From the NCBI RefSeq assembly GCF_031458235.1, contig NZ_JAVDYB010000001.1, positions 7,713,001-7,777,000 on the forward strand: a stretch of 64,000 bases of DNA. Direction: 5' to 3'. Below the pieces are notes generated by a model. The model made no database searches, was not told the origin of the DNA, and saw nothing but the letters and a program-made list of their open reading frames with translations. This stretch comes from Catenuloplanes atrovinosus (lineage in GTDB: Bacteria > Actinomycetota > Actinomycetes > Mycobacteriales > Micromonosporaceae). How positions within the stretch are numbered: position 1 is the first letter of the stretch; the number at the start of each line of letters is the position of its first letter. Both the position numbers and the translations under genes were made by a program. This document shows positions 1-64,000 of this stretch, one piece after another.

Positions 1-500
1 GTGGTCATCGCCAGGCCGGCCTTGGAGACGCAGTAGTCGCCGCGGTTGACGCTCGCGGTGTAGGCGCTGTTGGACGAGATGATCACGATCTTCGGGCGGG
101 TGCCGGCCTCGGGCTGGGCGATCATGCGGTTGGCGGTGGACTGGATCAGGAAGTACGGGCCCTTGAGGTTGATGCCGAGCACCCGGTCAAAGGATTCCTC
201 GTCCGCATCGAGGATGTCGGCGCGCACCTTGGGCGCCACGCCGGCGTTGCTGACCAGCAGGTCCAGGCGGCCGAACGCGGCGTAGGACTCGTCGAGCAGC
301 CGCGCGCGGTCGGCGGCGACGGAGACGTCGGCCTGGACGGTCAGCGCGCGGCGGCCGAGCGTTTCGACCTCGGCGGCGACCTGCTTGGCGGCGTCCACGT
401 TGCCGGCGTAGTTGACGACCACGTCGTAGCCGGCGCCGGCCAGGGAGAGCACGATGCCGCGGCCGATGCCGCGTGAGCCGCCGGTGACCAGTGCGATCAT
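1..500 (-). CDS. Short-chain dehydrogenase/reductase (3' end beyond window)
   Basis: This is an NAD(P)-dependent classical SDR oxidoreductase, of which about 166 N-terminal residues are visible before the window edge. The N-terminus carries the Rossmann motif [11 protein letters not shown], then the NAG motif (SNAG) and the catalytic Ser/Tyr/Lys region (ISSNSAY followed by YCVSK). The ATG at 500 overlaps the stop of the upstream GH88-like gene as ATGA, so the two are translationally coupled. FabG-like SDRs in sugar operons often reduce keto-sugar acids. A role downstream of an unsaturated uronyl hydrolase (a KduD-like step) is inference from position only; a generic 3-ketoacyl reductase is equally compatible with the sequence. 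Confidence 0.85.
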
Positions 501-1873
501 CGCGTACCCCCGAAGAACGTGTAGTAGGGCTCGTCGCGGGCGATGCGTTGCAGGTAGAGGGCCAGCTCGCGGGCGTGGTAGTCGCCCCACATGCTGGACT
601 CGCCGTTCGGCACGCGCTGCCCGGCGGGTACGTGGTCCCAGCCGTTCGGCCGGTGGTAGACCGAGTGCAGGATCAGGCCCTGGTGTGCGGGGTCGACCGA
701 CAGGTAGGGCTCGCCGAACAGCGTGTTCGCCACCGTGAGCCCGGCCTGCCAGTAGCGGCGGCCGTCGTCCTCGCGGCCCTTGCCGGTCAGGTAGCGGCCG
801 AGCCGGAGCAGGCCCTGCGCGCCGATCGCAGCGGCGGAGGAGTCGACCGGCTCGTGCGCGTTGTACGGGTCGGCCGGCCGGCCCAGGTAGTCGCCGAGGT
901 GGACCAGGCCGGGCGCGCCGGTGTCCCAGTACGGGATGCCGTCGACCGGCGTGTGCTCCAGGTAGAAGTCGCAGGTGGCGGTGGCCGCGTCGAGCATCAT
1001 CTGGGTGATCTCCGCGCGCCCGCCGAACGCGTCCAGCTCGTCGTCGTCGGCCAGCTCCAGGAACTCCAGCTGCTCCGGGTAGCCGAGCATCGCCCAGGCC
1101 AGGCCGCGCGTCCAGGTGCTGAACGGGGAGTAGCCCTGCTGGGTGCTCGGGGCGCGGTAGTGGCCGTCGTTGGTGTTGAACAGCGACTCGTGGGCGGTGC
1201 GGCCGCGCACGTCGTAGAAGTCGCGGCCGGTGCCGTACCAGATGTTCCACCGGGCGGTGTTGCGCGCGTGCTCCACGATCCGGCCGAGCAGCGAGATCCG
1301 CTCGTCGTGCTCGCCCATCAGCGCGTGCCCGAGCAGGTGCGAGACGGCCAGCGCGCGACACGATCGGATGGTGTCCACGAACAGCGACTGCGGGCCGTTG
1401 AACGAGTAGATGTAGCCGGTGCCGTCCTGCGTGGTCTGCCAGCGGGCCGCCTGCACCGCGCCGGTGATCTTCAGGGCCAACTCGTGGAAGTTCCGGTCGC
1501 CGGCGTCGATCCGGCCCTCGTTCGCCAGCCGCCAGAGGTTGCCGTACGTGCTGACGTTGTTGAAGCCGTGGTCGTGCACGCCGATGTGGCTGACGTGGCC
1601 GGCCATCACGTTCACGGTGGCGTCCCGGCCGATGGTCAGGAACCGCTCGTCGCCGGTCGCGTCGAACTGCAGGATCGCGGAGCCGTACTGGAAGCCCTGG
1701 GTCCACTCGGTCCAGCCGCGCGCCGTGTACCGCCCGGCCACGGTGAAGACCGGCGAGGGGGAGCCGGGTGGGCAGGTCTGCTCGATCGACTCGATCTTCG
1801 CGGCGGAGGCCTCCCAGAGACGGCCGATCCGGGGTAGGAGGTCCGCCGGGCCGAGCCCGTCGTCGATCTTCAT
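497..1873 (-). CDS. GH88-like unsaturated uronyl hydrolase
   Basis: A 458-residue protein of the (alpha/alpha)6-barrel GH88/GH105 type, which releases 4,5-unsaturated uronic acids from oligosaccharides made by polysaccharide lyases. The motif VHDHGFNN places a candidate catalytic Asp near residue 101. [14 protein letters not shown] stretch further on matches the second conserved Asp region of the family. The protein is longer than typical bacterial unsaturated glucuronyl hydrolases (under about 400 residues). No secretion signal is visible, which fits the usual cytoplasmic location. It is translationally coupled to the SDR downstream. A LacI-type palindrome lies about 42 nt upstream of the start, suggesting carbohydrate-inducible control. 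GH105-like rhamnogalacturonyl hydrolase is the main alternative. Confidence 0.8.
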
Positions 1874-1914
1874 GGCGGCGCCCTTCGTCGTTGTCGGCGT
1901 GCCGCCACAGCATA

Positions 1915-1928
1915 GGAAAGCGCTTGCC
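1915..1928. promoter_or_regulatory. LacI-type operator upstream of GH88-like gene
   Basis: GGAAAGCGCTTGCC is a near-perfect 14-bp palindrome (one mismatched pair) centred on the GCGC core typical of LacI-family operators in actinobacteria. It lies between the divergent-facing 5' end of the GH88-like gene and the end of the glycosyltransferase. No LacI regulator is encoded in the visible part. Confidence 0.55.
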
Positions 1929-1940
1929 TGAAGAAAACCC

Positions 1941-2747
1941 CTAGATGGAGAAGGTGGGCGGGCGTTCGTTGGCCGGCTCCGGGGGCCGCGCGTTCCACAG
2001 CCGCGTCTTCTGGGCGCCGAGCCGAGCGAGGTACGCCGGATTGAGCACGATGTAGCGCCGCCACAGCCGGCGTGGTTCCAGGCCGAGCCGCCAGACCCAT
2101 TCGAGCCCGACGCGCTGCATCCAGGCGGGCGGGTTCCGCAGCAGGCCCGCGTGGTAGTCGAACGCGGCGCCGACGGCCAGCAGCGGCATGTCCAGCAGCG
2201 GCCGCATCGCGAACGCGAACACCTCCTGCCGCGGGCAGCCGAGCCCGACCAGGACCAGCCGCGCGCCGGACGCCGTGATCCGCGCGGCGATCTCCTCGTC
2301 TTCGCCGGCCTCGACCGGGCGGAACTTCGACGACTCCACGCCCGCGATCCGGATGCCGGGGAACATCCGGGACAGCGCGGGTACGAGCAGCGCGAGCGTC
2401 TCCTCGGTCGAGCCGTAGAGGTACACCGGCAGCTTCTCGGCCGTGCACCGGGCCAGCACGCGCAGCGTGAGCTCCGGGCCGTAGACGCGGTCCGCCAGCC
2501 CGGCCTGGTGCAGCAGGTTCAGCGCCCAGCGCACCGGCTGCCCGTCCGGCGTGACCAGGTCGAACCCGTTGAGTCGGGCGTTGTGCGCCGGGTCCAGCAC
2601 GCCGGTCATCACGCCGTGCACGGCGAGCGCGGTCAGCGCGAACGGCCGCCGGTGGTGCGCGGCCTCGATGATCTGGTCGATCGCGGACTCGTAGTCGACC
2701 ACGTCCACCATCACGCCGAGGACGTTGCGCTTGCCTCGCGCGATCAC
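1941..2747 (-). CDS. WecB/TagA/CpsF family glycosyltransferase (GT26)
   Basis: A 268-residue GT26 enzyme of the family that transfers N-acetylmannosamine(uronate)-type sugars to lipid-linked acceptors in wall teichoic acid, enterobacterial common antigen or exopolysaccharide synthesis. Visible family features are TPDGQPVRWALN in the N-terminal half, the VYLYGSTEETL segment and GLGCPRQEVFAF, followed by a basic C-terminal WMQRVGLEWVWRL stretch that is family-typical and probably membrane-associated. The frame is open further upstream, but GTG at 2747 is chosen because it overlaps the TGA of the epimerase gene (GTGA) and because the conserved domain starts there. It forms a two-gene unit with the epimerase, consistent with surface-glycan assembly. 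Confidence 0.85.
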   Translation of the reverse strand: MIARGKRNVLGVMVDVVDYESAIDQIIEAAHHRRPFALTALAVHGVMTGVLDPAHNARLNGFDLVTPDGQPVRWALNLLHQAGLADRVYGPELTLRVLARCTAEKLPVYLYGSTEETLALLVPALSRMFPGIRIAGVESSKFRPVEAGEDEEIAARITASGARLVLVGLGCPRQEVFAFAMRPLLDMPLLAVGAAFDYHAGLLRNPPAWMQRVGLEWVWRLGLEPRRLWRRYIVLNPAYLARLGAQKTRLWNARPPEPANERPPTFSI

Positions 2748-3823
2748 GACACGAACCCTGGAACCCACTTGTCCGCGTTGGCCTCGTGGATCTCCCGCAG
2801 GATCATCGGTACGTCGTAGACCTGCCGCCACTCCGGATAGTCCCGCTCGAACGCGGCGTTGGACCCGATCCACCAGCGGTGATCGCCGATCCGGTGCCGG
2901 GGCACGTACTCCGTGCGCATCGGCAGGCCGGTGATCTCCTCGGCCAGCGCGAACGCCTCCAGGTGCGAGCTGTTCGACCGCCGTCCGCCGCCCAGGTTGT
3001 AGACGGCCGCGCTCCGCGGGGCGCGGAAGAACGCCTCGAAGGCGGTCAGTACGTCGTGACTGTGAATAGAGTCACGAACCATCTTCCCCTTGTAGCCGAA
3101 GATCTTGTAGACGCGCTGCTCCATGTTGCACCGCATCAGGTAAGCCAGGTATCCGTGCAGCTCAGTGGCGGAATGCGCGGGACCGGTCAGGGTGCCGCCG
3201 CGGAACACGGCGGTGCGCATCCCGAAGTAGCGCCCGTACTCCTGCACCATCACGTCCGCCGCGACCTTCGACGCGCCGAACACCGAGTGCAGGACCTGAT
3301 CTATGGACATCGACTCGGTGATGCCGCCGGCGTAGGGATGCTCCTCGGCCAGTTCGTACCGCGTCTCCAACTCCACGAACGGGAGACGATTGACCCCGTC
3401 GCCGTAGACCTTGTTCGTCGAGCAGTGAATGAATGCCGCCTCGTCGCAGTGCTCCCGCACATTCTGAAGAACATTCAGCGTCCCGACCGCATTTACATCG
3501 AAATCCGTGAACGGATCCCGGACCGCCCAGTCGTGCGAGGGCTGTGCCGCCGTATGAATGACCACCGCGACGTCCGCGCCGAACTTCTTGAACACCGCGG
3601 ACAGCCCTTCGCGATCCCGGATATCCAGGTCGAAGTGCATATAGGCGGCACCCAGTTCCCGCTCCAGCCGCCGCACATTCCACGCCGTGGACGCTTCTCG
3701 CCCGAAGAACGCCGCCCGCATGTCGTTGTCGATTCCCACGACATCCAGCCCCAGCCCCGCGAAGTGCCGCACCGCCTCCGACCCGATGAGCCCTCCCGCC
3801 CCGGTCACCAGCGCCACACCCAC
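2744..3823 (-). CDS. NAD-dependent epimerase, CDP-paratose/tyvelose 2-epimerase-like
   Basis: An extended SDR of about 359 residues. The NAD-binding glycine motif TGAGGLIG sits at the very N-terminus. The active-site segment STNKVYGDGVNRLPF is highly characteristic of CDP-paratose (tyvelose) 2-epimerases, which invert C2 of CDP-linked 3,6-dideoxyhexoses. Later landmarks are FRGGTLTGP and a C-terminal VYNLGGGRRSN. The sugar nucleotide actually used cannot be read from the sequence. The start is uncertain: the GTG at 3823 has a GGGGTGG Shine-Dalgarno-like stretch a few bases upstream, and in-frame GTG codons at 3835 and 3844 are alternatives. The 3' end overlaps the glycosyltransferase start, so both are probably one operon for a surface glycan. 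Confidence 0.8.
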   Translation of the reverse strand: MGVALVTGAGGLIGSEAVRHFAGLGLDVVGIDNDMRAAFFGREASTAWNVRRLERELGAAYMHFDLDIRDREGLSAVFKKFGADVAVVIHTAAQPSHDWAVRDPFTDFDVNAVGTLNVLQNVREHCDEAAFIHCSTNKVYGDGVNRLPFVELETRYELAEEHPYAGGITESMSIDQVLHSVFGASKVAADVMVQEYGRYFGMRTAVFRGGTLTGPAHSATELHGYLAYLMRCNMEQRVYKIFGYKGKMVRDSIHSHDVLTAFEAFFRAPRSAAVYNLGGGRRSNSSHLEAFALAEEITGLPMRTEYVPRHRIGDHRWWIGSNAAFERDYPEWRQVYDVPMILREIHEANADKWVPGFVS

Positions 3824-3980
3824 CGTCCACCCCACGTTCACGACCGCCCAAGCCCTCACCGCTTCAACGACTCGCAAACCACAACGCAACCCCAAATTCC
3901 GGACCTAAACCCCCACCCCAACCCCCCACACCGAAGAAAAGAAAAGAAACCTCGCCAGCCCCCAACGAGCCAAACCGCGA

Positions 3981-4275
3981 CAGCCCAACCCAAGAACCGG
4001 AACGGGCCAACAGCCCAACGCAGGAACCGGCACGCCCGACAGCCCAACGCAAGAACCCGGAACGGACCAACAGCCCAACGCAGGAACCGGCACGCCCGAC
4101 AGCCCAACGCAGGAACCGGAACGGGCCAACAGCCCAACGCAGGAACCGGCACGCCCGACAGCCCAACGCAGGAACCGGAACGGGCCAACAGCCCAACGCA
4201 GGAACCGGCACGCCCGACAGCCCAACGCAAGAACCCGGAACGGGCCAACAGCCCAACGCAAGAAGCCGGAACGCG
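3981..4275. repeat. Tandem array of alternating 29/30-bp units
   Basis: About nine and a half units begin at 3981, 4011, 4040, 4071, 4100, 4130, 4159, 4189, 4218 and 4249. All units share CAGCCCAACGCAGGAACCGG. They then alternate strictly between two tails, AACGGGCCAA (30-31 bp units) and CACGCCCGA (29-bp units), so the higher-order period is about 59-60 bp. The array lies between the epimerase gene and tRNA-Leu, immediately beyond the double-hairpin element when read on the minus strand. It is open in some frames, but the encoded low-complexity peptides look like a by-product rather than a gene. Confidence 0.95.
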
Positions 4276-4340
4276 GGGCCCCCGGGGCTCGGCCCCGGGG
4301 CGGAATGACGAGAGGCCCCCGGTCCGCGCTTTCCGCGGAC
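4267..4340 (-). terminator. Double-hairpin element, copy A (after tRNA-Leu)
   Basis: Read on the minus strand, a 7-bp stem GTCCGCG/CGCGGAC with loop GAAAG (4340-4322) starts 21 nt after the tRNA-Leu 3' end. It is embedded in an outer stem AGGCCCC/GGGGCCT (4349-4313). After a 21-nt spacer comes a 9-bp stem CCCCGGGGC/GCCCCGGGG with triloop CGA (4300-4280), then CCCCGCGTTCC. The same layout recurs at 17484 and 27487. The position implies transcription termination or 3' processing of the tRNA, but there is no U-tract. Confidence 0.75.
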
Positions 4341-4361
4341 ACAGGGGCCTCAGGACTCTCG

Positions 4362-4444
4362 TGGGGAAGGGGGGAGTTGAACCCCCACGCCCTTTCGGGC
4401 ACACGGACCTGAACCGTGCGCGTCTGCCATTCCGCCACTTCCCC
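4362..4444 (-). tRNA. tRNA-Leu(CAG)
   Basis: An 83-nt class II tRNA. The acceptor arms GGGGAAG and CTTCCCC pair, the discriminator base is A (4362), the anticodon loop is TTCAGGT (anticodon CAG), and a long variable arm built on GCCC-GAAA-GGGC precedes the T-arm GGGGGTTCAACTCCCCC. The CCA end is not encoded. Confidence 0.95.
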
Positions 4445-4759
4445 GTGGCTGAGAACTACCCTAAGGCATTGGCTCGGGGCCTCTGCATCGGGGGGTTCCC
4501 GGTCTCTCAAGATCAGCTACAGCATCGATAACAACTCTGCCGCTGCTGTTCTTGGGAGAAGCCCGGACAGACTACGCTGTCCAAGACTCGCATCACGAAA
4601 CAGGTGCTGTGAGCAGCTTTCCGCCCGTGATGCCTCGGAAGAGTAGCACGGCACCCGTCAGTCCCTGTATGAAGACTGGCAACCAGCGGTCGTTTGCCAC
4701 GCGAGCTGCGTGAGCGGCGGCCGGATACCATCATGTCCTCGGAACCCGAGGAGGAGCCG
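4445..4759. other. Intergenic region upstream of the fhaA operon
   Basis: About 315 nt between the divergently oriented tRNA-Leu and fhaA. It must hold both promoters. No reading frame with a convincing start and ribosome-binding site and no strong hairpin was recognised; individual promoter boxes could not be assigned with confidence. Confidence 0.4.
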
Positions 4760-5554
4760 GTGAGCGTGCTGCAACGCTTCGAGAAGCGATTGGAAGGCCT
4801 GGTCGAAGGGGCCTTCGCCAAGGTCTTCAAGGGGGTCGTCCACCCCGTGGAGATCCTCAACGCCATGCAACGAGAGGCCGAGGCGCACAAGGCTATCCTG
4901 GCCGGCGGGCGCACTCTGGTCCCGAACCGGTACGTGATCGACCTCTCGCCGTACGACCACAGTCGGCTGGCGCCGTATGCGGCTGCGCTCGCGCAGGAGC
5001 TGGCGCAGTCCCAGGCCGAGTTCATCGGTGAGCAGGCCTGGACCGTCTACGGCGATGTCATCGTCGAGATCGAGCGCGGCGACGGCCTGGACACCGGCAT
5101 GTTCCGGGTCACGGCCGAGGTCTACACCGGTGGCGAGGTCGCCCCGATGCAGGGCGGCTATGACCAGGGTGGCGGTTACGACCAGGGTGGCTACGGCCAG
5201 CAGGCTGGTTATGACCAGGGCGGTTATGACCAGGGTGGCTACCCGCCGCACGGTGGCGGTGCCCCGGGCGGGCGCAACATCCGCCTGGTCTCCGGCGATG
5301 GCCGCACCTATCCGCTGCAGATCGGTTCGACCGTCATCGGTCGTGGCGATCAGGCGAATCTGCGTCTGCCGGACGTCGGCATCTCGCGCCGGCACGCCCG
5401 GCTGGACTTCGACGGCAGCCAGGTGGTGCTGACCGATCTGGGATCGACCAACGGGACGATGGTCAACGGGCAGCGGGTCTCCGCCGTCGCGTTGAATCCC
5501 GGCGACATGATCCAGCTCGGGACGACCACGTTGACGTTCCGCGTGGACGGCTAG
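4760..5554 (+). CDS. fhaA: FHA-domain protein FhaA (DUF3662 + FHA)
   Basis: A 264-residue phosphothreonine-binding protein. The N-terminal DUF3662 domain (SVLQRFEKRLEGLVEGAFAKVFKG onward, to about residue 120) is the actinobacterial FhaA module. A Gly/Tyr/Gln-rich linker of repeated GGYDQGG follows (about 128-165). A C-terminal FHA domain (about 170-264) contains the hallmarks IGRG, SRRHARL and STNGTMVNG. In mycobacteria FhaA binds phosphorylated kinase targets such as MviN/MurJ and restrains peptidoglycan synthesis. GTG at 4760 is preferred because GAGGAGG ends 5 nt upstream; an ATG at 4733 is in frame but lacks such a site. This is the first gene of the fhaA-to-pknB operon. Confidence 0.95.
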   Translation: MSVLQRFEKRLEGLVEGAFAKVFKGVVHPVEILNAMQREAEAHKAILAGGRTLVPNRYVIDLSPYDHSRLAPYAAALAQELAQSQAEFIGEQAWTVYGDVIVEIERGDGLDTGMFRVTAEVYTGGEVAPMQGGYDQGGGYDQGGYGQQAGYDQGGYDQGGYPPHGGGAPGGRNIRLVSGDGRTYPLQIGSTVIGRGDQANLRLPDVGISRRHARLDFDGSQVVLTDLGSTNGTMVNGQRVSAVALNPGDMIQLGTTTLTFRVDG

Positions 5555-5559
5555 GCGCC

Positions 5560-6045
5560 TTGCCCGAGCTCGTCCTCACTGTCGCCCGGATAGGCCTGAT
5601 CGTCCTTCTGTGGATCTTCGTATTCACGGTGGTCGGCGTGATCCGGCGAGACCTGTTCGCCGGCGCGCGGACCAGCCGTCTGGTGGCCGCGCCGCGGGGG
5701 GTTGGCGCGGCCCTCAACCAGGCGCGTCCCGCGGCGAAGGTCAAGCGTGGCCGCACGGCGCGGCAGATGGTGGTCACCGCCGGTCAGCTGGCCGGCACGC
5801 GCATCACCCTGGGTGAGGCGCCGATCACGATCGGTCGCGCCGAGGACTCCACGCTGGTGATCACGGACGATTACGCGTCCGCTCGGCACGCGCGACTGAT
5901 GCCCCGTGACGGCCAATGGTTCCTCGAGGACATGGGCTCGACGAACGGGACATATCTAGATCGCGCTAAGGTCACTGGACCTACCCCCGTCCCCCTGGGC
6001 GTTCCGATCAAGATCGGGCGCACTTCTCTCGAGTTGCGGCCATGA
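5560..6045 (+). CDS. fhaB: Membrane-anchored FHA-domain protein FhaB (FipA)
   Basis: A 161-residue protein starting at TTG 5 nt after the fhaA stop. One transmembrane helix (about residues 7-27, IGLIVLLWIFVFTVVGVI) is followed by a basic linker and a C-terminal FHA domain (about 77-160) with TIGRAEDS, SARHARL and STNGTYLD. FHA domains bind phosphothreonine. In mycobacteria the counterpart (Rv0019c, FipA) links PknA/PknB phosphorylation to FtsZ and FtsQ. The stop overlaps the pstP start as ATGA. The short length and single anchor match the family. Confidence 0.95.
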   Translation: MPELVLTVARIGLIVLLWIFVFTVVGVIRRDLFAGARTSRLVAAPRGVGAALNQARPAAKVKRGRTARQMVVTAGQLAGTRITLGEAPITIGRAEDSTLVITDDYASARHARLMPRDGQWFLEDMGSTNGTYLDRAKVTGPTPVPLGVPIKIGRTSLELRP

Positions 6046-7511
6046 CTCTGACCCTGCGCTACGCGGCACGCAGTGACCGCGGTCTGATTCGAGACGGCAA
6101 CCAGGATTCCGTCTATGCCGGGCCGCGGCTGCTCGCCGTGGCCGACGGCATGGGCGGCATGGCCGCCGGAGACGTCGCCAGCAACATCGTGATCGGCGCG
6201 ATGGCCCCGCTGGACGAGGACGTTCCGGGCAGCGCCCTGGTCGACGCTCTCCGGAACGCCGTCGAATCGGCGAACCAGCAGCTTCGCGACACCGTCGACG
6301 CGAACCCGCAGATGGAGGGCATGGGCACCACGCTCACCGCCGCCCTCTTCTCGGGCAGCAAGTTCGGCATGGTGCACATCGGTGACTCGCGGGCGTACCT
6401 GTTGCGGGACGGTGAGTTCTCGCAGATCACGAAGGACGACACGTACGTCCAGATGCTCGTCGACGAGGGGCGGATCAGCCCCGAGGAGGCGAGCAGCCAC
6501 CCCCAGCGTTCGCTGCTCACCCGCGCGCTGGACGGCCGGGACATCGACCCGGAGTACAGCGTTCGTCAGGTGCTCCCCGGCGACCGCTACCTGATCTGCT
6601 CGGACGGGCTCTCCGCCGTGGTCAGCGCGGACACCATCGCCGACACGCTCCGGGAGTACGTCGACCCGCAGCAGTGCGTCGAGCGGCTGGTGCAGCTCGC
6701 GCTGCGCGGCGGCGGCCCGGACAACATCACGGTCGTGGTCGCGGACGCCACCGACGGCGACATCCTGGAGCTCGCTCCGATGGTCGGCGGCGCGGCCGCC
6801 GGCGACCGGGGTCTGGGCGCCGTCACGGACACCTCCACGCCCGCGGCCCGCGCCTCCGCGCTGAACCCGCCGCGTTCCGCCTCGCCGGAGGGTGACGGCC
6901 AGCCGGACGAGCCCGCCGAGGAGACCGCGGACCGGCCGCGCCGCCACCCGGTGCGTACCGCCGTGCTCTCGGTCGTGTTGCTCGGGGTGCTGGCCGGCGG
7001 CGTCTGGGGCGGCTGGCAGTACACGCAGTCGCAGTACTACGTGGGTGCCACCGACGACGGCAAGCTCGCGGTCTTCCAGGGCGTGCCCGGGGAGATAGCC
7101 GGCTTCGCGCTGTCGAACGTGCGGGAGACCAGCAACGCCGCCACGCTCGACGACCTCACCGTGGTCGCGCAGGAGCGGGTCAAGCAGGGCATCATCGCCA
7201 ACGACCGCACGGACGCGGAGCGGCGGCTCGACGAGCTGACCGCGGACACGCCGTCGAACCCGAACCTGAAGCCGGAGTGCCAGACCGCGCCTCCGGTGGC
7301 GGTCAGCCCGACGCCGACGTCGTCCCCCTCCACGGCACCGGCCTCACCCTCGGCCGGCCCGACCGGCAGCGCCTCCGCGCCCGCCGGATCGTCCATCAGC
7401 GCGACCGGCTCACCCACGCCGACCGCGCCGCCGACCCCGTCCGCCGCCGCGACGCCCGCGCCCGACGCGCCGCCGGTCGTCGATCCGGCGAGTTGCCGGC
7501 CGGCCGGCTGA
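6042..7511 (+). CDS. pstP: PP2C-family Ser/Thr phosphatase PstP
   Basis: A 489-residue membrane phosphatase that reverses PknA/PknB phosphorylation. The cytoplasmic PP2C domain (about 1-240) shows the metal-binding motifs DGNQDS (Asp22) and VADGMGG (Asp35), then GMGTTLTAA, GDSRAYL, CSDGLSAVV and GGGPDNITVVV. A transmembrane helix (about 303-325) is followed by an extracellular tail that becomes very rich in Ser, Thr, Pro and Ala towards the C-terminus (from about residue 415). That tail is probably wall-spanning and is less conserved than the catalytic domain. The ATG overlaps the fhaB stop. Gene order and length agree with Rv0018c-type enzymes. Confidence 0.96.
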   Translation: MTLTLRYAARSDRGLIRDGNQDSVYAGPRLLAVADGMGGMAAGDVASNIVIGAMAPLDEDVPGSALVDALRNAVESANQQLRDTVDANPQMEGMGTTLTAALFSGSKFGMVHIGDSRAYLLRDGEFSQITKDDTYVQMLVDEGRISPEEASSHPQRSLLTRALDGRDIDPEYSVRQVLPGDRYLICSDGLSAVVSADTIADTLREYVDPQQCVERLVQLALRGGGPDNITVVVADATDGDILELAPMVGGAAAGDRGLGAVTDTSTPAARASALNPPRSASPEGDGQPDEPAEETADRPRRHPVRTAVLSVVLLGVLAGGVWGGWQYTQSQYYVGATDDGKLAVFQGVPGEIAGFALSNVRETSNAATLDDLTVVAQERVKQGIIANDRTDAERRLDELTADTPSNPNLKPECQTAPPVAVSPTPTSSPSTAPASPSAGPTGSASAPAGSSISATGSPTPTAPPTPSAAATPAPDAPPVVDPASCRPAG

Positions 7512-7541
7512 GCCGGCACCACCGACCGCAGGGAAAGAACT

Positions 7542-9041
7542 GTGACAGCGCCAGCCGCACCGGCACCCACGCCCGCCTCCACGGGCGAGATGCCGCGACT
7601 CAAGTCCGCCGACAGCACCAGGCGTCGCAACAGCGAGCTGGCGCTGTTGGCGCTGGCGCTGCTCCTGGTGCTGGCGTACTACGCCACGGTCGAGGCGACC
7701 ATGCTCGACACGATCACGCCGGACTTCTGGGTGCCGACCGCGGCGCTCGCCGGCGTGTTCCTGGCGATGCACGTGGTGATCCGGTTCCTCGCGCCGTTCG
7801 CGGACCCGGCGCTCATCCCGGCGGTCGCGCTGCTCAACGGGCTCGGCGTCGGCTTCCTCCGCCGCCTGGACCTGAGCAAGGTGGAGGCGGCCGACCAGGC
7901 CAACCTGTCCACCTTCTCCGGCGTCGGCGGCCGGCAGCTGGCCTGGACGCTGATCTCGGTGGTGCTGGCCGCCACGCTGCTCGCGCTGATCCGCGACCAC
8001 CGGAACGTCTCGCGGTACTCGTACACGCTGGGCCTCAGCGGCATCGTGCTGGTCATGATCCCGGCGGTGCTGCCCGCGCAGTTCTCCGAGGTCAACGGCG
8101 CCAAACTGTGGATTCGGTTCGGCGGCTTCGCGATCCAGCCCGGCGAGTTCGCCAAGCTGGCGCTGGTCGTGTTCTTCGCGTTCTACCTGGTCCGCAAGCG
8201 CGAGGTGCTGTCGCTGGCCAGCAAGCGGTTCCTGGGCATCGACTTCCCCCGCGGCCGTGACCTCGGCCCGGTGCTCGTCGTCTGGATGATGTCGCTGCTG
8301 GTGCTGGTGTTCGTGAAGGACCTCGGCACCGCGTTGCTGTACTTCGGCCTGTTCGTGGTCACGCTGTACGTGGCGACCGAGCGGGTGAGCTGGCTGATCA
8401 TCGGTCTGCTGCTGTTCTTCGGCGGCGTCTTCCTGGCGTACTTCCTGGGCAGCGCGATCGGCGGCCCGTTCGCGAACTTCTACGACCGCGCGCAGATCTG
8501 GCTGGACCCGTTCTCCGAGCCGGAGACCCGCGGCTACCAGTTGGTCCAATCGCTGCTGGGGCTCGGCACCGGCGGACTGTTCGGCTCCGGGCCGGGCGGC
8601 GGCGCGCCGCTCCAGATCCCGGAGGTCCAGAACGACTTCATCTTCGCCGGCATGGGCGAGGAGATCGGGCTCTTCGGCATCACCGCGCTGCTGATGCTCT
8701 ACCTGCTGATCGTCGAGCGCGGGCTGCGGGCCGGCCTGGACGTGCGTGACTCGTTCGGCAAGCTGGTCGCTGGTGGCCTGGCGTTCACCATGGGTTTGCA
8801 GGTCTTCGTCATCATCGGTGGCATCAGCGGCCTCATCCCGCTGACCGGCCAGACGACACCGTTCCTCTCCTCTGGGGGCTCCTCCTTGATGGCCAACTGG
8901 CTGCTGGTCGCGATGTTGCTGCGGATCTCGGACGCCGCGCGGCGCCCGCTCGCCTCGGGCGGCGGTCTCGCGGCGGCGCCGGGCGGCAAGCCCGCGCCTC
9001 AGCAGCTGCACGGCGCCCCGACGGAGGTGATCCGCCCGTGA
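7542..9041 (+). CDS. rodA: FtsW/RodA/SpoVE-family peptidoglycan glycosyltransferase
   Basis: A 499-residue SEDS-family polytopic membrane protein that polymerises lipid II into glycan strands with a cognate class B PBP. Ten or more hydrophobic helices are visible from about residue 27 to 470. SEDS landmarks include NGAKLWIRFGGFAIQPGEFAKLALV, the GYQLVQSLLGLGTGGLFG segment, and ENDFIFA-type and GQTTPFLSSGGSS motifs near the C-terminus. The GTG start at 7542 has AGGGAAAG upstream. It overlaps pbpA by GTGA, fitting a RodA-PbpA complex. The location inside the pstP-pbpA cluster favours the RodA paralogue (Rv0017c) over divisome FtsW. Confidence 0.95.
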   Translation: MTAPAAPAPTPASTGEMPRLKSADSTRRRNSELALLALALLLVLAYYATVEATMLDTITPDFWVPTAALAGVFLAMHVVIRFLAPFADPALIPAVALLNGLGVGFLRRLDLSKVEAADQANLSTFSGVGGRQLAWTLISVVLAATLLALIRDHRNVSRYSYTLGLSGIVLVMIPAVLPAQFSEVNGAKLWIRFGGFAIQPGEFAKLALVVFFAFYLVRKREVLSLASKRFLGIDFPRGRDLGPVLVVWMMSLLVLVFVKDLGTALLYFGLFVVTLYVATERVSWLIIGLLLFFGGVFLAYFLGSAIGGPFANFYDRAQIWLDPFSEPETRGYQLVQSLLGLGTGGLFGSGPGGGAPLQIPEVQNDFIFAGMGEEIGLFGITALLMLYLLIVERGLRAGLDVRDSFGKLVAGGLAFTMGLQVFVIIGGISGLIPLTGQTTPFLSSGGSSLMANWLLVAMLLRISDAARRPLASGGGLAAAPGGKPAPQQLHGAPTEVIRP

Positions 9042-10561
9042 ACGCGCCACTGCGCAAGGCCGGCATCGTCATCCTGGTGCTGTTCGGCATGCTCTTCGCG
9101 AACCTGAACTGGGTGCAGGCGGTCAAGGGCGAGGAGTACCGGACCAACGAGTACAACGCCTCCCGCACCCGGATCGCGGAGTACGGCAAGCAGCGCGGCA
9201 ACGTGGAGGTCAACTCCGGCGGCACCAGCACGGAGGCGGTGGCGCTGAGCAAGCCCACCGACGACGCGCTGAGCTACCAGCGGGAGTACCCGTTCGGCGA
9301 CCTGTACGCGCACGTCGTCGGCTACAAGCCGGTGACCATGGCCAGCACCTCCGTGGAGCGCTTCGAGAACGACTACCTCTCCGGGCAGAGCGACGAGCTG
9401 TTCACGGACCGGGTGCGCGCACTGTTCACCGGCGAGGAGGCGGCCGGCGGCAACGTGCTGCTGACCGTCTCCAAGGCGGCGCAGGAGGCGGCGTACAAGG
9501 GGCTGAAGGAGAACGAGCTCGGCGTCGACGTCGGCGCCGCGGTGGCGCTCGACCCGAGCACCGGCGCTATCCAGGCGATGGTCTCCATGCCGAGCTTCGA
9601 CCCGACGCCGCTGGCCGGCCACAACTACGACGAGGCGGGCGCGGCGTACGCGAAGTACGAGGCGGAGAAGAACAACCCGCTGCTCAATCGCGCGGTGGCG
9701 GACGTCTGGCCGCCCGGCTCGGTCATGAAGATCATCGACTCGGCGGCGGCGCTGGAGAGCGGCCTGACGCCGGAGACGTCGATCCAGGCCGGTCCGTCGT
9801 ACGTCGCGCCCGGCACCACGCACGAGATCACGAACGCGGGCCCGGGCGTCTGCCCGGAGCAGCAGATCACGATGATCCGGGCGCTGACCGTCTCCTGCAA
9901 CACCAGCTTCGCCCGACTGGCGGTGGAGAAGCTCGGCGCCGACACGCTGAAGAAGAAGGCGCAGGCGTTCGGCTTCGAGGATAAGGCGCTGACCTGCGGC
10001 AACTTGCGGAGCAACACCGGCCTCACGGTCGCGGCCAGCACCACCGGCGAGATCGCAAACCCGGACGGCTCCGAGGACAAGGCGGCGCTCGCCCAGTCCG
10101 CGATCGGCCAGAAGGACGTGCGGATCACGCCGCTGCAGGGGGCGATGATCGCGGCCGCGGTGGCGAACGACGGCGTGCAGATGCGTCCGTACCTCGTGCA
10201 GCGCCTGCTCGGCCCGGACCGCACCTCCACGCACTACACCGCGAGCCCGCAGGAACTGCGCCGCTCGGTCTCCAGCGACGTCGCCCGCGACCTGCGGACC
10301 ATGATGGAGAGCGTGGTCAACAACGGTACGGCCACGTCCGCGCAGGTCGAGGGCTACGAGGTCGGCGGCAAGACCGGCACCTCGCAGAACGGCATCACGG
10401 ACAACCACGGCTGGTTCGTCGGGTACGCCATGAAGGACGGCAAGCCGGTCTCCGCGGTCGCGGTGTTCCTGGAGTCGGCCGGTGACGCCGGCTCGGCCGA
10501 GGCGACCCGGATCGCCGGTCAGATCCTGAAGGCCGTCACCTCGGAGCGGGGCGGAAACTGA
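9038..10561 (+). CDS. pbpA: Class B penicillin-binding protein PbpA (transpeptidase)
   Basis: A 507-residue D,D-transpeptidase that crosslinks peptidoglycan made by the adjacent SEDS protein. An N-terminal signal-anchor (about residues 8-24) is followed by a dimerisation module and a transpeptidase domain. The catalytic motifs are GSVMK (nucleophile Ser228, Lys231), SCN (286-288) and KTGT (445-448). The start overlaps the rodA stop (GTGA), and its own stop overlaps the pknA start (TGATG). The length matches the Rv0016c type. In mycobacteria PbpA activity is modulated by the neighbouring kinases. Confidence 0.97.
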   Translation: MNAPLRKAGIVILVLFGMLFANLNWVQAVKGEEYRTNEYNASRTRIAEYGKQRGNVEVNSGGTSTEAVALSKPTDDALSYQREYPFGDLYAHVVGYKPVTMASTSVERFENDYLSGQSDELFTDRVRALFTGEEAAGGNVLLTVSKAAQEAAYKGLKENELGVDVGAAVALDPSTGAIQAMVSMPSFDPTPLAGHNYDEAGAAYAKYEAEKNNPLLNRAVADVWPPGSVMKIIDSAAALESGLTPETSIQAGPSYVAPGTTHEITNAGPGVCPEQQITMIRALTVSCNTSFARLAVEKLGADTLKKKAQAFGFEDKALTCGNLRSNTGLTVAASTTGEIANPDGSEDKAALAQSAIGQKDVRITPLQGAMIAAAVANDGVQMRPYLVQRLLGPDRTSTHYTASPQELRRSVSSDVARDLRTMMESVVNNGTATSAQVEGYEVGGKTGTSQNGITDNHGWFVGYAMKDGKPVSAVAVFLESAGDAGSAEATRIAGQILKAVTSERGGN

Positions 10562-11973
10562 TGATCGCGCCCGGAGCCATGCTCGGCGGTCGGTACCGCC
10601 TGGAGGACCGCATCGCCAGCGGCGGCATGGGCGACGTCTGGAAGGGCACCGACGAGGTGCTCGGCCGGACCGTCGCGGTGAAGATCCTGCTCCCGGCGCT
10701 GCTGGACGAGCACGGATTCGCCGAGCGGTTCCGTGGCGAGGCGCGCACGATGGCGACGGTCAACCACCCGGGCGTGGTCGACATCTACGACTACGGCAGT
10801 GACTCCCAGGTCGCGTTCCTGGTGATGGAGTACGTGGAGGGCGACGCGCTCTCCCGCACGCTCGGCAAGGTCGGCCGGCTCACCCCGGCCCGTACCATGG
10901 CGCTGGTCGCCCAGGCCGCGGACGCGCTGCACGCGGCCCACCAGAAGGGCATCGTCCACCGCGACGTCAAGCCGGGAAACCTGCTGGTCAGGCCGAACGG
11001 CACGCTGGTGCTCACCGACTTCGGCATCGCCCGGTCGGACATGGTCGGCTCGCTGACCGTGGCCGGCTCCGTGCTGGGCACCGCGGCCTACATCTCGCCG
11101 GAGCAGGCCTCCGGCGAGACCGCCACGCCTGCCTCGGACGTGTACGCGCTCGGCGTGGTGGCGTACCAGTGCCTGTCCGGCCGCCGGCCGTTCGAGGGCG
11201 ACAACCCGCTGGACATCGCGATGCGGCACGTCCGCGACACGCCGCGCCCACTCCCGGCGGACATTCCGCCGCAGGCGCGCGCGATCGTCGAGCGCGCGAT
11301 GTCGAAGGCGCCGGCCGCCCGCTTCCCGAGCGCCGCCGCGATGGCGGTCGCCGCGCGTCAGGCCGCGACCGCGCTGGCCAACACGCCCCGCCCGGCCAAC
11401 CGGCCGAGCTCCGGCGCGCCGGTCACCGGCCGCGTCTCCGCGCCGCCGGCCGTCGGCCCGGCGTCACCGACCTCCCCGGCCGCGGTCGCCGCGGTCGGAC
11501 CCCCGCCGGTCGCGCACCCGCCGATCAGCGGTCAGCCCATGGTCGGCGGTCAGGCGCCGCCGATCCGCGGCGCGGCCACCGTGCCGCCCCCGATCGGGGC
11601 GCCGCAGCAGGTGCCGCACTACGCGCCGATGTACCCGCCGCCCGCCGGCGGGTCGACCAGCCGGCAGGTGCTGATCGTGCTCGCGATCGTGCTCGGCCTG
11701 CTGGTCCTGCTCTGCGCCGGGGTCATCGCCTGGCTGGCCGGCCGCAGCAACACCGTGGCCCTCGACACTCCACCGGGTGTGACGAGGGTCGTCACCGACG
11801 CCGGAACTGACATTGTCTCGGCTGCGTCGTACCGTCGGGATGAGCGAATTGACCCGGACCGGGCGATCGAGAATGATCGACCGGTCCCGCATGTGTTCAA
11901 CGACCAGGCCGGCGGAGAGCCGGCGCCGGGGACGAACGAGCTCCCCATGACCGAAGGACGACAGACGAGATGA
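10561..11973 (+). CDS. pknA: Ser/Thr protein kinase PknA-like
   Basis: A 470-residue eukaryotic-type kinase. The kinase domain (about 10-270) has the glycine loop ASGGMGDV, catalytic Lys41, HRDVKPGN (Asp135) and DFG (Asp153), with a Thr/Ser-containing activation loop ending in GTAAYISPEQ. A long Pro/Ala/Val-rich juxtamembrane linker (about 280-360) leads to a transmembrane helix (about 363-387) and a short extracellular tail without PASTA repeats, as in PknA. It probably phosphorylates FHA proteins and cell-division or wall-synthesis substrates. The start overlaps the pbpA stop and its stop overlaps the pknB start, so it lies within the coupled operon. Confidence 0.95.
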   Translation: MIAPGAMLGGRYRLEDRIASGGMGDVWKGTDEVLGRTVAVKILLPALLDEHGFAERFRGEARTMATVNHPGVVDIYDYGSDSQVAFLVMEYVEGDALSRTLGKVGRLTPARTMALVAQAADALHAAHQKGIVHRDVKPGNLLVRPNGTLVLTDFGIARSDMVGSLTVAGSVLGTAAYISPEQASGETATPASDVYALGVVAYQCLSGRRPFEGDNPLDIAMRHVRDTPRPLPADIPPQARAIVERAMSKAPAARFPSAAAMAVAARQAATALANTPRPANRPSSGAPVTGRVSAPPAVGPASPTSPAAVAAVGPPPVAHPPISGQPMVGGQAPPIRGAATVPPPIGAPQQVPHYAPMYPPPAGGSTSRQVLIVLAIVLGLLVLLCAGVIAWLAGRSNTVALDTPPGVTRVVTDAGTDIVSAASYRRDERIDPDRAIENDRPVPHVFNDQAGGEPAPGTNELPMTEGRQTR

Positions 11974-13757
11974 CTGCGCAGGCCCGCCTGCTGGGTGGCA
12001 GGTATCAGGTCGGCGAGCTGCTCGGCTATGGCGGTATGGCCGAGGTGCACCACGGCCGCGACCTACGGCTCGGCCGTGACGTCGCGATCAAGATGCTCCG
12101 GACGGATCTCGCCCGTGACAACACCTTCCAGATGCGCTTCAGCAGGGAGGCGCAGAACGCCGCCGCCCTGAATCACCCGGCGATCGTCGCGGTCTATGAC
12201 ACCGGCGAGGAGATCGCCCCCACCGGCGAGAAGCTGCCGTTCATCGTCATGGAGTTCGTCAACGGGCGGACTCTGAAGGAGGTGCTCGCCGCGGAGGGCC
12301 GGCTCCAGCCGCGCCGCGCCTTCGAGATCATGGCGGACATCTGCGCCGCGCTGGAGTTCAGCCACCGGCACGGCATCATCCACCGGGACATCAAGCCCGG
12401 AAACGTGATGATGACCCAGACCGGCCAGGTCAAGGTGATGGACTTCGGCATCGCGCGCGCCCTGGCCAGCGGCGCCACCACGATGACGCAGACCAGCGCG
12501 GTCATCGGCACCGCTCAGTACCTCTCGCCGGAGCAGGCGCGCGGCGAGCCGGTGGACGCCCGGTCGGACGTCTACGCGGCCGGTTGCGTGCTCTTCGAGC
12601 TGGTCGTGGGCCACCCGCCGTTCGTCGGCGACAGCCCGGTCAGCGTCGCCTACCAGCACGTGCGGGAGGAGCCGCCGACTCCGAGCGACCTCAACCCCGA
12701 GGCCGGCCCGGACCTGGACGCGATCGCGCTCAAGGCGCTGTCGAAGAACCCGGCGAACCGTTACCAGAGCGCCGGCGAGATGCGCGCCGACCTGCTGCGC
12801 GCCGCCACCGGCCGCCCGGTGATGGCGACGCCGGTGATGCGCGAGGACGAGACGCAGTACCTCGGCGCGGCGACGCAGATGACCGGCGCCACCCGGGCGA
12901 TCCCGCAGGGCGGTGGCCTGCCGCCGCGCCCGGCGAAGAAGGAGTCGTCCGCCTGGATCGTGGCCGGCCTGAGCGCGGTCGCGGTGCTGGTGGTGATCGG
13001 CCTGATCGCCTGGGTCGCGCTGAACGGCAACCAGACCGACGAGCCCACGAGCGTGCAGGTGGCCAACGTCGTCGGCATGTCACGCGACGACGCGGAGAGG
13101 AAACTCCGGGACGACGGCCTGGTGCCCGCGCTCAGCAAGCAGGCGCAGACGGACAACTGCACCGTCGGCCAGGTCGTGGACCAGGACCCGGAGGCGGACG
13201 CCTCGGTGGACAAGGGCGCCACGGTGACGCTGACCATGTGCGCGGAGAAGGACACCATCCAGGTTCCGAACCTCGTGGGCACCACCTGGGACGCGGCCGA
13301 GAAGGAGCTGACCGACGCGGGCCTCAAGCCGGAGCGCCGGGACGTTAACGGCACGGCCGAGGAGGGCCAGGTCGTCAAGGTCGACAAGGTGGGCGAGTCG
13401 GTCCCGAAGGGCACGACGATCGTCGTCGAGGTCTCCCGCGGCAACATGGCGGACGTGCCGAACGTGGTGAACCAGAGCGTGGCCGCCGCGACGGCGCTGC
13501 TGCAGAACGCCGGCTTCCAGGTGCAGCAGGTGCCGGGCCAGTCGGTCCCGGCCGACCAGCAGCCGAAGGTGACCGACCAGAGCCCGAACGCCAACAGTCA
13601 GGCGGAGACCGGCAGCACGGTCCAGATCACGGTCACCGTGCCGCAGGACCCGGAGCCGCAGACGCCCGAGCCGGACCCGGGCAACTCCGAGCCGCCGGGC
13701 GGCGGCAACCCGACGGCGACGCCGCCGACCGGGTCGCCCACCTCCGACCCGGAGTGA
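11970..13757 (+). CDS. pknB: PASTA-domain Ser/Thr kinase PknB
   Basis: A 595-residue sensor kinase. The kinase domain (about 11-275) has Lys41, HRDIKPGN (Asp140), DFG (Asp158) and an activation loop GATTMTQTSAVIGT whose Thr171/Thr173 correspond to the autophosphorylated threonines of mycobacterial PknB. A single transmembrane helix (about 327-350) is followed by three PASTA domains beginning with VANVVGMSRDDAE, VPNLVGTTWDAAE and VPNVVNQSVAAAT. An acidic Pro-rich C-terminal tail follows. PASTA domains sense muropeptide or lipid II. Mycobacterial PknB has four PASTA units, so three is one fewer. This is the last gene of the operon, with a strong terminator 15 nt downstream. Confidence 0.96.
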   Translation: MTAQARLLGGRYQVGELLGYGGMAEVHHGRDLRLGRDVAIKMLRTDLARDNTFQMRFSREAQNAAALNHPAIVAVYDTGEEIAPTGEKLPFIVMEFVNGRTLKEVLAAEGRLQPRRAFEIMADICAALEFSHRHGIIHRDIKPGNVMMTQTGQVKVMDFGIARALASGATTMTQTSAVIGTAQYLSPEQARGEPVDARSDVYAAGCVLFELVVGHPPFVGDSPVSVAYQHVREEPPTPSDLNPEAGPDLDAIALKALSKNPANRYQSAGEMRADLLRAATGRPVMATPVMREDETQYLGAATQMTGATRAIPQGGGLPPRPAKKESSAWIVAGLSAVAVLVVIGLIAWVALNGNQTDEPTSVQVANVVGMSRDDAERKLRDDGLVPALSKQAQTDNCTVGQVVDQDPEADASVDKGATVTLTMCAEKDTIQVPNLVGTTWDAAEKELTDAGLKPERRDVNGTAEEGQVVKVDKVGESVPKGTTIVVEVSRGNMADVPNVVNQSVAAATALLQNAGFQVQQVPGQSVPADQQPKVTDQSPNANSQAETGSTVQITVTVPQDPEPQTPEPDPGNSEPPGGGNPTATPPTGSPTSDPE

Positions 13758-13771
13758 CCCACCGACGATCA

Positions 13772-13800
13772 AGGGCCGTGACCGCGAAGGTCACGGCCCT
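13772..13800. terminator. Bidirectional terminator between pknB and the amidotransferase gene
   Basis: Perfect 12-bp inverted repeat AGGGCCGTGACC / GGTCACGGCCCT with loop GCGAA, located in the convergent gap between pknB and the minus-strand amidotransferase gene. There is no long T-tract, as is usual in high-G+C actinobacteria. Confidence 0.85.
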
Positions 13801-13865
13801 CGGCCGTTCAGCAGGACGAACACCACCATCATCAGCGGGTACGCCGGGCGCGCCCGGCGAGTGGA

Positions 13866-14510
13866 TCAGACGAACGCGCCGAGGCGCCGGGTCTCCGCCT
13901 CCGCGGCCAGCTCCGGCGCGCGCTCCAGGGCCGCCGGCAGGCCGCACGAGGCCAGCCAGTTCGCCAGCATGGTGTGGCCGCCCTCGGTCAGCACGGACTC
14001 CGGGTGGAACTGCACGCCCTCGACCGGCAGCGTCCGGTGGCGCATCGCCATCACCACGCCGGACTCGGTCCTGCCGGTCACCTCGATCTCGTCCGGCAGC
14101 GTCTCCGGCAGCACCGCCAGCGAGTGGTAGCGGGTGGCGGTGAACGGGTCCGGCAGGCCGGCCAGCACGCCCTCGCCCTTGTGTGAGACCAGCGACGTCT
14201 TGCCGTGCAGCAGCTCGGGCGCGTGCGTCACGGTGGCGCCGAACGCGGCACCGATCGCCTGGTGGCCGAGGCAGACGCCGAACAGCGGGATCTTCCCGGC
14301 GTACTCCCGGATCACGTCCATCATGATCCCGGCGCGCTCGGGCGTACCCGGCCCGGGGGAGAGCAGGACCCCGGCGGCGCCGGAGCGGCCGACGTCGGCC
14401 GTGCCGATCTCGTCGTTGCGCCGCACCTCGCACTCCGCGCCGAGCTGGCCCAGGTACTGCACGAGGTTGAAGACGAACGAGTCGTAGTTGTCGATCACCA
14501 GGATGCGCAT
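13866..14510 (-). CDS. Anthranilate/aminodeoxychorismate synthase glutaminase subunit
   Basis: A 214-residue class I glutamine amidotransferase that supplies ammonia to a chorismate-converting partner (TrpE or PabB type). The oxyanion segment SPGPGTPERAG, nucleophile motif GVCLGHQ (Cys80) and the His-Glu dyad in VQFHPES (His169, Glu171) are all present, so it should be active. Placement next to pknB matches Rv0013 of mycobacteria, annotated trpG although the in vivo partner (folate versus tryptophan) is not settled by sequence. No trpE or pabB gene is in the window. The start follows the preceding small membrane-protein gene by 2 nt, suggesting co-transcription. Confidence 0.9.
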   Translation of the reverse strand: MRILVIDNYDSFVFNLVQYLGQLGAECEVRRNDEIGTADVGRSGAAGVLLSPGPGTPERAGIMMDVIREYAGKIPLFGVCLGHQAIGAAFGATVTHAPELLHGKTSLVSHKGEGVLAGLPDPFTATRYHSLAVLPETLPDEIEVTGRTESGVVMAMRHRTLPVEGVQFHPESVLTEGGHTMLANWLASCGLPAALERAPELAAEAETRRLGAFV

Positions 14511-14512
14511 CG

Positions 14513-14797
14513 TCAGCTCGCCGTCGGCTCGGGGTTGTTGGTCGTGATGTCGTAGGGCAGGTCGTGGCCGTCACCCGGGCCGGGCGTGGCCTCCCCGCTG
14601 GCGCCGCCGGCCGGCCCCTGCTGCGTCGACGTGCCGAAGTCGTCACCGACCTGCACGTCGTCGAACGGCAGGATCGGCTCGGCCCAGGGGAAGACCACGA
14701 ACCAGAGCAGCGCCACCAGGACGCCGGTGATCAGCAGCGAGCCGGTGATCTTGCCCGGCGTGCCGAACGGCAGTTTGCTCCAGATCCACGCGTACAT
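14513..14797 (-). CDS. Small conserved membrane protein
   Basis: A 94-residue protein with one clear transmembrane helix (about residues 18-37, ITGSLLITGVLVALLWFVVF) preceded by a short N-terminus containing WSKLPFGTPGK and followed by an acidic, Gly/Ser/Pro-rich extracellular tail. It lies in the minus-strand unit sortase E - this gene - amidotransferase gene with 2-4 nt gaps. Comparable small proteins occur at this place in related actinobacteria. No enzymatic motif is visible. A structural partner of the sortase or the division machinery is only a guess from position. Confidence 0.8.
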   Translation of the reverse strand: MYAWIWSKLPFGTPGKITGSLLITGVLVALLWFVVFPWAEPILPFDDVQVGDDFGTSTQQGPAGGASGEATPGPGDGHDLPYDITTNNPEPTAS

Positions 14798-14801
14798 GCG
14801 G

Positions 14802-16199
14802 CTACTCCAGGACCGAGGGCTTCTCGCCGGCCACGCGCGGCTCCTGGCTGGACAACTCCGCGTGGATGATCAGGCGCTCGTAGTTGTCGAGCTTCGGGTT
14901 GCAGGTGGTCAGCGTGAGCATGCGCTTGGTCGGCTCCGCGCCCGGGTAGTTCGGCACCGGCGCGACCACCTCGACCTGGTTCGGCTTGACGATGTGCTCC
15001 TGGGTGACCTGGTAGATGTACCAGGTGTCCTTGGTCTCGACCACGATCGGATCGCCCTCGACCAGCTCGTCCAGCGCCCAGAACGTGGCCCGGTTGCGGT
15101 GCCCGGCCACGGAGAAGTTGCCGACCTCACCGGGCATCGCGGTGTTCGGGTAGTGGCCGGGCGCGTACCGGATGTCCTCGGGCGTGACGCCCTGGTTGAC
15201 CACCCACCGCTTGTCGAGCTTGGGGATGTAGAGCCGGCCGACCGGGCCGTCCGGCGCGGCCTCGGCGGAGACGGTCGGCGTCGGGCCGACCGTGGGCGGG
15301 TTGTCCCAGGCCTGATTGAGCTGCTCGTCCAGGTCGCTCTGGTGCGCGTCGACGACCGCGCCGGAGCCCCAGACCTCGTACGCCGCGAAGAGCAGCACCA
15401 CGAGACCGAACGTGATCATGAGTTCGCCGGCGCCGCGGACCACCGCCATGGTCCGGGTCAGCCAGGTCGGGCGGGTCAGCTCGGAGTAGACGCTCTTGTA
15501 GCCGTCCTCCACCCGCTCCGCGCGCAGCTGCACGACCTTGGCGCCGCGCGGGACCTTGGGCTTCTCCGCGGGCTCACCGCCCTCGGGGGCCTTCTCGCCC
15601 GCACCGCTGCTGCGCTCCGCCTCGGCCCGGCGCGTCCGGTCCGGGTCCGCGCTGAGTATCGCGCCCATCATCATCGTGGGGCCCGCTATCGGCGACGCGG
15701 GCGCCGCGGCCGGTGACGCCGGCGCGGCGGCGGTCGGGGTGGGCGCCGGCGGAAAGGGCGGGGCCGGCGTGGGGGAGGGCCGGTGCGGCCGCGGGGTGGC
15801 CGGTGCCGCGTGGCTCGGTGCCGCGTGGCTCGGTGCCGCGTGACTGGGTGCCGTGGGCGCGGAGGGCCAGGTCGTGGTGGCGTCCGGCGCGGCCTGCCGC
15901 GGGGACATCACGGGCGGGCGTGGACCGGCCGGGCGGGACGGCAGCGGCGCCGTGGTCTGCGTGTCGCCGGCCGTACCGTACGGCGTGGTCTGTGGGGTTT
16001 TGGGGTACGGCGAGGGGCGGGACGGCGGGTTCGGCGCGGTGCCACCGTACACGCGCGGGATTATCGCGGTGCCCTCCGCGTCCACGATCGGCGCCGCGGG
16101 CGGCTCCGGCGTCTCGGGCGGGCGCGACGGCGAGTAGGTGCTGGCGGCGTACGTGGCCGGCTGACCACGGCGCCCGGTCGGCGGCTTGTCGCTGTTCAT
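14802..16199 (-). CDS. Class E sortase with long Pro-rich cytoplasmic N-terminus
   Basis: A protein of about 465 residues. A Pro/Ala/Ser/Thr-rich N-terminal half includes a threefold SHAAP repeat. A transmembrane helix (about 254-275) and a C-terminal sortase barrel follow, with catalytic His in FSVAGHRN (about 367), Cys in LTLTTCNP (about 433) and Arg in NYER (about 442). TLTTC and the actinobacterial context point to class E sortases, which join LAXTG-type surface proteins to the wall. The Pro-rich cytoplasmic extension is unusually long for the family. ATG at 16199 is preferred because CGGAG lies 8 nt upstream; the GTG at 16208, overlapping the DUF881 stop, is an alternative. No sortase substrate with an LAXTG-like tail was noticed in the window. 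Confidence 0.9.
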
Positions 16200-16204
16200 C
16201 GCGG

Positions 16205-17005
16205 TCACTCCGGGACAGCCGCCGAGCGCAGTGCGGTGGATCCGTCATACGCCGGCACGGTGGTGTTCCCTTCCACGGTCTCTCGATAACCCAGCCCGTA
16301 ATCGGCCACCGCCTGGCGGAAGGCCTGGACCCCGGACGACGCGGCGAGGGACTGCCGCATCGGCTCCGGATCGCCGATCGCGACGATCTCGAAGGGCGGG
16401 GAGTAGTTCCGCCCGTGGAGAAGCAGCGTGTTGCCGACACAGCGTACCGCGCTGGTCGAGATGACCCGAACTCCCATAATCGACATCGCCTCGGCCCCGC
16501 CGGCCCACAGCGCGTTGACCACGGCCTGTACGTCACCCTGGTGCACGACGAGATCATCGTTCGTGGCGCCGCCCGTGGTGTCGCTCCGCACCGCGTCGTC
16601 CAGCACCACCTTCACGCCCGGACCGCCCAGCTCGGTGAACCCGGCCTGCTGCTGATATCCGTTCGCCCGGTCGTTCTGCGCCCGCACCGAGCTGTCCGAG
16701 GAGCCCTGCGCGTCGGTCTGGGCCCGCACGTCGTCGCGCAGCGCTGCCGCCCGGTCCTCCGCGGCCGCCACCCGGTCACGCTGGTCCTCGATCAGCTGGG
16801 CCAGCTGCGGCCGCCGATCCTCCCGCAGCGAGGTGCCGGCCGCGGTGGTGGCGCTGGTGGTGAACAGCAGGCCCGCGGCCAGCGCGATCACCGGGGTGCC
16901 GATCGACCAGACGGTGGGCTTGCGGCCGCGCCGGCCGGGGCGCAGGGCCCCGGTCGCACGCCCCAGCACCTGCCGCCACGACCGGACGTCGTCGGTGTAC
17001 TCCAC
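16205..17005 (-). CDS. DUF881 membrane protein
   Basis: A 266-residue protein with an N-terminal cytoplasmic segment, one transmembrane helix (about 34-55) and an extracellular coiled-coil-like region (about 60-100, rich in Asp, Arg, Ala and Gln). The conserved DUF881 core contains [34 protein letters not shown] and [14 protein letters not shown]. The counterpart in mycobacteria is Rv0012, next to crgA and trpG. Its biochemical role is unknown; proximity suggests cell-envelope or division work. It is the first gene of the minus-strand unit, overlapping or abutting the sortase gene, and is divergent from crgA across a gap of about 190 bp that must carry both promoters. Confidence 0.9.
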
Positions 17006-17196
17006 GAGTGTTCCGTCCTCCCCGTGCCCGGGACCGCCGACCCGTCGCAGTTTCTTTGCGGCCCGTCGATGCTTTAGCGCGCCGCCTTGACTACGCTAAC
17101 CAACGAACAGTATTTCGCCACGGACCACCGCCGCTGCTACCGGTCGCCTGGTCAACGGGCGACCCGGTTCGATGACGGCAACCACAGGAGAACGCA

Positions 17197-17463
17197 GTGC
17201 CTAAGTCCCAGGTCCGCAAGAAGAAGGTCTACACCCCGCCCGCCGACCTCGGCCCGGCGAAGACCGGTGCGGCGGCTGGCAAGCCCAGCCCGGTGTGGGT
17301 GCCGGCGCTCGCCTGCGTGCTGCTCGTCGCCGGCATCGCCTGGCTGGTCCTCTACTACCTGTCCAGCCAGCAGTACCCGGTGGGTTCCTGGGGGTACTGG
17401 AACCTCGCCGTCGGCTTCGGCTCCATGGTCGCCTCGCTGATTGTTTTCACCCGCTGGCGGTGA
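17197..17463 (+). CDS. crgA: Cell-division protein CrgA
   Basis: An 88-residue small membrane protein of the CrgA/DUF3040-like division-inhibitor family. A basic N-terminus (MPKSQVRKKKVYTPP) is followed by two transmembrane helices (about 32-53 and 66-85) separated by SSQQYPVGSWGYWN. CrgA recruits or stabilises divisome components and links FtsZ-ring assembly to FtsI/PBP localisation in mycobacteria and Streptomyces. The GTG start at 17197 has AGGAG 8 nt upstream. Gene order with DUF881, the amidotransferase gene and pknB is the classical actinobacterial arrangement. The stop codon is part of the outer stem of the double-hairpin element that follows. Confidence 0.95.
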   Translation: MPKSQVRKKKVYTPPADLGPAKTGAAAGKPSPVWVPALACVLLVAGIAWLVLYYLSSQQYPVGSWGYWNLAVGFGSMVASLIVFTRWR

Positions 17464-17483
17464 CGTCCGCTTGGGTGGAGTCT

Positions 17484-17562
17484 GTCCGCGGAGAGCGCGG
17501 ACCGGGGGCGCGGACGTCAGATGCTGACCCCGGGGGGCGACCCCCCGGACCCCCACGTTCCT
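17484..17562 (+). terminator. Double-hairpin element, copy B (after crgA)
   Basis: Stem GTCCGCG/CGCGGAC with loop GAGAG (17484-17502) starts 20 nt after crgA. It is enclosed by a perfect outer stem TGACGTCCGC/GCGGACGTCA (17461-17470 with 17510-17519) that includes the crgA stop codon. A second stem CCGGGGGG/CCCCCCGG with triloop CGA follows (17530-17548), then CCCCCACGTTCC. The layout is the same as at 4267-4340 and 27487-27559. Probably a terminator or RNA 3'-end element for crgA. Confidence 0.75.
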
Positions 17563-17564
17563 GT

Positions 17565-17865
17565 GGTGCGGTCGGTGGTCAGCTCACGTTGACACCCTGC
17601 CTGGTGCGGTTGGTGGTCAGCTCACGTTGACACCCTGCCTGGTGCGGTTGGTGGTCAGCTCACGTTGACACCCCGCCTGGTGCGGTGCGCGGACAACGCA
17701 CGTTGCCGCCCGGCCTGGTGCGGTGCGTGGACCACGCACGTTGACCCCCGGCCTGGTGTGGTGTGTGGTCGGCGTGCGTTGACGCCCGGCCTGGTGTGGT
17801 GTGGTGCGGTTGGCGTGGGTTAACGCTCTGCCTGGTGGGGTGTTGGGCACTTCGGGTGATCCCGA
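17565..17865. repeat. Degenerate 38-bp tandem repeat array
   Basis: Eight units start at 17565, 17603, 17641, 17679, 17717, 17755, 17793 and 17834. Spacing is exactly 38 bp for the first seven and 41 bp for the last. The unit begins GGTGCGGTTGGTGGTCAGC and continues TCACGTTGACACCCTGCCT. The first three are almost identical and later ones diverge progressively away from crgA. The array directly abuts the double-hairpin element and ends about 140 bp before the Fe-S protein gene. No convincing coding capacity was seen in it. Confidence 0.93.
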
Positions 17866-18003
17866 TGGTGGTGGGGTTGGGGGGCTGCGAGATGCTTCAC
17901 GTTACGGCGCGCCTGTAGTTACTGGTGGGTAATGGGCGCGTAGGCTGCGGGGAGAGTTGTCTCGCTGCGGCCGTTCGCAGCAGCAGCCCCGGGAGGCCTT
18001 CGC

Positions 18004-20160
18004 ATGGGCAGCGTCCAGATCGTGACGTCGATCGTCGCCTTCGCCATCACGGCCGTCGCCGTCGTGCTGGCGGTGCGCGCGGTCCGGCGGATCGTCCAGG
18101 TGATCCGGCTCGGTCAGCCGGCACCGGACCGGTTCTCCGATCCGCTGTCCCGGACCGTGGTGATGCTGAAGGAGACCGCGGGCCACACCCGGATGCTCAA
18201 GTGGAGTCTGATCGGCGCCGCGCACTGGTTCGTGATGGTCGGCTTCCTGGTCCTCTTCCTGCTGGTGGTCGAGGCGTACTTCGAGGTCGTCACGCCGACC
18301 GGTGAGCTGCCGATCATCGGGCACTGGCTGGTCTTCGGCTTCGCGACCGAGTGGATCGGCATCCTCGGCATCGCCGGCATCGTCTACCTGATGGCCGTGC
18401 GCCTGGCGAACCGGCCGAACCGGCCCGGCTCCCGCTCCCGCTTCACCGGCTCCACGATGTGGCAGGGCTACTTCGTGGAGTGGGTCGTGCTGCTGGTCCT
18501 GATCTTCGGGTTCCTGATCCGCGGCTTCAAGGTGGCGACCGATCACTTCGCCTACCCGGTCTGGGCCGCGCCGCTCAGCCACGCGGTCGGCTCGGTGTTG
18601 CCGGCGTGGGAGTCCGGCGCCAGCGTCGCCGCCATGTTCAAGATCATGATTTCGATGACCTGGCTCATCGTGATCTCGCTGAACGTCACCATGGGCGTCG
18701 CCTGGCACCGGTTCCTGGCGTTCCCGAACATCTGGTTCAAGCGTGAGCCGGCGAAGCCGGCCGGGTCCGGTCTGGGCCCGCTCAAGCCGATGACGAGCGA
18801 GGGTAAGCCGCTCGACTTCGAGGAGGCCGACCCGGAGAAGGACCAGTTCGGCGTCAACCAGGTCGAGCAGTTCACCTGGAAGGGCCTGCTCGACTTCTCC
18901 ACCTGCACCGAGTGCGGCCGCTGCCAGTCGCAGTGCCCGGCGTGGAACACCGGCAAGCCGCTCTCGCCCAAGCTGCTCGTCCTGAGCCTGCGCGACCACG
19001 CGTACGCGAAGGCGCCCTATCTGCTGGCCGGTGGCGGCAAGGACCTGATGGGCGAGGAGAAGGCCACCGAGGCCCAGCTCGCGCACATGGACGTGCTCGC
19101 GGTCGCGGAGGGCAACCGGCCGTTGATCGGCACCGAGGCCGAGCTGGGCGTGATCGACCCGGACGTGCTCTGGTCCTGCACCACCTGCGGCGCCTGCGTG
19201 GAGCAGTGCCCGGTCGACATCGAGCACGTGGACCACATCGTCGACATGCGCCGCTACCAGGTGCTGATCGAGTCGAACTTCCCGTCCGAGGCCGGCGTCA
19301 TGCTGCGCAACCTGGAGAACAAGGGCAACCCCTGGGGCTCGCCGCAGAACACGCGTGAGGACTGGACCAAGGGCCTGGACTTCGAGATCAAGCGGGCCGG
19401 TGGCGACGAGGACTTCGAGTACCTGTTCTGGGTCGGCTGCGCCGGCGCGTTCGAGGACAAGGCGAAGAAGACCACGCGCGCGGTCGCCACGCTGCTGCAC
19501 GAGGCCGGCGTCGACTTCGCGATCCTGGGCGAGGGGGAGACCTGCTCCGGTGACCCGGCCCGCCGGATCGGCAACGAGTTCATCTACCAGATGCTCGCCC
19601 AGCAGAACGTGGAGACGCTGAAGGAGGCGAACGTCAAGAAGATCGTCGCCACCTGCCCGCACTGCTTCAACACGCTCGGCAACGAGTACCGGGACCTCGG
19701 GCTGGAGGTCGAGGTGGTGCACCACACCGAGCTGCTCAGCCACCTGGTCGCCACCGGGAGGCTCACGCCGGTCAACCAGCTCGACGGCGGCGTCACCTAC
19801 CACGACCCCTGCTACCTCGGCCGGCACAACCGGGTGTTCACGCCGCCGCGCGAGGTGCTCGGCGCCGCCGTGCAGGGCGGACTCACCGAGATGCCGCGCA
19901 ACCAGGAGCGGTCCTTCTGCTGCGGCGCCGGCGGCGCGCGCATGTGGATGGAGGAGAAGATCGGCAAGCGCATCAACATCGAGCGCACCGAGGAGGCGCT
20001 GGCCACGAACGCGCAGACCATCGCGGTCGGCTGCCCGTTCTGCTACACGATGCTCGGCGACGGCGTGAACGCCAAGGGGCGGCACGAGGAGGTCGAGGTG
20101 GTCGACGTGGCGACGGTGCTGTTGCGGTCGATCAAGAGGGACGACGTACCGTCTGCGTAA
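18004..20160 (+). CDS. Heterodisulfide reductase-like Fe-S membrane oxidoreductase
   Basis: A 718-residue fusion. The N-terminal third has about five transmembrane helices, resembling the membrane cytochrome-b-like part of HdrE/NarI proteins. Two 4Fe-4S motifs follow, CTECGRCQSQCP and CTTCGACVEQCP. The C-terminal part carries two CCG-type cysteine-rich regions (a VGCAGAFED ... GETCSGDPARR ... CPHCFNTL block and HDPCYLGR ... FCCGAGGARMW ... CPFC). This is the layout of the actinobacterial HdrED-like protein (Rv0338c type), thought to pass electrons between a quinone pool and an unknown thiol or disulfide partner. ATG at 18004 follows a GGGAGG site. It stands alone, with a 38-bp repeat array upstream. 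Confidence 0.92.
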   Translation: MGSVQIVTSIVAFAITAVAVVLAVRAVRRIVQVIRLGQPAPDRFSDPLSRTVVMLKETAGHTRMLKWSLIGAAHWFVMVGFLVLFLLVVEAYFEVVTPTGELPIIGHWLVFGFATEWIGILGIAGIVYLMAVRLANRPNRPGSRSRFTGSTMWQGYFVEWVVLLVLIFGFLIRGFKVATDHFAYPVWAAPLSHAVGSVLPAWESGASVAAMFKIMISMTWLIVISLNVTMGVAWHRFLAFPNIWFKREPAKPAGSGLGPLKPMTSEGKPLDFEEADPEKDQFGVNQVEQFTWKGLLDFSTCTECGRCQSQCPAWNTGKPLSPKLLVLSLRDHAYAKAPYLLAGGGKDLMGEEKATEAQLAHMDVLAVAEGNRPLIGTEAELGVIDPDVLWSCTTCGACVEQCPVDIEHVDHIVDMRRYQVLIESNFPSEAGVMLRNLENKGNPWGSPQNTREDWTKGLDFEIKRAGGDEDFEYLFWVGCAGAFEDKAKKTTRAVATLLHEAGVDFAILGEGETCSGDPARRIGNEFIYQMLAQQNVETLKEANVKKIVATCPHCFNTLGNEYRDLGLEVEVVHHTELLSHLVATGRLTPVNQLDGGVTYHDPCYLGRHNRVFTPPREVLGAAVQGGLTEMPRNQERSFCCGAGGARMWMEEKIGKRINIERTEEALATNAQTIAVGCPFCYTMLGDGVNAKGRHEEVEVVDVATVLLRSIKRDDVPSA

Positions 20161-20185
20161 GATTTCGAGCTTTTGATGCTTTACC

Positions 20186-20225
20186 GCGGCACCCGGGGCG
20201 GACAAGGATCTACCCCAGGTGCCGC
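20186..20225 (+). terminator. Candidate terminator after the Fe-S oxidoreductase gene
   Basis: Arms GCGGCACC (20186-20193) and GGTGCCGC (20218-20225) pair perfectly, and CGGGG/CCCCA extends the stem inwards. The hairpin lies 25 nt after the stop codon. Confidence 0.55.
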
Positions 20226-20304
20226 ACTCGTCTGCGGCGCCGCGGCAAGTCCGGCAGACTAAGGCCGAGGTGAATCGATCATCGACGGGCTCCTACTCAG
20301 CACG

Positions 20305-21597
20305 GTGTTGCCACTGGTCGTCTTCGCCCTGCTGACCGCCGGCAACGCGTTCTTCGTGGCCGCGGAGTTCGGCCTGGTCACGGTGGACCGCGTGGAGATC
20401 GAGCGCCGCGCCGGCACCGGCGACCGCGGCGCCCGGGGCGTGCGCGCCGCCCTCCACGAACTCTCCTTCCAGCTCTCCGGCGCGCAACTGGGCATCACCA
20501 TCACGGCGCTGCTCACCGGCTACCTCGCCGAGCCCGCGCTGGCGACATTGATCGATCCGGCGCTGCGCCCGCTGCTCGGCCACCGGGTGGAGGCCGTCGC
20601 GCCGCTGCTCGCGCTGGTGGTGGCCACCCTGTTCTCGATGCTCTTCGGCGAGTTGGTGCCGAAGAACGCGGCGCTGGCCCGCCCGATGCGCGCCGCGCTG
20701 GTCACGGCCGGTCCGATGCGCGCGTTCACCGCGGTCTTCGGCTGGCTGATCCGCGCGCTCAACGACACCGCCAACCGAGTGGTACGCGGCTTCGGCGTCG
20801 AGCCGCAGGAGGAGCTGGCCAGCGCGCGCTCCCCGGACGAACTCGGCCTGCTGGCGACGATCTCCGCGAACGCGGGCGAGGTGTCCGCCGAGACCGCGGC
20901 GCTGCTGCGGCGCACGATCCGGTTCGCGGACAAGCGCGCGGCCGAGGCGATGACGCCGCGGGTGGACGTGGTGGCGCTGCGGGCCACGGACACGGTCGCG
21001 GAGCTGATCACGCTGGCCCGGGAGACCGGCCGTACCCGCTTCCCGGTCTACGAGCGGACGCTGGATCAGATCACCGGCGTGGCCGGCGTGCCGGACGCGC
21101 TCGGCGTGCCCCCGCACCGCCGCGCCAGCACCACGGTCGCCACCGTGGCACGCGAGCCGGTGCTGGTCCCGGAGAGCCTGGACCTGGACGGCGTGCTGGC
21201 CGCGCTGCGGGCCGGCAACGCGGACCTGGCCATCGTGGTCGACGAATACGGCGGCACGGACGGCGTGGTGACCGTGGAGGACCTGGTCGAGGAACTGGTC
21301 GGCGAGATCGCGGACGAGCACGACGTCGCCGAGCTGCACCCGGACGAGCTGACCGCGCCCGGCGACGAGCGGACCAGCCTGGTCGACGGCGTGCTGCGCG
21401 AGGACGAACTGCTGGAGCAGACCGGATTCCGATTACCGGACGGGCCGTACGAGACGCTCGGCGGCTTCCTGATGGCCCGGCTCGGCCACATCCCGGTGCC
21501 GGGCGAGACCGTCGAGGCGGACGGCTGGGAGTTCACCGTCGTCGAGGTGGAGCGGCACCGGGTCGAACAGGTCAGGATCGTGGCGCCCGATGCTTGA
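20305..21597 (+). CDS. CNNM/HlyC-CorC family transporter 1
   Basis: A 430-residue membrane protein. The N-terminal DUF21/CNNM domain has four hydrophobic segments (residues 1-160), including NAFFVAAEFGLVT and LLFGELVPKN. A CBS-pair region (about 200-335) contains MTPRVDVVAL and VVDEYGGTDGVVTVEDLVEELVGEI, and a C-terminal CorC_HlyC domain ends near residue 428. CNNM proteins are linked to Mg2+ or Co2+ efflux. The GTG at 20305 lacks a nearby Shine-Dalgarno, and the conserved N-terminus seems to continue upstream in frame (IIDGLLLSTV) to ATC codons 5-8 nt after GAGGTG, so a rare ATC start is possible. A TTA leucine codon occurs at 21433. The stop overlaps the next CNNM gene by 8 nt. Confidence 0.9.
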   Translation: MLPLVVFALLTAGNAFFVAAEFGLVTVDRVEIERRAGTGDRGARGVRAALHELSFQLSGAQLGITITALLTGYLAEPALATLIDPALRPLLGHRVEAVAPLLALVVATLFSMLFGELVPKNAALARPMRAALVTAGPMRAFTAVFGWLIRALNDTANRVVRGFGVEPQEELASARSPDELGLLATISANAGEVSAETAALLRRTIRFADKRAAEAMTPRVDVVALRATDTVAELITLARETGRTRFPVYERTLDQITGVAGVPDALGVPPHRRASTTVATVAREPVLVPESLDLDGVLAALRAGNADLAIVVDEYGGTDGVVTVEDLVEELVGEIADEHDVAELHPDELTAPGDERTSLVDGVLREDELLEQTGFRLPDGPYETLGGFLMARLGHIPVPGETVEADGWEFTVVEVERHRVEQVRIVAPDA

Positions 21598-22603
21598 GAT
21601 CGGTATCACCGTGCTGCTGCTGCTCGGCAACGCGTTCTTCGTGGGCGGCGAGTTCGCGCTGATCGCGTCCCGGGCCACCGTGCTGGAACCACTGGCCGAG
21701 ACGTCCGCGCAGGCCCGGCTCGCGCTCGCCGCGATGAACCAGATCCCGCTGATGATCGCGGGTGCCCAGCTCGGCGTCACGATCTGCTCGCTCGGTCTGG
21801 GCGCGATCGCGGAGCCGGCCATCGCGCACTATCTGGAGGTGCCGTTCCACGCGCTGCACGTGCCGGAGCCGGCCGTGCACCCGATCGCGTTCACGCTCGC
21901 GCTCGGCCTGGTCGTCGGCCTGCACACGGTGCTCGGCGAGATGGTCCCGAAGAACATCACGCTGGCCGGCCCGGAACCGGCCGCGCTCTGGCTCGGGCCC
22001 GCCATGCTGGCGTTCTGCACCGCCACGAAACCGCTGCTACTCACCATGAAGTGGGCGTCCCGGCAGTTCCTGCGGCTGTGGGGGATCGAGACGTCGGACA
22101 CCGCGAAGACCGTGTTCACCGCGGAGGAGCTGGCCGGACTCGCCAGCCAGGCGCAGGCGGAGGGGCTGCTCGGCGAGGAGGAGCACGCGCGGATCACCGG
22201 CGCGCTCGCGCTGAGCCGGCAGACCGCGGCGGACGCGCTGCGCGACTGGCTGAGCGTGGTGACGGTGTCGGAGGACGTGTCGCCGGCGTCGCTGGAGGTG
22301 CTCTCCACCCGGACCGGCCGGTCGCGGTTTCCGGTGGTGCAGCGCTCCACCCGGCGGGTGCTGGGATTCATCCACGTCAAGGACATCCTGGGGTACGAGG
22401 GACCGGCGCGCCGCCGTGCCGTCCCCGCGGAGGTCATCCGTCCGCTCGCGGTGGTGCCGCCGGACCGGACGCTCGCCGACCTCCTGCTCGGCATGCGGCG
22501 CGAGCGCCGGCACATGGTGCTGGTGAGTGACGGCCGCGCTCCACTCGGGATTCTGACGCTCGATGATGTCCTCACCGCGGTGGTTGGTGGCGATTTAACG
22601 TAA
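21590..22603 (+). CDS. CNNM/HlyC-CorC family transporter 2 (short)
   Basis: A 337-residue paralogue of the preceding gene, overlapping it by 8 nt. The DUF21 domain (about 1-165) retains GNAFFVGGEFALIASR and LGEMVPKNITLAGPE; a CBS pair follows (about 190-335). It ends right after the second CBS domain (LTLDDVLTAVVGGDLT) and lacks the CorC_HlyC C-terminal domain of its neighbour. Tandem long/short CNNM pairs are common in actinobacteria and may form heterodimers. The antepenultimate codon (last leucine, 22595) is TTA. Presumed role is divalent-cation export or homeostasis; the substrate is not deducible from sequence. Confidence 0.9.
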   Translation: MLEIGITVLLLLGNAFFVGGEFALIASRATVLEPLAETSAQARLALAAMNQIPLMIAGAQLGVTICSLGLGAIAEPAIAHYLEVPFHALHVPEPAVHPIAFTLALGLVVGLHTVLGEMVPKNITLAGPEPAALWLGPAMLAFCTATKPLLLTMKWASRQFLRLWGIETSDTAKTVFTAEELAGLASQAQAEGLLGEEEHARITGALALSRQTAADALRDWLSVVTVSEDVSPASLEVLSTRTGRSRFPVVQRSTRRVLGFIHVKDILGYEGPARRRAVPAEVIRPLAVVPPDRTLADLLLGMRRERRHMVLVSDGRAPLGILTLDDVLTAVVGGDLT

Positions 22604-22755
22604 CGATTAGTGGTGACCCGAATGCGGTACGAATTGGTATTCGCCATTGGGTTGATAACGGACGCGTAAACGTCCTAAGGTGAGTCTCCGTTACTCCGCC
22701 GGCACTTCCGATTCCGGTCCGGCAGACCTCTCACCCCCCACGGAGGCGAGCCACG

Positions 22756-23766
22756 GTGACGCCCAGGCTCTCGTTGCGTCCCCATCGTGTGTTGACGCGC
22801 GCTTTAATCTCGGCCGGCGCGGCTGTTCTCTTCAGCCTGACGCTGCTCTCCACCCCCGCTCATGCTGAGCCCACCCTCGCGGAGATCGAGGCTCAGATGG
22901 ATGAGAAGTGGGCGGAGCTCGAGCCGACGATCGAGGAGTACAACAAGGTCCACAACGACCTGAAGGCGAACCAGAAGAAGCGGTCCGAGCTCGAAGCGAA
23001 GATGAAGCCGCTCAACGACCAGATGAAGGCCGCGGTCGACAAGGTCGGCGTGATGGCCAACCGGTCGTACCGTGCGGGTCCCGCGTCCGGGCTGAACTCG
23101 ATCCTGCAGACCAGCTCACCCACCGCGCTGACGGACCAGCTGATCTACCTGGACCGGCTGGCCGAGGGCGAGCGGCAGGACATCGAGGCCGTCACCGCCG
23201 CCCGCAGCGAGATGGACAAGCAGAAGGCCGCGCTGGACAAGGTCGTCTCCGAGCAGGAGAAGCGGGACAAGGAGCTCGCGGACAAGAAAACGCAGGTCGA
23301 GAAGGAACTCGACGAGCTGGAGAAGCTGCAGGAGGAGGCGTACGGCTCGGTGGCCAACGTCCCGAGCAGCGGCAGCACCTCGCCCTCCGACGGCAACTGC
23401 TCGTCCTCCGGCGCCAGCGGCGTGGCCGCGACCGTCGTGGCGACCGCGTGTGCGCAGCTCGGCAAGCCGTACGTGTTCGGCGCGGCCGGCCCGGGCTCGT
23501 TCGACTGCTCCGGTCTGGTCGCGTTCTCCTACGCGGCGGCCGGCATCAGCCTGCCGCACAGCACCGTCTCGCAGTGGAACATGGGGACGTCGATACCCGC
23601 GGACCAGGCCCAGAAGGGCGACGTGGTGTTCTTCAACAGCAGCCTCAGCCACGACGGCATCTACCTCGGTAACGGCATGATGGTGCACGCGCCGCAGCCG
23701 GGCATGTCGGTCGAGGTGCTGCGCATCGACGTGATGCCGGTGGTCGGCTTCCGCCGGTACGGCTGA
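22756..23766 (+). CDS. Secreted NlpC/P60 peptidoglycan endopeptidase (RipA-like) 1
   Basis: A 336-residue exported cell-wall hydrolase. A signal peptide (about residues 1-36, ending TPAHA) is followed by a long coiled-coil (about 40-200). The C-terminal NlpC/P60 domain has the catalytic Cys in GSFDCSGLVAFSYA and the His in SLSHDGIYLGNG, with a later His in MVHAPQPG. It should cleave the D-Glu to diamino acid bond in stem peptides; the coiled coil is typical of enzymes held in check by FtsX or auto-inhibition. The GTG start at 22756 has GGAGG 9-13 nt upstream. A paralogue lies 1.3 kb downstream. No c-di-AMP riboswitch signature was recognised in its own leader (22604-22755). Confidence 0.92.
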   Translation: MTPRLSLRPHRVLTRALISAGAAVLFSLTLLSTPAHAEPTLAEIEAQMDEKWAELEPTIEEYNKVHNDLKANQKKRSELEAKMKPLNDQMKAAVDKVGVMANRSYRAGPASGLNSILQTSSPTALTDQLIYLDRLAEGERQDIEAVTAARSEMDKQKAALDKVVSEQEKRDKELADKKTQVEKELDELEKLQEEAYGSVANVPSSGSTSPSDGNCSSSGASGVAATVVATACAQLGKPYVFGAAGPGSFDCSGLVAFSYAAAGISLPHSTVSQWNMGTSIPADQAQKGDVVFFNSSLSHDGIYLGNGMMVHAPQPGMSVEVLRIDVMPVVGFRRYG

Positions 23767-23787
23767 CGCCGCGCCGTTTCGCAGTGG

Positions 23788-23816
23788 AGCCCTCGCCGGA
23801 CGTACCGGCGAGGGCT
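23788..23816 (+). terminator. Intrinsic terminator after NlpC/P60 gene 1
   Basis: Perfect 12-bp stem AGCCCTCGCCGG / CCGGCGAGGGCT with loop ACGTA, followed by CCTGCTTTTG. It lies 22 nt after the stop codon. Confidence 0.88.
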
Positions 23817-23894
23817 CCTGCTTTTGCATGATTTTTGCGGCCGGCTGCGGTGGGTGGGCCGGGCGGCGGGACCGGCAATACCCACAATGGGGGA

Positions 23895-24785
23895 ATGTCG
23901 GATTCACGCCGTATGCCAGTAATGCTGACCGGCCGGGTGGCTGCGGTCGCCGTGGGAGGTGCGGTGCTCGCACTGCTCACGGGCGCGGTGGTGGTGTCCG
24001 GCGGGTCGCCAGCGCCGTCGCCGTCCTCCACGGCGTCCGCGCCGCCGGCCTCCCCCTCACCCTCGCGCTCGGCCGCCGTGTTCTCGCCGGAGGCCTTCGT
24101 GGACGAGGAGACCACCTCGGCTCCGTCCGAGGTGGCGCGGGCCGCGGCCGGGCCGATCGCGGTCCGGTACACGTTCGACGGCGGTGCGGGCCGGCAGTTC
24201 CTGGACCTCACCGGCCGGTACGGCATGCGCGCGCGGACCGCGGTCGGCGGCGTGCTCGGCCTCGCCCGGCACGGTGCCGGCTGGGCCGCGGCCTTCCCGG
24301 CGCGCTGCACCGCGCTGCCGCAGAACTGCCCGCGCGCGATCCTGGAGGGCGGCCACCCCGCCGCGCTCAACCCCGGCACCCGGCGGTTCCAGTACGGCGC
24401 GTCCGTGCTGATGCGGCCCACCGACACCTCGGCCGGCGCGAACGTGCTGCAGAAGGGCTTCTCGGTCGGCGGCGGCACCCAGTACAAGCTGCAGGTGGAC
24501 GGGATCGCCGGCCGGCCGAGCTGCGTGGTGGCCAGCCCGACCCGCATCTACCGGGTGATCGCGCCGGTGCGGGTGGCCGACGGGCGGTGGCACACGGTCG
24601 GATGCGTGCGGAACCGCGGCACGCTGTCGATCAGGGTCGACGGGGCGGCGCGCGGCACCGTCAAGCTCCCGGTCCGGCTGTCCATCGCGAATACCGAGCC
24701 GCTGCGAATCGGCGGGAAGAGTGTGACGGCCAACAACGATCAATATGCCGGCCAGATCGACGATGTATACGTGACGATCAATTAA
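23895..24785 (+). CDS. Secreted or anchored LamG/concanavalin-like protein
   Basis: A protein of about 296 residues. A hydrophobic N-terminal segment (about 12-36) acts as signal or anchor, followed by a Ser/Pro/Ala linker. A jelly-roll domain of the laminin-G-like type (about 95-295) carries AVRYTFDGGAGRQFLDLTG, GRWHTVGCVRNRGTLSIRVDG and a terminal QIDDVYVTIN, which is the usual LamG closing strand. Such domains bind carbohydrate or protein ligands at the cell surface. No catalytic domain accompanies it. ATG at 23895 is chosen for GGGGGA directly upstream; the frame is open 60 nt further. It sits between two NlpC/P60 genes but is separated from the first by a terminator and from the second by a riboswitch leader. 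Confidence 0.75.
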   Translation: MSDSRRMPVMLTGRVAAVAVGGAVLALLTGAVVVSGGSPAPSPSSTASAPPASPSPSRSAAVFSPEAFVDEETTSAPSEVARAAAGPIAVRYTFDGGAGRQFLDLTGRYGMRARTAVGGVLGLARHGAGWAAAFPARCTALPQNCPRAILEGGHPAALNPGTRRFQYGASVLMRPTDTSAGANVLQKGFSVGGGTQYKLQVDGIAGRPSCVVASPTRIYRVIAPVRVADGRWHTVGCVRNRGTLSIRVDGAARGTVKLPVRLSIANTEPLRIGGKSVTANNDQYAGQIDDVYVTIN

Positions 24786-24931
24786 CGGACAGTTGCATAA
24801 CGTACCGCGACGGCGTTTGTACGTACCGATTTTTGAGGTAGATCGGCTTGCGGCGTCCGTTTTGCCTCTCTAATCTTGGGGATCGCCAGGCTCGACGACG
24901 CGCGATCACCCCCGGTCGCCGCGAGCCTGAC

Positions 24932-25088
24932 ACCGCCGAATCATTCACTCGGATGAACCGGGGACCCAAGGCGCACTTGGGGTGAATCCGTCGGCCACCC
25001 ACCGACGGTAGGGCGATGACCCTGTGGTGAGCGCTTCTGCACCGGCCTCACCCGCCCGAACCCGTCAGCTAACCCGGTAGGCGGTCAG
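24932..25088 (+). promoter_or_regulatory. c-di-AMP (ydaO/yuaA) riboswitch
   Basis: The leader of the second NlpC/P60 gene contains the conserved blocks of this riboswitch in the right order: CCGCCGAATC, GAACCGGGGACCCAAGG, CTTGGGGTGAATCCGTC, then CCCGAACCCGTCAGCTAACC and GGTAGGCGG. This class binds cyclic di-AMP and in actinobacteria typically controls wall-hydrolase and resuscitation genes, usually turning expression off when ligand is bound. The aptamer ends about 24 nt before the start codon, so control could act on translation. Confidence 0.9.
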
Positions 25089-25111
25089 GGACACGAGGGA
25101 GCAAGACTTCG

Positions 25112-26098
25112 GTGGCAGGCATTGCCGCACTCCGAAATCGGTCCGTCATAGTCGGTGCGATGTGCGCGCTGACCACCGCCCTGGTGGTCACGCTCGGCGG
25201 CACCGCCGCCCACGCGGAACCGACCGTGGCGGAGGTGGAGAAGCAGATCGACGAGGCGTGGACCGAGCTCGAGCCTACGATCGAGAAGCACAACTCCACC
25301 CGCCAGGAGCTGCAGAAGAAGAAAAAGCAGGCGGAGGTGCTGGGCACCAGGATTCAGCCGCTGCAGGCGGAGGTCGACCTGGTCATGGGCCGGGTCGGCG
25401 TGATCGCGGCGGAGGAGTACAAGACCGGCCCGGCGAGCACGCTCGGATCCATCCTGCTGACCGGCTCGCCCACCACGCTGACCAACCAGCTGGAGCTGCT
25501 CGACCACTTCGCCCGGACCCAGGGCCGCGACATCGCCGAGGTCGTCGAGCTGAAGGAGCAGCTGGAGGCGGAGAAGGCGCCGCTGGACGCGCTCATCGCC
25601 GACCTCACCACGCAGGAGGCGGAGCTCAGCCAGAAGACCAAGGAGATCAACGCCAAGGTCGACGAGCTGCAGAAGCTCCGGCTCCAGGTCTACGGCAACG
25701 GCGGCGGCGGCGAGCTGGCCCCGGCGCCCTGCCCGTACGAGTACCCCGGCGGCAAGCGCAGCGTCGTGATCAAGTTCGCGTGCGCGCAGATCGGCAAGCC
25801 GTACGTCTGGGGTGCGGCCGGCCCGGACGCCTTCGACTGCTCCGGCCTGATGCTCGCGGCGTACGCGCAGATCGGCATGTCCTTCCCGCACAACGCGGCC
25901 GCGCAGCGCGGGCTGATGAAGTCGGTCAGCCGCGACGAACTACAGGTGGCCGACTTCGTCTTCTACCGCGCCGACCTCAGTCACGTCGGCATGTACGCGG
26001 GCAACGGCTGGGTGGTGCACGCACCCAACCCGGCGGAACCGGTACGGATGATGAAGATGGACGCGATGCCGGTGCACAGCTTCGGCAGCCCGCTCTAA
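25112..26098 (+). CDS. Secreted NlpC/P60 peptidoglycan endopeptidase (RipA-like) 2
   Basis: A 328-residue exported hydrolase with the same layout as the gene at 22756: a signal peptide (about 1-37, ending TAAHA), a coiled-coil (about 40-200) and an NlpC/P60 domain with Cys in DAFDCSGLMLAAYA, His in LSHVGMYAGNG and a further VVHAPNPAE motif. The sequence is clearly paralogous to it (GKPYVWGAAGPDAFDCSG against GKPYVFGAAGPGSFDCSG). The GTG start at 25112 has GAGGGA about 12 nt upstream. Control by the c-di-AMP riboswitch in its leader ties wall cleavage to turgor or potassium signalling; this follows from family knowledge, not from anything measured here. Confidence 0.92.
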   Translation: MAGIAALRNRSVIVGAMCALTTALVVTLGGTAAHAEPTVAEVEKQIDEAWTELEPTIEKHNSTRQELQKKKKQAEVLGTRIQPLQAEVDLVMGRVGVIAAEEYKTGPASTLGSILLTGSPTTLTNQLELLDHFARTQGRDIAEVVELKEQLEAEKAPLDALIADLTTQEAELSQKTKEINAKVDELQKLRLQVYGNGGGGELAPAPCPYEYPGGKRSVVIKFACAQIGKPYVWGAAGPDAFDCSGLMLAAYAQIGMSFPHNAAAQRGLMKSVSRDELQVADFVFYRADLSHVGMYAGNGWVVHAPNPAEPVRMMKMDAMPVHSFGSPL

Positions 26099-26112
26099 CC
26101 CGTACGACGTGG

Positions 26113-26140
26113 AAGGCCGCCCTGCAGGGCGGCCTTTCTC
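26113..26140. terminator. Bidirectional terminator between NlpC/P60 gene 2 and dcd
   Basis: Perfect 10-bp stem AAGGCCGCCC / GGGCGGCCTT with loop TGCA, followed by TCTC. It lies 14 nt after the NlpC/P60 stop. Its 3' arm is also the first unit of the 15-bp repeat that runs on to the dcd stop codon. Confidence 0.85.
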
Positions 26141-26205
26141 ATGCCGGCCTTTCTCATGCCGGCCTTTCTCATGCCGGCGACTCTCATGCCGGCGGCGCTC
26201 ATGCC
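26131..26205. repeat. 15-bp direct repeat, five units
   Basis: Units start at 26131, 26146, 26161, 26176 and 26191. The first three are identical GGCCTTTCTCATGCC and the last two differ only in the middle. The array grows out of the terminator's 3' arm. The dcd stop codon (minus strand, 26201-26199) lies in the fifth unit. Confidence 0.93.
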
Positions 26206-26777
26206 GTCGGCCAGGTGCGCCAGTTGCGCCAGGAGCGGCTCGGCGTGGGGCCGCGCTGGCCCTGGTAGCGGGAGCCGTAGACCTCCGAGCCGTACGGATG
26301 CTCGGCCGGCGACGACAGCCGGAAGATGCACAGCTGCCCGATCTTCATGCCCGGCCACAGCGTGATCGGCAGATTCGCCACGTTCGACAACTCCAGCGTG
26401 ACGTGGCCGCTGAAGCCCGGGTCGATGAAGCCGGCCGTCGAGTGCGTCAGCAGACCCAGCCGGCCCAGGCTGCTCTTGCCCTCCAGCCGCCCGGCCAACT
26501 GGTCACCCAGCGAGATCACCTCCAGCGTGGAGGCCAGCACGAACTCCCCCGGGTGCAGCACGAACGGCTGACCCACCGGCACCTCGACCTCGGACGTGAG
26601 ATCGTCCTGCTGCACGGACGGGTCGATATGCGTGTACAGGTGATTGTTGAAGACCCGGAACAGCCGGTCGAGCCGCACGTCGATGCTGGACGGCTGGACC
26701 AGCGCGGCCTCGAACGGATCGAGCGCCAGCGTGCCAGCCTTGATCTCGGCGACCAGATCCCGGTCGGAAAGCAGCAT
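26199..26777 (-). CDS. dcd: dCTP deaminase (probably dUMP-forming)
   Basis: A 192-residue trimeric nucleotide deaminase. It carries the family signature [31 protein letters not shown] with the catalytic Glu in LELSN, plus [13 protein letters not shown] near residue 50. Actinobacterial enzymes of this length (about 190) commonly convert dCTP directly to dUMP, combining deaminase and dUTPase activity for thymidylate supply; that bifunctionality is inferred from the family. The last residues before the stop ([12 protein letters not shown]) run into the 15-bp repeat, so the C-terminal tail may have been altered by repeat growth. It is divergent from the PPOX gene, with 54 bp between starts. Confidence 0.95.
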
Positions 26778-26831
26778 CCGGACACCTTAACCAAGCTGGC
26801 CGTTAGAACGCATGTTCGATAGGATTGCGGC

Positions 26832-27353
26832 ATGGCTACCTGGACCGCTTTCGCCTCGTCACAGCCCGGTTTGGCCGCCGCCATCCGCTCCCTCATGCAG
26901 CAGTACGGTCCGGGCCTCGGCTACCTCGCCACCGTCCGCTCCGACGGCGGCCCCCGCGTCCACCCCGTCAGCCCCGTCATCACCGACGAGGGCCTCTTCT
27001 GCTTCATCGTCGACTCCCCCAAGCGCCGCGACCTCGACCGCGACGGCCGCTACGCGCTGCACAGCTTCCCGCCCGAGGACAGCGACGACGAGGCCTACCT
27101 CGCCGGCCACGCCCACGCCGTCACCGACCTCGCCCGCATCACCCGCCTCGCCGGCGACCTCCGCGCCGAACCCCACGTCGACTGGCGCCTCTACGAATTC
27201 ACCATCGACGTCGCCATGCTCGCCCGCCACGGCCGCGGCGGCGCCACCCCCCTCGCCACCGACACCACCGCCCGCCCCGCCGTCCAGGTCTGGCGCGACC
27301 ACGCCCCCTCCGTCGAAATCGTCATCGCCGCCTCCGGCGACTCACAGGCATAG
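26832..27353 (+). CDS. Pyridoxamine 5'-phosphate oxidase-like flavin/F420 protein
   Basis: A 173-residue split-barrel protein of the PPOX superfamily. The N-terminal half shows the usual core, YLATVRSDGGPRVHPVSPVI followed by GLFCFIVDSPKRRDLDRDGRYALHSF, which forms the cofactor-binding barrel. These proteins bind FMN, F420, heme or biliverdin; the family member cannot be assigned more finely. ATG at 26832 lies 54 bp from the divergent dcd start. Codon use in the second half is extremely C-biased at third positions. The gene is followed within 50 bp by tRNA-Gly. Confidence 0.8.
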   Translation: MATWTAFASSQPGLAAAIRSLMQQYGPGLGYLATVRSDGGPRVHPVSPVITDEGLFCFIVDSPKRRDLDRDGRYALHSFPPEDSDDEAYLAGHAHAVTDLARITRLAGDLRAEPHVDWRLYEFTIDVAMLARHGRGGATPLATDTTARPAVQVWRDHAPSVEIVIAASGDSQA

Positions 27354-27400
27354 GCGCTCGCGTACGGATCGGGCAACCAGGTAGAGTGGGTCCGCACCAC

Positions 27401-27471
27401 GCGGGTGTAGTTCAATGGCAGAACATCAGCTTCCCAAGCTGACAGTGCGGGTTCGATTCCCGTCACCCGCT
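27401..27471 (+). tRNA. tRNA-Gly(CCC)
   Basis: A 71-nt tRNA. Acceptor arms GCGGGTG/CACCCGC pair, the discriminator is T, the anticodon stem TCAGC/GCTGA holds loop TTCCCAA (anticodon CCC), and the T-arm reads CGGGTTCGATTCCCG. CCA is not encoded. An integrase remnant and a decayed accessory region follow, consistent with use as an integration site. Confidence 0.95.
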
Positions 27472-27486
27472 CGTCGTCGGAGCCCT

Positions 27487-27559
27487 GCTCGCGGAGTGCG
27501 CGAGCCGGGGCCTTCTCGCATTCTGCTCCGGGGCCGAGCCCCGGAAACCCCACGTCCCG
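27487..27559 (+). terminator. Double-hairpin element, copy C (after tRNA-Gly)
   Basis: Stem GCTCGCG/CGCGAGC with loop GAGTG (27487-27505) starts 15 nt after the tRNA. Short outer GCCC/GGGC pairing surrounds it. After a 21-nt spacer, stem TCCGGGGC/GCCCCGGA with triloop CGA follows (27527-27545), then CCCCACGTCCC. Relative to copies A and B, both stems carry paired substitutions that preserve pairing. No tandem array follows this copy. Confidence 0.72.
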
Positions 27560-27560
27560 G

Positions 27561-27884
27561 TGGTTGCGTTCATCGGTGACCTGGGGGCAGCGGTATCGAC
27601 CGTCGCCGATGAGATCGGCACACGTTACCCGCTCGGCGGCGACGCGACTCTCGCGCTCCGCGCCGAAGAGCCGGCTGCGTGCCACCAACGTGCCATCAGA
27701 CTGGTAGATCAGCGGGCGCGTGGGTAGCGCCCGCAGCCTCCATGTGGTGATAGACGACCTGGTCGAGCGATTGTTGAGCGTCTTCGGTCCAGGTTGTGCT
27801 GCTTCGTGGCGTTCTGCGCTGCCCTCGGCGGGTGGGTGAGAGGACTATCGTTGTGTGGGGTGGCTGGTGGGAGGGGGCGTTGCC
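27561..27884. other. Non-coding stretch between tRNA-Gly and the broken toxin/antitoxin pair
   Basis: About 320 nt with no convincing gene on either strand. No repeat of the tRNA 3' end that would mark an attachment site was found in it. It probably represents eroded mobile-element sequence. Confidence 0.4.
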
Positions 27885-28233
27885 ATGAGCGCTGAGGGTG
27901 TGCGGGCGCCTGCTGGGTCTCGATATGGGGATCAGCGACCGTATGTGGTGGTGGCGGATTTGGCGGATCTGCACGGGCCGACGGATGGTGCGGCTCGACC
28001 GGCGGTTGAACTGGTCGGGTAAGGCGGTGTACGACCTGGATAACCCGCGTCGCCTGGCGAGCATGTACGAGACGGTCCTTCGGGAGGCCAGCAGCGCGGA
28101 TCAGTTGGCGACATGGCTGGAGGGTGAGACTCTGGTTCGGCTCTGGCCTGACCTTGTGGTGCCTCCGCAGGTGCGACAGGCGTGGGAAGAGCGTTTTCCG
28201 CAGCTCGTGGCCCGCCGGCGCTCTGCGGCGTAG
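27885..28233 (+). pseudogene. Antitoxin-like gene of an AbiEii-type pair, frameshifted
   Basis: The 5' part in one frame (from ATG 27885: MSAEGVRAPAGSRYGDQRPYVVVADLADLHGPTDG) stops at 28020. The continuation RLDRRLNWSGKAVYDLDNPRRLASMYETVLREA...LWPDLVVPPQVRQAWEERFPQL is in the +1 frame and ends at 28233. Joining them near 27985-27995 restores a protein of about 115 residues. It resembles small actinobacterial proteins that precede AbiEii/AbiGii-type nucleotidyltransferase genes and are taken to be antitoxins. Its stop overlaps the GTG of the toxin-like gene (TAGTG), as expected for a coupled pair. The frameshift could in principle be a sequencing error. Confidence 0.6.
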
Positions 28234-28894
28234 TGCGACACGACCAGGCTGTCCACCGCCGTCCTGCCGAGATCGGGCTGCGGGCGGGTGATGCTTACGG
28301 CTTCGTGCTTGCGGGCGGTCATGCCATAGCCGAGCACGGCATCTTGCAGCGGCCGAGTGAAGATGTCGACCTGTTCGCCGACTGGCAGCGGCGAGCTGAT
28401 TTTCCGGCGGCGGTCGACGAGGTTGTCCGGGGTATATGGCTGCTGGGTATGCCGTGGAGATCGAGCATCGCACCGAGACGTTCGCTCGTCTGTATCTGAC
28501 GGATTCGAGAGACCCGGGCGAGCAGTATCGGGTTGAGCTGGTGGCGAACTGGCGACTGCCGGTCCGGATGGAGATCGGCCCGGTGCTGCATCCGGACGAT
28601 GTCATGGCCGGAAAGATGGATGCCCTGTACAACAGGGCCGCTGCGCGAGACTTCCTCGATATTGACGCGGCGATCGCCGGCGGGCACTACACCCTTGAGC
28701 GGCTGTGCCAACTCGCAGAGGCCGTCGACGCAGGGTTCGACCGTGCCATGTTCGCTGGGATGCTGGGCTACGTCGAACGCTTCGATTCAGCGGATTTCGC
28801 CGAGTACGGCGTCGGCGCGCGCGAAGCGACGGCGTTGCTCGGCCGTGTGGCCGCCTTGCGCGGGAACTTGAGGACGGCGATTCCGGGCCAGTAG
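28233..28894 (+). pseudogene. AbiEii/AbiGii-type nucleotidyltransferase toxin, frameshifted
   Basis: From GTG 28233 the first frame reads to about 28430 and includes GLRAGDAYGFVLAGGHAIAEHG and the nucleotidyltransferase motif RPSEDVDLFADW. The remainder is in another frame from about 28436: AVEIEHRTETFARLYLTD, YRVELVANWRLP, PDDVMAGKMDALYNRAAARDFLDIDAAI, ending at 28894. Together they form a full-length AbiEii-family (DUF1814-type) protein of about 219 residues, cut by a frameshift near 28430-28440. The family acts as the toxin in AbiE-type anti-phage toxin/antitoxin systems. With both partners frameshifted the system is probably dead. Confidence 0.65.
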
Positions 28895-28899
28895 CGGGC

Positions 28900-29139
28900 C
28901 ATTAGGTCAGGCGCATGGAGGTCGCTGCCCCTTCGGGTTCGCGTGCCCGTTCGGGCTTCCGTGTTGAGCCCGCTAAGAGCGTCGGCGATCTTTCGATTGC
29001 GGCCCGCGGTCTTGTGCATGTAGGTCGGTGCGGCGCGCGTGGTGGAGTGGCCTATCCGGTCCATGAGGTCCCGCGGCGTCGCGCCGGACTCGGCTGCCGA
29101 GGTGTTCCCGGTGTGCCGGAGGTCGTGGAGGCAGACCAT
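28900..29139 (-). pseudogene. Tyrosine recombinase (phage-type integrase) C-terminal remnant
   Basis: The minus strand encodes LHDLRHTGNTSAAESGATPRDLMDRIGHSTTRAAPTYMHKT followed by NRKIADALSGL. This is the C-terminal catalytic part of a tyrosine recombinase: the His/Arg box HDLRHT, the second His box (GHST) and the nucleophile Tyr in TYMH. The N-terminal and core-binding domains are missing. Upstream the frame runs into GC-rich repeats and an unrelated membrane-protein fragment. The position 1.4 kb from tRNA-Gly(CCC) fits an integrative element that inserted in that tRNA and has since decayed. Confidence 0.8.
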
Positions 29140-29189
29140 CGGCTCGCCCGCTCTCGGCGGGGCGGCGGGGCGGCGGGGCGGCGGAGAGA

Positions 29190-29369
29190 ACGACCTTGAC
29201 CAGGGCGAGGAACGTCGCCGAGGGGTACGGCCGGGGCGATCCAGCCCCAGACTGAGCGCTCCGCCTCCGTGAGCTGAGCGGCGAGGGGCAGTAGCGCGAA
29301 TCCGACCAGCAGCAGCGCGACGAAGCCGGATTTCCGGCGCGCTTTAGATGCCGCCGATTCGTCGGGCAA
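29190..29369 (-). pseudogene. Fragment of a small membrane protein
   Basis: From TTG 29369 the minus strand reads MPDESAASKARRKSG, a hydrophobic helix FVALLLVGFALLPLAAQL and TEAERSVWGWIAPA. After about residue 47 it becomes low-complexity Arg/Pro-rich, while the +1 frame continues with a second hydrophobic stretch (YPSATFLALVKVVLSA). This suggests a two-helix membrane protein broken by a frameshift next to the integrase remnant. The family is not recognised. Confidence 0.4.
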
Positions 29370-29480
29370 TTTATCGCGCTAAGGATGACGTCTTATCGCT
29401 AGAATGTTACGTTGAATTGGATTCCAGTTAGAACAGAACCGCCCGGAACTCGGACGCAAGATCGTCCACAAGGATCGACG

Positions 29481-29513
29481 GGTTTGAGGCATGTTATAGA
29501 CACGCCTCAAACC
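29481..29513. other. 10-bp perfect inverted repeat in AT-richer intergenic DNA
   Basis: GGTTTGAGGC / GCCTCAAACC separated by 13 nt, in a 270-nt gene-free stretch (29370-29642) of visibly lower G+C. It could be the terminator of the minus-strand lipoprotein operon ending at 29643 or a protein-binding site. No neighbouring T-tract is present. Confidence 0.6.
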
Positions 29514-29642
29514 TATCGAGACGAGTGACGCGGTGCGGGATATCTAGTTCCTACTAGTGCGGGTTTCCTAGCCATATTCTAATAGAGATCAGTCCGTTGG
29601 CCACTTATGGTGGATGAGTGCCGTCACGTGTTCTTCAGGCCG

Positions 29643-30224
29643 TCATCCCACCGGACCGCTCTCGTCTTCAGCCTGACAGGATCCGACGGGGACCCTGGGA
29701 GCACAAACCGCAACATAGCTAGGCAGGAATTCCACCAACTCCTTACCGTCCAAAACGTAGGTTAGTTCCGCCCCGCGCCGCGTAAAACGGCCTGGAGAAT
29801 TCAATGTAAAGCCGAAGAGGACCTCCAGTGACTCCCCTTGTGGGCCGATGTCCTTTACCTCGAAGCCATCCAACGGCACCGAGCCTTGCATCTGGTCCGG
29901 CGTCGGAGGAAAGCCGTCCGAGAAGTTCAAGGGAACAAGGTCTGTCCGTGCCCCGCGAATGCGCACGCGAGAGCCTAAATATGTTGCTATTTCGCCGTCC
30001 CCAATGATTGGCCTCACCGAAACGAGCTTAACTGGCCCTTTTTTAATAAGGGCGATCGTTACTCCGTCCGTGAATGTGGTGCCGACGTCGTATGACGTCG
30101 TTGCTCCGTACGATCCACCCTCCCTGTCGAATGCTGAATCAGCTTCGCTGTTGCAGCCTGACGCGAGGACGGTAGCGAGCAGGGCTAGGATGGCGGTCGA
30201 AGTCCAACGCCATTGATGCGCCAT
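29643..30224 (-). CDS. Putative lipoprotein of unknown function
   Basis: A 193-residue protein whose N-terminus has a basic n-region, a hydrophobic core and the lipobox LASGC (lipidated Cys about residue 24). A mature domain without recognised family follows; it has beta-rich spacing (VTIALIKKGPVKLVSVRPIIG, VRIRGARTDLVPLNF) and ends in a Cys-containing segment (CAPRVPVGSC). The ATG follows the stop of the preceding secreted-protein gene without a gap (TAGATG), so the two are co-expressed. Codon use is far less G/C-biased at third positions than flanking genes, suggesting horizontal acquisition. It is probably anchored on the outer face of the membrane and may cooperate with its neighbour. Confidence 0.8.
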   Translation of the reverse strand: MAHQWRWTSTAILALLATVLASGCNSEADSAFDREGGSYGATTSYDVGTTFTDGVTIALIKKGPVKLVSVRPIIGDGEIATYLGSRVRIRGARTDLVPLNFSDGFPPTPDQMQGSVPLDGFEVKDIGPQGESLEVLFGFTLNSPGRFTRRGAELTYVLDGKELVEFLPSYVAVCAPRVPVGSCQAEDESGPVG

Positions 30225-31586
30225 CTAGACTTCACTGACCGAGTTTGTATCAACCGGCTGCCCGTCCTGGCCGCACAAGGTTGCGGACACGGCCGTGGAT
30301 GTATTGGTGTAGACCTTCTTGTGTGTTTGCGTATTCTCCTGCTTACTATCCATCTCGAACAGGGCATACGTTACTGAATTGGTGAGGCTATACGTGGTGC
30401 TGCGCGAGACCCATAGTTCGCTGTTTGGTGCCAACGACTGGCGCCACGTGGGGTTGGGGCACTGATAGCCATCTTTGAAAACGACCCGGGTTCCACCCGT
30501 CCATTTATACTCCCAGAGCGCCTTCACGTTTGCGAAAACTCCCGGATTGAGCGGTGGAGGCGGGCCCGCAATATCTCGGCAGTAGAGATCCCACCATTGA
30601 AACGAAAAGTTGGCCTGCAACTCAAAGATGGAGTTCTTCCCTACGTTCAGGTTCGTTCCATTGGCGGAGTAAAAGTTGCCGTGCCATCCACCTTTCGCTC
30701 GCACTCCCGCATAGTCGAGGGAGAGTGCCTGAGTGGTCCAGGTTGCATTAGTATTGGTCCACTCAAACCTTGAGGTCGTGTTGTTCTTCGTGTGCAGCAT
30801 CTGAAGGGGAACGTACATCTGGGGTTGCGCTGCGGGGTCGGGGTACGCTTGATACATCCAGAATAGGAAGGCGTCGCCAAATTGAGACGTGCAGGCCTCG
30901 ATCTCTATAGGTCCTGAGGGTGCGAATCTTTTGGCGTCGTCCAGGTTGAATGCAACGGCAGGAAGAGTAAGGTCGGTCGCCGCAACGCGGGAATCCGATA
31001 CGGGATTACCGGCCAGCTGAAGCGCTCCCCGTTTTTTGCGTCCTTCGGAGATGGCGCGTTCGGACTGGATTCGTGGATCTTCGACGGACGCCATCGCCAG
31101 AGTGCCCGGCGTGTCCGGCAACTTGACGGGCAGCGAATAGAACAGCTGGTATTTCCGGCTAAGGCTTGTGAAGTGCAGCCGAGCATTCCCGCGCTCGTCT
31201 AGATACCTGGATATTCCCTTCAATGCAGGCAACGACAGTACGAATTCGCCCTCCGCATTCGTCAGCGTCCTAGAAAGGGGGGTTACGCCGAGTTGCAGAA
31301 ACGGAATATTGTCGCGCCAGCCGGCTACTTGCGGCTGTAGCTCCATCAGTCCAACCTGGATAGGGACGTTGGCCACGCTCTCCCCATTGTCGCCGACGAT
31401 CTTCCCGGATACTTCGAACGATGTACTCTGTTTTGACGCGTCGGCATCTACGGTGGTGATGGCGGATGACATCTGCTGCACCGGCTTCGCATGCGCTGCT
31501 CGTGGGTCTCCTAGAGTCAGGGTGATTGCAGCCATCGTAACTGCTGCTAACGCGGAACGTCCTAGCCCACTTAGAACTTTCTGCAC
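30225..31586 (-). CDS. Secreted protein of unknown function, lower-G+C island
   Basis: A protein of about 453 residues. GTG 31586 is chosen because GGAGG lies 7 nt upstream and a proper signal peptide follows (VQKVLSGLGRSALAAV... to AAHA, cleavage near residue 33); the frame is open 47 codons further upstream without such features. The N-terminal mature part (about 50-140) looks like a carboxypeptidase-regulatory/CNA-B-type beta-sandwich (FEVSGKIVGDNGESVANVPIQV ... TNAEGEFVLSLP). The C-terminal half is rich in Trp, Tyr, Asn and Thr and contains two cysteines in a YCRDIAG and YQCPNP context. No catalytic motif is recognised. It forms an operon with the lipoprotein. Base composition points to transfer. 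Confidence 0.8.
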   Translation of the reverse strand: MQKVLSGLGRSALAAVTMAAITLTLGDPRAAHAKPVQQMSSAITTVDADASKQSTSFEVSGKIVGDNGESVANVPIQVGLMELQPQVAGWRDNIPFLQLGVTPLSRTLTNAEGEFVLSLPALKGISRYLDERGNARLHFTSLSRKYQLFYSLPVKLPDTPGTLAMASVEDPRIQSERAISEGRKKRGALQLAGNPVSDSRVAATDLTLPAVAFNLDDAKRFAPSGPIEIEACTSQFGDAFLFWMYQAYPDPAAQPQMYVPLQMLHTKNNTTSRFEWTNTNATWTTQALSLDYAGVRAKGGWHGNFYSANGTNLNVGKNSIFELQANFSFQWWDLYCRDIAGPPPPLNPGVFANVKALWEYKWTGGTRVVFKDGYQCPNPTWRQSLAPNSELWVSRSTTYSLTNSVTYALFEMDSKQENTQTHKKVYTNTSTAVSATLCGQDGQPVDTNSVSEV

Positions 31587-31618
31587 CTGCTTTCCTCCAT
31601 TCTCAGCCGAGAGACATA

Positions 31619-31635
31619 TACCATCCTCGATGGTA
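31619..31635. promoter_or_regulatory. Inverted repeat, candidate operator for the secreted-protein operon
   Basis: TACCATC-CTC-GATGGTA is a perfect 7-bp inverted repeat with a 3-bp spacer, centred about 40 nt upstream of the GTG at 31586. Location and symmetry fit binding of a dimeric repressor; no cognate regulator is adjacent. Confidence 0.5.
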
Positions 31636-31829
31636 CGCAGATCGCTGCGGTTGTCAATCAAAATGCTGCTAGCGACCTCATTATCGAAATAGGTCACCCA
31701 GCGCGACAAAAGAAAAATTTGAATCACCGGCAGCCGTTATGGGGCCGCGCCCTGGCAGCGGGTTGTTTCGGTTTCCGCTCAAATCTGCGGGCAGTCAGAC
31801 GACTACCAACAGTGAGCATTCGTTGGATT

Positions 31830-32470
31830 TGCTAACACGATCTCTGTTTCGGCTATTTGATCGAGCGTCGCCAACAGGTCAGGGCCGACGAGGGGCTCGT
31901 GTAGGCGGACGTGGCGTTCCCGGTGGACGGCCAGGTGGCGGCGCTGGTGGAGTAGGGCGTACGACGTAGCGCAGCTGGCCGGGGTCTTTGATGCGCTTGC
32001 GGCCACGTTGCGGGATGGTCGGCTCGGTGCCGCGCCGGCGGAACTCGGTCCTGAATCCGTTGCTGTCGTGACCTTTGCCGGCCAGCAGGACCGGAAACCG
32101 GAATCGTGGCCAGGCCCAGCCGACCGGCGGTCGGCGGCACGGAGTCCAGCAGGGCCATGCTGATGTCCGGCACGTTCGCGCCGGTTGTCATCACCTTCTG
32201 CGACGTGCCCTCATCATTGGTGATCAGGTGGTGTTGCTACCGGGCCTGCCGCGGTTGACCGGTGACGCACCTGCGCCGGGACCCCGTTCTTCGCGTCGGG
32301 GTGCCGGCCTTCCATGACCGCCCGCGACCAGTCAATCCGGCCCGCCGCATTCAGTCGCAAGCAGGATTCGGCGCAGTTGGTCGGAGATGCCATCGTCGCG
32401 ACCGCCGCCGACACGTCATCGCGCACTCGAACCCCAGTTCCCGGGCAGGTCCTCCCGGCCGATCGCGGTG
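31830..32470 (-). mobile_element. Degenerate IS5-family transposase
   Basis: Fragments in changing frames on the minus strand line up in order with an IS5-type DDE transposase: GREDLPGNWG, LNAAGRIDWSRAVMEGRH (first Asp region), then TTGANVPDISMALLDSVPP, LLAGKGHDSNGFRTEFRRRG, TEPTIPQRGRKRIKDPGQLRYVV and YALLHQRRHLAVHRERHVRLHE. Several frameshifts and a small deletion between RYVV and YALLH make it non-functional. Terminal inverted repeats were not recognised. It closes the decayed island that begins at tRNA-Gly. Confidence 0.8.
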
Positions 32471-32762
32471 CAGCGCACGAACGACCACCCTGCAGGCGGC
32501 GCCGGCGCGGACCGGGCGACCTCTCCGGGGTGTGCCGGTGGTGGCGTTTCGTTGGGTGCGGCCGGGTTGGTGGCTGTGGGCCGTCGCTCAGTGCGGGGCG
32601 GATGCCTTCGCCGTTGTTGCCTGCGAAATCGGGTCGTGTCCCCTGTGAGCCGCCGCGGGTGGCGGTGGCTCGCGGTCGCCGAAGATCCAGGTAGGTGGAG
32701 CCCGCGTGCAGTGGCCCTGCCTGCGCTGGTGGCGCGGGCAGGGGGATGACGGCGGGTGGGGG
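32471..32762. other. Gene-free stretch between IS remnant and glycosyltransferase
   Basis: About 290 nt of high-G+C DNA. The first part may be the 5' end of the same IS element. No intact gene, clear hairpin or repeat was identified. Confidence 0.4.
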
Positions 32763-33875
32763 CTACGGGAGCTTGGTGAGGAGGGTGGACCAGGTGACCG
32801 CCGGGGAGAGACGGGAGGCGAGGCGGAACTGGGCGGTCTGGGCCTGGGTGCGGAGGTCGGGGTCGGCGAGCAGGGTGGGGATGGCCGTCGCCAGGTCGTC
32901 GGGGGCGGCTGCGACCAGGCCGGCGCCGAAGGTGGTGACGAGCGAGGCGACCAGGGGCTGGTTGGCGATTGCGGGGATGAAGAGGAGGGGGAGGCCGCGG
33001 GAGAGGGTGGCCAGGGTGGTGCCGGAGCCGCCGGCGGCCAGGACGGCGTGGGCGTGGTCGAGGAGTTGGGCGATGGGGGCGAAGGAGACGGCGCGTACCC
33101 GGGTGGGGTCCGTGATGCCGAGGTCGGCGGGGGTGGCGGTGAGGCCGGTGGTGACGAGGGCGTCGGCGCCGGCGTCGAGGACGGCGTGGACGGCGGTGCG
33201 GAGCAGGGGGAGGTCGTCGACGACGGTGCCGAGGGTGATCAGGACGACGGGGCGGTCGCCGGTGAAGGCGGGGATGTCGGCCTGCACGGGGGTGTTGTAG
33301 GCGGTGCTGGTGATGGGAAGTCCGGGGTCGGACGGCGGCGTCGTCTCCAGCCACTCGGGCCAGAGCTGGATCCGGGCGATTGGGCTGGGGAGGGGCAGGC
33401 CGCGCTGGGCGCCGGCCTTGGCGGCGCCGGCGGTGAGGATCGCGTCGATGTCAGTGGCGGGGCTGTGGTGGAAGACGGCCCACGGGATGCCGAGGCGCTG
33501 GGCGGCGAGCGGGCCGAGGTAGTCCCACTGCTCGCCGATGATGACGTCGGGGCGCTCCGTCTCGGCGATGCGGAGCAGCTCGTCGAAGGCGAGGTCGGCG
33601 TAGGTGGTGGTGAACAGCGCGACCGTGGAGTCGAGCATGCGGTCACTGTCGCTGCGGTAGCCGAGCACGTCCTCGCCGGAGCGGGTCTCGTTCTCGGCCA
33701 GCAGCGCGGGCAGGGCCGGGCCGAACGCGCGCGTGGTCAGGTGCGGTGCGGTGCCGTGCAGGGACTCGTGGGTGGCGATGACCACGGAGGCGCCGTCGGC
33801 GGCGGCCGCCTCGGCGAGGGGCAGCATCGGCAGCAGATGACCATAGGCGGGGAACGTCGTGAAGAGCGCTTTCAT
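32763..33875 (-). CDS. MGT/GT1-family glycosyltransferase
   Basis: A protein of about 370 residues of the UGT-like GT1 family that includes macrolide glycosyltransferases and antibiotic-tailoring enzymes. The N-terminus is MKALFTTFPAYGHLLPMLPLAEA (acceptor-domain start). The C-terminal nucleotide-sugar domain contains VVLITLGTVVDD, VSFAPIAQLLDHAHAVLAAGGSGTT (the conserved HAGxGT-type loop, here AAGGSGTT with the usual His replaced by Ala) and LPLLFIPAIANQP. The ATG at 33875 is preferred over earlier in-frame codons because the conserved domain starts there. It is divergent from a TetR regulator across a palindromic site, an arrangement typical of inducible drug-inactivation or natural-product tailoring genes; substrate unknown. 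Confidence 0.85.
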   Translation of the reverse strand: MKALFTTFPAYGHLLPMLPLAEAAAADGASVVIATHESLHGTAPHLTTRAFGPALPALLAENETRSGEDVLGYRSDSDRMLDSTVALFTTTYADLAFDELLRIAETERPDVIIGEQWDYLGPLAAQRLGIPWAVFHHSPATDIDAILTAGAAKAGAQRGLPLPSPIARIQLWPEWLETTPPSDPGLPITSTAYNTPVQADIPAFTGDRPVVLITLGTVVDDLPLLRTAVHAVLDAGADALVTTGLTATPADLGITDPTRVRAVSFAPIAQLLDHAHAVLAAGGSGTTLATLSRGLPLLFIPAIANQPLVASLVTTFGAGLVAAAPDDLATAIPTLLADPDLRTQAQTAQFRLASRLSPAVTWSTLLTKLP

Positions 33876-33913
33876 GATGGCGAGCGGCCTTTCTGGAGTG
33901 GCACATACTGAAT

Positions 33914-33925
33914 AGAGTCGACTCT
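33914..33925. promoter_or_regulatory. Palindromic operator between glycosyltransferase and TetR genes
   Basis: AGAGTCGACTCT is a perfect 12-bp palindrome lying midway in the 80-bp divergent region (33876-33955). It is a natural site for the adjacent TetR protein to repress both genes. Confidence 0.65.
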
Positions 33926-33955
33926 GACGAGAGCGTAGCAAGTACGATCCTCGAC

Positions 33956-34576
33956 GTGCCGAACCCGACCGACGCGCCCAGCCGGAGAGCGGAGTACGCC
34001 CAGCGCACCAGGCAGGCGATCCTCGACGCGGCGCGCGAGCTGTATATCGAGAAGGGCTATTTCGGCACGAAGGTCGAGGACATCGCGCGGCGGGCGCGCG
34101 TCGCGCCGGCCACCGTGTACGCGGTCGGCGGCGGCAAGCACGGCCTGCTGCGCACGCTGATCGAGTCCGGGACGACGGCGGAGGAGATCGCCGCGGTGCT
34201 CACCCGGATCGAGGAGAGCACCGACCCGCTGGACCTGGTGCGCTTCATCGTGCGCGCGACCCGCGAGCGGTTCGAGGAGTGGAACGGCCTGATGCGCCAG
34301 GTCGTCGTGGCGGCGCCGCAGGAGCCGACGGTACGGGAGGTCCAGCGGATCGCCCACGCGAGCATGCGGAACGGGCTCGCGCTGACCGCGCGACGGCTGG
34401 CCCGGCTCGGCGCGCTCCGCGACGGCGTCGACGAGGCGCGCGCCACCGACCTGCTCTGGCTGCACCTGTGCAACGCCGCGTACTTCATCCGTACCGATGA
34501 TCTCGGTTGGTCCCTCGACGAGTCCGAGGCCTGGCTCGTCGAGGTCCTGCCGCCCGCGCTGCTGAAGGCGCGATAG
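33956..34576 (+). CDS. TetR-family transcriptional regulator
   Basis: A 206-residue repressor. The N-terminal helix-turn-helix (about 14-62) reads TRQAILDAARELYIEKGYFGTKVEDIARRARVAPATVYAVGGGKHGLL, the canonical TetR_N pattern. The C-terminal all-helical domain (about 80-200) should bind a small ligand or mediate dimerisation. The GTG start at 33956 is 80 bp from the divergent glycosyltransferase start, with a perfect palindrome between them, so it most likely regulates itself and that gene. It converges with the GNAT gene, leaving a 6-nt gap with no room for a terminator. Confidence 0.92.
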   Translation: MPNPTDAPSRRAEYAQRTRQAILDAARELYIEKGYFGTKVEDIARRARVAPATVYAVGGGKHGLLRTLIESGTTAEEIAAVLTRIEESTDPLDLVRFIVRATRERFEEWNGLMRQVVVAAPQEPTVREVQRIAHASMRNGLALTARRLARLGALRDGVDEARATDLLWLHLCNAAYFIRTDDLGWSLDESEAWLVEVLPPALLKAR

Positions 34577-34582
34577 CGCGCC

Positions 34583-35362
34583 TCACTCCAGATGGATGTG
34601 GGCGTCCAGGTTCGCGCCGGTGATGATGCCGTCCGCGACGCGCGCGGCCACGCGGCGCGCCAGCAGCCGCCGCGGGTGGCGCAGGCCGGACGGGGAGAGC
34701 CGCGACCGCCGGCGGAGTTCGGCCGCGTTGCGGGCGATGGCCGGGCCGAACCGGCGGAAGTCGCCGTAGAGCGCCCGGTTCTCGGCCGCGCCGAGATAGG
34801 GGAACGGCGAGGAGCCCAGCATCGGTACGAACGGGGTGCCGATCCGCCGCAGATTCCGGTACGCCCGGTCGTCGATCATGGCGACCACGTGCACGATCCC
34901 GTCGCGGTGGAACGCGCGGTACAGCGTGCGGTAAAGCAGCGTGCTGACCAGGACCGAGCGCGCGCCGCGGTACTCCGGGAGCACGGCCAGCGTGGCGACG
35001 TCGACGGCCGGCCGCCCGTCGGTCATCCCGTGGTGCGCCCGGATGCTGTCGACCGTGCCGCCGATGTACGCGGGCGCGTCGTTGAGCGACTTCAGCCCGG
35101 CCGGGGACTCGTCGATCAGGCGGATCACGCCGGCGGCGCGGCGGCGGGCCTGGTCGAGCACGACGATGAAGCGGCTGGCCGGGTCGTACTCCCCGTACTC
35201 CGCCTTCATCGCGTCCGCGTCCAGGCCGAACGACGTCTCGAACACGGCGCGTTCCACGACACGGCCCGCCTCGGCCAGCGGATGGTCGGTGCCGACCAGG
35301 ACCGCGGCGAAACGACCGGGGTACGGGACGGGCTCGCGGGACACACCGACATGATCGTCCAC
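34583..35362 (-). CDS. GNAT-like N-acyltransferase
   Basis: A 259-residue protein with an acyl-CoA N-acyltransferase fold. The central strand VDVATLAVLPEYRGARSVLVSTLLYRTLYR has the acyl-CoA-binding loop pattern, preceded by RFIVVLDQARRRAAGVIRLIDESPAGLKSLND. The long N-terminal part and the arrangement resemble N-acyl amino acid synthase or autoinducer-synthase-like GNATs rather than small acetyltransferases. The substrate is not predictable. The C-terminal 40 residues are strongly basic (RRRSRLSPSGLRHPRRLLARRVAARV). The GTG start at 35362 was taken as the first codon of the conserved region. Confidence 0.65.
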   Translation of the reverse strand: MDDHVGVSREPVPYPGRFAAVLVGTDHPLAEAGRVVERAVFETSFGLDADAMKAEYGEYDPASRFIVVLDQARRRAAGVIRLIDESPAGLKSLNDAPAYIGGTVDSIRAHHGMTDGRPAVDVATLAVLPEYRGARSVLVSTLLYRTLYRAFHRDGIVHVVAMIDDRAYRNLRRIGTPFVPMLGSSPFPYLGAAENRALYGDFRRFGPAIARNAAELRRRSRLSPSGLRHPRRLLARRVAARVADGIITGANLDAHIHLE

Positions 35363-35418
35363 AGTGGGCCGTCACGTGGCGTCTTCCGCGGATGACCCCA
35401 CGAACGGGATGAGCGACG

Positions 35419-35964
35419 CTACAGCTGTTCCGCCCGGATCAGGCTGCGCACCCGCAACTCGGCCGCGACCTCCGCCGAGCACTCGCCGACGATGGCCGCG
35501 GTGCCGATCGGGACGGCGCCGCACGCGGTCACGACCTCGCCGAGCGCACGCGACTGCGCACCCGTGGTGATCCAGTCGTCGACGATCAGCGCGCGGTCGC
35601 CGGGGCGGAGCTGGCGGGTGCGCACGCCGAGCGACAGCCGCCGACCCTTGTGGTCCGGAGCGGCCTGCGCCCAGGTCATCGGCTCGGCCACCGGAGAGTG
35701 ACCGCCCTTGTACGCCTCGACGAAGCCGACCTCCAGCGCCATCGCGACCAGCGGGCCGACGATGAACCCGGTCACCTCCGGCGACACCACCACGGTGGGC
35801 GCCTCCTCGGGAAAGAGCGCGGCCAGCGCGGGGCCCAGCGCGCGCAGCACGGTGGGGGAGCGCCACCAGCCGGAGAGGTCACTGACCAGGTGCGGAAAGT
35901 CCTGGCCCGGATCGTTCCAGCGAAAGGCGCCGATCAGTTCGGTGGTAAGGTCCGACGACGACAC
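35419..35964 (-). CDS. Phosphoribosyltransferase-domain protein (Apt-like)
   Basis: A protein of about 181 residues of the type I PRTase fold. The PRPP-binding loop ALIVDDWITTGAQ (two acidic residues followed by TTG) is clear, preceded by the flexible region (GRRLSLGVRTRQLRPGDR) and the pyrophosphate-loop region PTVVVSPEVTGFIVGPLVAMAL. The pattern is closest to adenine phosphoribosyltransferase-like proteins, but the base specificity is not certain. GTG at 35964 is chosen as the start of the conserved part (VSSSDLTTELIGAFRW); upstream sequence in frame is low-quality. It diverges from the SpoIIE-type phosphatase gene across about 205 bp. Confidence 0.75.
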   Translation of the reverse strand: MSSSDLTTELIGAFRWNDPGQDFPHLVSDLSGWWRSPTVLRALGPALAALFPEEAPTVVVSPEVTGFIVGPLVAMALEVGFVEAYKGGHSPVAEPMTWAQAAPDHKGRRLSLGVRTRQLRPGDRALIVDDWITTGAQSRALGEVVTACGAVPIGTAAIVGECSAEVAAELRVRSLIRAEQL

Positions 35965-36169
35965 CAGATCATCTTGCTCCCGCGCCGCAATGGGGCAACC
36001 CACCGGTCCGCCGAGAGCGTTGAGACACGAGGAGACCCCCACAAGGGCGACCCGATCGGGCGATGACCAGGAGACCCCTGCACCCCGCCGGAACGGCCAA
36101 ATCGGCATCAGACTAGGGGGCAAGTCGGTGCAGTCCCGTCGGTCGATCAGGCATGCTGGTTCCGGACCA

Positions 36170-37273
36170 ATGCACAGCATCCTCGCGGGCCGCCGCCCGA
36201 TCAGCCCTGGATCCCGCGCCGGCATCGGCGCGGCCGTCGCGCTGCTCGCGCTCGTCTCCGTGATCGAGATGGCGGACGGGCATAAGGCGAGCTACGTCGG
36301 ACTGGTCGCGGCCGCGCCGTTCCTGGCCGCGGTGTTCGCGTCGTGGCGGGTGGTACTGGCGGTCGGCGCGGTGGCCACGGTGGTCGGTGCCGCGTTCGTG
36401 GTCTCGGACCCGTCGTTCCCGGCTTCGGTCAATGTGGTCGGTGTGGGCCTGTCCACCGGCATCGCGGCCGCGGTCGCGACCATCCGGGAGCGGCAGGCGC
36501 GGCGGATCGACGAGCTGTTCAAGCTGGCCCAGGTCGCGCAGCAGGCGGTGCTGCGCCCGATCGGCCCACACGTCGGCACCCTCGCGGTGGCCGGCCGCTA
36601 CATCTCCGCCACCGCGGCCGCGGACATCGGCGGCGACCTCTACGAGGCGCTGGACACGCCGTACGGGGTACGGATGATCATCGGTGACGTGCGCGGAAAA
36701 GGGCTGGACGCGGTCCGCCTCGCCAGCATCGTGCTCGGGTCGTACCGGCACGTCGCGTTCGAGCGCGGCGACCTGCGTACCGTGGTGGCGGATCTGGATC
36801 GCGCGGTGGCGCGCAGCGTCGGCGACGAGGACTTCGTGACCGCGGTGCTGGTCGAGGAGCGCGGCGGCACGCTGACCATCGTCAACTGTGGACATCCGTC
36901 GCCGCTGCTGCTCCGGCGCGGCAAGGTCATCCCGTTGGACCCGCCGGCACCCGTACCGCCGCTGGGGTTCCGGCCGGAGGCCCAGCCGCGCGTGGAGCGG
37001 CTGGAGCCCGGCGACCGGTTGCTGCTGTTCACCGACGGTCTCGGCGAGGCTCGCCGGGAGGGGGAGTTCTTCCCGACGGCCGACCGCGCCTGGCAGCTGG
37101 TCGGGCACGGCACGGTCGGTGACGGCCTGGCGTCGCTGGAGGCGGCGCTGCACGAGTGGGTGCACGGACGGTTGGACGATGACATCGCGCTGGTGCTGAT
37201 GGAATACACCGGGCCCAAGACCGTCGCGAGCGCGGCCATGCCGAGCTGGGAGGTCGGCGCCGCCGGCGCATGA
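36170..37273 (+). CDS. Membrane SpoIIE/PP2C-type Ser phosphatase
   Basis: A protein of about 367 residues. Three or four transmembrane helices occupy the first 110 residues (GIGAAVALLALVSVIEMAD, YVGLVAAAPFLAAVFA, VVLAVGAVATVVGAAFVV, VGVGLSTGIAAAVATI). The C-terminal SpoIIE-type PP2C domain has metal-binding motifs GGDLYEA, IGDVRGKG, NCGHPSPLLL, LLLFTDGLGEAR and a final DDDIALVLMEY. No sensor (PAS/GAF) or kinase domain is attached, so the membrane part may be the sensor. Such phosphatases usually act on anti-anti-sigma factors in partner-switching cascades; no such partner is in the window. ATG at 36170 starts the conserved region. Confidence 0.88.
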   Translation: MHSILAGRRPISPGSRAGIGAAVALLALVSVIEMADGHKASYVGLVAAAPFLAAVFASWRVVLAVGAVATVVGAAFVVSDPSFPASVNVVGVGLSTGIAAAVATIRERQARRIDELFKLAQVAQQAVLRPIGPHVGTLAVAGRYISATAAADIGGDLYEALDTPYGVRMIIGDVRGKGLDAVRLASIVLGSYRHVAFERGDLRTVVADLDRAVARSVGDEDFVTAVLVEERGGTLTIVNCGHPSPLLLRRGKVIPLDPPAPVPPLGFRPEAQPRVERLEPGDRLLLFTDGLGEARREGEFFPTADRAWQLVGHGTVGDGLASLEAALHEWVHGRLDDDIALVLMEYTGPKTVASAAMPSWEVGAAGA

Positions 37274-37282
37274 CGCCGCGCC

Positions 37283-37471
37283 CTACGTCGCGGGCGCCGG
37301 GCGCGGTGCCGGCACCTGCAACGGCCCGGGGACGATCGGCGGCAGCAGGGTGGTCGGCGCCTCGTCCGCCTCCTCCGGCGCGCGGTGGCGCCCGATGTAG
37401 CCGTACTCGTAGCCCCGGTCCGGCTCCTGGCGTATCTGGCGCAGCGCGCCCCTGAGGTTGCTGAGCAGCAT
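37283..37471 (-). CDS. Small hypothetical protein (62 aa)
   Basis: A 62-residue protein MLLSNLRGALRQIRQEPDRG... with an amphipathic basic N-terminus, a YEYGYIGRHRAPEE segment and a Pro-rich tail (PPIVPGPLQVPAPRPAPAT). The ATG at 37471 has an excellent GGGGAGG Shine-Dalgarno 6 nt upstream, which supports it as a real gene despite its size. It converges on the SpoIIE-type gene with a 9-nt gap. No family is recognised. Cytoplasmic location is likely because no hydrophobic helix is present. Confidence 0.6.
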   Translation of the reverse strand: MLLSNLRGALRQIRQEPDRGYEYGYIGRHRAPEEADEAPTTLLPPIVPGPLQVPAPRPAPAT

Positions 37472-37683
37472 GGACGTCCTCCCCGAACGTTGGCTCGGCC
37501 CGCACGCCGAGCTGCGCTTCAACCGAGCCAACGAGATGGACTCGGCCCAGGTTGTGGCCCGTTCGGCGCGGCACCTTGACCCGGCGGGTGAACTCACTCC
37601 GCTAATCGCGCAAAAAGGGTGAATCGCTGCCGATGCTGTCGCGCGTGTGGTCGCGGTCACTTCACCGGCGGCCTTGTCCGTAC

Positions 37684-37721
37684 TTACCCGTCGGTAATAC
37701 TCTTCTATTACTGACCGGTAA
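37684..37721. promoter_or_regulatory. Large inverted repeat upstream of acyl-CoA dehydrogenase
   Basis: Half-sites TTACCCGTCGGTAATA and TATTACTGACCGGTAA are inverted repeats matching at 14 of 16 positions, separated by CTCTTC. They end 26 nt before the ATG. Each half also contains an internal TTAC...GTAA dyad, the form of TetR-family fatty-acid regulator operators, so one or two dimers may bind. Confidence 0.7.
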
Positions 37722-37747
37722 CGAGCGTGAAGCGGGGGCTGCCGCCC

Positions 37748-39604
37748 ATGAGTCACTACAAGAGCAACCTGCGGGACCTCGAGTTCAACCTGTTCGAGGT
37801 GTTCGGAGCCGACCGCTCGTTCGGGGTCGCTCCGTACGCGGAGTTCGACGTCGACACCGTCCGTGACATCCTGTCGGAGATGCGGCGGCTGGCCGAGGAG
37901 GACCTCGGCGCCAGCTACACCGACGCCGACCGCAACCCGCCGGTGTTCGACCCGGCGACGCACACCGCGCCGCTGCCCGAGTCGTTCAAGAAGTCCTACC
38001 GGGCGTGGATGGCCGCCGAGTTCTGGCGGCTGGACCTGCCCGAGGCGCTCGGCGGCACCCCGGCGCCGCGCGCGGTCTGGTGGGCGATCGCCGAGATGGT
38101 GCTCGGGTCGAACGCCCCGCTCTGGATGTACTCGTCCGGTGCCTCCTTCGCGCACATCGCGCACGTCGAGGGCACCGAGGAGCAGAAGCGGTGGGCCGAG
38201 CTGTTCATCGAGAAGCAGTGGGGCTCGACCATGGTGCTGACCGAGCCGGACGCCGGCTCCGACGTCGGCGCCGGCCGTGCCCGGGCGATCCCGCAGCCGG
38301 ACGGCTCGTGGCACATCGAGGGCGTCAAGCGCTTCATCACGTCCGGCGAGCACGACCTCAGCGACAACATCATCCACTACGTGCTGGCGCGGCCGGTCGG
38401 CGTGGAGGGCGTGGGCGGCCCGGGCACCAAGGGCCTGTCACTGTTCATCGTGCCGAAGTTCCACTTCGACCCGGAGACCGGTGAGCTGGGCGAGCGCAAC
38501 GGCGTCTACGCCACGAACGTCGAGCACAAGATGGGCATCAAGGTCTCCAACACCTGCGAGCTCACCTTCGGCGAGCACGGCACGCCGGCGAAGGGCTGGC
38601 TGCTCGGCGACGTGCACCAGGGCATCCGGCAGATGTTCCTGATCATCGAGTACGCCCGGATGATGGTCGGCACGAAGGCGATCGCCACCCTCTCCAGCGG
38701 CTACCTGAACGCGCTGGAGTACGCGAAGGGCCGCGTCCAGGGCGCCGACCTGCTGCGCCAGGCGGACAAGACCGCGCCGCGCGTCGAGATCATCAAGCAC
38801 CCGGACGTACGCCGCTCGCTGATGCTCCAGAAGGCGTACGCGGAGGGCCTGCGCGCGCTCGTCCTCTACACCGCGACCTGGCAGGACACGGTGGCGAAGG
38901 CGGAGGCGTCCGGCGACGTGGAGGCGGCCGCGATCGGCAAGAAGGTCAACGACCTGCTGCTCCCGCTGGTCAAGGGCGTCGGCTCGGAGCGCGCGTACGA
39001 GCTGCTCGGCGCGGAGTCGCTGCAGACGTTCGGCGGCTCCGGCTTCCTCCAGGACTACCCGCTGGAGCAGTACGTCCGCGACTCGAAGATCGACACGCTG
39101 TACGAGGGCACCACCGCGATCCAGAGTTTGGACCTGATCTTCCGCAAGATAGTCCGGGACAACGGGCAGGCGCTGATGCGCGTGGCCGGCGAGATCCAGG
39201 CGTTCATCGAGTCCGAGGGCGGCAACGGCCGGCTCAAGGAGGAGCGCGCGCAGCTCGGCAAGTCGCTCGGCGAGCTGCAGGCGATGCTCGGCGCGATCAC
39301 CGGCTGGCTGGCCGCGGCCCAGGGCGGCAAGCCCGAGGAGCTGTACAAGGTCGGCCTGCACTCCCGGCGCGTGCTGCTCGCGCTCGGCGACGTGGTGGTC
39401 GGCTGGCTGCTCCAGCGGCAGGCCGAGGTCGCGCTCGGCGCACTGGCCGGCGAGGTTTCCGCCGCGGACAAGGCCTTCTACGAGGGCAAGGTCGCGGCCG
39501 CGCGGTTCTTCGCACACGAGGTGCTGCCCCGGGTCGGCGCGGACCGCCGCGTCGTGCAGGGCGCCACGCTCGACCTCATGCAGGTCGACGAGGACCAGTT
39601 CTAG
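37748..39604 (+). CDS. Acyl-CoA dehydrogenase (FadE5-like, about 618 aa)
   Basis: A large-type acyl-CoA dehydrogenase that introduces the alpha-beta double bond in fatty acyl-CoA during beta-oxidation, with FAD. Length (618 against about 380-400 for short types) and the N-terminal [19 protein letters not shown] are typical of the actinobacterial FadE5 group. FAD/substrate motifs include [13 protein letters not shown] and [38 protein letters not shown] and [34 protein letters not shown] cover the helical domain, with the catalytic Glu expected at YEGT. ATG 37748 begins the conserved N-terminus. A palindromic operator upstream and a strong terminator downstream make it a single-gene unit. Confidence 0.94.
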
Positions 39605-39619
39605 GAACACCCCTCCGCC

Positions 39620-39653
39620 AGCGGCGACGGTACGTACCGTCGCCGCTCTTTTT
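39620..39653 (+). terminator. Intrinsic terminator with T-tract after fadE-like gene
   Basis: A 28-bp perfect palindrome (39620-39647), starting AGCGGCGACGGTA and closing TACCGTCGCCGCT, is followed by CTTTTTTCT. A U-rich tail this good is rare in such high-G+C genomes. Confidence 0.93.
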
Positions 39654-39720
39654 TCTCCTAGCCGCCGCGGCGGCCCACGAGCCGATATAGCCTGAAATCT
39701 CCCGGCACGGGGGAGTGCAC

Positions 39721-40005
39721 ATGGGCATCGGCGGAGGAATCTTCCTCATCGCAATCGGCGCCATCCTGGCCTTCGCGGTCCACGCGGAGCCGGGTTGGCT
39801 GGACCTCACCGTGGTCGGCTGGGTCCTGATGCTGGCCGGCACGGCCGCGCTGGTGATCACGATCTGGTACTGGAACGACCGCCGCAACCGCGCGCTGGCC
39901 GTCGGGATGGACGTGGTCGAGGAGACCCGGCTGGCCCACCCGGCCGCACCGCTCGGCGCGGAATCCGAGATCGAGATCCGGCACCCACCGGCGCCGCCCG
40001 GCTGA
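39721..40005 (+). CDS. Small two-helix membrane protein (DUF6458-like), copy 1
   Basis: A 94-residue protein. Two transmembrane helices (about 3-21, GIGGGIFLIAIGAILAFAV, and 30-52, LTVVGWVLMLAGTAALVITIWYW) are separated by a short loop HAEPGWLD and followed by a charged, Pro-rich cytoplasmic tail. ATG 39721 is preferred (GGGGGAG ends 5 nt upstream) over the GTG two codons earlier. A clear paralogue lies at 40677 (same GIFLIALGAI..FA and WIDIAVVGWVLILAG pattern). These small proteins are widespread in actinobacteria with no established function. Confidence 0.85.
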   Translation: MGIGGGIFLIAIGAILAFAVHAEPGWLDLTVVGWVLMLAGTAALVITIWYWNDRRNRALAVGMDVVEETRLAHPAAPLGAESEIEIRHPPAPPG

Positions 40006-40022
40006 GGACCGCGCTCAGCCGC

Positions 40023-40535
40023 TCAGCCGCGGGCGGTGTGCGAGTCGGCCAGCGGCGCGCCACCGGTGCCGAGCGACGCCCAGTCGCCGTCGAAGCGGTG
40101 CACGGCCAGGCCGCAGGTGCGCATGCCGTCCGAGTCGTCGGCGCTGTCCGGGTCGAGCATCGCGGACAGCAGCGAGATGTCCGGGTTGTGGCCGACCAGC
40201 AGCACCGTCGCGATCTCCGCCGGCACCGCCTTGGCCAGCGCGAGCAGCGCGGGGTGGCCCTCGGCGTAGAGACCCGGCTCGTACCGGACCGTGGGCGCGC
40301 TCGCGTCGGCGGCGGCCTCGGCCATCGCCACCGCCACGCCGTGCCAGGTCTGCCGGGTGCGCCGCGCGGGCGAGCAGATCACCAGCTCCGGTGCGTACCC
40401 GTGATGCGCGAGCCAGGCACCGGCGGCGGCCGCGTCCGCGTGCCCGCGCTCCGTCAGCGGGCGTTCGAGATCGCCGACGCCGTCCGGGCGGTCGGCCTTG
40501 GCGTGGCGGAGCAGGACGAGGGTTCGAGACGTCAC
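40023..40535 (-). CDS. SixA-like histidine phosphatase
   Basis: A 170-residue member of the histidine phosphatase (phosphoglycerate-mutase-like) superfamily. The N-terminal catalytic motif is LVLLRHAKADRP (RHxK-type, His near residue 12), with LERPLTERGHADA following, SPARRTRQTW in the middle and the second catalytic His in VLLVGHNPDISLL. It is shorter than PGM enzymes and matches SixA-type phosphohistidine phosphatases, although the true substrate is unknown. The GTG at 40535 opens the conserved domain. It lies between the two small paralogous membrane-protein genes, on the opposite strand. Confidence 0.85.
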   Translation of the reverse strand: MTSRTLVLLRHAKADRPDGVGDLERPLTERGHADAAAAGAWLAHHGYAPELVICSPARRTRQTWHGVAVAMAEAAADASAPTVRYEPGLYAEGHPALLALAKAVPAEIATVLLVGHNPDISLLSAMLDPDSADDSDGMRTCGLAVHRFDGDWASLGTGGAPLADSHTARG

Positions 40536-40676
40536 GCGGTACAGCTTGCCTGATTGACACGAGCGACGGGTGGGTAAGCCACCACTCAAGCGTGGGTCGG
40601 CATCCAGGCCTCGGTCCACGACGCGGCAATGCGCCGGCCACCCCGGTCCGGCCGTCAGCCAAGGAGGGCGAGGAAA

Positions 40677-40997
40677 GTGGGATTCGGAGCAAGCATCTTC
40701 CTCATCGCGCTCGGAGCGATCTTCGCGTTCGCGATCGAGTTCGACCTGGGGTGGATCGACATCGCTGTGGTCGGCTGGGTTCTGATCCTCGCCGGCCTCG
40801 TGGGTCTGATCACGACCGTGTGGTTCTGGCAGAGCCGCCGTCGCCCGGTCGCGACCACCGCCGATGGTCACATCCCGGCGCCGCCGCACCCGGCGTCCGC
40901 ACCGCCGCAGACGCACGTGGCCCCGCCCGTCGCCGCGCCGGTCGAGGACCGGGTCGTCGAGGAGCAGTACCGCGTCCGTCGTCAGCAGCCCATGTAA
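40677..40997 (+). CDS. Small two-helix membrane protein (DUF6458-like), copy 2
   Basis: A 106-residue paralogue of the protein at 39721. Helices are at about 4-20 (GASIFLIALGAIFAFAI) and 28-50 (IAVVGWVLILAGLVGLITTVWFW). The loop is EFDLGWID and the tail is a longer Pro/Ala/Val-rich cytoplasmic one ending RVRRQQPM. GTG 40677 has a strong AAGGAGG 8-14 nt upstream. A perfect terminator hairpin follows 14 nt after the stop. Probably an independent transcription unit. Function unknown. Confidence 0.85.
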   Translation: MGFGASIFLIALGAIFAFAIEFDLGWIDIAVVGWVLILAGLVGLITTVWFWQSRRRPVATTADGHIPAPPHPASAPPQTHVAPPVAAPVEDRVVEEQYRVRRQQPM

Positions 40998-41011
40998 CCG
41001 ACGTTCACCGA

Positions 41012-41042
41012 AAGGGCCCGCGGCATTCCGCCGCGGGCCCTT
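41012..41042. terminator. Bidirectional terminator
   Basis: AAGGGCCCGCGGC / GCCGCGGGCCCTT form a perfect 13-bp stem with loop ATTCC in the convergent gap before the hemolysin III gene. Confidence 0.88.
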
Positions 41043-41055
41043 CTCGTGCCGGGAC

Positions 41056-41733
41056 TCAGGCGAACAGCGCGAAGTAGATCGCGATGTGGTGGCAGATCGC
41101 GGCGACCAGCGTGCAGGCGTGGAAGAACTCGTGGTGACCGAAGACGGTCGGCCACGGGTTCGGCTTGCGCAGCGCGTAGAAGACCGCGCCGATGCTGTAC
41201 ATCGCGCCGCCCACGACCAGCAGCACCAGCGCGGCGACGCCGCCGTTGTGCAGGATGTCCGGCAGGACCGCGACCGCGACCCAGCCGAGCGCGATGTAGA
41301 GCGGCGCGCCGACCCAGCGCGGCAGGTGCGGCCAGATCAGCTTGAGCGCCACGCCGAGTATCGCGCCGGCCCAGACGACGCCGAGCAGGATCTCGGACTT
41401 CGGCGAGGGCAGGAGCAGCAGGCAGAACGGGGTGTACGTACCGGCGATGAACACGAAGATCATCGAGTGGTCCATCCGGCGCATGATCTGGTAGCCACGC
41501 GGGCTCCAGACACGCCGATGGTAGAGCGCGCTGGTGCCGAACAGGCCGCACACGGTGAGGCTGTAGACGGCACAACTGAGCACCGGCGTCCAGCCCGGAC
41601 GGGCCAGTGCGAGTGAGCAGAGGACGATGCCGCAGACCAACGCGACGAAGAACGCGTAGAAGTGCAACCAACCGCGCAGGCGGGGTTTGCCGAGGTCCAG
41701 CGGCTTGAGGCGAGCGGGGGCTTCGGTGGTCAC
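41056..41733 (-). CDS. Hemolysin III/PAQR-family membrane protein
   Basis: A 225-residue integral membrane protein with seven hydrophobic helices. The family markers are GTSALYHRRVWS after helix 2 and MDHSMIFVFIAGTYTPF at helix 3 (conserved Asp-His), then the C-terminal HHEFFHACTLVAAICHHIAIYF with the metal-binding histidines of the PAQR/YqfA group. Despite the historical name, most such proteins are not toxins; a hydrolase or homeostasis role in membrane lipids is suspected. The GTG start at 41733 lies 94 bp from the divergent pxpA start. Confidence 0.92.
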   Translation of the reverse strand: MTTEAPARLKPLDLGKPRLRGWLHFYAFFVALVCGIVLCSLALARPGWTPVLSCAVYSLTVCGLFGTSALYHRRVWSPRGYQIMRRMDHSMIFVFIAGTYTPFCLLLLPSPKSEILLGVVWAGAILGVALKLIWPHLPRWVGAPLYIALGWVAVAVLPDILHNGGVAALVLLVVGGAMYSIGAVFYALRKPNPWPTVFGHHEFFHACTLVAAICHHIAIYFALFA

Positions 41734-41827
41734 GCCCCTAAGGTTACGGCACCGTAGGTTACCTCGAAGTAGTGAAGCGGCTCACGCGCTTGGAGTGTCG
41801 CGGCGGGGACGACTACCGTGCGAAGCC

Positions 41828-42577
41828 ATGGATCTCAACGCTGACCTGGGTGAGGGCTTCGGCGTCTGGCAGCTCGGCGACGACGAGGCGCTGCTGGACC
41901 TGGTGACCTCCGCGAACGTCGCCTGCGGCTTCCACGGCGGCGACCCCTCGATCATGCGCTCGGTCTGCGCCGCCGCGGCCGACCGTGGCGTGACGATCGG
42001 TGCCCAGGTCGGCTACCGCGACCTGGCCGGCTTCGGCCGCCGCCGCATCGAGTACCGGCGCGAGGACCTGCGCGACGAGATCATCTACCAGATCGCCGCG
42101 CTCGACGGCTTCGCCCGCGTGGCCGGCGACCGCGTCCGGTACGTCAAGCCGCACGGCGCGCTCTACAACACCGCCGCCGTCGACGAGCTCCAGGCCACCG
42201 CCGTGGTCGACGCGATCACCGACTACGACGCCGGCCTCCCCGTGCTCTGCCAGCCCGGCTCCGTCCTCGCCCGCCTCGCCGCCGACGCCGGCCTGCGCGT
42301 GGTCGGCGAGGGCTTCGCCGACCGCGCCTACCTCCCCGACGGCCGTCTCGTCCCCCGCACCAACCCCGACGCCGTCATCCACAACTCCGCCGCCGTCGCC
42401 GACCGCGTCGTCCAGATGGCCGTCGACCACACCGTCACCGCGATCGACGGCACCACCGTCCCCTGCCCCGTCGACTCCATCTGCCTCCACGGCGACACCG
42501 CCGGCGCCGTCGACCTCGCCCGCCGCGTCCGCGCCTCCCTCCTCGACGCCGGCCTGACCCTCACGTCCTTCGCCTGA
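41828..42577 (+). CDS. pxpA: 5-oxoprolinase subunit A (LamB/YcsF family)
   Basis: A 249-residue protein starting with the family hallmark MDLNADLGEGFG. Next come SANVACGFHGGDPSIM, YRDLAGFGRR and VKPHGALYN, and a C-terminal SICLHGDTAGAVDLA. PxpA works with PxpB and PxpC to hydrolyse 5-oxoproline to glutamate with ATP. The pxpB/pxpC genes are not adjacent here, which is somewhat unusual because the three are often clustered. ATG at 41828 begins the conserved domain. Third positions are almost uniformly C in the last third. Confidence 0.93.
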   Translation: MDLNADLGEGFGVWQLGDDEALLDLVTSANVACGFHGGDPSIMRSVCAAAADRGVTIGAQVGYRDLAGFGRRRIEYRREDLRDEIIYQIAALDGFARVAGDRVRYVKPHGALYNTAAVDELQATAVVDAITDYDAGLPVLCQPGSVLARLAADAGLRVVGEGFADRAYLPDGRLVPRTNPDAVIHNSAAVADRVVQMAVDHTVTAIDGTTVPCPVDSICLHGDTAGAVDLARRVRASLLDAGLTLTSFA

Positions 42578-42614
42578 CGCAAGGCTCGTTCTCTAGATCA
42601 AAACCTTTGCCTTG

Positions 42615-42703
42615 CCCGCTTCCGGCCCGGTTGCGGCCCGCGGGAGCATGTACCTGCTGCGCCCCTAAGCCGGAGTAAACGCCGAGCCCACGCCGGAAGC
42701 GGG
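42615..42703. repeat. Intergenic inverted repeat at a convergent junction
   Basis: CCCGCTTCCGGC (42615-42626) and its exact complement GCCGGAAGCGGG (42692-42703) flank 65 nt. The interior contains CCCGCGGGAGCATG. Both sequences recur in the other convergent gap at 52558-52597, where the second one is inverted. This probably acts as a bidirectional terminator or is a small palindromic repeat element. Confidence 0.65.
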
Positions 42704-42715
42704 GGATTTTGGACT

Positions 42716-44545
42716 TTAGGAGTCCATGCCGCGGAGGATCAGCGGAAGGCGGGAGGGGGCGCCGGGGGTGATGGTGATCGGGACGCCCCAGTCCTGGCGG
42801 GTGAGGTGGCAGGCGGCGTGTTCGGCGTCGATGTCGCAGGTGGCGGCCTGCGCCACGACCTGGAGGACGCCGCCGGGGACGTCGGGGTTGAGGCGCAGCG
42901 TGCGGGACAGTTCCGTGGTGGTGCCGGCGCCGTCGAGCAGCAGCTCGGGTGGGGAGGCGCTGACCACCAGGCGGGTGGAGGGGCCGAACGTCTCGTCGAG
43001 CTTCTGGCCGGGCGCGGGCGTGAAGATGATGTCCAGTGTGGCGTCGCCGGGGGCGAGCGGCGTCGCGGGACGTTCGGTGCGGTGGCGGGTGCCCTCGGCG
43101 GACACGCCGGCCGCCTCCAGCGCGCCGGGTGCGAGCCGGGTGAGCCGGTGCGCGGCGGACTCGACCACCAGGACCGCGCCGTCCGGGGTGAGGACCAGGT
43201 CGCTGGGCTCGGCGAGGCCGCGGTCGACCGTGGTGACCTCGTCGGTGTCCGGGGCGTAGCGGCGGACCGCGCCGTTGTAGGTGTCGGCGATCAGCACGGA
43301 GCCGTCGGGGAGCGCGCAGACGCCGAGCGGGTGCTGGAGCAGCGCCTGCGCGGCCGGGCCGTCCATGTGGCCGAAGTCGAAGAGGCCCTGGCCGACCGCG
43401 GTGTGCAGCTCGCCGCCGGCGATCCAGCGCAGCGCGGAGGTCTCGCTGTCGGCGATCCACAGGCGGGTGCCGTCGGCGGAGACGGAGAGGCCGGACGGCT
43501 GGGCCATCCACACGTCCGGGATCGGGCCGTCGCGCAGCGCCTCGACCGTGGTGCCGGCGTAGACCCCGGCGGTACGCGTGATCGGGTCGAACCACCACAG
43601 CTGGTGGATGCCGGCCATCGCGATGATCACCCGGTCCTCGAACCAGGCCACGTCCCACGGCGAGGAGAGGTCGACCGCGAGCGCGTCGTGGGCGTGGTCG
43701 TCCGGCGCGGACCGCCACTGACGTCCGCTGCCGGCGATCGTGGTGACCGTGCCGTCCGCGAGCCGTACGCCCCGGAGCAGGTGGTTGACCGTGTCGGCGA
43801 CCACCACGTCGTAGCCGGCGACCTCCGCGGCGTGCGCCGGAAGCAGGCAGAGGCCCTGCGGCTCGGAGAACGACGGCGCCGCGTCGGACCGGCCGCGCGC
43901 GCCGGTGCCGATCCGGCGGACCACGTCGCCGTCCGGCGTGACCTCGGCGAGCGAGTGCCGGGCCGAGTCGGAGACCAGCAGGTTGCCGTTCGGCAGCGAC
44001 ACGGCCTTGCCCGGGAAGCGCAGCGGGGTCTCGGCCTCGGCGGGCGGCACGTATGGGCTGTCGCCGCGGCGCAGCGTGCCCTTCGCGTCGTGCGTGGCGA
44101 TCAGCTCGTCGACCAGCCGGGCCAGGCCCTCCGCGTGGCCCTCGCCGGCCATCGACGCGACCAGGTAACCCTCCGGGTCGACGACCGCGAGCGTCGGCCA
44201 GGCCTTCGCCGCGTACTGCTGCCACATCAGCAGGTCCGGATCGTCGAGGACCGGATGCGGTACGCCGTAGCGCTCCACGGCTGCGGCCAGCGCGTCCGGG
44301 TCGCGCTCGTGCTCGAACTTGGGCGAGTGCACGCCGACGATGACCAGGACGTCGCCGTACTTCTCCTCCAGCGGCCGGAGTTCGTCCAGCACGTGCAGGC
44401 AGTTGATGCAGCAGAACGTCCAGAAGTCCAGGACGACGATCTTCCCGCGGAGCCGGGCCAGCGTCAGGTCGGTGCCGCCGGTGTTCAGCCAGCCTCGGCC
44501 CCGGAGCTCGGGTGCGCGGACCCGGCCCTGCGGTGTGTTGCTCAT
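42716..44545 (-). CDS. Thioredoxin-like/NHL-repeat protein
   Basis: A 609-residue cytoplasmic-looking fusion. The N-terminal thioredoxin-like (AhpC/TSA/DipZ-C-type) domain (about 1-155) has the redox site WTFCCINCLH, an extra Cys before a CxxC. An NHL beta-propeller follows (about 170-460), visible as repeated units such as LPNGNLLVSDSARHSLAEV, GYDVVVADTVNHLLRGV, LWIADSETSALRW and GSVLIADTYNGAVRRY. The C-terminal 100 residues form a beta-rich domain. The NHLRC2-like architecture is known in bacteria and animals but its function is unclear; redox-linked scaffolding is a guess. The ATG at 44545 has AAGAGGAAC upstream. It is in the same orientation as the large membrane protein 23 nt upstream, so co-transcription is likely. 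Confidence 0.88.
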   Translation of the reverse strand: MSNTPQGRVRAPELRGRGWLNTGGTDLTLARLRGKIVVLDFWTFCCINCLHVLDELRPLEEKYGDVLVIVGVHSPKFEHERDPDALAAAVERYGVPHPVLDDPDLLMWQQYAAKAWPTLAVVDPEGYLVASMAGEGHAEGLARLVDELIATHDAKGTLRRGDSPYVPPAEAETPLRFPGKAVSLPNGNLLVSDSARHSLAEVTPDGDVVRRIGTGARGRSDAAPSFSEPQGLCLLPAHAAEVAGYDVVVADTVNHLLRGVRLADGTVTTIAGSGRQWRSAPDDHAHDALAVDLSSPWDVAWFEDRVIIAMAGIHQLWWFDPITRTAGVYAGTTVEALRDGPIPDVWMAQPSGLSVSADGTRLWIADSETSALRWIAGGELHTAVGQGLFDFGHMDGPAAQALLQHPLGVCALPDGSVLIADTYNGAVRRYAPDTDEVTTVDRGLAEPSDLVLTPDGAVLVVESAAHRLTRLAPGALEAAGVSAEGTRHRTERPATPLAPGDATLDIIFTPAPGQKLDETFGPSTRLVVSASPPELLLDGAGTTTELSRTLRLNPDVPGGVLQVVAQAATCDIDAEHAACHLTRQDWGVPITITPGAPSRLPLILRGMDS

Positions 44546-44568
44546 CGTTCCTCTTGTCGTGCGGTGGT

Positions 44569-47500
44569 TCAGCCGGTGGTGGTGGTCTGCCCCCCGGCGG
44601 GCGCGCCGCCGGCCGGGACGGCGGGCGACAGGCAGAGCACCTCGCCGGCGGTGTGGATCTCGATGAACGGCTGAGCCGGATCCGTGCACTGGTCCTTGGT
44701 CTGCGCCCGGGACACGACCGTGAACGCGCCCGGCTCCGAGCACCCGGCCGCGACGGGCTGGCTGCCGTTCTGCCGCACGCACTCGCCGACCGGCACGTCG
44801 AACGACGCCGCGGAGTCCTTGGACGACGACATCAGCCACACCAGCAGCAGCGGGACCACGACGAGCAGCGCGGCCACGACGACCACCGCGATGAGCACGC
44901 CGCCGTTACCGCCCTTCTTCGGCGGGGGCAGCGGGTCCTTCACCGGCTCCGGCTCCGCGGCCTTGAACTTGTCGAACGCGTCCTGGTCGGCGTCGTCGAA
45001 GCCGCGCGGCTGGTCGAACCCGCCCTGGCTGCCACCGAAGCCACCGGGGGCGCTGCCGAACACGGCCGTGTTGCTGCCGAACGACGGCGGACCGCCGGCA
45101 CCCGGGCCGGACCCGAACGCCGAGTCGTCCTGCTGCGGCGGCATGCCGAACCCGTCGTGCTGCGACGGCGCGAAACCGTCGTGCTGCTGCGGCCCGCCGA
45201 AGCCCTCGTGCTGCTGGGGCGGCGGTCCGAAGCCCTCGTGCTGCTGCGGGGGCGTGCCGAAGGCCTCGTGCTGCTGGGGCGGCGGTCCGAAGCCCTCGTG
45301 CTGCTGCGGCGGCGCGCCGAAGCCGTCGTTGCGCGGGGGAGCGGCGGCGAAACCGGCGCTCGCGCCGGGCGCGCCCGGGTAGCCGTCGTCGTCGAAGCCG
45401 CGTCCGCCGCCCATCGAGCCGCGCGGGTCGACCGACCGGCCGTCGACGACCTGTCCCGGGTACGGCAGACCGCCGCCGACCGCGAAGTGCGGCGGCTGGG
45501 CCTCGGCCGGCGGCTCCTCCCGCTGCTGACCGTGCGCGAAGCCGTTGACCGGCCCGTGCTCCTGGTGCGGCTGAGCGAACGCGCCGGGGGCGCCGGGCGC
45601 GTTCGGCGCGTCGAATCCACCCCACGCGGGCGAGCCACCGGAAACCGGCGATCCGGAGATCGGGGAACCGGAGACCGGGGAACCGGAGATCGGCGTGCCA
45701 CTGACCGGCGCGCGGGAGATGGGAGACGCCTCGTCCGGCTCCGGCGTGGCGGCCTTGCCGTACACCCGGGCCTGGCCCTTGCTCGCCGGGGGCGGCAGCG
45801 GCTGGTCCGGCGGCGGCGTGATCTTGCTGGCGGTCGGCACGGATGCGCTGCCCGCGACCGCGCGACCGGTGGCCGGCGCGTCGGCGGGCGGCTCCGTGGC
45901 GGGCGGCGGCGACGAGACCGGAGCGGAGGGCGGCGCGACCGACGCGCGCGCCACCCCGGCGGAGCCGCTGGCGGGCGGCCCGTACGGCGAGGCGGCCGGG
46001 AAGTCGGACGGCGTGCGCGGCTGCGGCACCTGCGCCGGGTCGTGCGACTGCTCCGCGGCGTACGACGGGCCGAAGTCGGGCTCGGACCCGAACCCGCCGG
46101 ACTGCACCGCGAAGCGGCCGGACTCGCTCGCCGGGCCCTCCTCCGCCGCGGGGGTACCGTACGTGCCCGGCTGCGCCTGCCCGAAGCCACCGGACCCGGC
46201 GGACGGGACCTGCCCGAAGCCACCGGAGCCGCCGAAGCCACCCTGCTCGGCGGGCGCGGGCTGGGCCGGGGGCGTGCTCTCCCGGAAGCCACCTTCGGCC
46301 TCCCCGAACGAGCCGCGGCCGGCCGGCGCCGTGCCGAAGCCCTCGGCCGGGGCCTGCCCGAACCCGCTCGACGAGGACGGCGCCTGGCCGAAGGTGCCGG
46401 ACGAGTTCGGGTTGTTGGCGCCGAAGCCGTTGAACGAGCCGCCGAACGAGGTCGGCATGGAGGTGCGCGAACTCTCCGGGTCGTCCGGCGGCGGGGTGGA
46501 CGCGAAGCTCGCGCCCGGCACCCGGACCGGCGGATTCCACGGCTCGGGCTGCGGCTCCTCGGGCGCGGTGTCGACGCCCTGGTGACCGGCCGCGGCACCG
46601 CGCGTGAACGCGCCCGCGCCGAAGCCGGAGAAGCCGCCGGAGGCGTCCTCGGGCTGCTCGGCGGCCGGCGGCACCTGCGCGCGCCCGCCATCACCGGCGG
46701 CGCCACCGGCACCACCGGCGCCCCCGCGCCGGTTGGAGAGGTCGAACCCGCTGTACGTGCTCTCGGACGGCGGCTCGAACTGGCCCGGCGCACGCTGCGG
46801 CAGCCCGTGGCGGCCGGACGCATTCGGATCGGCCGGGAAGGAGCCGCTGCCGGAGACCGGCGCGTCCGAGGACGGCGTGGCGGGCGTGGCCGGGGCCCAG
46901 GCCTCCGGCGGCAGCCCGCTGCGCTCGTAGGCCGGCTGCTGCGCGGGCGCGTCGTAGTCGTAGGAGGGCTGCGCGGCGGCGGCGCCCCACGAAGGCTGGG
47001 CCGGCGCGGGCGGCTGGGCCGGGGCCGGCGGCTGCTCGGGTGTGGCGTCCCACGGCGAGGTGCCGGGCTGCTGCTGGCGGGCGGACTGGTCGGCGCCCGG
47101 GTAGGCGGAGCCCTTCCAGTGCTGGGTGGCCTCCGCGTACGACTCGCCCTCGTCGTTCCCCTCGGACCGGCTGTACGGGTTGTACGGCGCCGGCTCCGCG
47201 CCGAAGGTGGCGGGCGGGGGCGGCGGCACCGAGGCCGCGCCGGAGACGGTGGCCCGGCCGCCGAAGCCGGGAGTGGAGCCGCCGCCGAACGTGCGTGGCT
47301 GCTCGGCCGACGGGTCCGGCGCGGCCGGCGCCCATCGGGACTGCGCGGGCGCGGACGACTCGGCCGAGGGCCCCCAGTTCGGCGGGGACGGCGCCGCGGG
47401 CGGCTCCGGCGTCACGCTGGGTGACCATGAGGTCTGGCTCGGCCACTCGTTCGCACCGCTGTCGGGGGCGGCCTCCGGACGCGCGGCGGGTGCGGCCGGC

Positions 47501-47706
47501 CACCGGGGAACGCCGGCGGACGCGATGCCGCGCTGGGGCATGCCGGGCGCCTGCGCGGCACCGGCCGCGGGCTGCTGCGGCGGCACGTTGCCCCCGGAAC
47601 GGTACGGGTTGAAGCTCTCGGCGCCCTCCGGCGGCGGTGTGCCACCGGTGCCCGGCGCCGCCTCGACCGGCTCGTCGCCGGCCTTGTGCAGGCCCTCGGA
47701 CGTCAT
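44569..47706 (-). CDS. Very large Pro/Gln/Gly-rich single-pass membrane protein (LppU-like C-terminus)
   Basis: A 1045-residue protein. About 930 residues are low-complexity cytoplasmic sequence rich in Pro, Gly, Gln, Ser and Phe, with many FGQAP, SGGFG and PVSGSPISGSP repeats and a run of ten-residue FGPPPQQHEG units encoded at 45197-45316. A single transmembrane helix (VLIAVVVVAALLVVVPLLLVWLM) is followed by a small extracellular domain of about 75 residues with four cysteines (GECV, AAGC, DQCT, VLCL) of the LppU/SCO3897 type. The ATG at 47706 is chosen for GGAGGAGG directly upstream. Such disordered cytoplasmic regions suit multivalent or phosphorylation-dependent scaffolding, which is inference only. 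Confidence 0.85.
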   Translation of the reverse strand: MTSEGLHKAGDEPVEAAPGTGGTPPPEGAESFNPYRSGGNVPPQQPAAGAAQAPGMPQRGIASAGVPRWPAAPAARPEAAPDSGANEWPSQTSWSPSVTPEPPAAPSPPNWGPSAESSAPAQSRWAPAAPDPSAEQPRTFGGGSTPGFGGRATVSGAASVPPPPPATFGAEPAPYNPYSRSEGNDEGESYAEATQHWKGSAYPGADQSARQQQPGTSPWDATPEQPPAPAQPPAPAQPSWGAAAAQPSYDYDAPAQQPAYERSGLPPEAWAPATPATPSSDAPVSGSGSFPADPNASGRHGLPQRAPGQFEPPSESTYSGFDLSNRRGGAGGAGGAAGDGGRAQVPPAAEQPEDASGGFSGFGAGAFTRGAAAGHQGVDTAPEEPQPEPWNPPVRVPGASFASTPPPDDPESSRTSMPTSFGGSFNGFGANNPNSSGTFGQAPSSSSGFGQAPAEGFGTAPAGRGSFGEAEGGFRESTPPAQPAPAEQGGFGGSGGFGQVPSAGSGGFGQAQPGTYGTPAAEEGPASESGRFAVQSGGFGSEPDFGPSYAAEQSHDPAQVPQPRTPSDFPAASPYGPPASGSAGVARASVAPPSAPVSSPPPATEPPADAPATGRAVAGSASVPTASKITPPPDQPLPPPASKGQARVYGKAATPEPDEASPISRAPVSGTPISGSPVSGSPISGSPVSGGSPAWGGFDAPNAPGAPGAFAQPHQEHGPVNGFAHGQQREEPPAEAQPPHFAVGGGLPYPGQVVDGRSVDPRGSMGGGRGFDDDGYPGAPGASAGFAAAPPRNDGFGAPPQQHEGFGPPPQQHEAFGTPPQQHEGFGPPPQQHEGFGGPQQHDGFAPSQHDGFGMPPQQDDSAFGSGPGAGGPPSFGSNTAVFGSAPGGFGGSQGGFDQPRGFDDADQDAFDKFKAAEPEPVKDPLPPPKKGGNGGVLIAVVVVAALLVVVPLLLVWLMSSSKDSAASFDVPVGECVRQNGSQPVAAGCSEPGAFTVVSRAQTKDQCTDPAQPFIEIHTAGEVLCLSPAVPAGGAPAGGQTTTTG
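45197..45316. repeat. 30-bp coding tandem repeat (FGPPPQQHEG units)
   Basis: Four 30-bp units start at 45197, 45227, 45257 and 45287, with degenerate units on both sides (about 45130-45345). Each encodes ten residues of the pattern F-G-x-P-P-Q-Q-H-E-G/A. The period is a multiple of three, so copy-number change would keep the frame. Confidence 0.92.
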
Positions 47707-47997
47707 CTGCGCCTCCTCCATCGCGTGTCGGCCGGGTCCGCCTGGCCAGGGCCTCGGCTGTGCCGAGCAGCAGATCAGAGACCTTGTCGCCGGCAGCCGG
47801 TGGTCGCCCGCCGGGCCGCCCGGCCCGGTCGGCGACCACGTGGCCCGTGGTCTTACCGGTCGGGTCGCGCCCCCGGTCCCGGTGCCTCCCGCCGGTGGGT
47901 GCCGGAGGGGCGGACACGTGGGTGGCCGTGGTGTGGCGACCGAGCCCAACCGTACCGGGCGCCATAGCAGGTCGGAAATACGGACCCGGATACGCGA
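47707..47997. other. Leader region of the large membrane-protein gene
   Basis: About 290 nt upstream of the 1045-residue protein gene. It should contain that gene's promoter. No small gene or repeat was recognised. Confidence 0.4.
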
Positions 47998-48052
47998 CGG
48001 CCCGCCGGGGCGGTTCGCGCCGACATTTCAGGCGCGTTCACCCGGCGGGCCG
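47998..48052 (-). terminator. Nested-hairpin terminator after the 48-aa gene
   Basis: Outer arms CGGCCCGCCGGG (47998-48009) and CCCGGCGGGCCG (48041-48052) enclose an inner CGCGCC/GGCGCG stem. It lies 64 nt downstream of the small minus-strand gene. Confidence 0.7.
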
Positions 48053-48116
48053 AGGGGTTCCGTGTTACCCGGGCCGTGGGTACGGCCACGCGGGTCAACT
48101 CAGTGAGGTTGGTGGG

Positions 48117-48263
48117 TTACCCGTAGTGACGCTGAGCGATGGCGAGGATCTCCTCGCGCAGCGCTGGGGTGTTGGCGGAGCGCAGCGCGCGCTCGATCGC
48201 GCGGTTCCGACGGGCGGTCTCGCGCGCGGCCCGGATCCGGCTGATCATGCTCATGACTTTCAT
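48117..48263 (-). CDS. Small conserved helical protein (48 aa)
   Basis: A 48-residue Arg/Ala-rich protein: MKVMSMISRIRAARETARRN followed by RAIERALRSANTPALREEIL and AIAQRHYG. Similar short basic helical proteins with the ISRIRxAR...LDRALxxAPTPAxRDELLxIA pattern are common in actinobacteria and of unknown function. AGGAG lies 2 nt upstream of ATG 48263 and 11 nt upstream of an in-frame ATG at 48254, so the start may be the latter. It stands alone, with a hairpin terminator downstream. Confidence 0.6.
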   Translation of the reverse strand: MKVMSMISRIRAARETARRNRAIERALRSANTPALREEILAIAQRHYG

Positions 48264-48405
48264 CACTCCTGGTGGTCCGACCGGTCGCATCCGATCTGGT
48301 AACCCCAGTGAAACATAAGATCGGCTTCTGATGCCAACGATTATGAGGTGATCGCAGCCACTTGCCTAAGGATCGTCGGGAAGAGATGAGATGGCCAGAA
48401 GAAAA

Positions 48406-48441
48406 ACCGTGCCCCCACCGGATGGCCGGTGGGGGCACGGT
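48406..48441 (-). terminator. Terminator of the branched-chain dehydrogenase operon
   Basis: Perfect 16-bp stem ACCGTGCCCCCACCGG / CCGGTGGGGGCACGGT with loop ATGG. On the minus strand it is followed by a T-rich run (complement of GAAGAAAAA). It lies 24 nt after the E2 stop. Confidence 0.93.
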
Positions 48442-48464
48442 CGATGAACGTCGCGCGGCGGAGA

Positions 48465-49829
<1,365 letters not shown>

Positions 49830-49837
49830 CGGGCCCC

Positions 49838-50818
49838 TCACCAGCCGTAGGTGCGGTCGACGGCGTCGAGCACCCGGTCCAGGTCGGGCAGATACTCCTC
49901 CTCGACGCGGGCCGCTGGGTACGGGGTGTCGAAGCCCGTGACCCGCAGCACCGGCGACTCCAGCGAGTAGAAGCACTCCTCGGTGACCCGGGCCGCGACC
50001 TCCGCGCCGAGACCCACGTTGGACGGCGCCTCGTGCACCACCACGCACCGGCCGGTGCGGCGGACCGACTCGTAGACCGGGCCGAGGTCCAGCGGCGACA
50101 GGCTGCGCAGGTCGATCACCTCGAGCTGCCGCCCGTCCTCCGCGGCCGCGGTGGCGGCGTCGAGCGCGGTGCGGACCATCGGGCCGTACGCCACCACGGT
50201 CGCGTCCGTGCCGGGCCGGGCGACCCGGGCGGCGTGCAGCGGATAGGCCTCCGCCTCCGTGTCCACCTCGCCCTTCTCCCAGTAGCGGCGCTTCGGCTCC
50301 AGGAACACGATCGGGTCGTCGGACGCGATCGCCTGCTGGATCATCGTGTAGCCGTCGGACGGGTTGGAGCAGGTGACGACCTTGAGGCCGGGGGTGTGCG
50401 CGAAGTACGCCTCGGGCGACTCGGAGTGGTGCTCGACCGCGCCGATGCCGCCGCCGAACGGGATGCGGATCACGATCGGCAGCCGCACCATGCCGCGCGA
50501 GCGGTAGTGCATCTTCGCCACCTGGCTGACTATCTGGTCGTACGCCGGGTAGACGAAGCCGTCGAACTGGATCTCGCAAACCGGGCGGTAGCCGCGCAGC
50601 GCCAGGCCGATCGCGGTGCCGATGATCCCGGACTCGGCCAGCGGCGTGTCGATCACACGGTCCTCGCCGAAGTCCTTCTGCAGCCCGTCCGTGATCCGGA
50701 AGACGCCGCCGAGCTTGCCGACGTCCTCGCCCATGATGACGACCTTGGCATCCCGCTCCAGCGAGCGCCGGAGGCCGGCGTTCAGCGCCTTGCCGAGGGT
50801 CAGAACCTCTGCGGCCAT
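49838..50818 (-). CDS. Branched-chain 2-oxoacid dehydrogenase E1 beta subunit
   Basis: A 326-residue transketolase-type beta subunit. The family landmarks are MGEDVGKLGGVFRITDGLQKDFGEDRVIDTPLAESGIIGTAIG (TPP site at the subunit interface, Glu in LAES), HYRSRGMVRLPIVIRIPFGGG and EHHSESPEAYFAHTPGLKVV. RCVVVHEAP follows near the C-terminus. Together with E1alpha it decarboxylates branched 2-oxoacids, feeding leucine, valine and isoleucine breakdown and branched fatty-acid primers. The ATG overlaps the E1alpha stop by one base (TGATG). Confidence 0.94.
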   Translation of the reverse strand: MAAEVLTLGKALNAGLRRSLERDAKVVIMGEDVGKLGGVFRITDGLQKDFGEDRVIDTPLAESGIIGTAIGLALRGYRPVCEIQFDGFVYPAYDQIVSQVAKMHYRSRGMVRLPIVIRIPFGGGIGAVEHHSESPEAYFAHTPGLKVVTCSNPSDGYTMIQQAIASDDPIVFLEPKRRYWEKGEVDTEAEAYPLHAARVARPGTDATVVAYGPMVRTALDAATAAAEDGRQLEVIDLRSLSPLDLGPVYESVRRTGRCVVVHEAPSNVGLGAEVAARVTEECFYSLESPVLRVTGFDTPYPAARVEEEYLPDLDRVLDAVDRTYGW

Positions 50819-51927
50819 CAGTGTGCGCTCCCCTCGAAGGACTTCCGGTACGCCTCGAACCGTTCACGCTCGTCGTCGAGGAGTGGTGAGCCATGAGGGT
50901 AGACGTTTTGGAAGATCGACTCGGGTGCGGGATCGGGCATCGTGAGCACCCGCTCACGGAGCCGTACCGCCTGGTCTTTCGCCTGCTCATCGACGTCGGC
51001 GAAGAAGCTCTCGTCCGCGATCCGCTGCTTGCCGAGGAACGCGGCCAGGCGTGCGATCGGGTCGCGGGCGCGCCACGCCTCCGCCTCCGCGGCCGGGCGG
51101 TACCGGCTCGGGTCGTCCGACGTGGTGTGCGCGCCCATCCGGTACGTGTACGCCTCGATCAGCGTGGGCCCCTGGCCGCCGCGCGCGTGGTCCAGAGCGT
51201 GCCGGGTGACCGCGTACGTGGCCAGCACGTCGTTGCCGTCGACGCGCACACCGGGGAAGCCGAAGCCGGCCGCGCGCCGGTAGAGCGGCACCCGGGTCTG
51301 CCGCTCGATCGGCTCGGAGATCGCGTACTGGTTGTTCTGGCAGAAGAAGACCACCGGGGCGGTGTAGACCGCGGACCAGATGAACGCCTCGTTCACGTCG
51401 CCCTGTGAGGTGGCGCCGTCGCCGAAGTAGGCGATCACCGCCTCGCCGTCGTCGCCGCCGACCTTGCCGTCCTTGGCGATGCCCATCGCGTATCCGGTCG
51501 CGTGCAGCGTCTGGGCACCGATGACGATCGTGTACATCCCGAAGCGGAACTCGTTCGGATCCCAGGCGCCCTGGTCGACGCCGCGGAACAGGCTGAGCGG
51601 CATGATCGGGTCGATCCCGCGGCAGTAGAGCACGCCGTGCTCGCGGTACGTCGGGAAGACCATGTCCTGCGGGCGCAGCGCGCGGCCGGACCCGACCTGC
51701 GCCGCCTCCTGCCCGAGCAGGCTCGCCCAGATGCCCAGCTCGCCCTGGCGTTGCAGCGCCGTCGCCTCCGCGTCCAGCCGCCGGACCGTCACCAGGTCGC
51801 GGTAGAGCCCGCGGTACTCCTCGTCCGTGAGCTCGACGGAGTACTCCACGCCGTCCGGCCCGACGGCCCGGTCGATGCGCTCGCCGTCGGGGGTCAGGAG
51901 CTGGACGAGTGCGTCTTCCCGTTCCAT
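50818..51927 (-). CDS. Branched-chain 2-oxoacid dehydrogenase E1 alpha subunit
   Basis: A 369-residue thiamine-diphosphate-dependent subunit. The TPP/Mg-binding motif is GDGATSQGDVNEAFIWSAVYTAPVVFFCQNN (GDG...NN). FPTYREHGVLYCRG, RQTRVPLYRRAAGFGFPGVRVDGND and the phosphorylation-loop-like YRMGAHTTSDDPSRYR are typical of the BCKDH alpha group. ATG 51927 follows GGGAGG-like purines and starts the conserved region; the frame is open further upstream. It is the first gene of the three-gene operon and is preceded by about 330 nt of regulatory DNA with an inverted repeat. Confidence 0.93.
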   Translation of the reverse strand: MEREDALVQLLTPDGERIDRAVGPDGVEYSVELTDEEYRGLYRDLVTVRRLDAEATALQRQGELGIWASLLGQEAAQVGSGRALRPQDMVFPTYREHGVLYCRGIDPIMPLSLFRGVDQGAWDPNEFRFGMYTIVIGAQTLHATGYAMGIAKDGKVGGDDGEAVIAYFGDGATSQGDVNEAFIWSAVYTAPVVFFCQNNQYAISEPIERQTRVPLYRRAAGFGFPGVRVDGNDVLATYAVTRHALDHARGGQGPTLIEAYTYRMGAHTTSDDPSRYRPAAEAEAWRARDPIARLAAFLGKQRIADESFFADVDEQAKDQAVRLRERVLTMPDPAPESIFQNVYPHGSPLLDDERERFEAYRKSFEGSAH

Positions 51928-52258
51928 AACGCCTCCCTGTCGTCGGGGCGCGGCGGGGGTGACCCTGCGGCGCGCCGCTCGATCCACTCCCCGGCGGGCC
52001 GCCGCTGGAGCGGTTTCCCTGGTCACGCCTAGCCCGGGTGGGGCTTGCCGCGTGGTCCGAGGGGGCGCCGGTGAGGTGCTGGCCGGCTGGCTCCATCCTC
52101 GCAAGAAGGTGAGCTGGATTACAGATCTCCAGCACGGGCAAAATGTCGCCGGTGTTTCGGACGGCCATCCCGAACACGGATCTTTGGCACTAATCGTGCC
52201 CATCTGACGAACTCGGCGTTACTACTGCGGAACCGAGCGTGATGCAGGGAGTGACGGG
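51928..52258. promoter_or_regulatory. Divergent regulatory region of the branched-chain dehydrogenase operon
   Basis: About 330 nt between E1alpha and the small plus-strand gene. It contains a perfect inverted repeat GGCAC-TAATC-GTGCC at 52186-52200, and just before it a looser dyad GTGTTTCGG...CCCGAACAC (52152-52178). Either could bind an Lrp/AsnC- or other dimeric regulator of branched-chain metabolism. No gene was recognised inside. Confidence 0.5.
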
Positions 52259-52540
52259 ATGCTGCCGGTGCCCTTACGGCCGACCCGGCCCGGACGCCAC
52301 CGCGCGCCCGGCCTCACCGGCTCGCCACGGCGCTTCGCCGCCATCGTCGCGCTGCTGGTCACGCTCGCCTCCTTGCCGGTGCTGGCCGTCCTCAACGCGG
52401 GCGCGACCTCGCTCGCCCGCACCTCCGCCGTACCCCCGGGCCCGGCCGTGCCGTTCCTGCCGCCGCCGTCACCGGCGCCGGTGGTGCTCGGCCCGCCGGT
52501 GGTCGTCCTGGTGCCGTACCGGCTGCGCGACGGTGGCTAG
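52259..52540 (+). CDS. Small secreted or membrane-anchored hypothetical protein
   Basis: A 93-residue protein with a basic N-terminus (MLPVPLRPTRPGRHR), one hydrophobic helix (about 26-45, FAAIVALLVTLASLPVLAVL) and a Pro-rich exported tail ending PPVVVLVPYRLRDGG. ATG 52259 has AGGGAG about 9 nt upstream. No cysteines or catalytic residues are evident. It is divergent from the dehydrogenase operon. No family is recognised; it could be a signal-anchored peptide. Confidence 0.5.
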   Translation: MLPVPLRPTRPGRHRAPGLTGSPRRFAAIVALLVTLASLPVLAVLNAGATSLARTSAVPPGPAVPFLPPPSPAPVVLGPPVVVLVPYRLRDGG

Positions 52541-52884
52541 CAGGGCTTTTTGATCTTCCCGCTTCCGGCGTGGTCGCGGTCCGCATGCTCCCGCGGGCAC
52601 CGGTCGTCGCCGGCGCTCCTCCCTGCCGGTCCCGCGGTGGCCAACTCCCGAACCGGCGGCTCGCACGGGTGTCGGTGGCTTCGAGGGCGGATGGGGCTGC
52701 GGTCCGGTATCCCGCCGCACTCGCCTGAGTGGTCGATCAGGAACTTCGGGGCACGGCGGCGGAGTCCGCCCGGTCGGCGCAACACCGAGGCGCTCTCATC
52801 GTGAGATTCCGGGCACGGAGTGCCCGCGGGACCGGGCGGAAGCAGAGGACCGAGACCCGCATGCCGCAGGCTTCCCCCGGGGGT
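52541..52884. repeat. Convergent intergenic region with imperfect inverted repeats
   Basis: No gene is visible in these 344 nt. CCCGCTTCCGGC at 52558-52569 (preceded by GGCTTTTTGATC) and CATGCTCCCGCGGG at 52584-52597 are shared with the convergent gap at 42615-42703. An imperfect inverse copy of the left arm (GCCCGCGGGACCGGGCGGAAGC, given as 52822-52843) lies near the right end. The whole stretch may be a small palindromic repeat element or a bidirectional terminator region. Confidence 0.5.
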
Positions 52885-54102
52885 CTAGTCCTCGGCGGGG
52901 GGCTGGCGGCGGGCCTCCAGCCAGGCTTCCAGGGCGTCCGGGTCCTGAGGGTCGACGCCCTCCGCCAGCAGCTGAGCCACCGCGGCCGTCGCGGGACTGC
53001 GTTGTTCGCCGGTGGTGTAGAGGCGGACGAACTCCGGGATCAGGTCCTCCAGCTGGGCGATCGACGCGGAGACCGCGGGGTCCGGGAGGTCGCGGCGGCG
53101 GTGGGCGTAGGCCGCCCAGGCGCGCACCACGCGGGGCAGCATCGCGGCGTCGTCGACGTCGAGGACCGCGCGGCGGTGCACCCAGTCGAGCAGGAAGAAG
53201 CCGGCGACGGCGGGGCTCCAGCGCAGCGGGTCGGCGTCCGGCAGCGTGGCCGCGTGGTCCAGCACCAGGCCCACGCCGAAGTGCAGCGAGGAGCGCTCCG
53301 CCTCCGTCTCGACCAGGTCGAGCTGCTGCGACTCCGCCTCGGGGGAGCGCAGGAAGTCGGCGATCAGCGCGGAGCGGGCGCCGTCCGCCATCGGCGCGGG
53401 AATGGGCATCGCGACCGAGTCGCCGGGCAGCAGCGCCAGCCGGGCGCCGGCCAGCGCGCGGTCCGTGGCCAGCGACGACGCGGCCGGCAGGCTGGACAGC
53501 TCGTCCGTGATCGCCAGGTGCCGGACCACCTGCTCGCGCAGCCGCTCCGGCGCCTCGTCGCGGAACCAGGTCAGCTCGTCCGTGGCGCACAGCGCCCGGA
53601 CCTGCGCGACGATCTTCTCCGCCGAGCCGCTGACGAAGACGTCCTTCGCGATGCCGATGTTGTGGTCGACCAGCGCGACCACCGCGTGCTCCGGCCCGCC
53701 CAGCGCCTCGTCGTCGTAGGCGAACGCCGCGATGTACGTGGTCTGGTCGCCGTAGACGTCCCCGTACGCCCAGGTGCCGGTGCACCGGACGCGGCCGAGC
53801 AGCGACGCCCAGGCGGGCGCGCCCGCGCCGGGCCGCACCGCGGACGCGCCGATCGCGTCCGGGACCAGCGCCGCGAAGACCTGGCGGATCACCGTGTCGG
53901 CCGGGGCCGTCCGGTCCGCGGTGGCGGCCAGGAAGTCGCCGGTGAACGCGCGCACCGCGTCCGCCCGGGCCTCCTCCGCCAGCTCGTAGAAGCTGCCCAG
54001 CAGCGCGGTGCCGAGCAGCTCGGCGTCGTAGGCGCAGTCGAGCTTGACGACGTCGCGGGCGGCCTCGAGCACGGCGTCGTGCGGCGTCCGGGGTGCGGGC
54101 AT
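52885..54102 (-). CDS. Conserved actinobacterial protein of unknown function
   Basis: A 405-residue acidic, Ala-rich and mostly helical protein starting MPAPRTPHDAVLEAARDVVKLDCAYDAELLGTALLGSFYE. It includes YGDVYGDQTTYIAAFAYDDEALGGPEHAVVALVDHNIGIAKDVFV and a Trp-containing helix LRWSPAVAGFFLLDWVHRRAV. Neither a signal peptide nor membrane helices nor nucleotide-binding motifs are seen. The terminus is immediately upstream of (and same strand as) the dynamin-like GTPase pair when read on the minus strand, with a 10-nt gap to the next gene's stop, so it may belong to that operon. No family function is recognised. Confidence 0.75.
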   Translation of the reverse strand: MPAPRTPHDAVLEAARDVVKLDCAYDAELLGTALLGSFYELAEEARADAVRAFTGDFLAATADRTAPADTVIRQVFAALVPDAIGASAVRPGAGAPAWASLLGRVRCTGTWAYGDVYGDQTTYIAAFAYDDEALGGPEHAVVALVDHNIGIAKDVFVSGSAEKIVAQVRALCATDELTWFRDEAPERLREQVVRHLAITDELSSLPAASSLATDRALAGARLALLPGDSVAMPIPAPMADGARSALIADFLRSPEAESQQLDLVETEAERSSLHFGVGLVLDHAATLPDADPLRWSPAVAGFFLLDWVHRRAVLDVDDAAMLPRVVRAWAAYAHRRRDLPDPAVSASIAQLEDLIPEFVRLYTTGEQRSPATAAVAQLLAEGVDPQDPDALEAWLEARRQPPAED

Positions 54103-54112
54103 GGGTCCGAGC

Positions 54113-55846
54113 CTACGCGTGATCGGAGCGGGCGAGAGCCATGGCCTCGCGAGCCCGTGCGTACGACTGCAGGACCTCCCGCACCGGCGACACCACCTGC
54201 CGTCGCGCCACGGTGGTGACCTCGGCGCGGAGCCTCCGGTCGGCGCGGTTGCGGGCGCGCCGGGCCGCGATCGCGATCACCGGGCGGGCGAGCAGCGCCA
54301 GCAGTGCACCGGCCAGCAGCCCGCCGAGGAACAGCACGGTGGGCAGCGGCGTGACGCCGACGTCCGGGTAGTCGAGCGCGGGCAGGCCGAGCGCGCGGAT
54401 CGCGTACCCGGTGATCAGCCAGCCCAGGCCGATGCCGGCGGCCAGCGTGACCAGCCACTGCGTGAAGGCGGTGAGCCGCCACCAGAACGGCGTGCGCATG
54501 CCGAGGTCGGTGCCGGCCACGGCGGTGTCCAGCGCGTCGGGCACGTCGTCCAGGCGGGAGCGGGCCGCGTCCACCACGCCCGGCCGCCACGGTTCCGGCA
54601 GCGCGGCGGCGGCCCGGTCCGCGACCTGCCGGACCGCGAGCTTGACCGCGGCGCGCTGCGCGGCGTCCGGGTCCGGCACCGAGGTGGCCGGCAGCGGCCG
54701 GGTGATCGCCGTGTCGTCCGGGCCGGGGTCGGTGAGCCCGTCCAGCAGCCCGTCGGACGGGCCGGCGGAGGGCAGGTCCAGGTGCAGACGGCGCAGCGGG
54801 TCCGGGCGCAGCCGGCGCAGGCCGCGCAGCAGCGGCCAGCCGGTCATCCCGATCGCGCGGTGCCGGTACGCCCGCTCGGTCGCCTCCACCACCGCGGGTA
54901 CGCCGGCCATCACCGCGAACGCGTCGACCAGCGAGGCCACCGCGGCACGGTCCACCACGTCCTCCGCCACGGCCGGCCCGACGAGTTCGCCGAGCCGGTC
55001 CGCGGTAGCGTCCACGTCCGCGGAGAGCCGCAGCAGCGCGGCCTGGCGCTCCGCCACCGTGCGCTCCAGCAGCCCGCGCAGCGGCGTCAGCGCGGGCGCG
55101 TGCAGCGCGGACGTGGCCACCACCGGCACGTCCGGCAGTCCGTCCTCGACCAGCAACCGGCGCAGGTCGGTGACGACGGCGCCCTGCTCGTCCGCGGTCA
55201 GCCGGTCGGCCTGGTTGAGCACGACCACGGTCACGCCGGCGTGCGTGCGCAGCTTCCGCAGGTACGTCTCGTGCACGGTCCGGTCCGCGTACTTCTGTGG
55301 GTCGACCACCCAGACGATCAGGTCGACCAGCCCGAGCAGCCGGTCCACCTCGGTGGCGTGCGCGCGGCGTACCGAGTCGAAGTCCGGCAGGTCGAGCAGG
55401 ACCAGGCCGCGCAGTGAGCTCTGGTCGTCGCCGTCCAGCGGGCTCTCCCGGACGAACCGGTGCCGCGGCAGCACGCCGACCCAGTCGAGCAGCGCGTTCG
55501 CCCCCTCCAGCGAGCCCCAGACGCAGGCGTGCGCGGCGCCGGTGGTCGGCCGGCGCATGCCCACCGGCGACAGCACGAAGCCGGCCAGCGCGTTGAACAG
55601 GCTGGACTTGCCGCTGCCGGTGCTGCCGGCCAGCGCCACCACGGTGTGCTCGCGGGACAGCGCCAGCCGCGCGTCCGCGCGCTCGACCACGGTGTGCGCG
55701 CCGGCCAGACGTTCCTGCGGGAGCAGGCCGTCGACCGCGCGCAAAAACCGGCGCAGCGACTCCACCCGGCGCAGCAGGCTGTCCGCGTCCAGCGTGCGGG
55801 ACGGCGCCAGCGCGTCGCGCATCCGCGCGACCAGGCCGCCGCTCAC
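54113..55846 (-). CDS. Dynamin-like membrane GTPase, second of pair
   Basis: A 577-residue GTPase. The G1/P-loop is ALAGSTGSGKSSLFNALAG, G3 is LLDLPDFDS (DxxD-type), and G4 is VLNQADRL (NxAD). Two transmembrane helices follow at about 440-470 (WLVTLAAGIGLGWLITGYAI) and 490-515 (PLPTVLFLGGLLAGALLALLA), and a basic C-terminal helix ends RAREAMALARSDHA. The P-loop GTPase plus helical plus membrane layout resembles bacterial dynamin-like protein pairs such as Streptomyces DynA/DynB, which support sporulation septation; the link is by architecture only. The GTG at 55846 overlaps the stop of the first GTPase (GTGA), so the products probably form a hetero-complex. Confidence 0.8.
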   Translation of the reverse strand: MSGGLVARMRDALAPSRTLDADSLLRRVESLRRFLRAVDGLLPQERLAGAHTVVERADARLALSREHTVVALAGSTGSGKSSLFNALAGFVLSPVGMRRPTTGAAHACVWGSLEGANALLDWVGVLPRHRFVRESPLDGDDQSSLRGLVLLDLPDFDSVRRAHATEVDRLLGLVDLIVWVVDPQKYADRTVHETYLRKLRTHAGVTVVVLNQADRLTADEQGAVVTDLRRLLVEDGLPDVPVVATSALHAPALTPLRGLLERTVAERQAALLRLSADVDATADRLGELVGPAVAEDVVDRAAVASLVDAFAVMAGVPAVVEATERAYRHRAIGMTGWPLLRGLRRLRPDPLRRLHLDLPSAGPSDGLLDGLTDPGPDDTAITRPLPATSVPDPDAAQRAAVKLAVRQVADRAAAALPEPWRPGVVDAARSRLDDVPDALDTAVAGTDLGMRTPFWWRLTAFTQWLVTLAAGIGLGWLITGYAIRALGLPALDYPDVGVTPLPTVLFLGGLLAGALLALLARPVIAIAARRARNRADRRLRAEVTTVARRQVVSPVREVLQSYARAREAMALARSDHA

Positions 55847-57582
55847 GGCGTCACCAGCGCGGCGCGCGCCCGGGCGGACTCCACGTGCAGCGCCGCGTCG
55901 CGCAGCCGGGCGGCGGAGTCGGGGACCGCCTCCACCAGCGTGGTGAACCGCGCGGACTCCTCGGCCAGCAGCGCGGCGACGCGGTCCAGCAGGTCGGCGC
56001 GGGCCTTGGCGGCGAGAGTGCGGATCGCCTGGTCGCCGAAGATCGCCTCCAGCACCTTCTGGGCCGCGACCGTGGTGCCGCCCGCGACCGCGACCTCGGC
56101 GCCGGTGGGGATGAACGCGGTGGACGCGAAGACCACCACCATCACCAGCAGGCCGGTGGCGTTGACCGCGTACGCGGTGCCGCGCGCGAGCGCCCGCTTG
56201 TCGCCGGCCTCCGCGCGGACCATCTCCAGCACGTGCCGCTGCCAGTCGCGGATCAGCCGTTCCGCGCGGTCCGGCAGGTCGGGCCCGGCCCGGCCGAGTG
56301 GTGGGGAGAGCAGCGCGGCGCCGGCCGGATGTGCCTGCCAGCCGGTGTACGCGGACTCGGCGGCCTCGTCGGCCGCGCCCCGGATCAGCGTGACCAGGTT
56401 GCCCTCGATCGCCGACCGCAGCGCGTGCCCGGGCGCGGGCCGGCCGGTCAGCGTGGCGACCACCCGGTCCCGGAGCCGGCCGATCTGCGCCTCCAGCGTT
56501 CGCATCAGCTCTCCCGTACCGACGAACTCCTGCCAGCGGGCCAGCACCTCGCCCCGCAGCAGCCGGCCGTCCGCGACGCCGTGTGCGACCGCCCGGTTGG
56601 CGTTGCGGTACGCGTTGTCCACCCGCTCGGCCAGCGTCTCCGCGGCCGACACCTGCTCCTCGGCGGCCTCGGCCAGCGACGCGGTGGTGGGCGCGAGCGC
56701 GGCCAGCGCGCCGTCCAGCGTGCGGCGGACCACGTCGGCCCGGGTTTCCGCGTCCGCGGCCAGGTAGCCGATCCAGGCGCTGAGGTCGCCGAGCGCGGTC
56801 GGTGGCAGCAGCCCGTCCGCGGTCAGCCGGGTCTCCGGCACGATGAACAGCGGCGCGGCGCCCAGCCCGTTCTCCCGGAGCATCTCGGCGAGGTGGGCGG
56901 CGACCTCCTCGGCCGCCTCCGGTGGGACCCGGTCCAGCACCATCGCGATCACGGTGCCGCGCTGCCGGGCGGTGCGCAGCAGGCCCCAGGGGACCGCGTC
57001 CGCGTACCGCGCGGCGGTGGTGACGAAGACCCAGAGGTCCGCGGCCGCGAGCAGCTGTCCGGCGAGCGCGCGGTTCGCGTCCACCACGGAGTCGATGTCC
57101 GGTGCGTCCAGCAGCGCGAGCCCGGGGGCGAGCGTCGGCACGCCGACCAGTTGCAGGCTCTTCGGGTCGGTGCTCGGCTCGTCGGTGCGGGTGAGCCCGG
57201 GCAGCAGCTCGCCGCGGCGGAACCACTCGAGGTCGGCCGGGTTCGCGGCCAGCAGCGGCGCGCGGGTGGTGGGCCGGAGCACCCCGGCCGCGCTCACCTT
57301 CGCCGCGACCAGGCTGTTGACCAGCGTGGACTTGCCGGCGCCGGTGGAGCCGCCGACCACGGCCAGCAGCGGCGCGTCCAGCCGGGCGAGCCGGGGGATG
57401 AGGTAGTCGTCGAGTTGGGTGACGAGCGCCGTACCGGCCTGCCTGGCATCCGCCGCGGACGGCATGACCAGCGGGTACGACGTGCCGGCGACCACCGAGC
57501 GCAGGTGGTCGAGCGCCTCGGCCAGCGAGGCGGGGGTGAGCTCACCGCGAGTCTGCACAGTTCTCCCCGGAGACACGGTCAC
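55843..57582 (-). CDS. Dynamin-like membrane GTPase, first of pair
   Basis: A 579-residue GTPase. P-loop AVVGGSTGAGKSTLVNSLV sits near residue 75-93, switch threonines in VLRPTTRAPLL, G3 LLDAPDIDS, and a degenerate G4 (AMVLDRVPPE) in place of NKxD, so nucleotide specificity may be relaxed. A long alpha-helical domain (about 290-440) precedes a membrane region (about 478-520, GLLVMVVVFASTAFIPTGAEVAVAGGTTVAA). It is the promoter-proximal partner of the GTPase at 54113, and the paired arrangement matches dynamin-like heteromers. The GTG start at 57582 lies 245 bp from the divergent dnaK start. Confidence 0.8.
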   Translation of the reverse strand: MTVSPGRTVQTRGELTPASLAEALDHLRSVVAGTSYPLVMPSAADARQAGTALVTQLDDYLIPRLARLDAPLLAVVGGSTGAGKSTLVNSLVAAKVSAAGVLRPTTRAPLLAANPADLEWFRRGELLPGLTRTDEPSTDPKSLQLVGVPTLAPGLALLDAPDIDSVVDANRALAGQLLAAADLWVFVTTAARYADAVPWGLLRTARQRGTVIAMVLDRVPPEAAEEVAAHLAEMLRENGLGAAPLFIVPETRLTADGLLPPTALGDLSAWIGYLAADAETRADVVRRTLDGALAALAPTTASLAEAAEEQVSAAETLAERVDNAYRNANRAVAHGVADGRLLRGEVLARWQEFVGTGELMRTLEAQIGRLRDRVVATLTGRPAPGHALRSAIEGNLVTLIRGAADEAAESAYTGWQAHPAGAALLSPPLGRAGPDLPDRAERLIRDWQRHVLEMVRAEAGDKRALARGTAYAVNATGLLVMVVVFASTAFIPTGAEVAVAGGTTVAAQKVLEAIFGDQAIRTLAAKARADLLDRVAALLAEESARFTTLVEAVPDSAARLRDAALHVESARARAALVTP

Positions 57583-57692
57583 GCTCCCCGCGAGCGCCCG
57601 GCCAGAGTAATAAGGGTGCCCGATCGGTGGGTTCGGAGGTACCCCTCAGTTACGGCGGATAAACTTGCGCGTGACGCGCTCAACTCTGCACT

Positions 57693-57738
57693 TGACGGTT
57701 TTCCTGATCGTGGCAGTATTGAGTCCGGTCCACTCAAC
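57693..57738 (+). promoter_or_regulatory. dnaK promoter with HAIR operator for HspR
   Basis: A -35 box TTGACG (57693-57698) and a -10-like AGTATT (57716-57721), spaced 17 bp, are followed directly by TTGAGT-CCGGTCC-ACTCAA (57720-57738). That inverted repeat with 7-bp spacer is the HAIR element bound by HspR. Overlap of operator and transcription start explains heat-shock repression. Confidence 0.85.
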
Positions 57739-57827
57739 TTAGGCTGACGCGCTCGGGGCGGGCGCGGTGGGAAGAAGCCCGCGGTGCCGTCGGCGCCGTG
57801 GTTCGAGAAGTGAAGTGAGGATGCAAC

Positions 57828-59699
57828 ATGGCACGTGCGGTCGGCATCGACCTGGGCACGACGAACTCCTGCGTCAGCGTTCTCGAAGGCGGCGAGCCGA
57901 CCGTGATCGCCAACGCGGAGGGGTCGCGCACCACTCCCTCGATCGTGGCCTTCGCCCGTAACGGCGAGGTGCTGGTCGGCGAGGTCGCCAAGCGGCAGGC
58001 CGTGACCAACCCGGACCGGACGATCCGTTCGGTCAAGCGCGAGATCGGTTCGACCTGGTCGATCGACATCGACGGGAAGAAGTACAGCCCGCAGGAGATC
58101 TCCGCGCGGGTGCTCATGAAGATCAAGCGGGACGCCGAGGCGTACCTCGGCGAGCAGGTCACGGACGCGGTGATCACCGTCCCGGCGTACTTCAACGACG
58201 CCCAGCGGACGGCCACCAAGGAGGCCGGCGAGATCGCGGGCTTCAACGTCCTGCGGATCGTGAACGAGCCGACCGCGGCCGCGCTCGCCTACGGCCTGGA
58301 CAAGGGCACCAAGGAGCAGACCGTCCTGGTCTTCGACCTCGGTGGCGGCACGTTCGACGTCTCGCTGCTGGAGCTGGGCGAGGGCGTCATCGAGGTCAAG
58401 TCGACCTCCGGCGACAACCACCTGGGCGGCGACGACTGGGACCAGCGGATCATCGACCACCTGGTCAAGACGTTCCGCGGTGAGCACGGCATCGACCTCG
58501 GCCAGGACAAGATGGCCCTCCAGCGCCTCAAGGAGGCCGCGGAGAAGGCGAAGATCGAGCTGTCCGCCGCCACCACCACCAGCATCAACCTGCCGTACAT
58601 CACGGCCGGCCCGTCGGGCCCGCTGCACATGGACATGACGCTCAGCCGCGCCGAGTTCCAGCGGATGACGCAGGACCTGCTGGACCGCTGCAAGGGCCCG
58701 TTCGAGCAGGCCATCAAGGACGCCGGCATCCGGATCTCCGACGTGGACCACGTCATCCTGGTCGGCGGCTCGACGCGTATGCCGGCCGTGACCGACCTGG
58801 TCAAGCAGCTCACCGGCAAGGACCCGAACAAGGGCGTCAACCCGGACGAGGTCGTGGCCGTCGGTGCCGCGCTCCAGGCCGGCGTGCTCAAGGGCGAGGT
58901 CAAGGACGTCCTGCTGCTCGACGTGACCCCGCTGTCGCTGGGCATCGAGACCAAGGGCGGCATCTTCACCAAGCTGATCGAGCGCAACACCACGATCCCG
59001 ACCAAGCGCTCCGAGGTCTTCACCACGGCCGACGACAACCAGCCGTCCGTGCTGATCCAGGTCTTCCAGGGCGAGCGGGACATCGCGGCGTACAACAAGA
59101 AGCTCGGCACGTTCGAGCTGACCGGCCTGCCGCCGGCGCCGCGCAACGTGCCGCAGATCGAGGTCACCTTCGACATCGACGCGAACGGCATCGTCCACGT
59201 CAACGCGAAGGACCTGGGCACCGGCAAGGAGCAGTCGATGACGATCACCGGCGGCTCCGCGCTGCCGAAGGACGACATCGAGCGGATGATGCGCGAGGCG
59301 CAGGACCACGCGGACGAGGACAAGCGCCGCCGCGAGGACGCCGAGGCCCGCAACCTGGCCGAGCAGCTCCAGTGGCAGACCGAGAAGTTCCTGGCGGAGA
59401 GCGGCGACAAGCTGCCGGGCGAGTCCCGGGACCAGATCGGCGAGGCGCTGAGCGAGCTGCGTGGCGCGCTGGGCGGCACCGACATCGAGGCGATCAAGCG
59501 GGCGCACGAGAAGCTGGCGAACGTCTCGCAGCAGGCCGGCTCGCTGCTCTACCAGCAGCAGTCCGAGCAGGCCGGTGCGGAGGACGCGGCCGGCCCGGGC
59601 GCGGGTGCCGGTGCGGCCGGTGGCGCGCCGGGCGGTGCGCGCGACGCGTCGGACGACGTCGTGGACGCCGAGATCGTGGACGAGGACAACAAGAAGTGA
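57828..59699 (+). CDS. dnaK: Molecular chaperone DnaK (Hsp70)
   Basis: A 623-residue Hsp70. The ATPase domain opens [17 protein letters not shown] and includes [40 protein letters not shown] and [11 protein letters not shown]. The linker [19 protein letters not shown] leads to the substrate-binding beta domain (about 380-500) and helical lid. The terminal Gly/Ala-rich segment ends [15 protein letters not shown], matching the usual actinobacterial DnaK tail. It refolds proteins with GrpE and DnaJ encoded downstream. The promoter carries a HAIR site, so it is part of the HspR regulon. The start has GAAGTGAGGATGC-like purines upstream. Confidence 0.99.
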
Positions 59700-59742
59700 C
59701 CCGACGGAACGCCGTGGGACGCACGCGAGACGAGGTGAAGGC

Positions 59743-60516
59743 ATGACCGACGAGCGGAAGCCGGCGGAGGACGCCGGATCCCCGGATCGCGAGCGTTCCG
59801 AGGAGGGCAAGGAGCGGGTCGTCATAAGGGACCGGCGGAAGATCGATCCTTCCGTCGCCAAGCCCGACGCGAAGAAGTCCGGCAAGCCCGAGGAGAGCGA
59901 GGTCGTGGAGCCCGACGAGGTGCTCGACCCGGAGCCGTCCACCACGGACGCGACGGACGCGGAGCACGCCGAGGACACCGCGGAGGCGCCGGCCGCCCAG
60001 GAGACGAAGACCGAGCGGAAACCCGAGCAGAAGGAGAAGGAGGAGAGGGTGGGTAAGCACGCCGCACCGACGCCTCCCCTCTCCGCCGAGCTGGAAGCGC
60101 TGCGCACCGAGGTGGAGGACCGCACCCGCGACCTCCAGCGCGTGACGGCGGAGTACGCGAACTACCGCAAGCGGGTCGAGCGCGACCGTGCCGCACAGAG
60201 CGAGCAGGCCACCGGTTCGGTGTTGTCCGCGCTGCTGCCGGTGCTGGACGATCTGGACCGGGCGCGCGAGCACGGCGACCTGGTCGGCCCGTTCGCCAGC
60301 GTCGCGGAGCAGCTCACGGCCGCACTCGGGAAGTTCGGGCTGACCGCGTTCGGCGAGAAGGGCGACGTGTTCGACCCCAACCGGCACGAGGCGGTGGCGC
60401 ACCTCACCTCCGCCGATGTGACCGAGCCGACCTGCATCGACGTGATGCGGCGTGGCTACTCGCTCGGCAACCGGCTGCTGCGGCCCGCGCTCGTGGCGGT
60501 CGCGGACCCGGAGTGA
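59743..60516 (+). CDS. grpE: Nucleotide exchange factor GrpE
   Basis: A 257-residue nucleotide exchange factor for DnaK. An unusually long acidic and charged N-terminal extension (about 1-120, Glu/Asp/Lys/Pro-rich) precedes the coiled-coil and beta domain. The coiled coil begins ELEALRTEVEDRTRDLQRVTAEYANYRKRVERDR, the conserved helical patch is SVLSALLPVLDDLDRAREHGD, and the beta-wing has GDVFDPNRHEAVAHL and VMRRGYSLGNRLLRPALVAVA. The ATG is 43 nt after dnaK. A strong hairpin directly after the stop separates it from dnaJ. Confidence 0.96.
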   Translation: MTDERKPAEDAGSPDRERSEEGKERVVIRDRRKIDPSVAKPDAKKSGKPEESEVVEPDEVLDPEPSTTDATDAEHAEDTAEAPAAQETKTERKPEQKEKEERVGKHAAPTPPLSAELEALRTEVEDRTRDLQRVTAEYANYRKRVERDRAAQSEQATGSVLSALLPVLDDLDRAREHGDLVGPFASVAEQLTAALGKFGLTAFGEKGDVFDPNRHEAVAHLTSADVTEPTCIDVMRRGYSLGNRLLRPALVAVADPE

Positions 60517-60524
60517 GCTCGAGC

Positions 60525-60560
60525 CGGCGAGGTGACCCGCGATGGCGGGTCACCTCGCCG
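60525..60560 (+). terminator. Hairpin between grpE and dnaJ (internal terminator or processing site)
   Basis: Perfect 16-bp stem CGGCGAGGTGACCCGC / GCGGGTCACCTCGCCG with loop GATG, 8 nt after the grpE stop and about 90 nt before dnaJ. There is no T-tract. It could attenuate transcription so that dnaJ-hspR are expressed less, or stabilise the upstream mRNA. Confidence 0.8.
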
Positions 60561-60649
60561 GGTTCTGGGCGACGACGAGCCCGCACGGAAGGTCGAGGCC
60601 GGCCACCGGTCGGCTTCAATGGTCGCAGGGCCAGTAAGGAGGTGGATTC

Positions 60650-61840
60650 GTGAGTTCCAAGGACTGGCTGGAAAAGGACTTCTACTCCGTTCTCGGCGTG
60701 CCGAAGTCCGCCTCCCAGGACGACGTCAAGAAGGCGTACCGCAAACTCGCCCGCGAGCTGCACCCGGACCACAACCCCGGGAACAGCGAGGCGGAGGAGC
60801 GCTTCAAGTCGGTCTCCGAGGCGTACGACGTCCTGTCGGACGAGCGCAAGCGCAAGGAGTACGACGAGATGCGCGCGCTCTTCGGCTCCGGCGCGTTCCG
60901 GCGCAACGCCCGCGCGGGCGGCGGACCGGGCGGTGGCGCGTTTCCGTTCGACGTCTCCGACCTGTTCGGCGGCGTGAACACCGGTGCTCCCGGCGCCGGT
61001 GACCGCCGATTCGGCGGCGCCGGCTTCTCCGACCTCTTCGGATCGATATTCTCCGGCGGGGCGGGCGGCCGGCAGGGCCCGGCCCGCGGCCGGGACGTCG
61101 AGACCGAGGTGACCATCGACTTCGGCGCCGCGGTGCGGGGCACCACGCTCCCGCTCACGCTGCGCGCGCCGGGCGTCTGTGACGTCTGCCACGGCAACGG
61201 CGCGAAGCCCGGCACCCAGCCGCGCACCTGCCCGACCTGCCGGGGCTCCGGCCTGGTGCAGCGCAACCAGGGCTCGTTCAGCTTCTCCGAGCCGTGCAAG
61301 GACTGCCAGGGCGTCGGCACCATCGTGGACGAGAAGTGCCCGGAGTGCCACGGCACCGGCGGCGTCACCAAGACCCGCACGCTGAACGTCCGGCTCCCCG
61401 CCGGCGTCGCGGACGGCCAGCGGATACGTCTGTCCGGCCGTGGTGAGCCCGGCGAGCGCGGCGGGCAGCCCGGCGACCTCTACGTGCTGGTCAAGGTGCG
61501 GCGGGACGAGCTGTTCGCGCGCAGCGGGGACAACCTGACGCTGACCGTGCCGATCACGTTCGCGGAGGCGGTGCTCGGCACCGACCTGCGCGTACCCACG
61601 ATGGACGGCGCGGTGACGCTGCGGGTGCCGCCGGGCACGCCGAGCGGCCGGGTGCTGCGGGCCCGGGGCAAGGGCGTGCCGAAGCGGGACGGCGAGGTCG
61701 GTGACCTGCTGGTCACGCTGGAGGTGCAGGTGCCGAAGGAGGTCTCCGAGGAGGCCCGGGAGGCGCTGCGGACGTTCGCCGACCGCACGCCGGCCGCGTC
61801 CCGCGAGCATCTCGACGCACGGGTACGCAGGGCCGGCTGA
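60650..61840 (+). CDS. dnaJ: Co-chaperone DnaJ (type I Hsp40)
   Basis: A 396-residue type I J-protein. The J domain has the HPD motif (ELHPDHNPG) near residue 40. A Gly/Phe-rich stretch (about 78-145) is followed by four CxxCxGxG zinc-finger repeats ([32 protein letters not shown], about 178-245) and the C-terminal substrate-binding domains. It stimulates DnaK ATPase activity. GTG 60650 has AAGGAGG 10 nt upstream. It is followed by hspR with a gap of 43 nt, forming the classical dnaJ-hspR pair. Confidence 0.97.
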
Positions 61841-61883
61841 ACGACGAAGCGATGATGTAGGTGTCGGGGCAGGAGGTGGAGCC

Positions 61884-62324
61884 GTGGACGCGCGCATTCG
61901 CATCGCGATCGAGGGAGTCTCGGACGCCAAGGTCTTGATCATCTCGGTGGCGGCCCAGATGGCCGGCATGCACCCGCAGACGCTCCGGCAGTACGACCGG
62001 CTGGGTCTGGTGCAGGCCGGCCGGGCCGCCGGCGGTGGGCGGCGGTACAGCGCCCGCGACGTGGCGCTGCTCCGCGAGGTGCAGCGCCTCAGCCAGGAGG
62101 AGGGCGTCAACCTGGCGGGCATCAAGCGGATCATCGGGCTCGAGCAGGTCGCCGGTGACCTCCAGCAGGAGGTGCTGGAGCTGCGGGAGCAACTGGCCGC
62201 GGCGTACCGCCGGATCGCGGAGCTGGAGTCCATGTCGGCGTACCCGCGCCGTGATCTCGTGCCGACCAGCCAGACCTCGACCGCGCTGGTGGTCTGGCGC
62301 CCGCGAGAGAAGCCCAAGTCCTAG
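61884..62324 (+). CDS. hspR: MerR-family heat-shock repressor HspR
   Basis: A 146-residue repressor. The MerR helix-turn-helix and wing are clear (IISVAAQMAGMHPQTLRQYDRLGLVQAGRAAGGGRRYSARDVALLREVQRLSQEEGVNLAGIKRII), followed by a coiled-coil dimerisation helix (VAGDLQQEVLELREQLAAAYRRIAELE). HspR binds HAIR sites with DnaK as co-repressor and closes a feedback loop on its own operon. GTG 61884 has AGGAGGTGG upstream. The C-terminus is basic and ends RPREKPKS. Confidence 0.96.
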   Translation: MDARIRIAIEGVSDAKVLIISVAAQMAGMHPQTLRQYDRLGLVQAGRAAGGGRRYSARDVALLREVQRLSQEEGVNLAGIKRIIGLEQVAGDLQQEVLELREQLAAAYRRIAELESMSAYPRRDLVPTSQTSTALVVWRPREKPKS

Positions 62325-62447
62325 CAACAAAATACGAAATGTCGGATTCCTGCCCGGGCGGGGCGGCGAGCGGTTATGGTCACCGAGGGCGCGCGACGAC
62401 GAGTCGCGAGGCCGGACGGCCTGTGACAGACGGCTCGCGGCGCCGGT

Positions 62448-62480
62448 CCGGGCGGGGATCCACGGGGGGTCCCCGCCCGG
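62448..62480. terminator. Terminator between hspR and the downstream convergent gene
   Basis: Arms CCGGGCGGGGA (62448-62458) and TCCCCGCCCGG (62470-62480) pair perfectly over 11 bp with an 11-nt loop, in the convergent gap. Confidence 0.82.
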
Positions 62481-62493
62481 GCCCGCATATGCG

Positions 62494-62925
62494 TCAGCCG
62501 AGTCGGCGTGACTGCCGGACGAGGCCGCCCTCGCACCACTCGTGGTAGTCGAACAGCTCCGGCCGGGCCAGCAGCACCCGGGTGTTGTGCGCCCAGATCG
62601 CCATCAGCTCGTCACCCTCGCTCTCCGCCTGCTCCACCATCTTGCGCAGCCGCCGCTTCGGGTGCGCCCGGAACTTCGTCCGGATGCCGTCGGCCGCGTA
62701 GATGTAGAGGCAGTGCAGCGCGAACCGGCGGGCCGGGCAGGTCCGGTCCATGGCCAGCTCGAAGAGCGTGCCGACCAGCCGATCGCCGGACACGAGGAGA
62801 TCCCAGTCCGCGGGCATCGACTCCAGCGGCACCGAGTCCGGCTGGTACGCCCAGGCGCGCAGCTCGGCGGCGCTGGGATCGACCGGATTCGCGAAACCCT
62901 GGAACATTGACTGTTGCACGCTCAC
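62494..62925 (-). CDS. Conserved hypothetical protein (143 aa)
   Basis: A 143-residue soluble, mostly helical protein starting VSVQQSMFQGFANPVDPSAAELRAWAYQPDSVPLESMPADWDLLVSGDRLVGTLFELAMDRTCPARRF. It is acidic in the first half and basic in the middle (KFRAHPKRRLRKMVEQAE). It ends DYHEWCEGGLVRQSRRLG. GTG 62925 is chosen for GGAG about 8 nt upstream. Proteins of this kind are conserved among actinobacteria without assigned function. No catalytic or binding motif is recognisable, and neither neighbour suggests a role. Confidence 0.7.
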   Translation of the reverse strand: MSVQQSMFQGFANPVDPSAAELRAWAYQPDSVPLESMPADWDLLVSGDRLVGTLFELAMDRTCPARRFALHCLYIYAADGIRTKFRAHPKRRLRKMVEQAESEGDELMAIWAHNTRVLLARPELFDYHEWCEGGLVRQSRRLG

Positions 62926-63032
62926 CCTGCGACTCCAGTCCTGCTTACACCCCACTGCTCATTGCGGCGACACGGTAACGCGCCGCTACCGTTCATCGGA
63001 ACCCGGTGGACGTGCCATTTCCGGGAATTGCG

Positions 63033-64000
63033 TTAAAGGTGGGGATCCGGGGTCTGTAGCGCGGCACGGGCCGCCACCGCGGCGGTCCGCCTGCGCAGCA
63101 TCGCCTTGAACCACTCGGTGTCCGGCAGCCGGGCCAGCATCGGGCCGGTGACGACCGTGATCAGTACGTACGCGGTGGCCAGCGACGCCAGCTGCGGCTC
63201 CACCCCGGCCGCCACCGCCAGCCCGGCGATGACGATGGAGAACTCGCCGCGCGGCATCAGCGCCAGCCCCGCCCGGAACCGGCCGGGCAGCGCGATCCCG
63301 GCCCGCTTCGCGGCGAGATAGCCGGTCAGCACCTTCGTGCTCATGGTCAGCACGGCCAGCGCCAGCGCGGGCAGCAGCACGTGCGGGATCTCGCCCGGGT
63401 GCGTGGACAGCCCGAAGAACACGAAGAACACCGCGGCGAACAGGTCGCGCAGCGGCGTGAGCAGCTGCACCGCGTGGTGAGCGACCGGGCCGGAGAGCGC
63501 GATGCCGACCAGGAACGCACCGACCGCGGCCGAGACCTGGAGCCAGTCCGCGAGCCCGGAGACCAGCAGCGTCAGGCCGAGGACGCCGAGCAGCAGCGCC
63601 TCCGCGTCGTCCGCGGAGATGAACGCGGAGATCGCGTGACCGAACCGGATCGCCACCAGCAGCACCACCACCACGGTGGCGACCGCGATGACCAGCGAGC
63701 TCGCGCCGGCCGCCAGTGACACGCCGGCCAGCACCGCGGTCAGGAACGGCAGGTAGAGCGCCATCGCCAGGTCCTCGATCACCAGGACCGAGAGGACCAC
63801 CGGCGTCTCGCGGTTACCGAGCCGGCCGAGGTCGTTGAGCACCTTGGCGATCACGCCGGACGAGGAGACCCAGGTGATGCCGGCGAGCACCAGCGCGGCC
63901 ACCCAGTCCCAGCCCATCAACAGCGCGAACGCGGCGCCCGGCACCGCGTTGAGCACCGCGTCCAGCAGGCCGGCCGGCGCGGACGCACGCAGGTTGCCGA
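63033..64000 (-). CDS. Cation:proton antiporter, CPA2/KefB-like (5' end beyond window)
   Basis: The last about 320 residues of a polytopic transporter. At least eight hydrophobic helices are visible. GITWVSSSGVIAKVLNDLGRLGNRETPVVLSVLVIEDLAMALYLPFLTAV matches the CPA2 core with the conserved Asp of the VIEDLA motif (Asp of the ND/ED pair). LALMPRGEFSIVIAGLAVAAGVE is the conserved Arg/Glu helix near the C-terminus. The protein stops shortly after the transport domain, so no TrkA-N (RCK) domain is attached at this end. It exchanges Na+ or K+ for protons. The start lies to the right of the window. Confidence 0.9.
   Translation of the reverse strand, partial: GNLRASAPAGLLDAVLNAVPGAAFALLMGWDWVAALVLAGITWVSSSGVIAKVLNDLGRLGNRETPVVLSVLVIEDLAMALYLPFLTAVLAGVSLAAGASSLVIAVATVVVVLLVAIRFGHAISAFISADDAEALLLGVLGLTLLVSGLADWLQVSAAVGAFLVGIALSGPVAHHAVQLLTPLRDLFAAVFFVFFGLSTHPGEIPHVLLPALALAVLTMSTKVLTGYLAAKRAGIALPGRFRAGLALMPRGEFSIVIAGLAVAAGVEPQLASLATAYVLITVVTGPMLARLPDTEWFKAMLRRRTAAVAARAALQTPDPHL

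Follow-up and report, generated by a model that had tools for sequence, protein, structure and literature searches.

Hairpin 1, a long bulged hairpin found behind a tRNA-Leu gene, crgA and a tRNA-Gly gene, belongs to a genuine family of RNA hairpins located at the 3' ends of stable RNAs. It is probably an actinobacterial intrinsic terminator, serving mainly genes for stable RNAs (tRNA, tmRNA) along with a small number of protein genes, likely crgA and, in relatives, rpsA-like and IF-2-like genes. The kind of system, a terminator, is known, and the variant is most likely new. Of the two roles that the initial annotation had offered, terminator or 3'-processing element, the terminator is the best reading, a candidate drawn from sequence and position. 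The three copies (A, B and C) lie in the window, the whole stretch of DNA of 64,000 nucleotides, which has a GC content of 71%.

Architecture of the three copies in the window

Structurally, hairpin 1 is a single long bulged hairpin, consisting of a variable bulged outer arm, C-rich/G-rich pairs, a U.C mismatch, a 7-bp apical stem and a GANNG loop. In all three copies it is followed by a spacer, by hairpin 2 with a CGA triloop, and by CCCC(A/G)CG (Table 1). Sites, stems, loops and flanks read exactly as the initial annotation had described them: the apical stem is GTCCGCG/CGCGGAC in copies A and B and GCTCGCG/CGCGAGC in copy C, the loops are GAAAG, GAGAG and GAGTG, respectively, with CCGGGG behind, and the CGA triloop of the second hairpin is followed in each copy by CCCC(A/G)CGT(T/C)CC. 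The element had also been placed 15-21 nt after its gene, which holds for the start of the apical stem only, as the hairpin in its full length begins at the gene end or close to it. By its folds and positions, hairpin 1 is a stable GC-rich RNA hairpin at a gene 3' end, as a terminator should be.

The outer stems proposed around hairpin 1 differ in clarity between the copies. Single-sequence folds agree on the apical parts, and the outer pairing is clear in copy B, weak in copy C and partly directed to the spacer in copy A. The outer stem of copy B is TGACGTCCGC/GCGGACGTCA, the first letters of which are the crgA stop codon; it does not form in a 75-nt fold that cuts through hairpin 2. The limits of the weak outer arm of copy C were set by eye. 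Copy A features CCCC/GGGG below the apical stem and an outer arm, CGAGAG/CTCTCG, that is a reading by eye; in the lowest-energy fold, part of its 5' arm pairs with the spacer and not with CTCTCG.

Table 1 Gene ends and hairpins of the three copies, with positions in the window.
Feature	Positions	Strand	Details
tRNA-Leu(CAG), followed by copy A	4361..4444	-	ARAGORN limits; Rfam end 4362
Copy A, hairpin 1	4309..4361	-	behind tRNA-Leu(CAG); covariance model E 5.0e-12
Copy A, spacer between hairpins	4301..4308	-	TCATTCCG
Copy A, hairpin 2	4280..4300	-	CGA triloop, then CCCCGCGTTCC
crgA (cell division protein CrgA), followed by copy B	17197..17463	+	PF06781, E 3.2e-28
Copy B, hairpin 1	17461..17519	+	E 1.3e-11; apical GTCCGCG-GAGAG-CGCGGAC
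Copy B, hairpin 2	17530..17548	+	CCGGGGGG-CGA-CCCCCCGG, then ACCCCCACGTTCC
tRNA-Gly(CCC), followed by copy C	27401..27472	+	ARAGORN
Copy C, hairpin 1	27473..27519	+	behind tRNA-Gly(CCC); E 1.1e-11
Copy C, hairpin 2	27527..27545	+	TCCGGGGC-CGA-GCCCCGGA, then AACCCCACGTCCC

Short GC-rich tandem repeats lie directly 3' of hairpin 2 in copy A (~4260-4150, minus strand) and copy B (17560-17690, plus strand), and similar repeats stand behind a tRNA-Ala(CGC) copy (L009). The window also contains a c-di-AMP (ydaO/yuaA) riboswitch at 24924-25097 on the plus strand (Rfam, 79 bits).

When the window was searched with Rfam 15 at gathering scores, one riboswitch and two tRNAs were returned, none of them over the element; at seven loci searched at E ≤ 1, only tRNA, tmRNA and related models matched, over the RNA genes. 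A named family is thereby ruled out for Rfam 15, in agreement with the initial annotation, which had recognised none. A literature search found no paper describing such an element, and none is described in the available sections of PMC8355165, PMC5765039, PMC12207403, PMC12288462, PMC8269248 and PMC2864571.

Copies in this and related genomes

A covariance model (R1) was built from an alignment (A2) of 82 copies from this and other genomes. The rows of the alignment were picked by pattern and by the presence of hairpin 2, so that loop, inner stem and second hairpin are biased in it, and the model inherits this bias. By eye, 14 of 75 stretches, which had no matching second hairpin or outer stem, were set aside as chance matches. 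A total of 187 copies were extracted, of which 167 are unique.

The search for further copies by covariance model, which the initial annotation had suggested, returned 17 copies in this 8.9-Mb genome. Nine lie directly behind tRNA genes (Asn, Ala, Ala, Met, Met, Lys, Leu, Gly, Gly), one at the crgA stop codon, and seven behind end fragments of tRNA or tmRNA, two of the seven scoring low (46 and 36 bits). The fragment copies comprise three behind degenerate short tmRNA-end matches, arranged in tandem with a 138-bp step, three behind tRNA-Gly fragments and one behind a tRNA-Ala fragment. Read by eye, the three-copy 138-bp array also presents open codons on the other strand, like the tail of a gene.

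At E ≤ 1e-4, with stricter filters and 14 (phylum), 26 (family) and 20 (order) candidates scored per genome, which leaves absences soft, the model matched 45 of 160 Micromonosporaceae genomes and 34 of 200 genomes of the order (2 from the same family, 23 from a single other family and 9 spread over four more families), and in the phylum sample this genome alone (1 of 296; none of the 295 others). Thirteen genomes chosen for having matches and scored more fully contain 7 to 26 matches each (E ≤ 0.001). The exact core together with a second hairpin occurs within the family in Actinoplanes, Paractinoplanes, Catenuloplanes, Couchioplanes, Asanoa and Spirilliplanes, among others, and outside it in Herbihabitans, Actinokineospora, Actinophytocola, Actinocrispum, Actinomadura and Rhodococcus, among others.

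We give next to no credence to a chance resemblance among GC-rich hairpins, even with the high GC content of the window and a hairpin-2 pattern that, taken alone and with mismatches allowed, is not in excess there (3 matches against 2.3 expected, and 4 against 3.5), its matches at A, B and C being exact. The hairpin-1 core pattern has three exact matches in the window and seven with at most three mismatches, a count that is reached in none of 100 shuffled windows (mean 1.5); across the whole genome, with at most one mismatch, it has nine matches against none for a reversed control pattern. Together with the 295 matchless genomes of the phylum sample, these controls led us to reject chance similarity.

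The position at gene 3' ends, claimed initially for the three copies, is seen across genera. A tRNA or tmRNA called by ARAGORN ends 21-29 nt before the loop in 120 of the 167 unique copies, covering 15 amino-acid kinds in addition to tmRNA. Inspected by eye, the other 47 copies include some cut or missed tRNA or tmRNA genes and some degenerate tmRNA ends, the rest being protein genes or unplaced. Protein-gene neighbours among these 47 are crgA (twice), an rpsA-like gene, with S1 domains in the one tested and the same protein end at others, and two protein ends which we take, from their appearance, to be IF-2. A search for RNA families at eight copy loci with no obvious neighbour found nothing. 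When comparing the best matches of other genomes, an RNA gene was called directly in front at 38 of 47 placed loci; for seven of these genomes, the loci are the better-scoring matches among those listed. Placing of neighbours covered 64 of 65 loci (L252 left out), and 59 of 60 fetched loci are listed (L312 left out). Near-identical pairs of tRNA-Met plus element were observed in inverted orientation at L278/L279 (G002), L296/L297 (G004) and L298/L299 (G032), 0.9, 1.4 and 9 kb apart. Within the genus, crgA is followed by the element in all five genomes, one copy being degenerate and one having no clear hairpin 2.

Selection on pairing and the separate character of hairpin 2

In the 82-row alignment, 93.6% of the cells are paired, compared to 85.8% in shuffles, where conserved columns keep the value high, and 26-54% when one arm is slid. 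Cells with a double change number 134, against 47 in shuffles, and the covariation term of RNAalifold is small (-1.2 of -28.6 kcal/mol). As the shuffles leave relatedness in place, we compared orthologous sites among five congeners. Ten such sites, with 2-5 species each, provide 110 pairs, of which 18 are compensatory, 10 tolerated one-sided, 9 broken and 73 invariant. With the partner slid by 1-3 bases, 0-3 compensatory pairs are left and 21-56% of the cells are paired, compared to 94.5% unslid. The tRNA-Ala(TGC) site entered one count with four sequences and the other with five, and the number of compensatory pairs is 18 either way. The outer stem at crgA differs among four congeners with pairing still possible, as read by eye. 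These observations support the view that the pairing of hairpin 1 has been kept by selection.

A strand signal is confined to part of the hairpin. Among wobble cells, pairs 9-12 contain 93 G-U and 3 A-C, a range that was chosen after looking and in copies that are related to one another. The apical pairs 1-7 exhibit no bias (5 G-U, 5 A-C), and pair 13 is reversed (5 G-U, 12 A-C). The bias in pairs 9-12 supports, and does not prove, the view that the sense RNA is under selection; C-to-T mutation linked to transcription could contribute to the G-U excess. Of the selection on RNA structure that the initial annotation had read from both stems, the part concerning hairpin 1 is borne out by the compensatory changes at orthologous sites, with a sense-RNA signature in pairs 9-12 and none in pairs 1-7, while hairpin 2 has no signature at the RNA level.

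In hairpin 2, the eight inner pairs contain 11 G-U and 8 A-C wobbles; at the next two positions down the stem, where pairing fades, 5 G-U stand against 81 A-C. Conserved letters continue beyond it. The two hairpins also occur apart: at crgA, G004 has hairpin 1 and no clear hairpin 2, and G001 has hairpin 2 next to a hairpin 1 that is degenerate. A hairpin-2 pattern has 27 matches in the genome, 13 of which fall outside the model's copies, in or near tandem arrays of ~86 bp. Such arrays, of the GGGGCCGAGCCCCGGACCCCACGGTC type and with no hairpin 1, lie near protein genes at C1:988400-988764, 2600796, 3601885, 6855610 and 8745800 of this genome. As the hairpins separate and hairpin 2 forms arrays elsewhere, we take it to be a repeat frequently situated right behind terminators. 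Rather than the one double-hairpin RNA first described, the element probably comprises two modules, of which hairpin 2 with its ACCCC tail looks like a separable, DNA-level palindromic repeat just past the release point.

Possible roles in termination, maturation and mobility

Because hairpin 1 begins at or beside the mature 3' end, it would form immediately once its 3' arm has emerged from RNA polymerase. On the short U-rich stretch that follows the hairpin (for example TCGCATTTCTG), the enzyme would pause and then be released. The hairpin left on the precursor may shield it against 3' exonucleases until cleavage at the tRNA end removes the trailer, and hairpin 2 would serve at most as a back-up past the release point. 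We infer all of these steps, namely termination, pausing, protection and trailer cutting, from the DNA sequence.

The sequence behind hairpin 1 is enriched in U to a modest degree. The 9 nt before hairpin 2 contain 44% T, compared to 21-23% in the flanks (166 copies), and the 10 nt after the folded hairpin base contain a mean of 3.0 T, with at least 3 T in 67 of 117 folds and fewer in 50. A strict terminator scan (5 T in 8) found no terminator at copy A. In 50 of the 117 folds the 5' arm pairs into the spacer, bringing the hairpin to within 3 nt of hairpin 2. An automatic best-hairpin scan behind tRNA genes often selected a fold other than hairpin 1, and its T means (2.7 with the element, 2.1 without) were therefore set aside. 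For intrinsic terminators of Streptomyces, the available text of PMC12207403 reports 3-4 U among the first 10 nt, a weak U content to which that of the spacer is near. The accessible part of a review describes U-poor, I-shaped terminators as typical of mycobacteria, and the same review cites work titled as mycobacterial polymerase requiring a U-tract (PMC12288462).

Compared to the canonical L-shaped rho-independent terminator, the element is alike in having a GC-rich hairpin at a gene 3' end followed by U-enriched sequence; it differs in its weak U content, in the long bulged arm that starts from the mature RNA end, and in loop, mismatch and stem bases that are common to unrelated genes. The mycobacterial I-shaped terminators and the HS-U-rich and HS-U-lack classes of Streptomyces clavuligerus likewise combine a strong hairpin with few or no U in GC-rich actinobacteria; as presented in the available sections of PMC12288462 and PMC8269248, however, these classes rest on shape, energy and U count and have no shared sequence-structure motif as their basis, and none is tied to tRNA or tmRNA genes. 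The hairpin clusters of Gupta and Pal 2021 (PMC8355165, available sections) resemble the element in having two neighbouring hairpins downstream of a gene and no need of a U-tract, whereas here letters are conserved in both hairpins, the second of which looks like a separable module at the DNA level.

Several observations count against the terminator reading, among them the lack of a true U-tract, the limits of the G-U bias and the small covariation term given above. A plain terminator needs no common loop, apical pairs or conserved mismatch, and the conserved GANNG loop and U.C mismatch exceed such needs. Moreover, only nine of the 60 tRNA matches in this genome carry the element, and it is missing from all 25 crgA loci compared from outside the genus. 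Many other tRNA genes of this genome are followed by ordinary hairpins with T-tracts, as seen by eye. Several of these T-tract hairpins have an apical GCG-GAAA-CGC-like tetraloop in common, which resembles the element's GCG-GAAAG-CGC pentaloop; the two may share an origin.

Conserved features of this kind are what would be expected if hairpin 1 were chiefly a 3'-maturation or protection element, its U.C mismatch and GANNG loop being read by a factor such as an RNase, a Nus factor or another RNA-binding protein, with termination secondary or brought about by Rho further on. We regard this as possible, yet rather unlikely. Support comes from 84 model-found copies outside the first pattern, in which the GANNG loop recurs in 69 and the U.C mismatch in 47, counts in which the bias of the model persists. 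In addition, the loop is GAAAG or GAGAG in 114 of the 167 unique copies, in 71 of 117 folds pairing sets in at the final base of the RNA gene or one base later, and a strong U-tract is absent by the strict scan. Nevertheless, we know of no factor that reads hairpin 1, the crgA copies show this hairpin behind a protein gene, where there is no tRNA to be matured, and the spacer is U-enriched, as a terminator would predict. A broader proposal, which we hold only tentatively and with somewhat greater doubt, is that hairpin 1 is dedicated to the 3' ends of stable RNAs, that a trans-acting factor recognises its U.C mismatch and GANNG loop and couples release to 3' maturation of tRNA or tmRNA, and that some integrative elements entering tRNA genes carry a copy, as at one tRNA-Gly here, and keep the invaded gene terminated.

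Mobility offers two further explanations. The initial annotation had named as its alternative a REP-like mobile palindrome, here one inserting beside terminators and tRNA genes. REP/BIME-type repeats are short palindromes that form tandem arrays, and hairpin 2 is alike: with its CCCCACG tail it occurs in arrays near protein genes independently of hairpin 1, it lacks a G-U bias, and conserved letters run on past it. A dispersed palindrome in arrays, as expected of a REP/RAYT system, was thus found for hairpin 2 only. A search of this genome for a Y1 (IS200/IS605-like) transposase (PF01797) returned no match, a difference from such repeats, while five of 14 control genomes were positive in the same search. 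Furthermore, hairpin 1 stands at orthologous gene ends in congeners, the five crgA loci included, with compensatory change. The missing Y1 match and the orthologous sites led us to reject a REP/RAYT origin of hairpin 1, and we consider the explanation improbable for the element as a whole.

Still less probable, in our estimate, is that the element belongs to the attachment site at which integrative elements enter tRNA and tmRNA 3' ends. Two loci of this genome invite the idea. At C1:6152200-6173200, a pSAM2-like integrative element (integrase, RepSA, FtsK) sits in a tRNA-Gly gene and starts just behind the gene and its copy of hairpin 1; 18-20 kb on, a 2-kb stretch contains three more 3' fragments of tRNA-Gly, every one of them with the hairpin element behind it. 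As these fragments with their elements lie beyond the pSAM2-like element, both of its sides carry a copy. At C1:6614500-6626000, an island behind the tmRNA gene contains a large serine recombinase and an FtsK gene, and ~9 kb separate the tmRNA gene from the three-copy array. An attachment site would not, however, be expected to keep RNA pairing, 120 of the 167 copies lie behind complete tRNA or tmRNA genes while others follow crgA or other protein genes, and the intact tmRNA gene of this genome has no model match behind it. In relatives, for example G001 and G002, tmRNA does have the element behind it. Integration would nonetheless explain the copies that are not behind intact genes and offer a route for spread: we read the seven copies behind RNA-gene fragments as integration scars.

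Returning to hairpin 1 as a putative terminator, its significance lies in what is conserved. Terminators are normally recognised by their shape; here, loop, mismatch and stem bases are largely kept behind many different tRNA genes, behind tmRNA and behind a handful of protein genes, for the most part in two families. The element could be used as a 3'-end marker in genome annotation. As a whole, the 167 unique copies constitute a natural variant set for how GC-rich actinobacteria end stable-RNA transcripts without strong U-tracts, which also bears on the help of factors and on the fate of a tRNA terminator after invasion by an integrative element.
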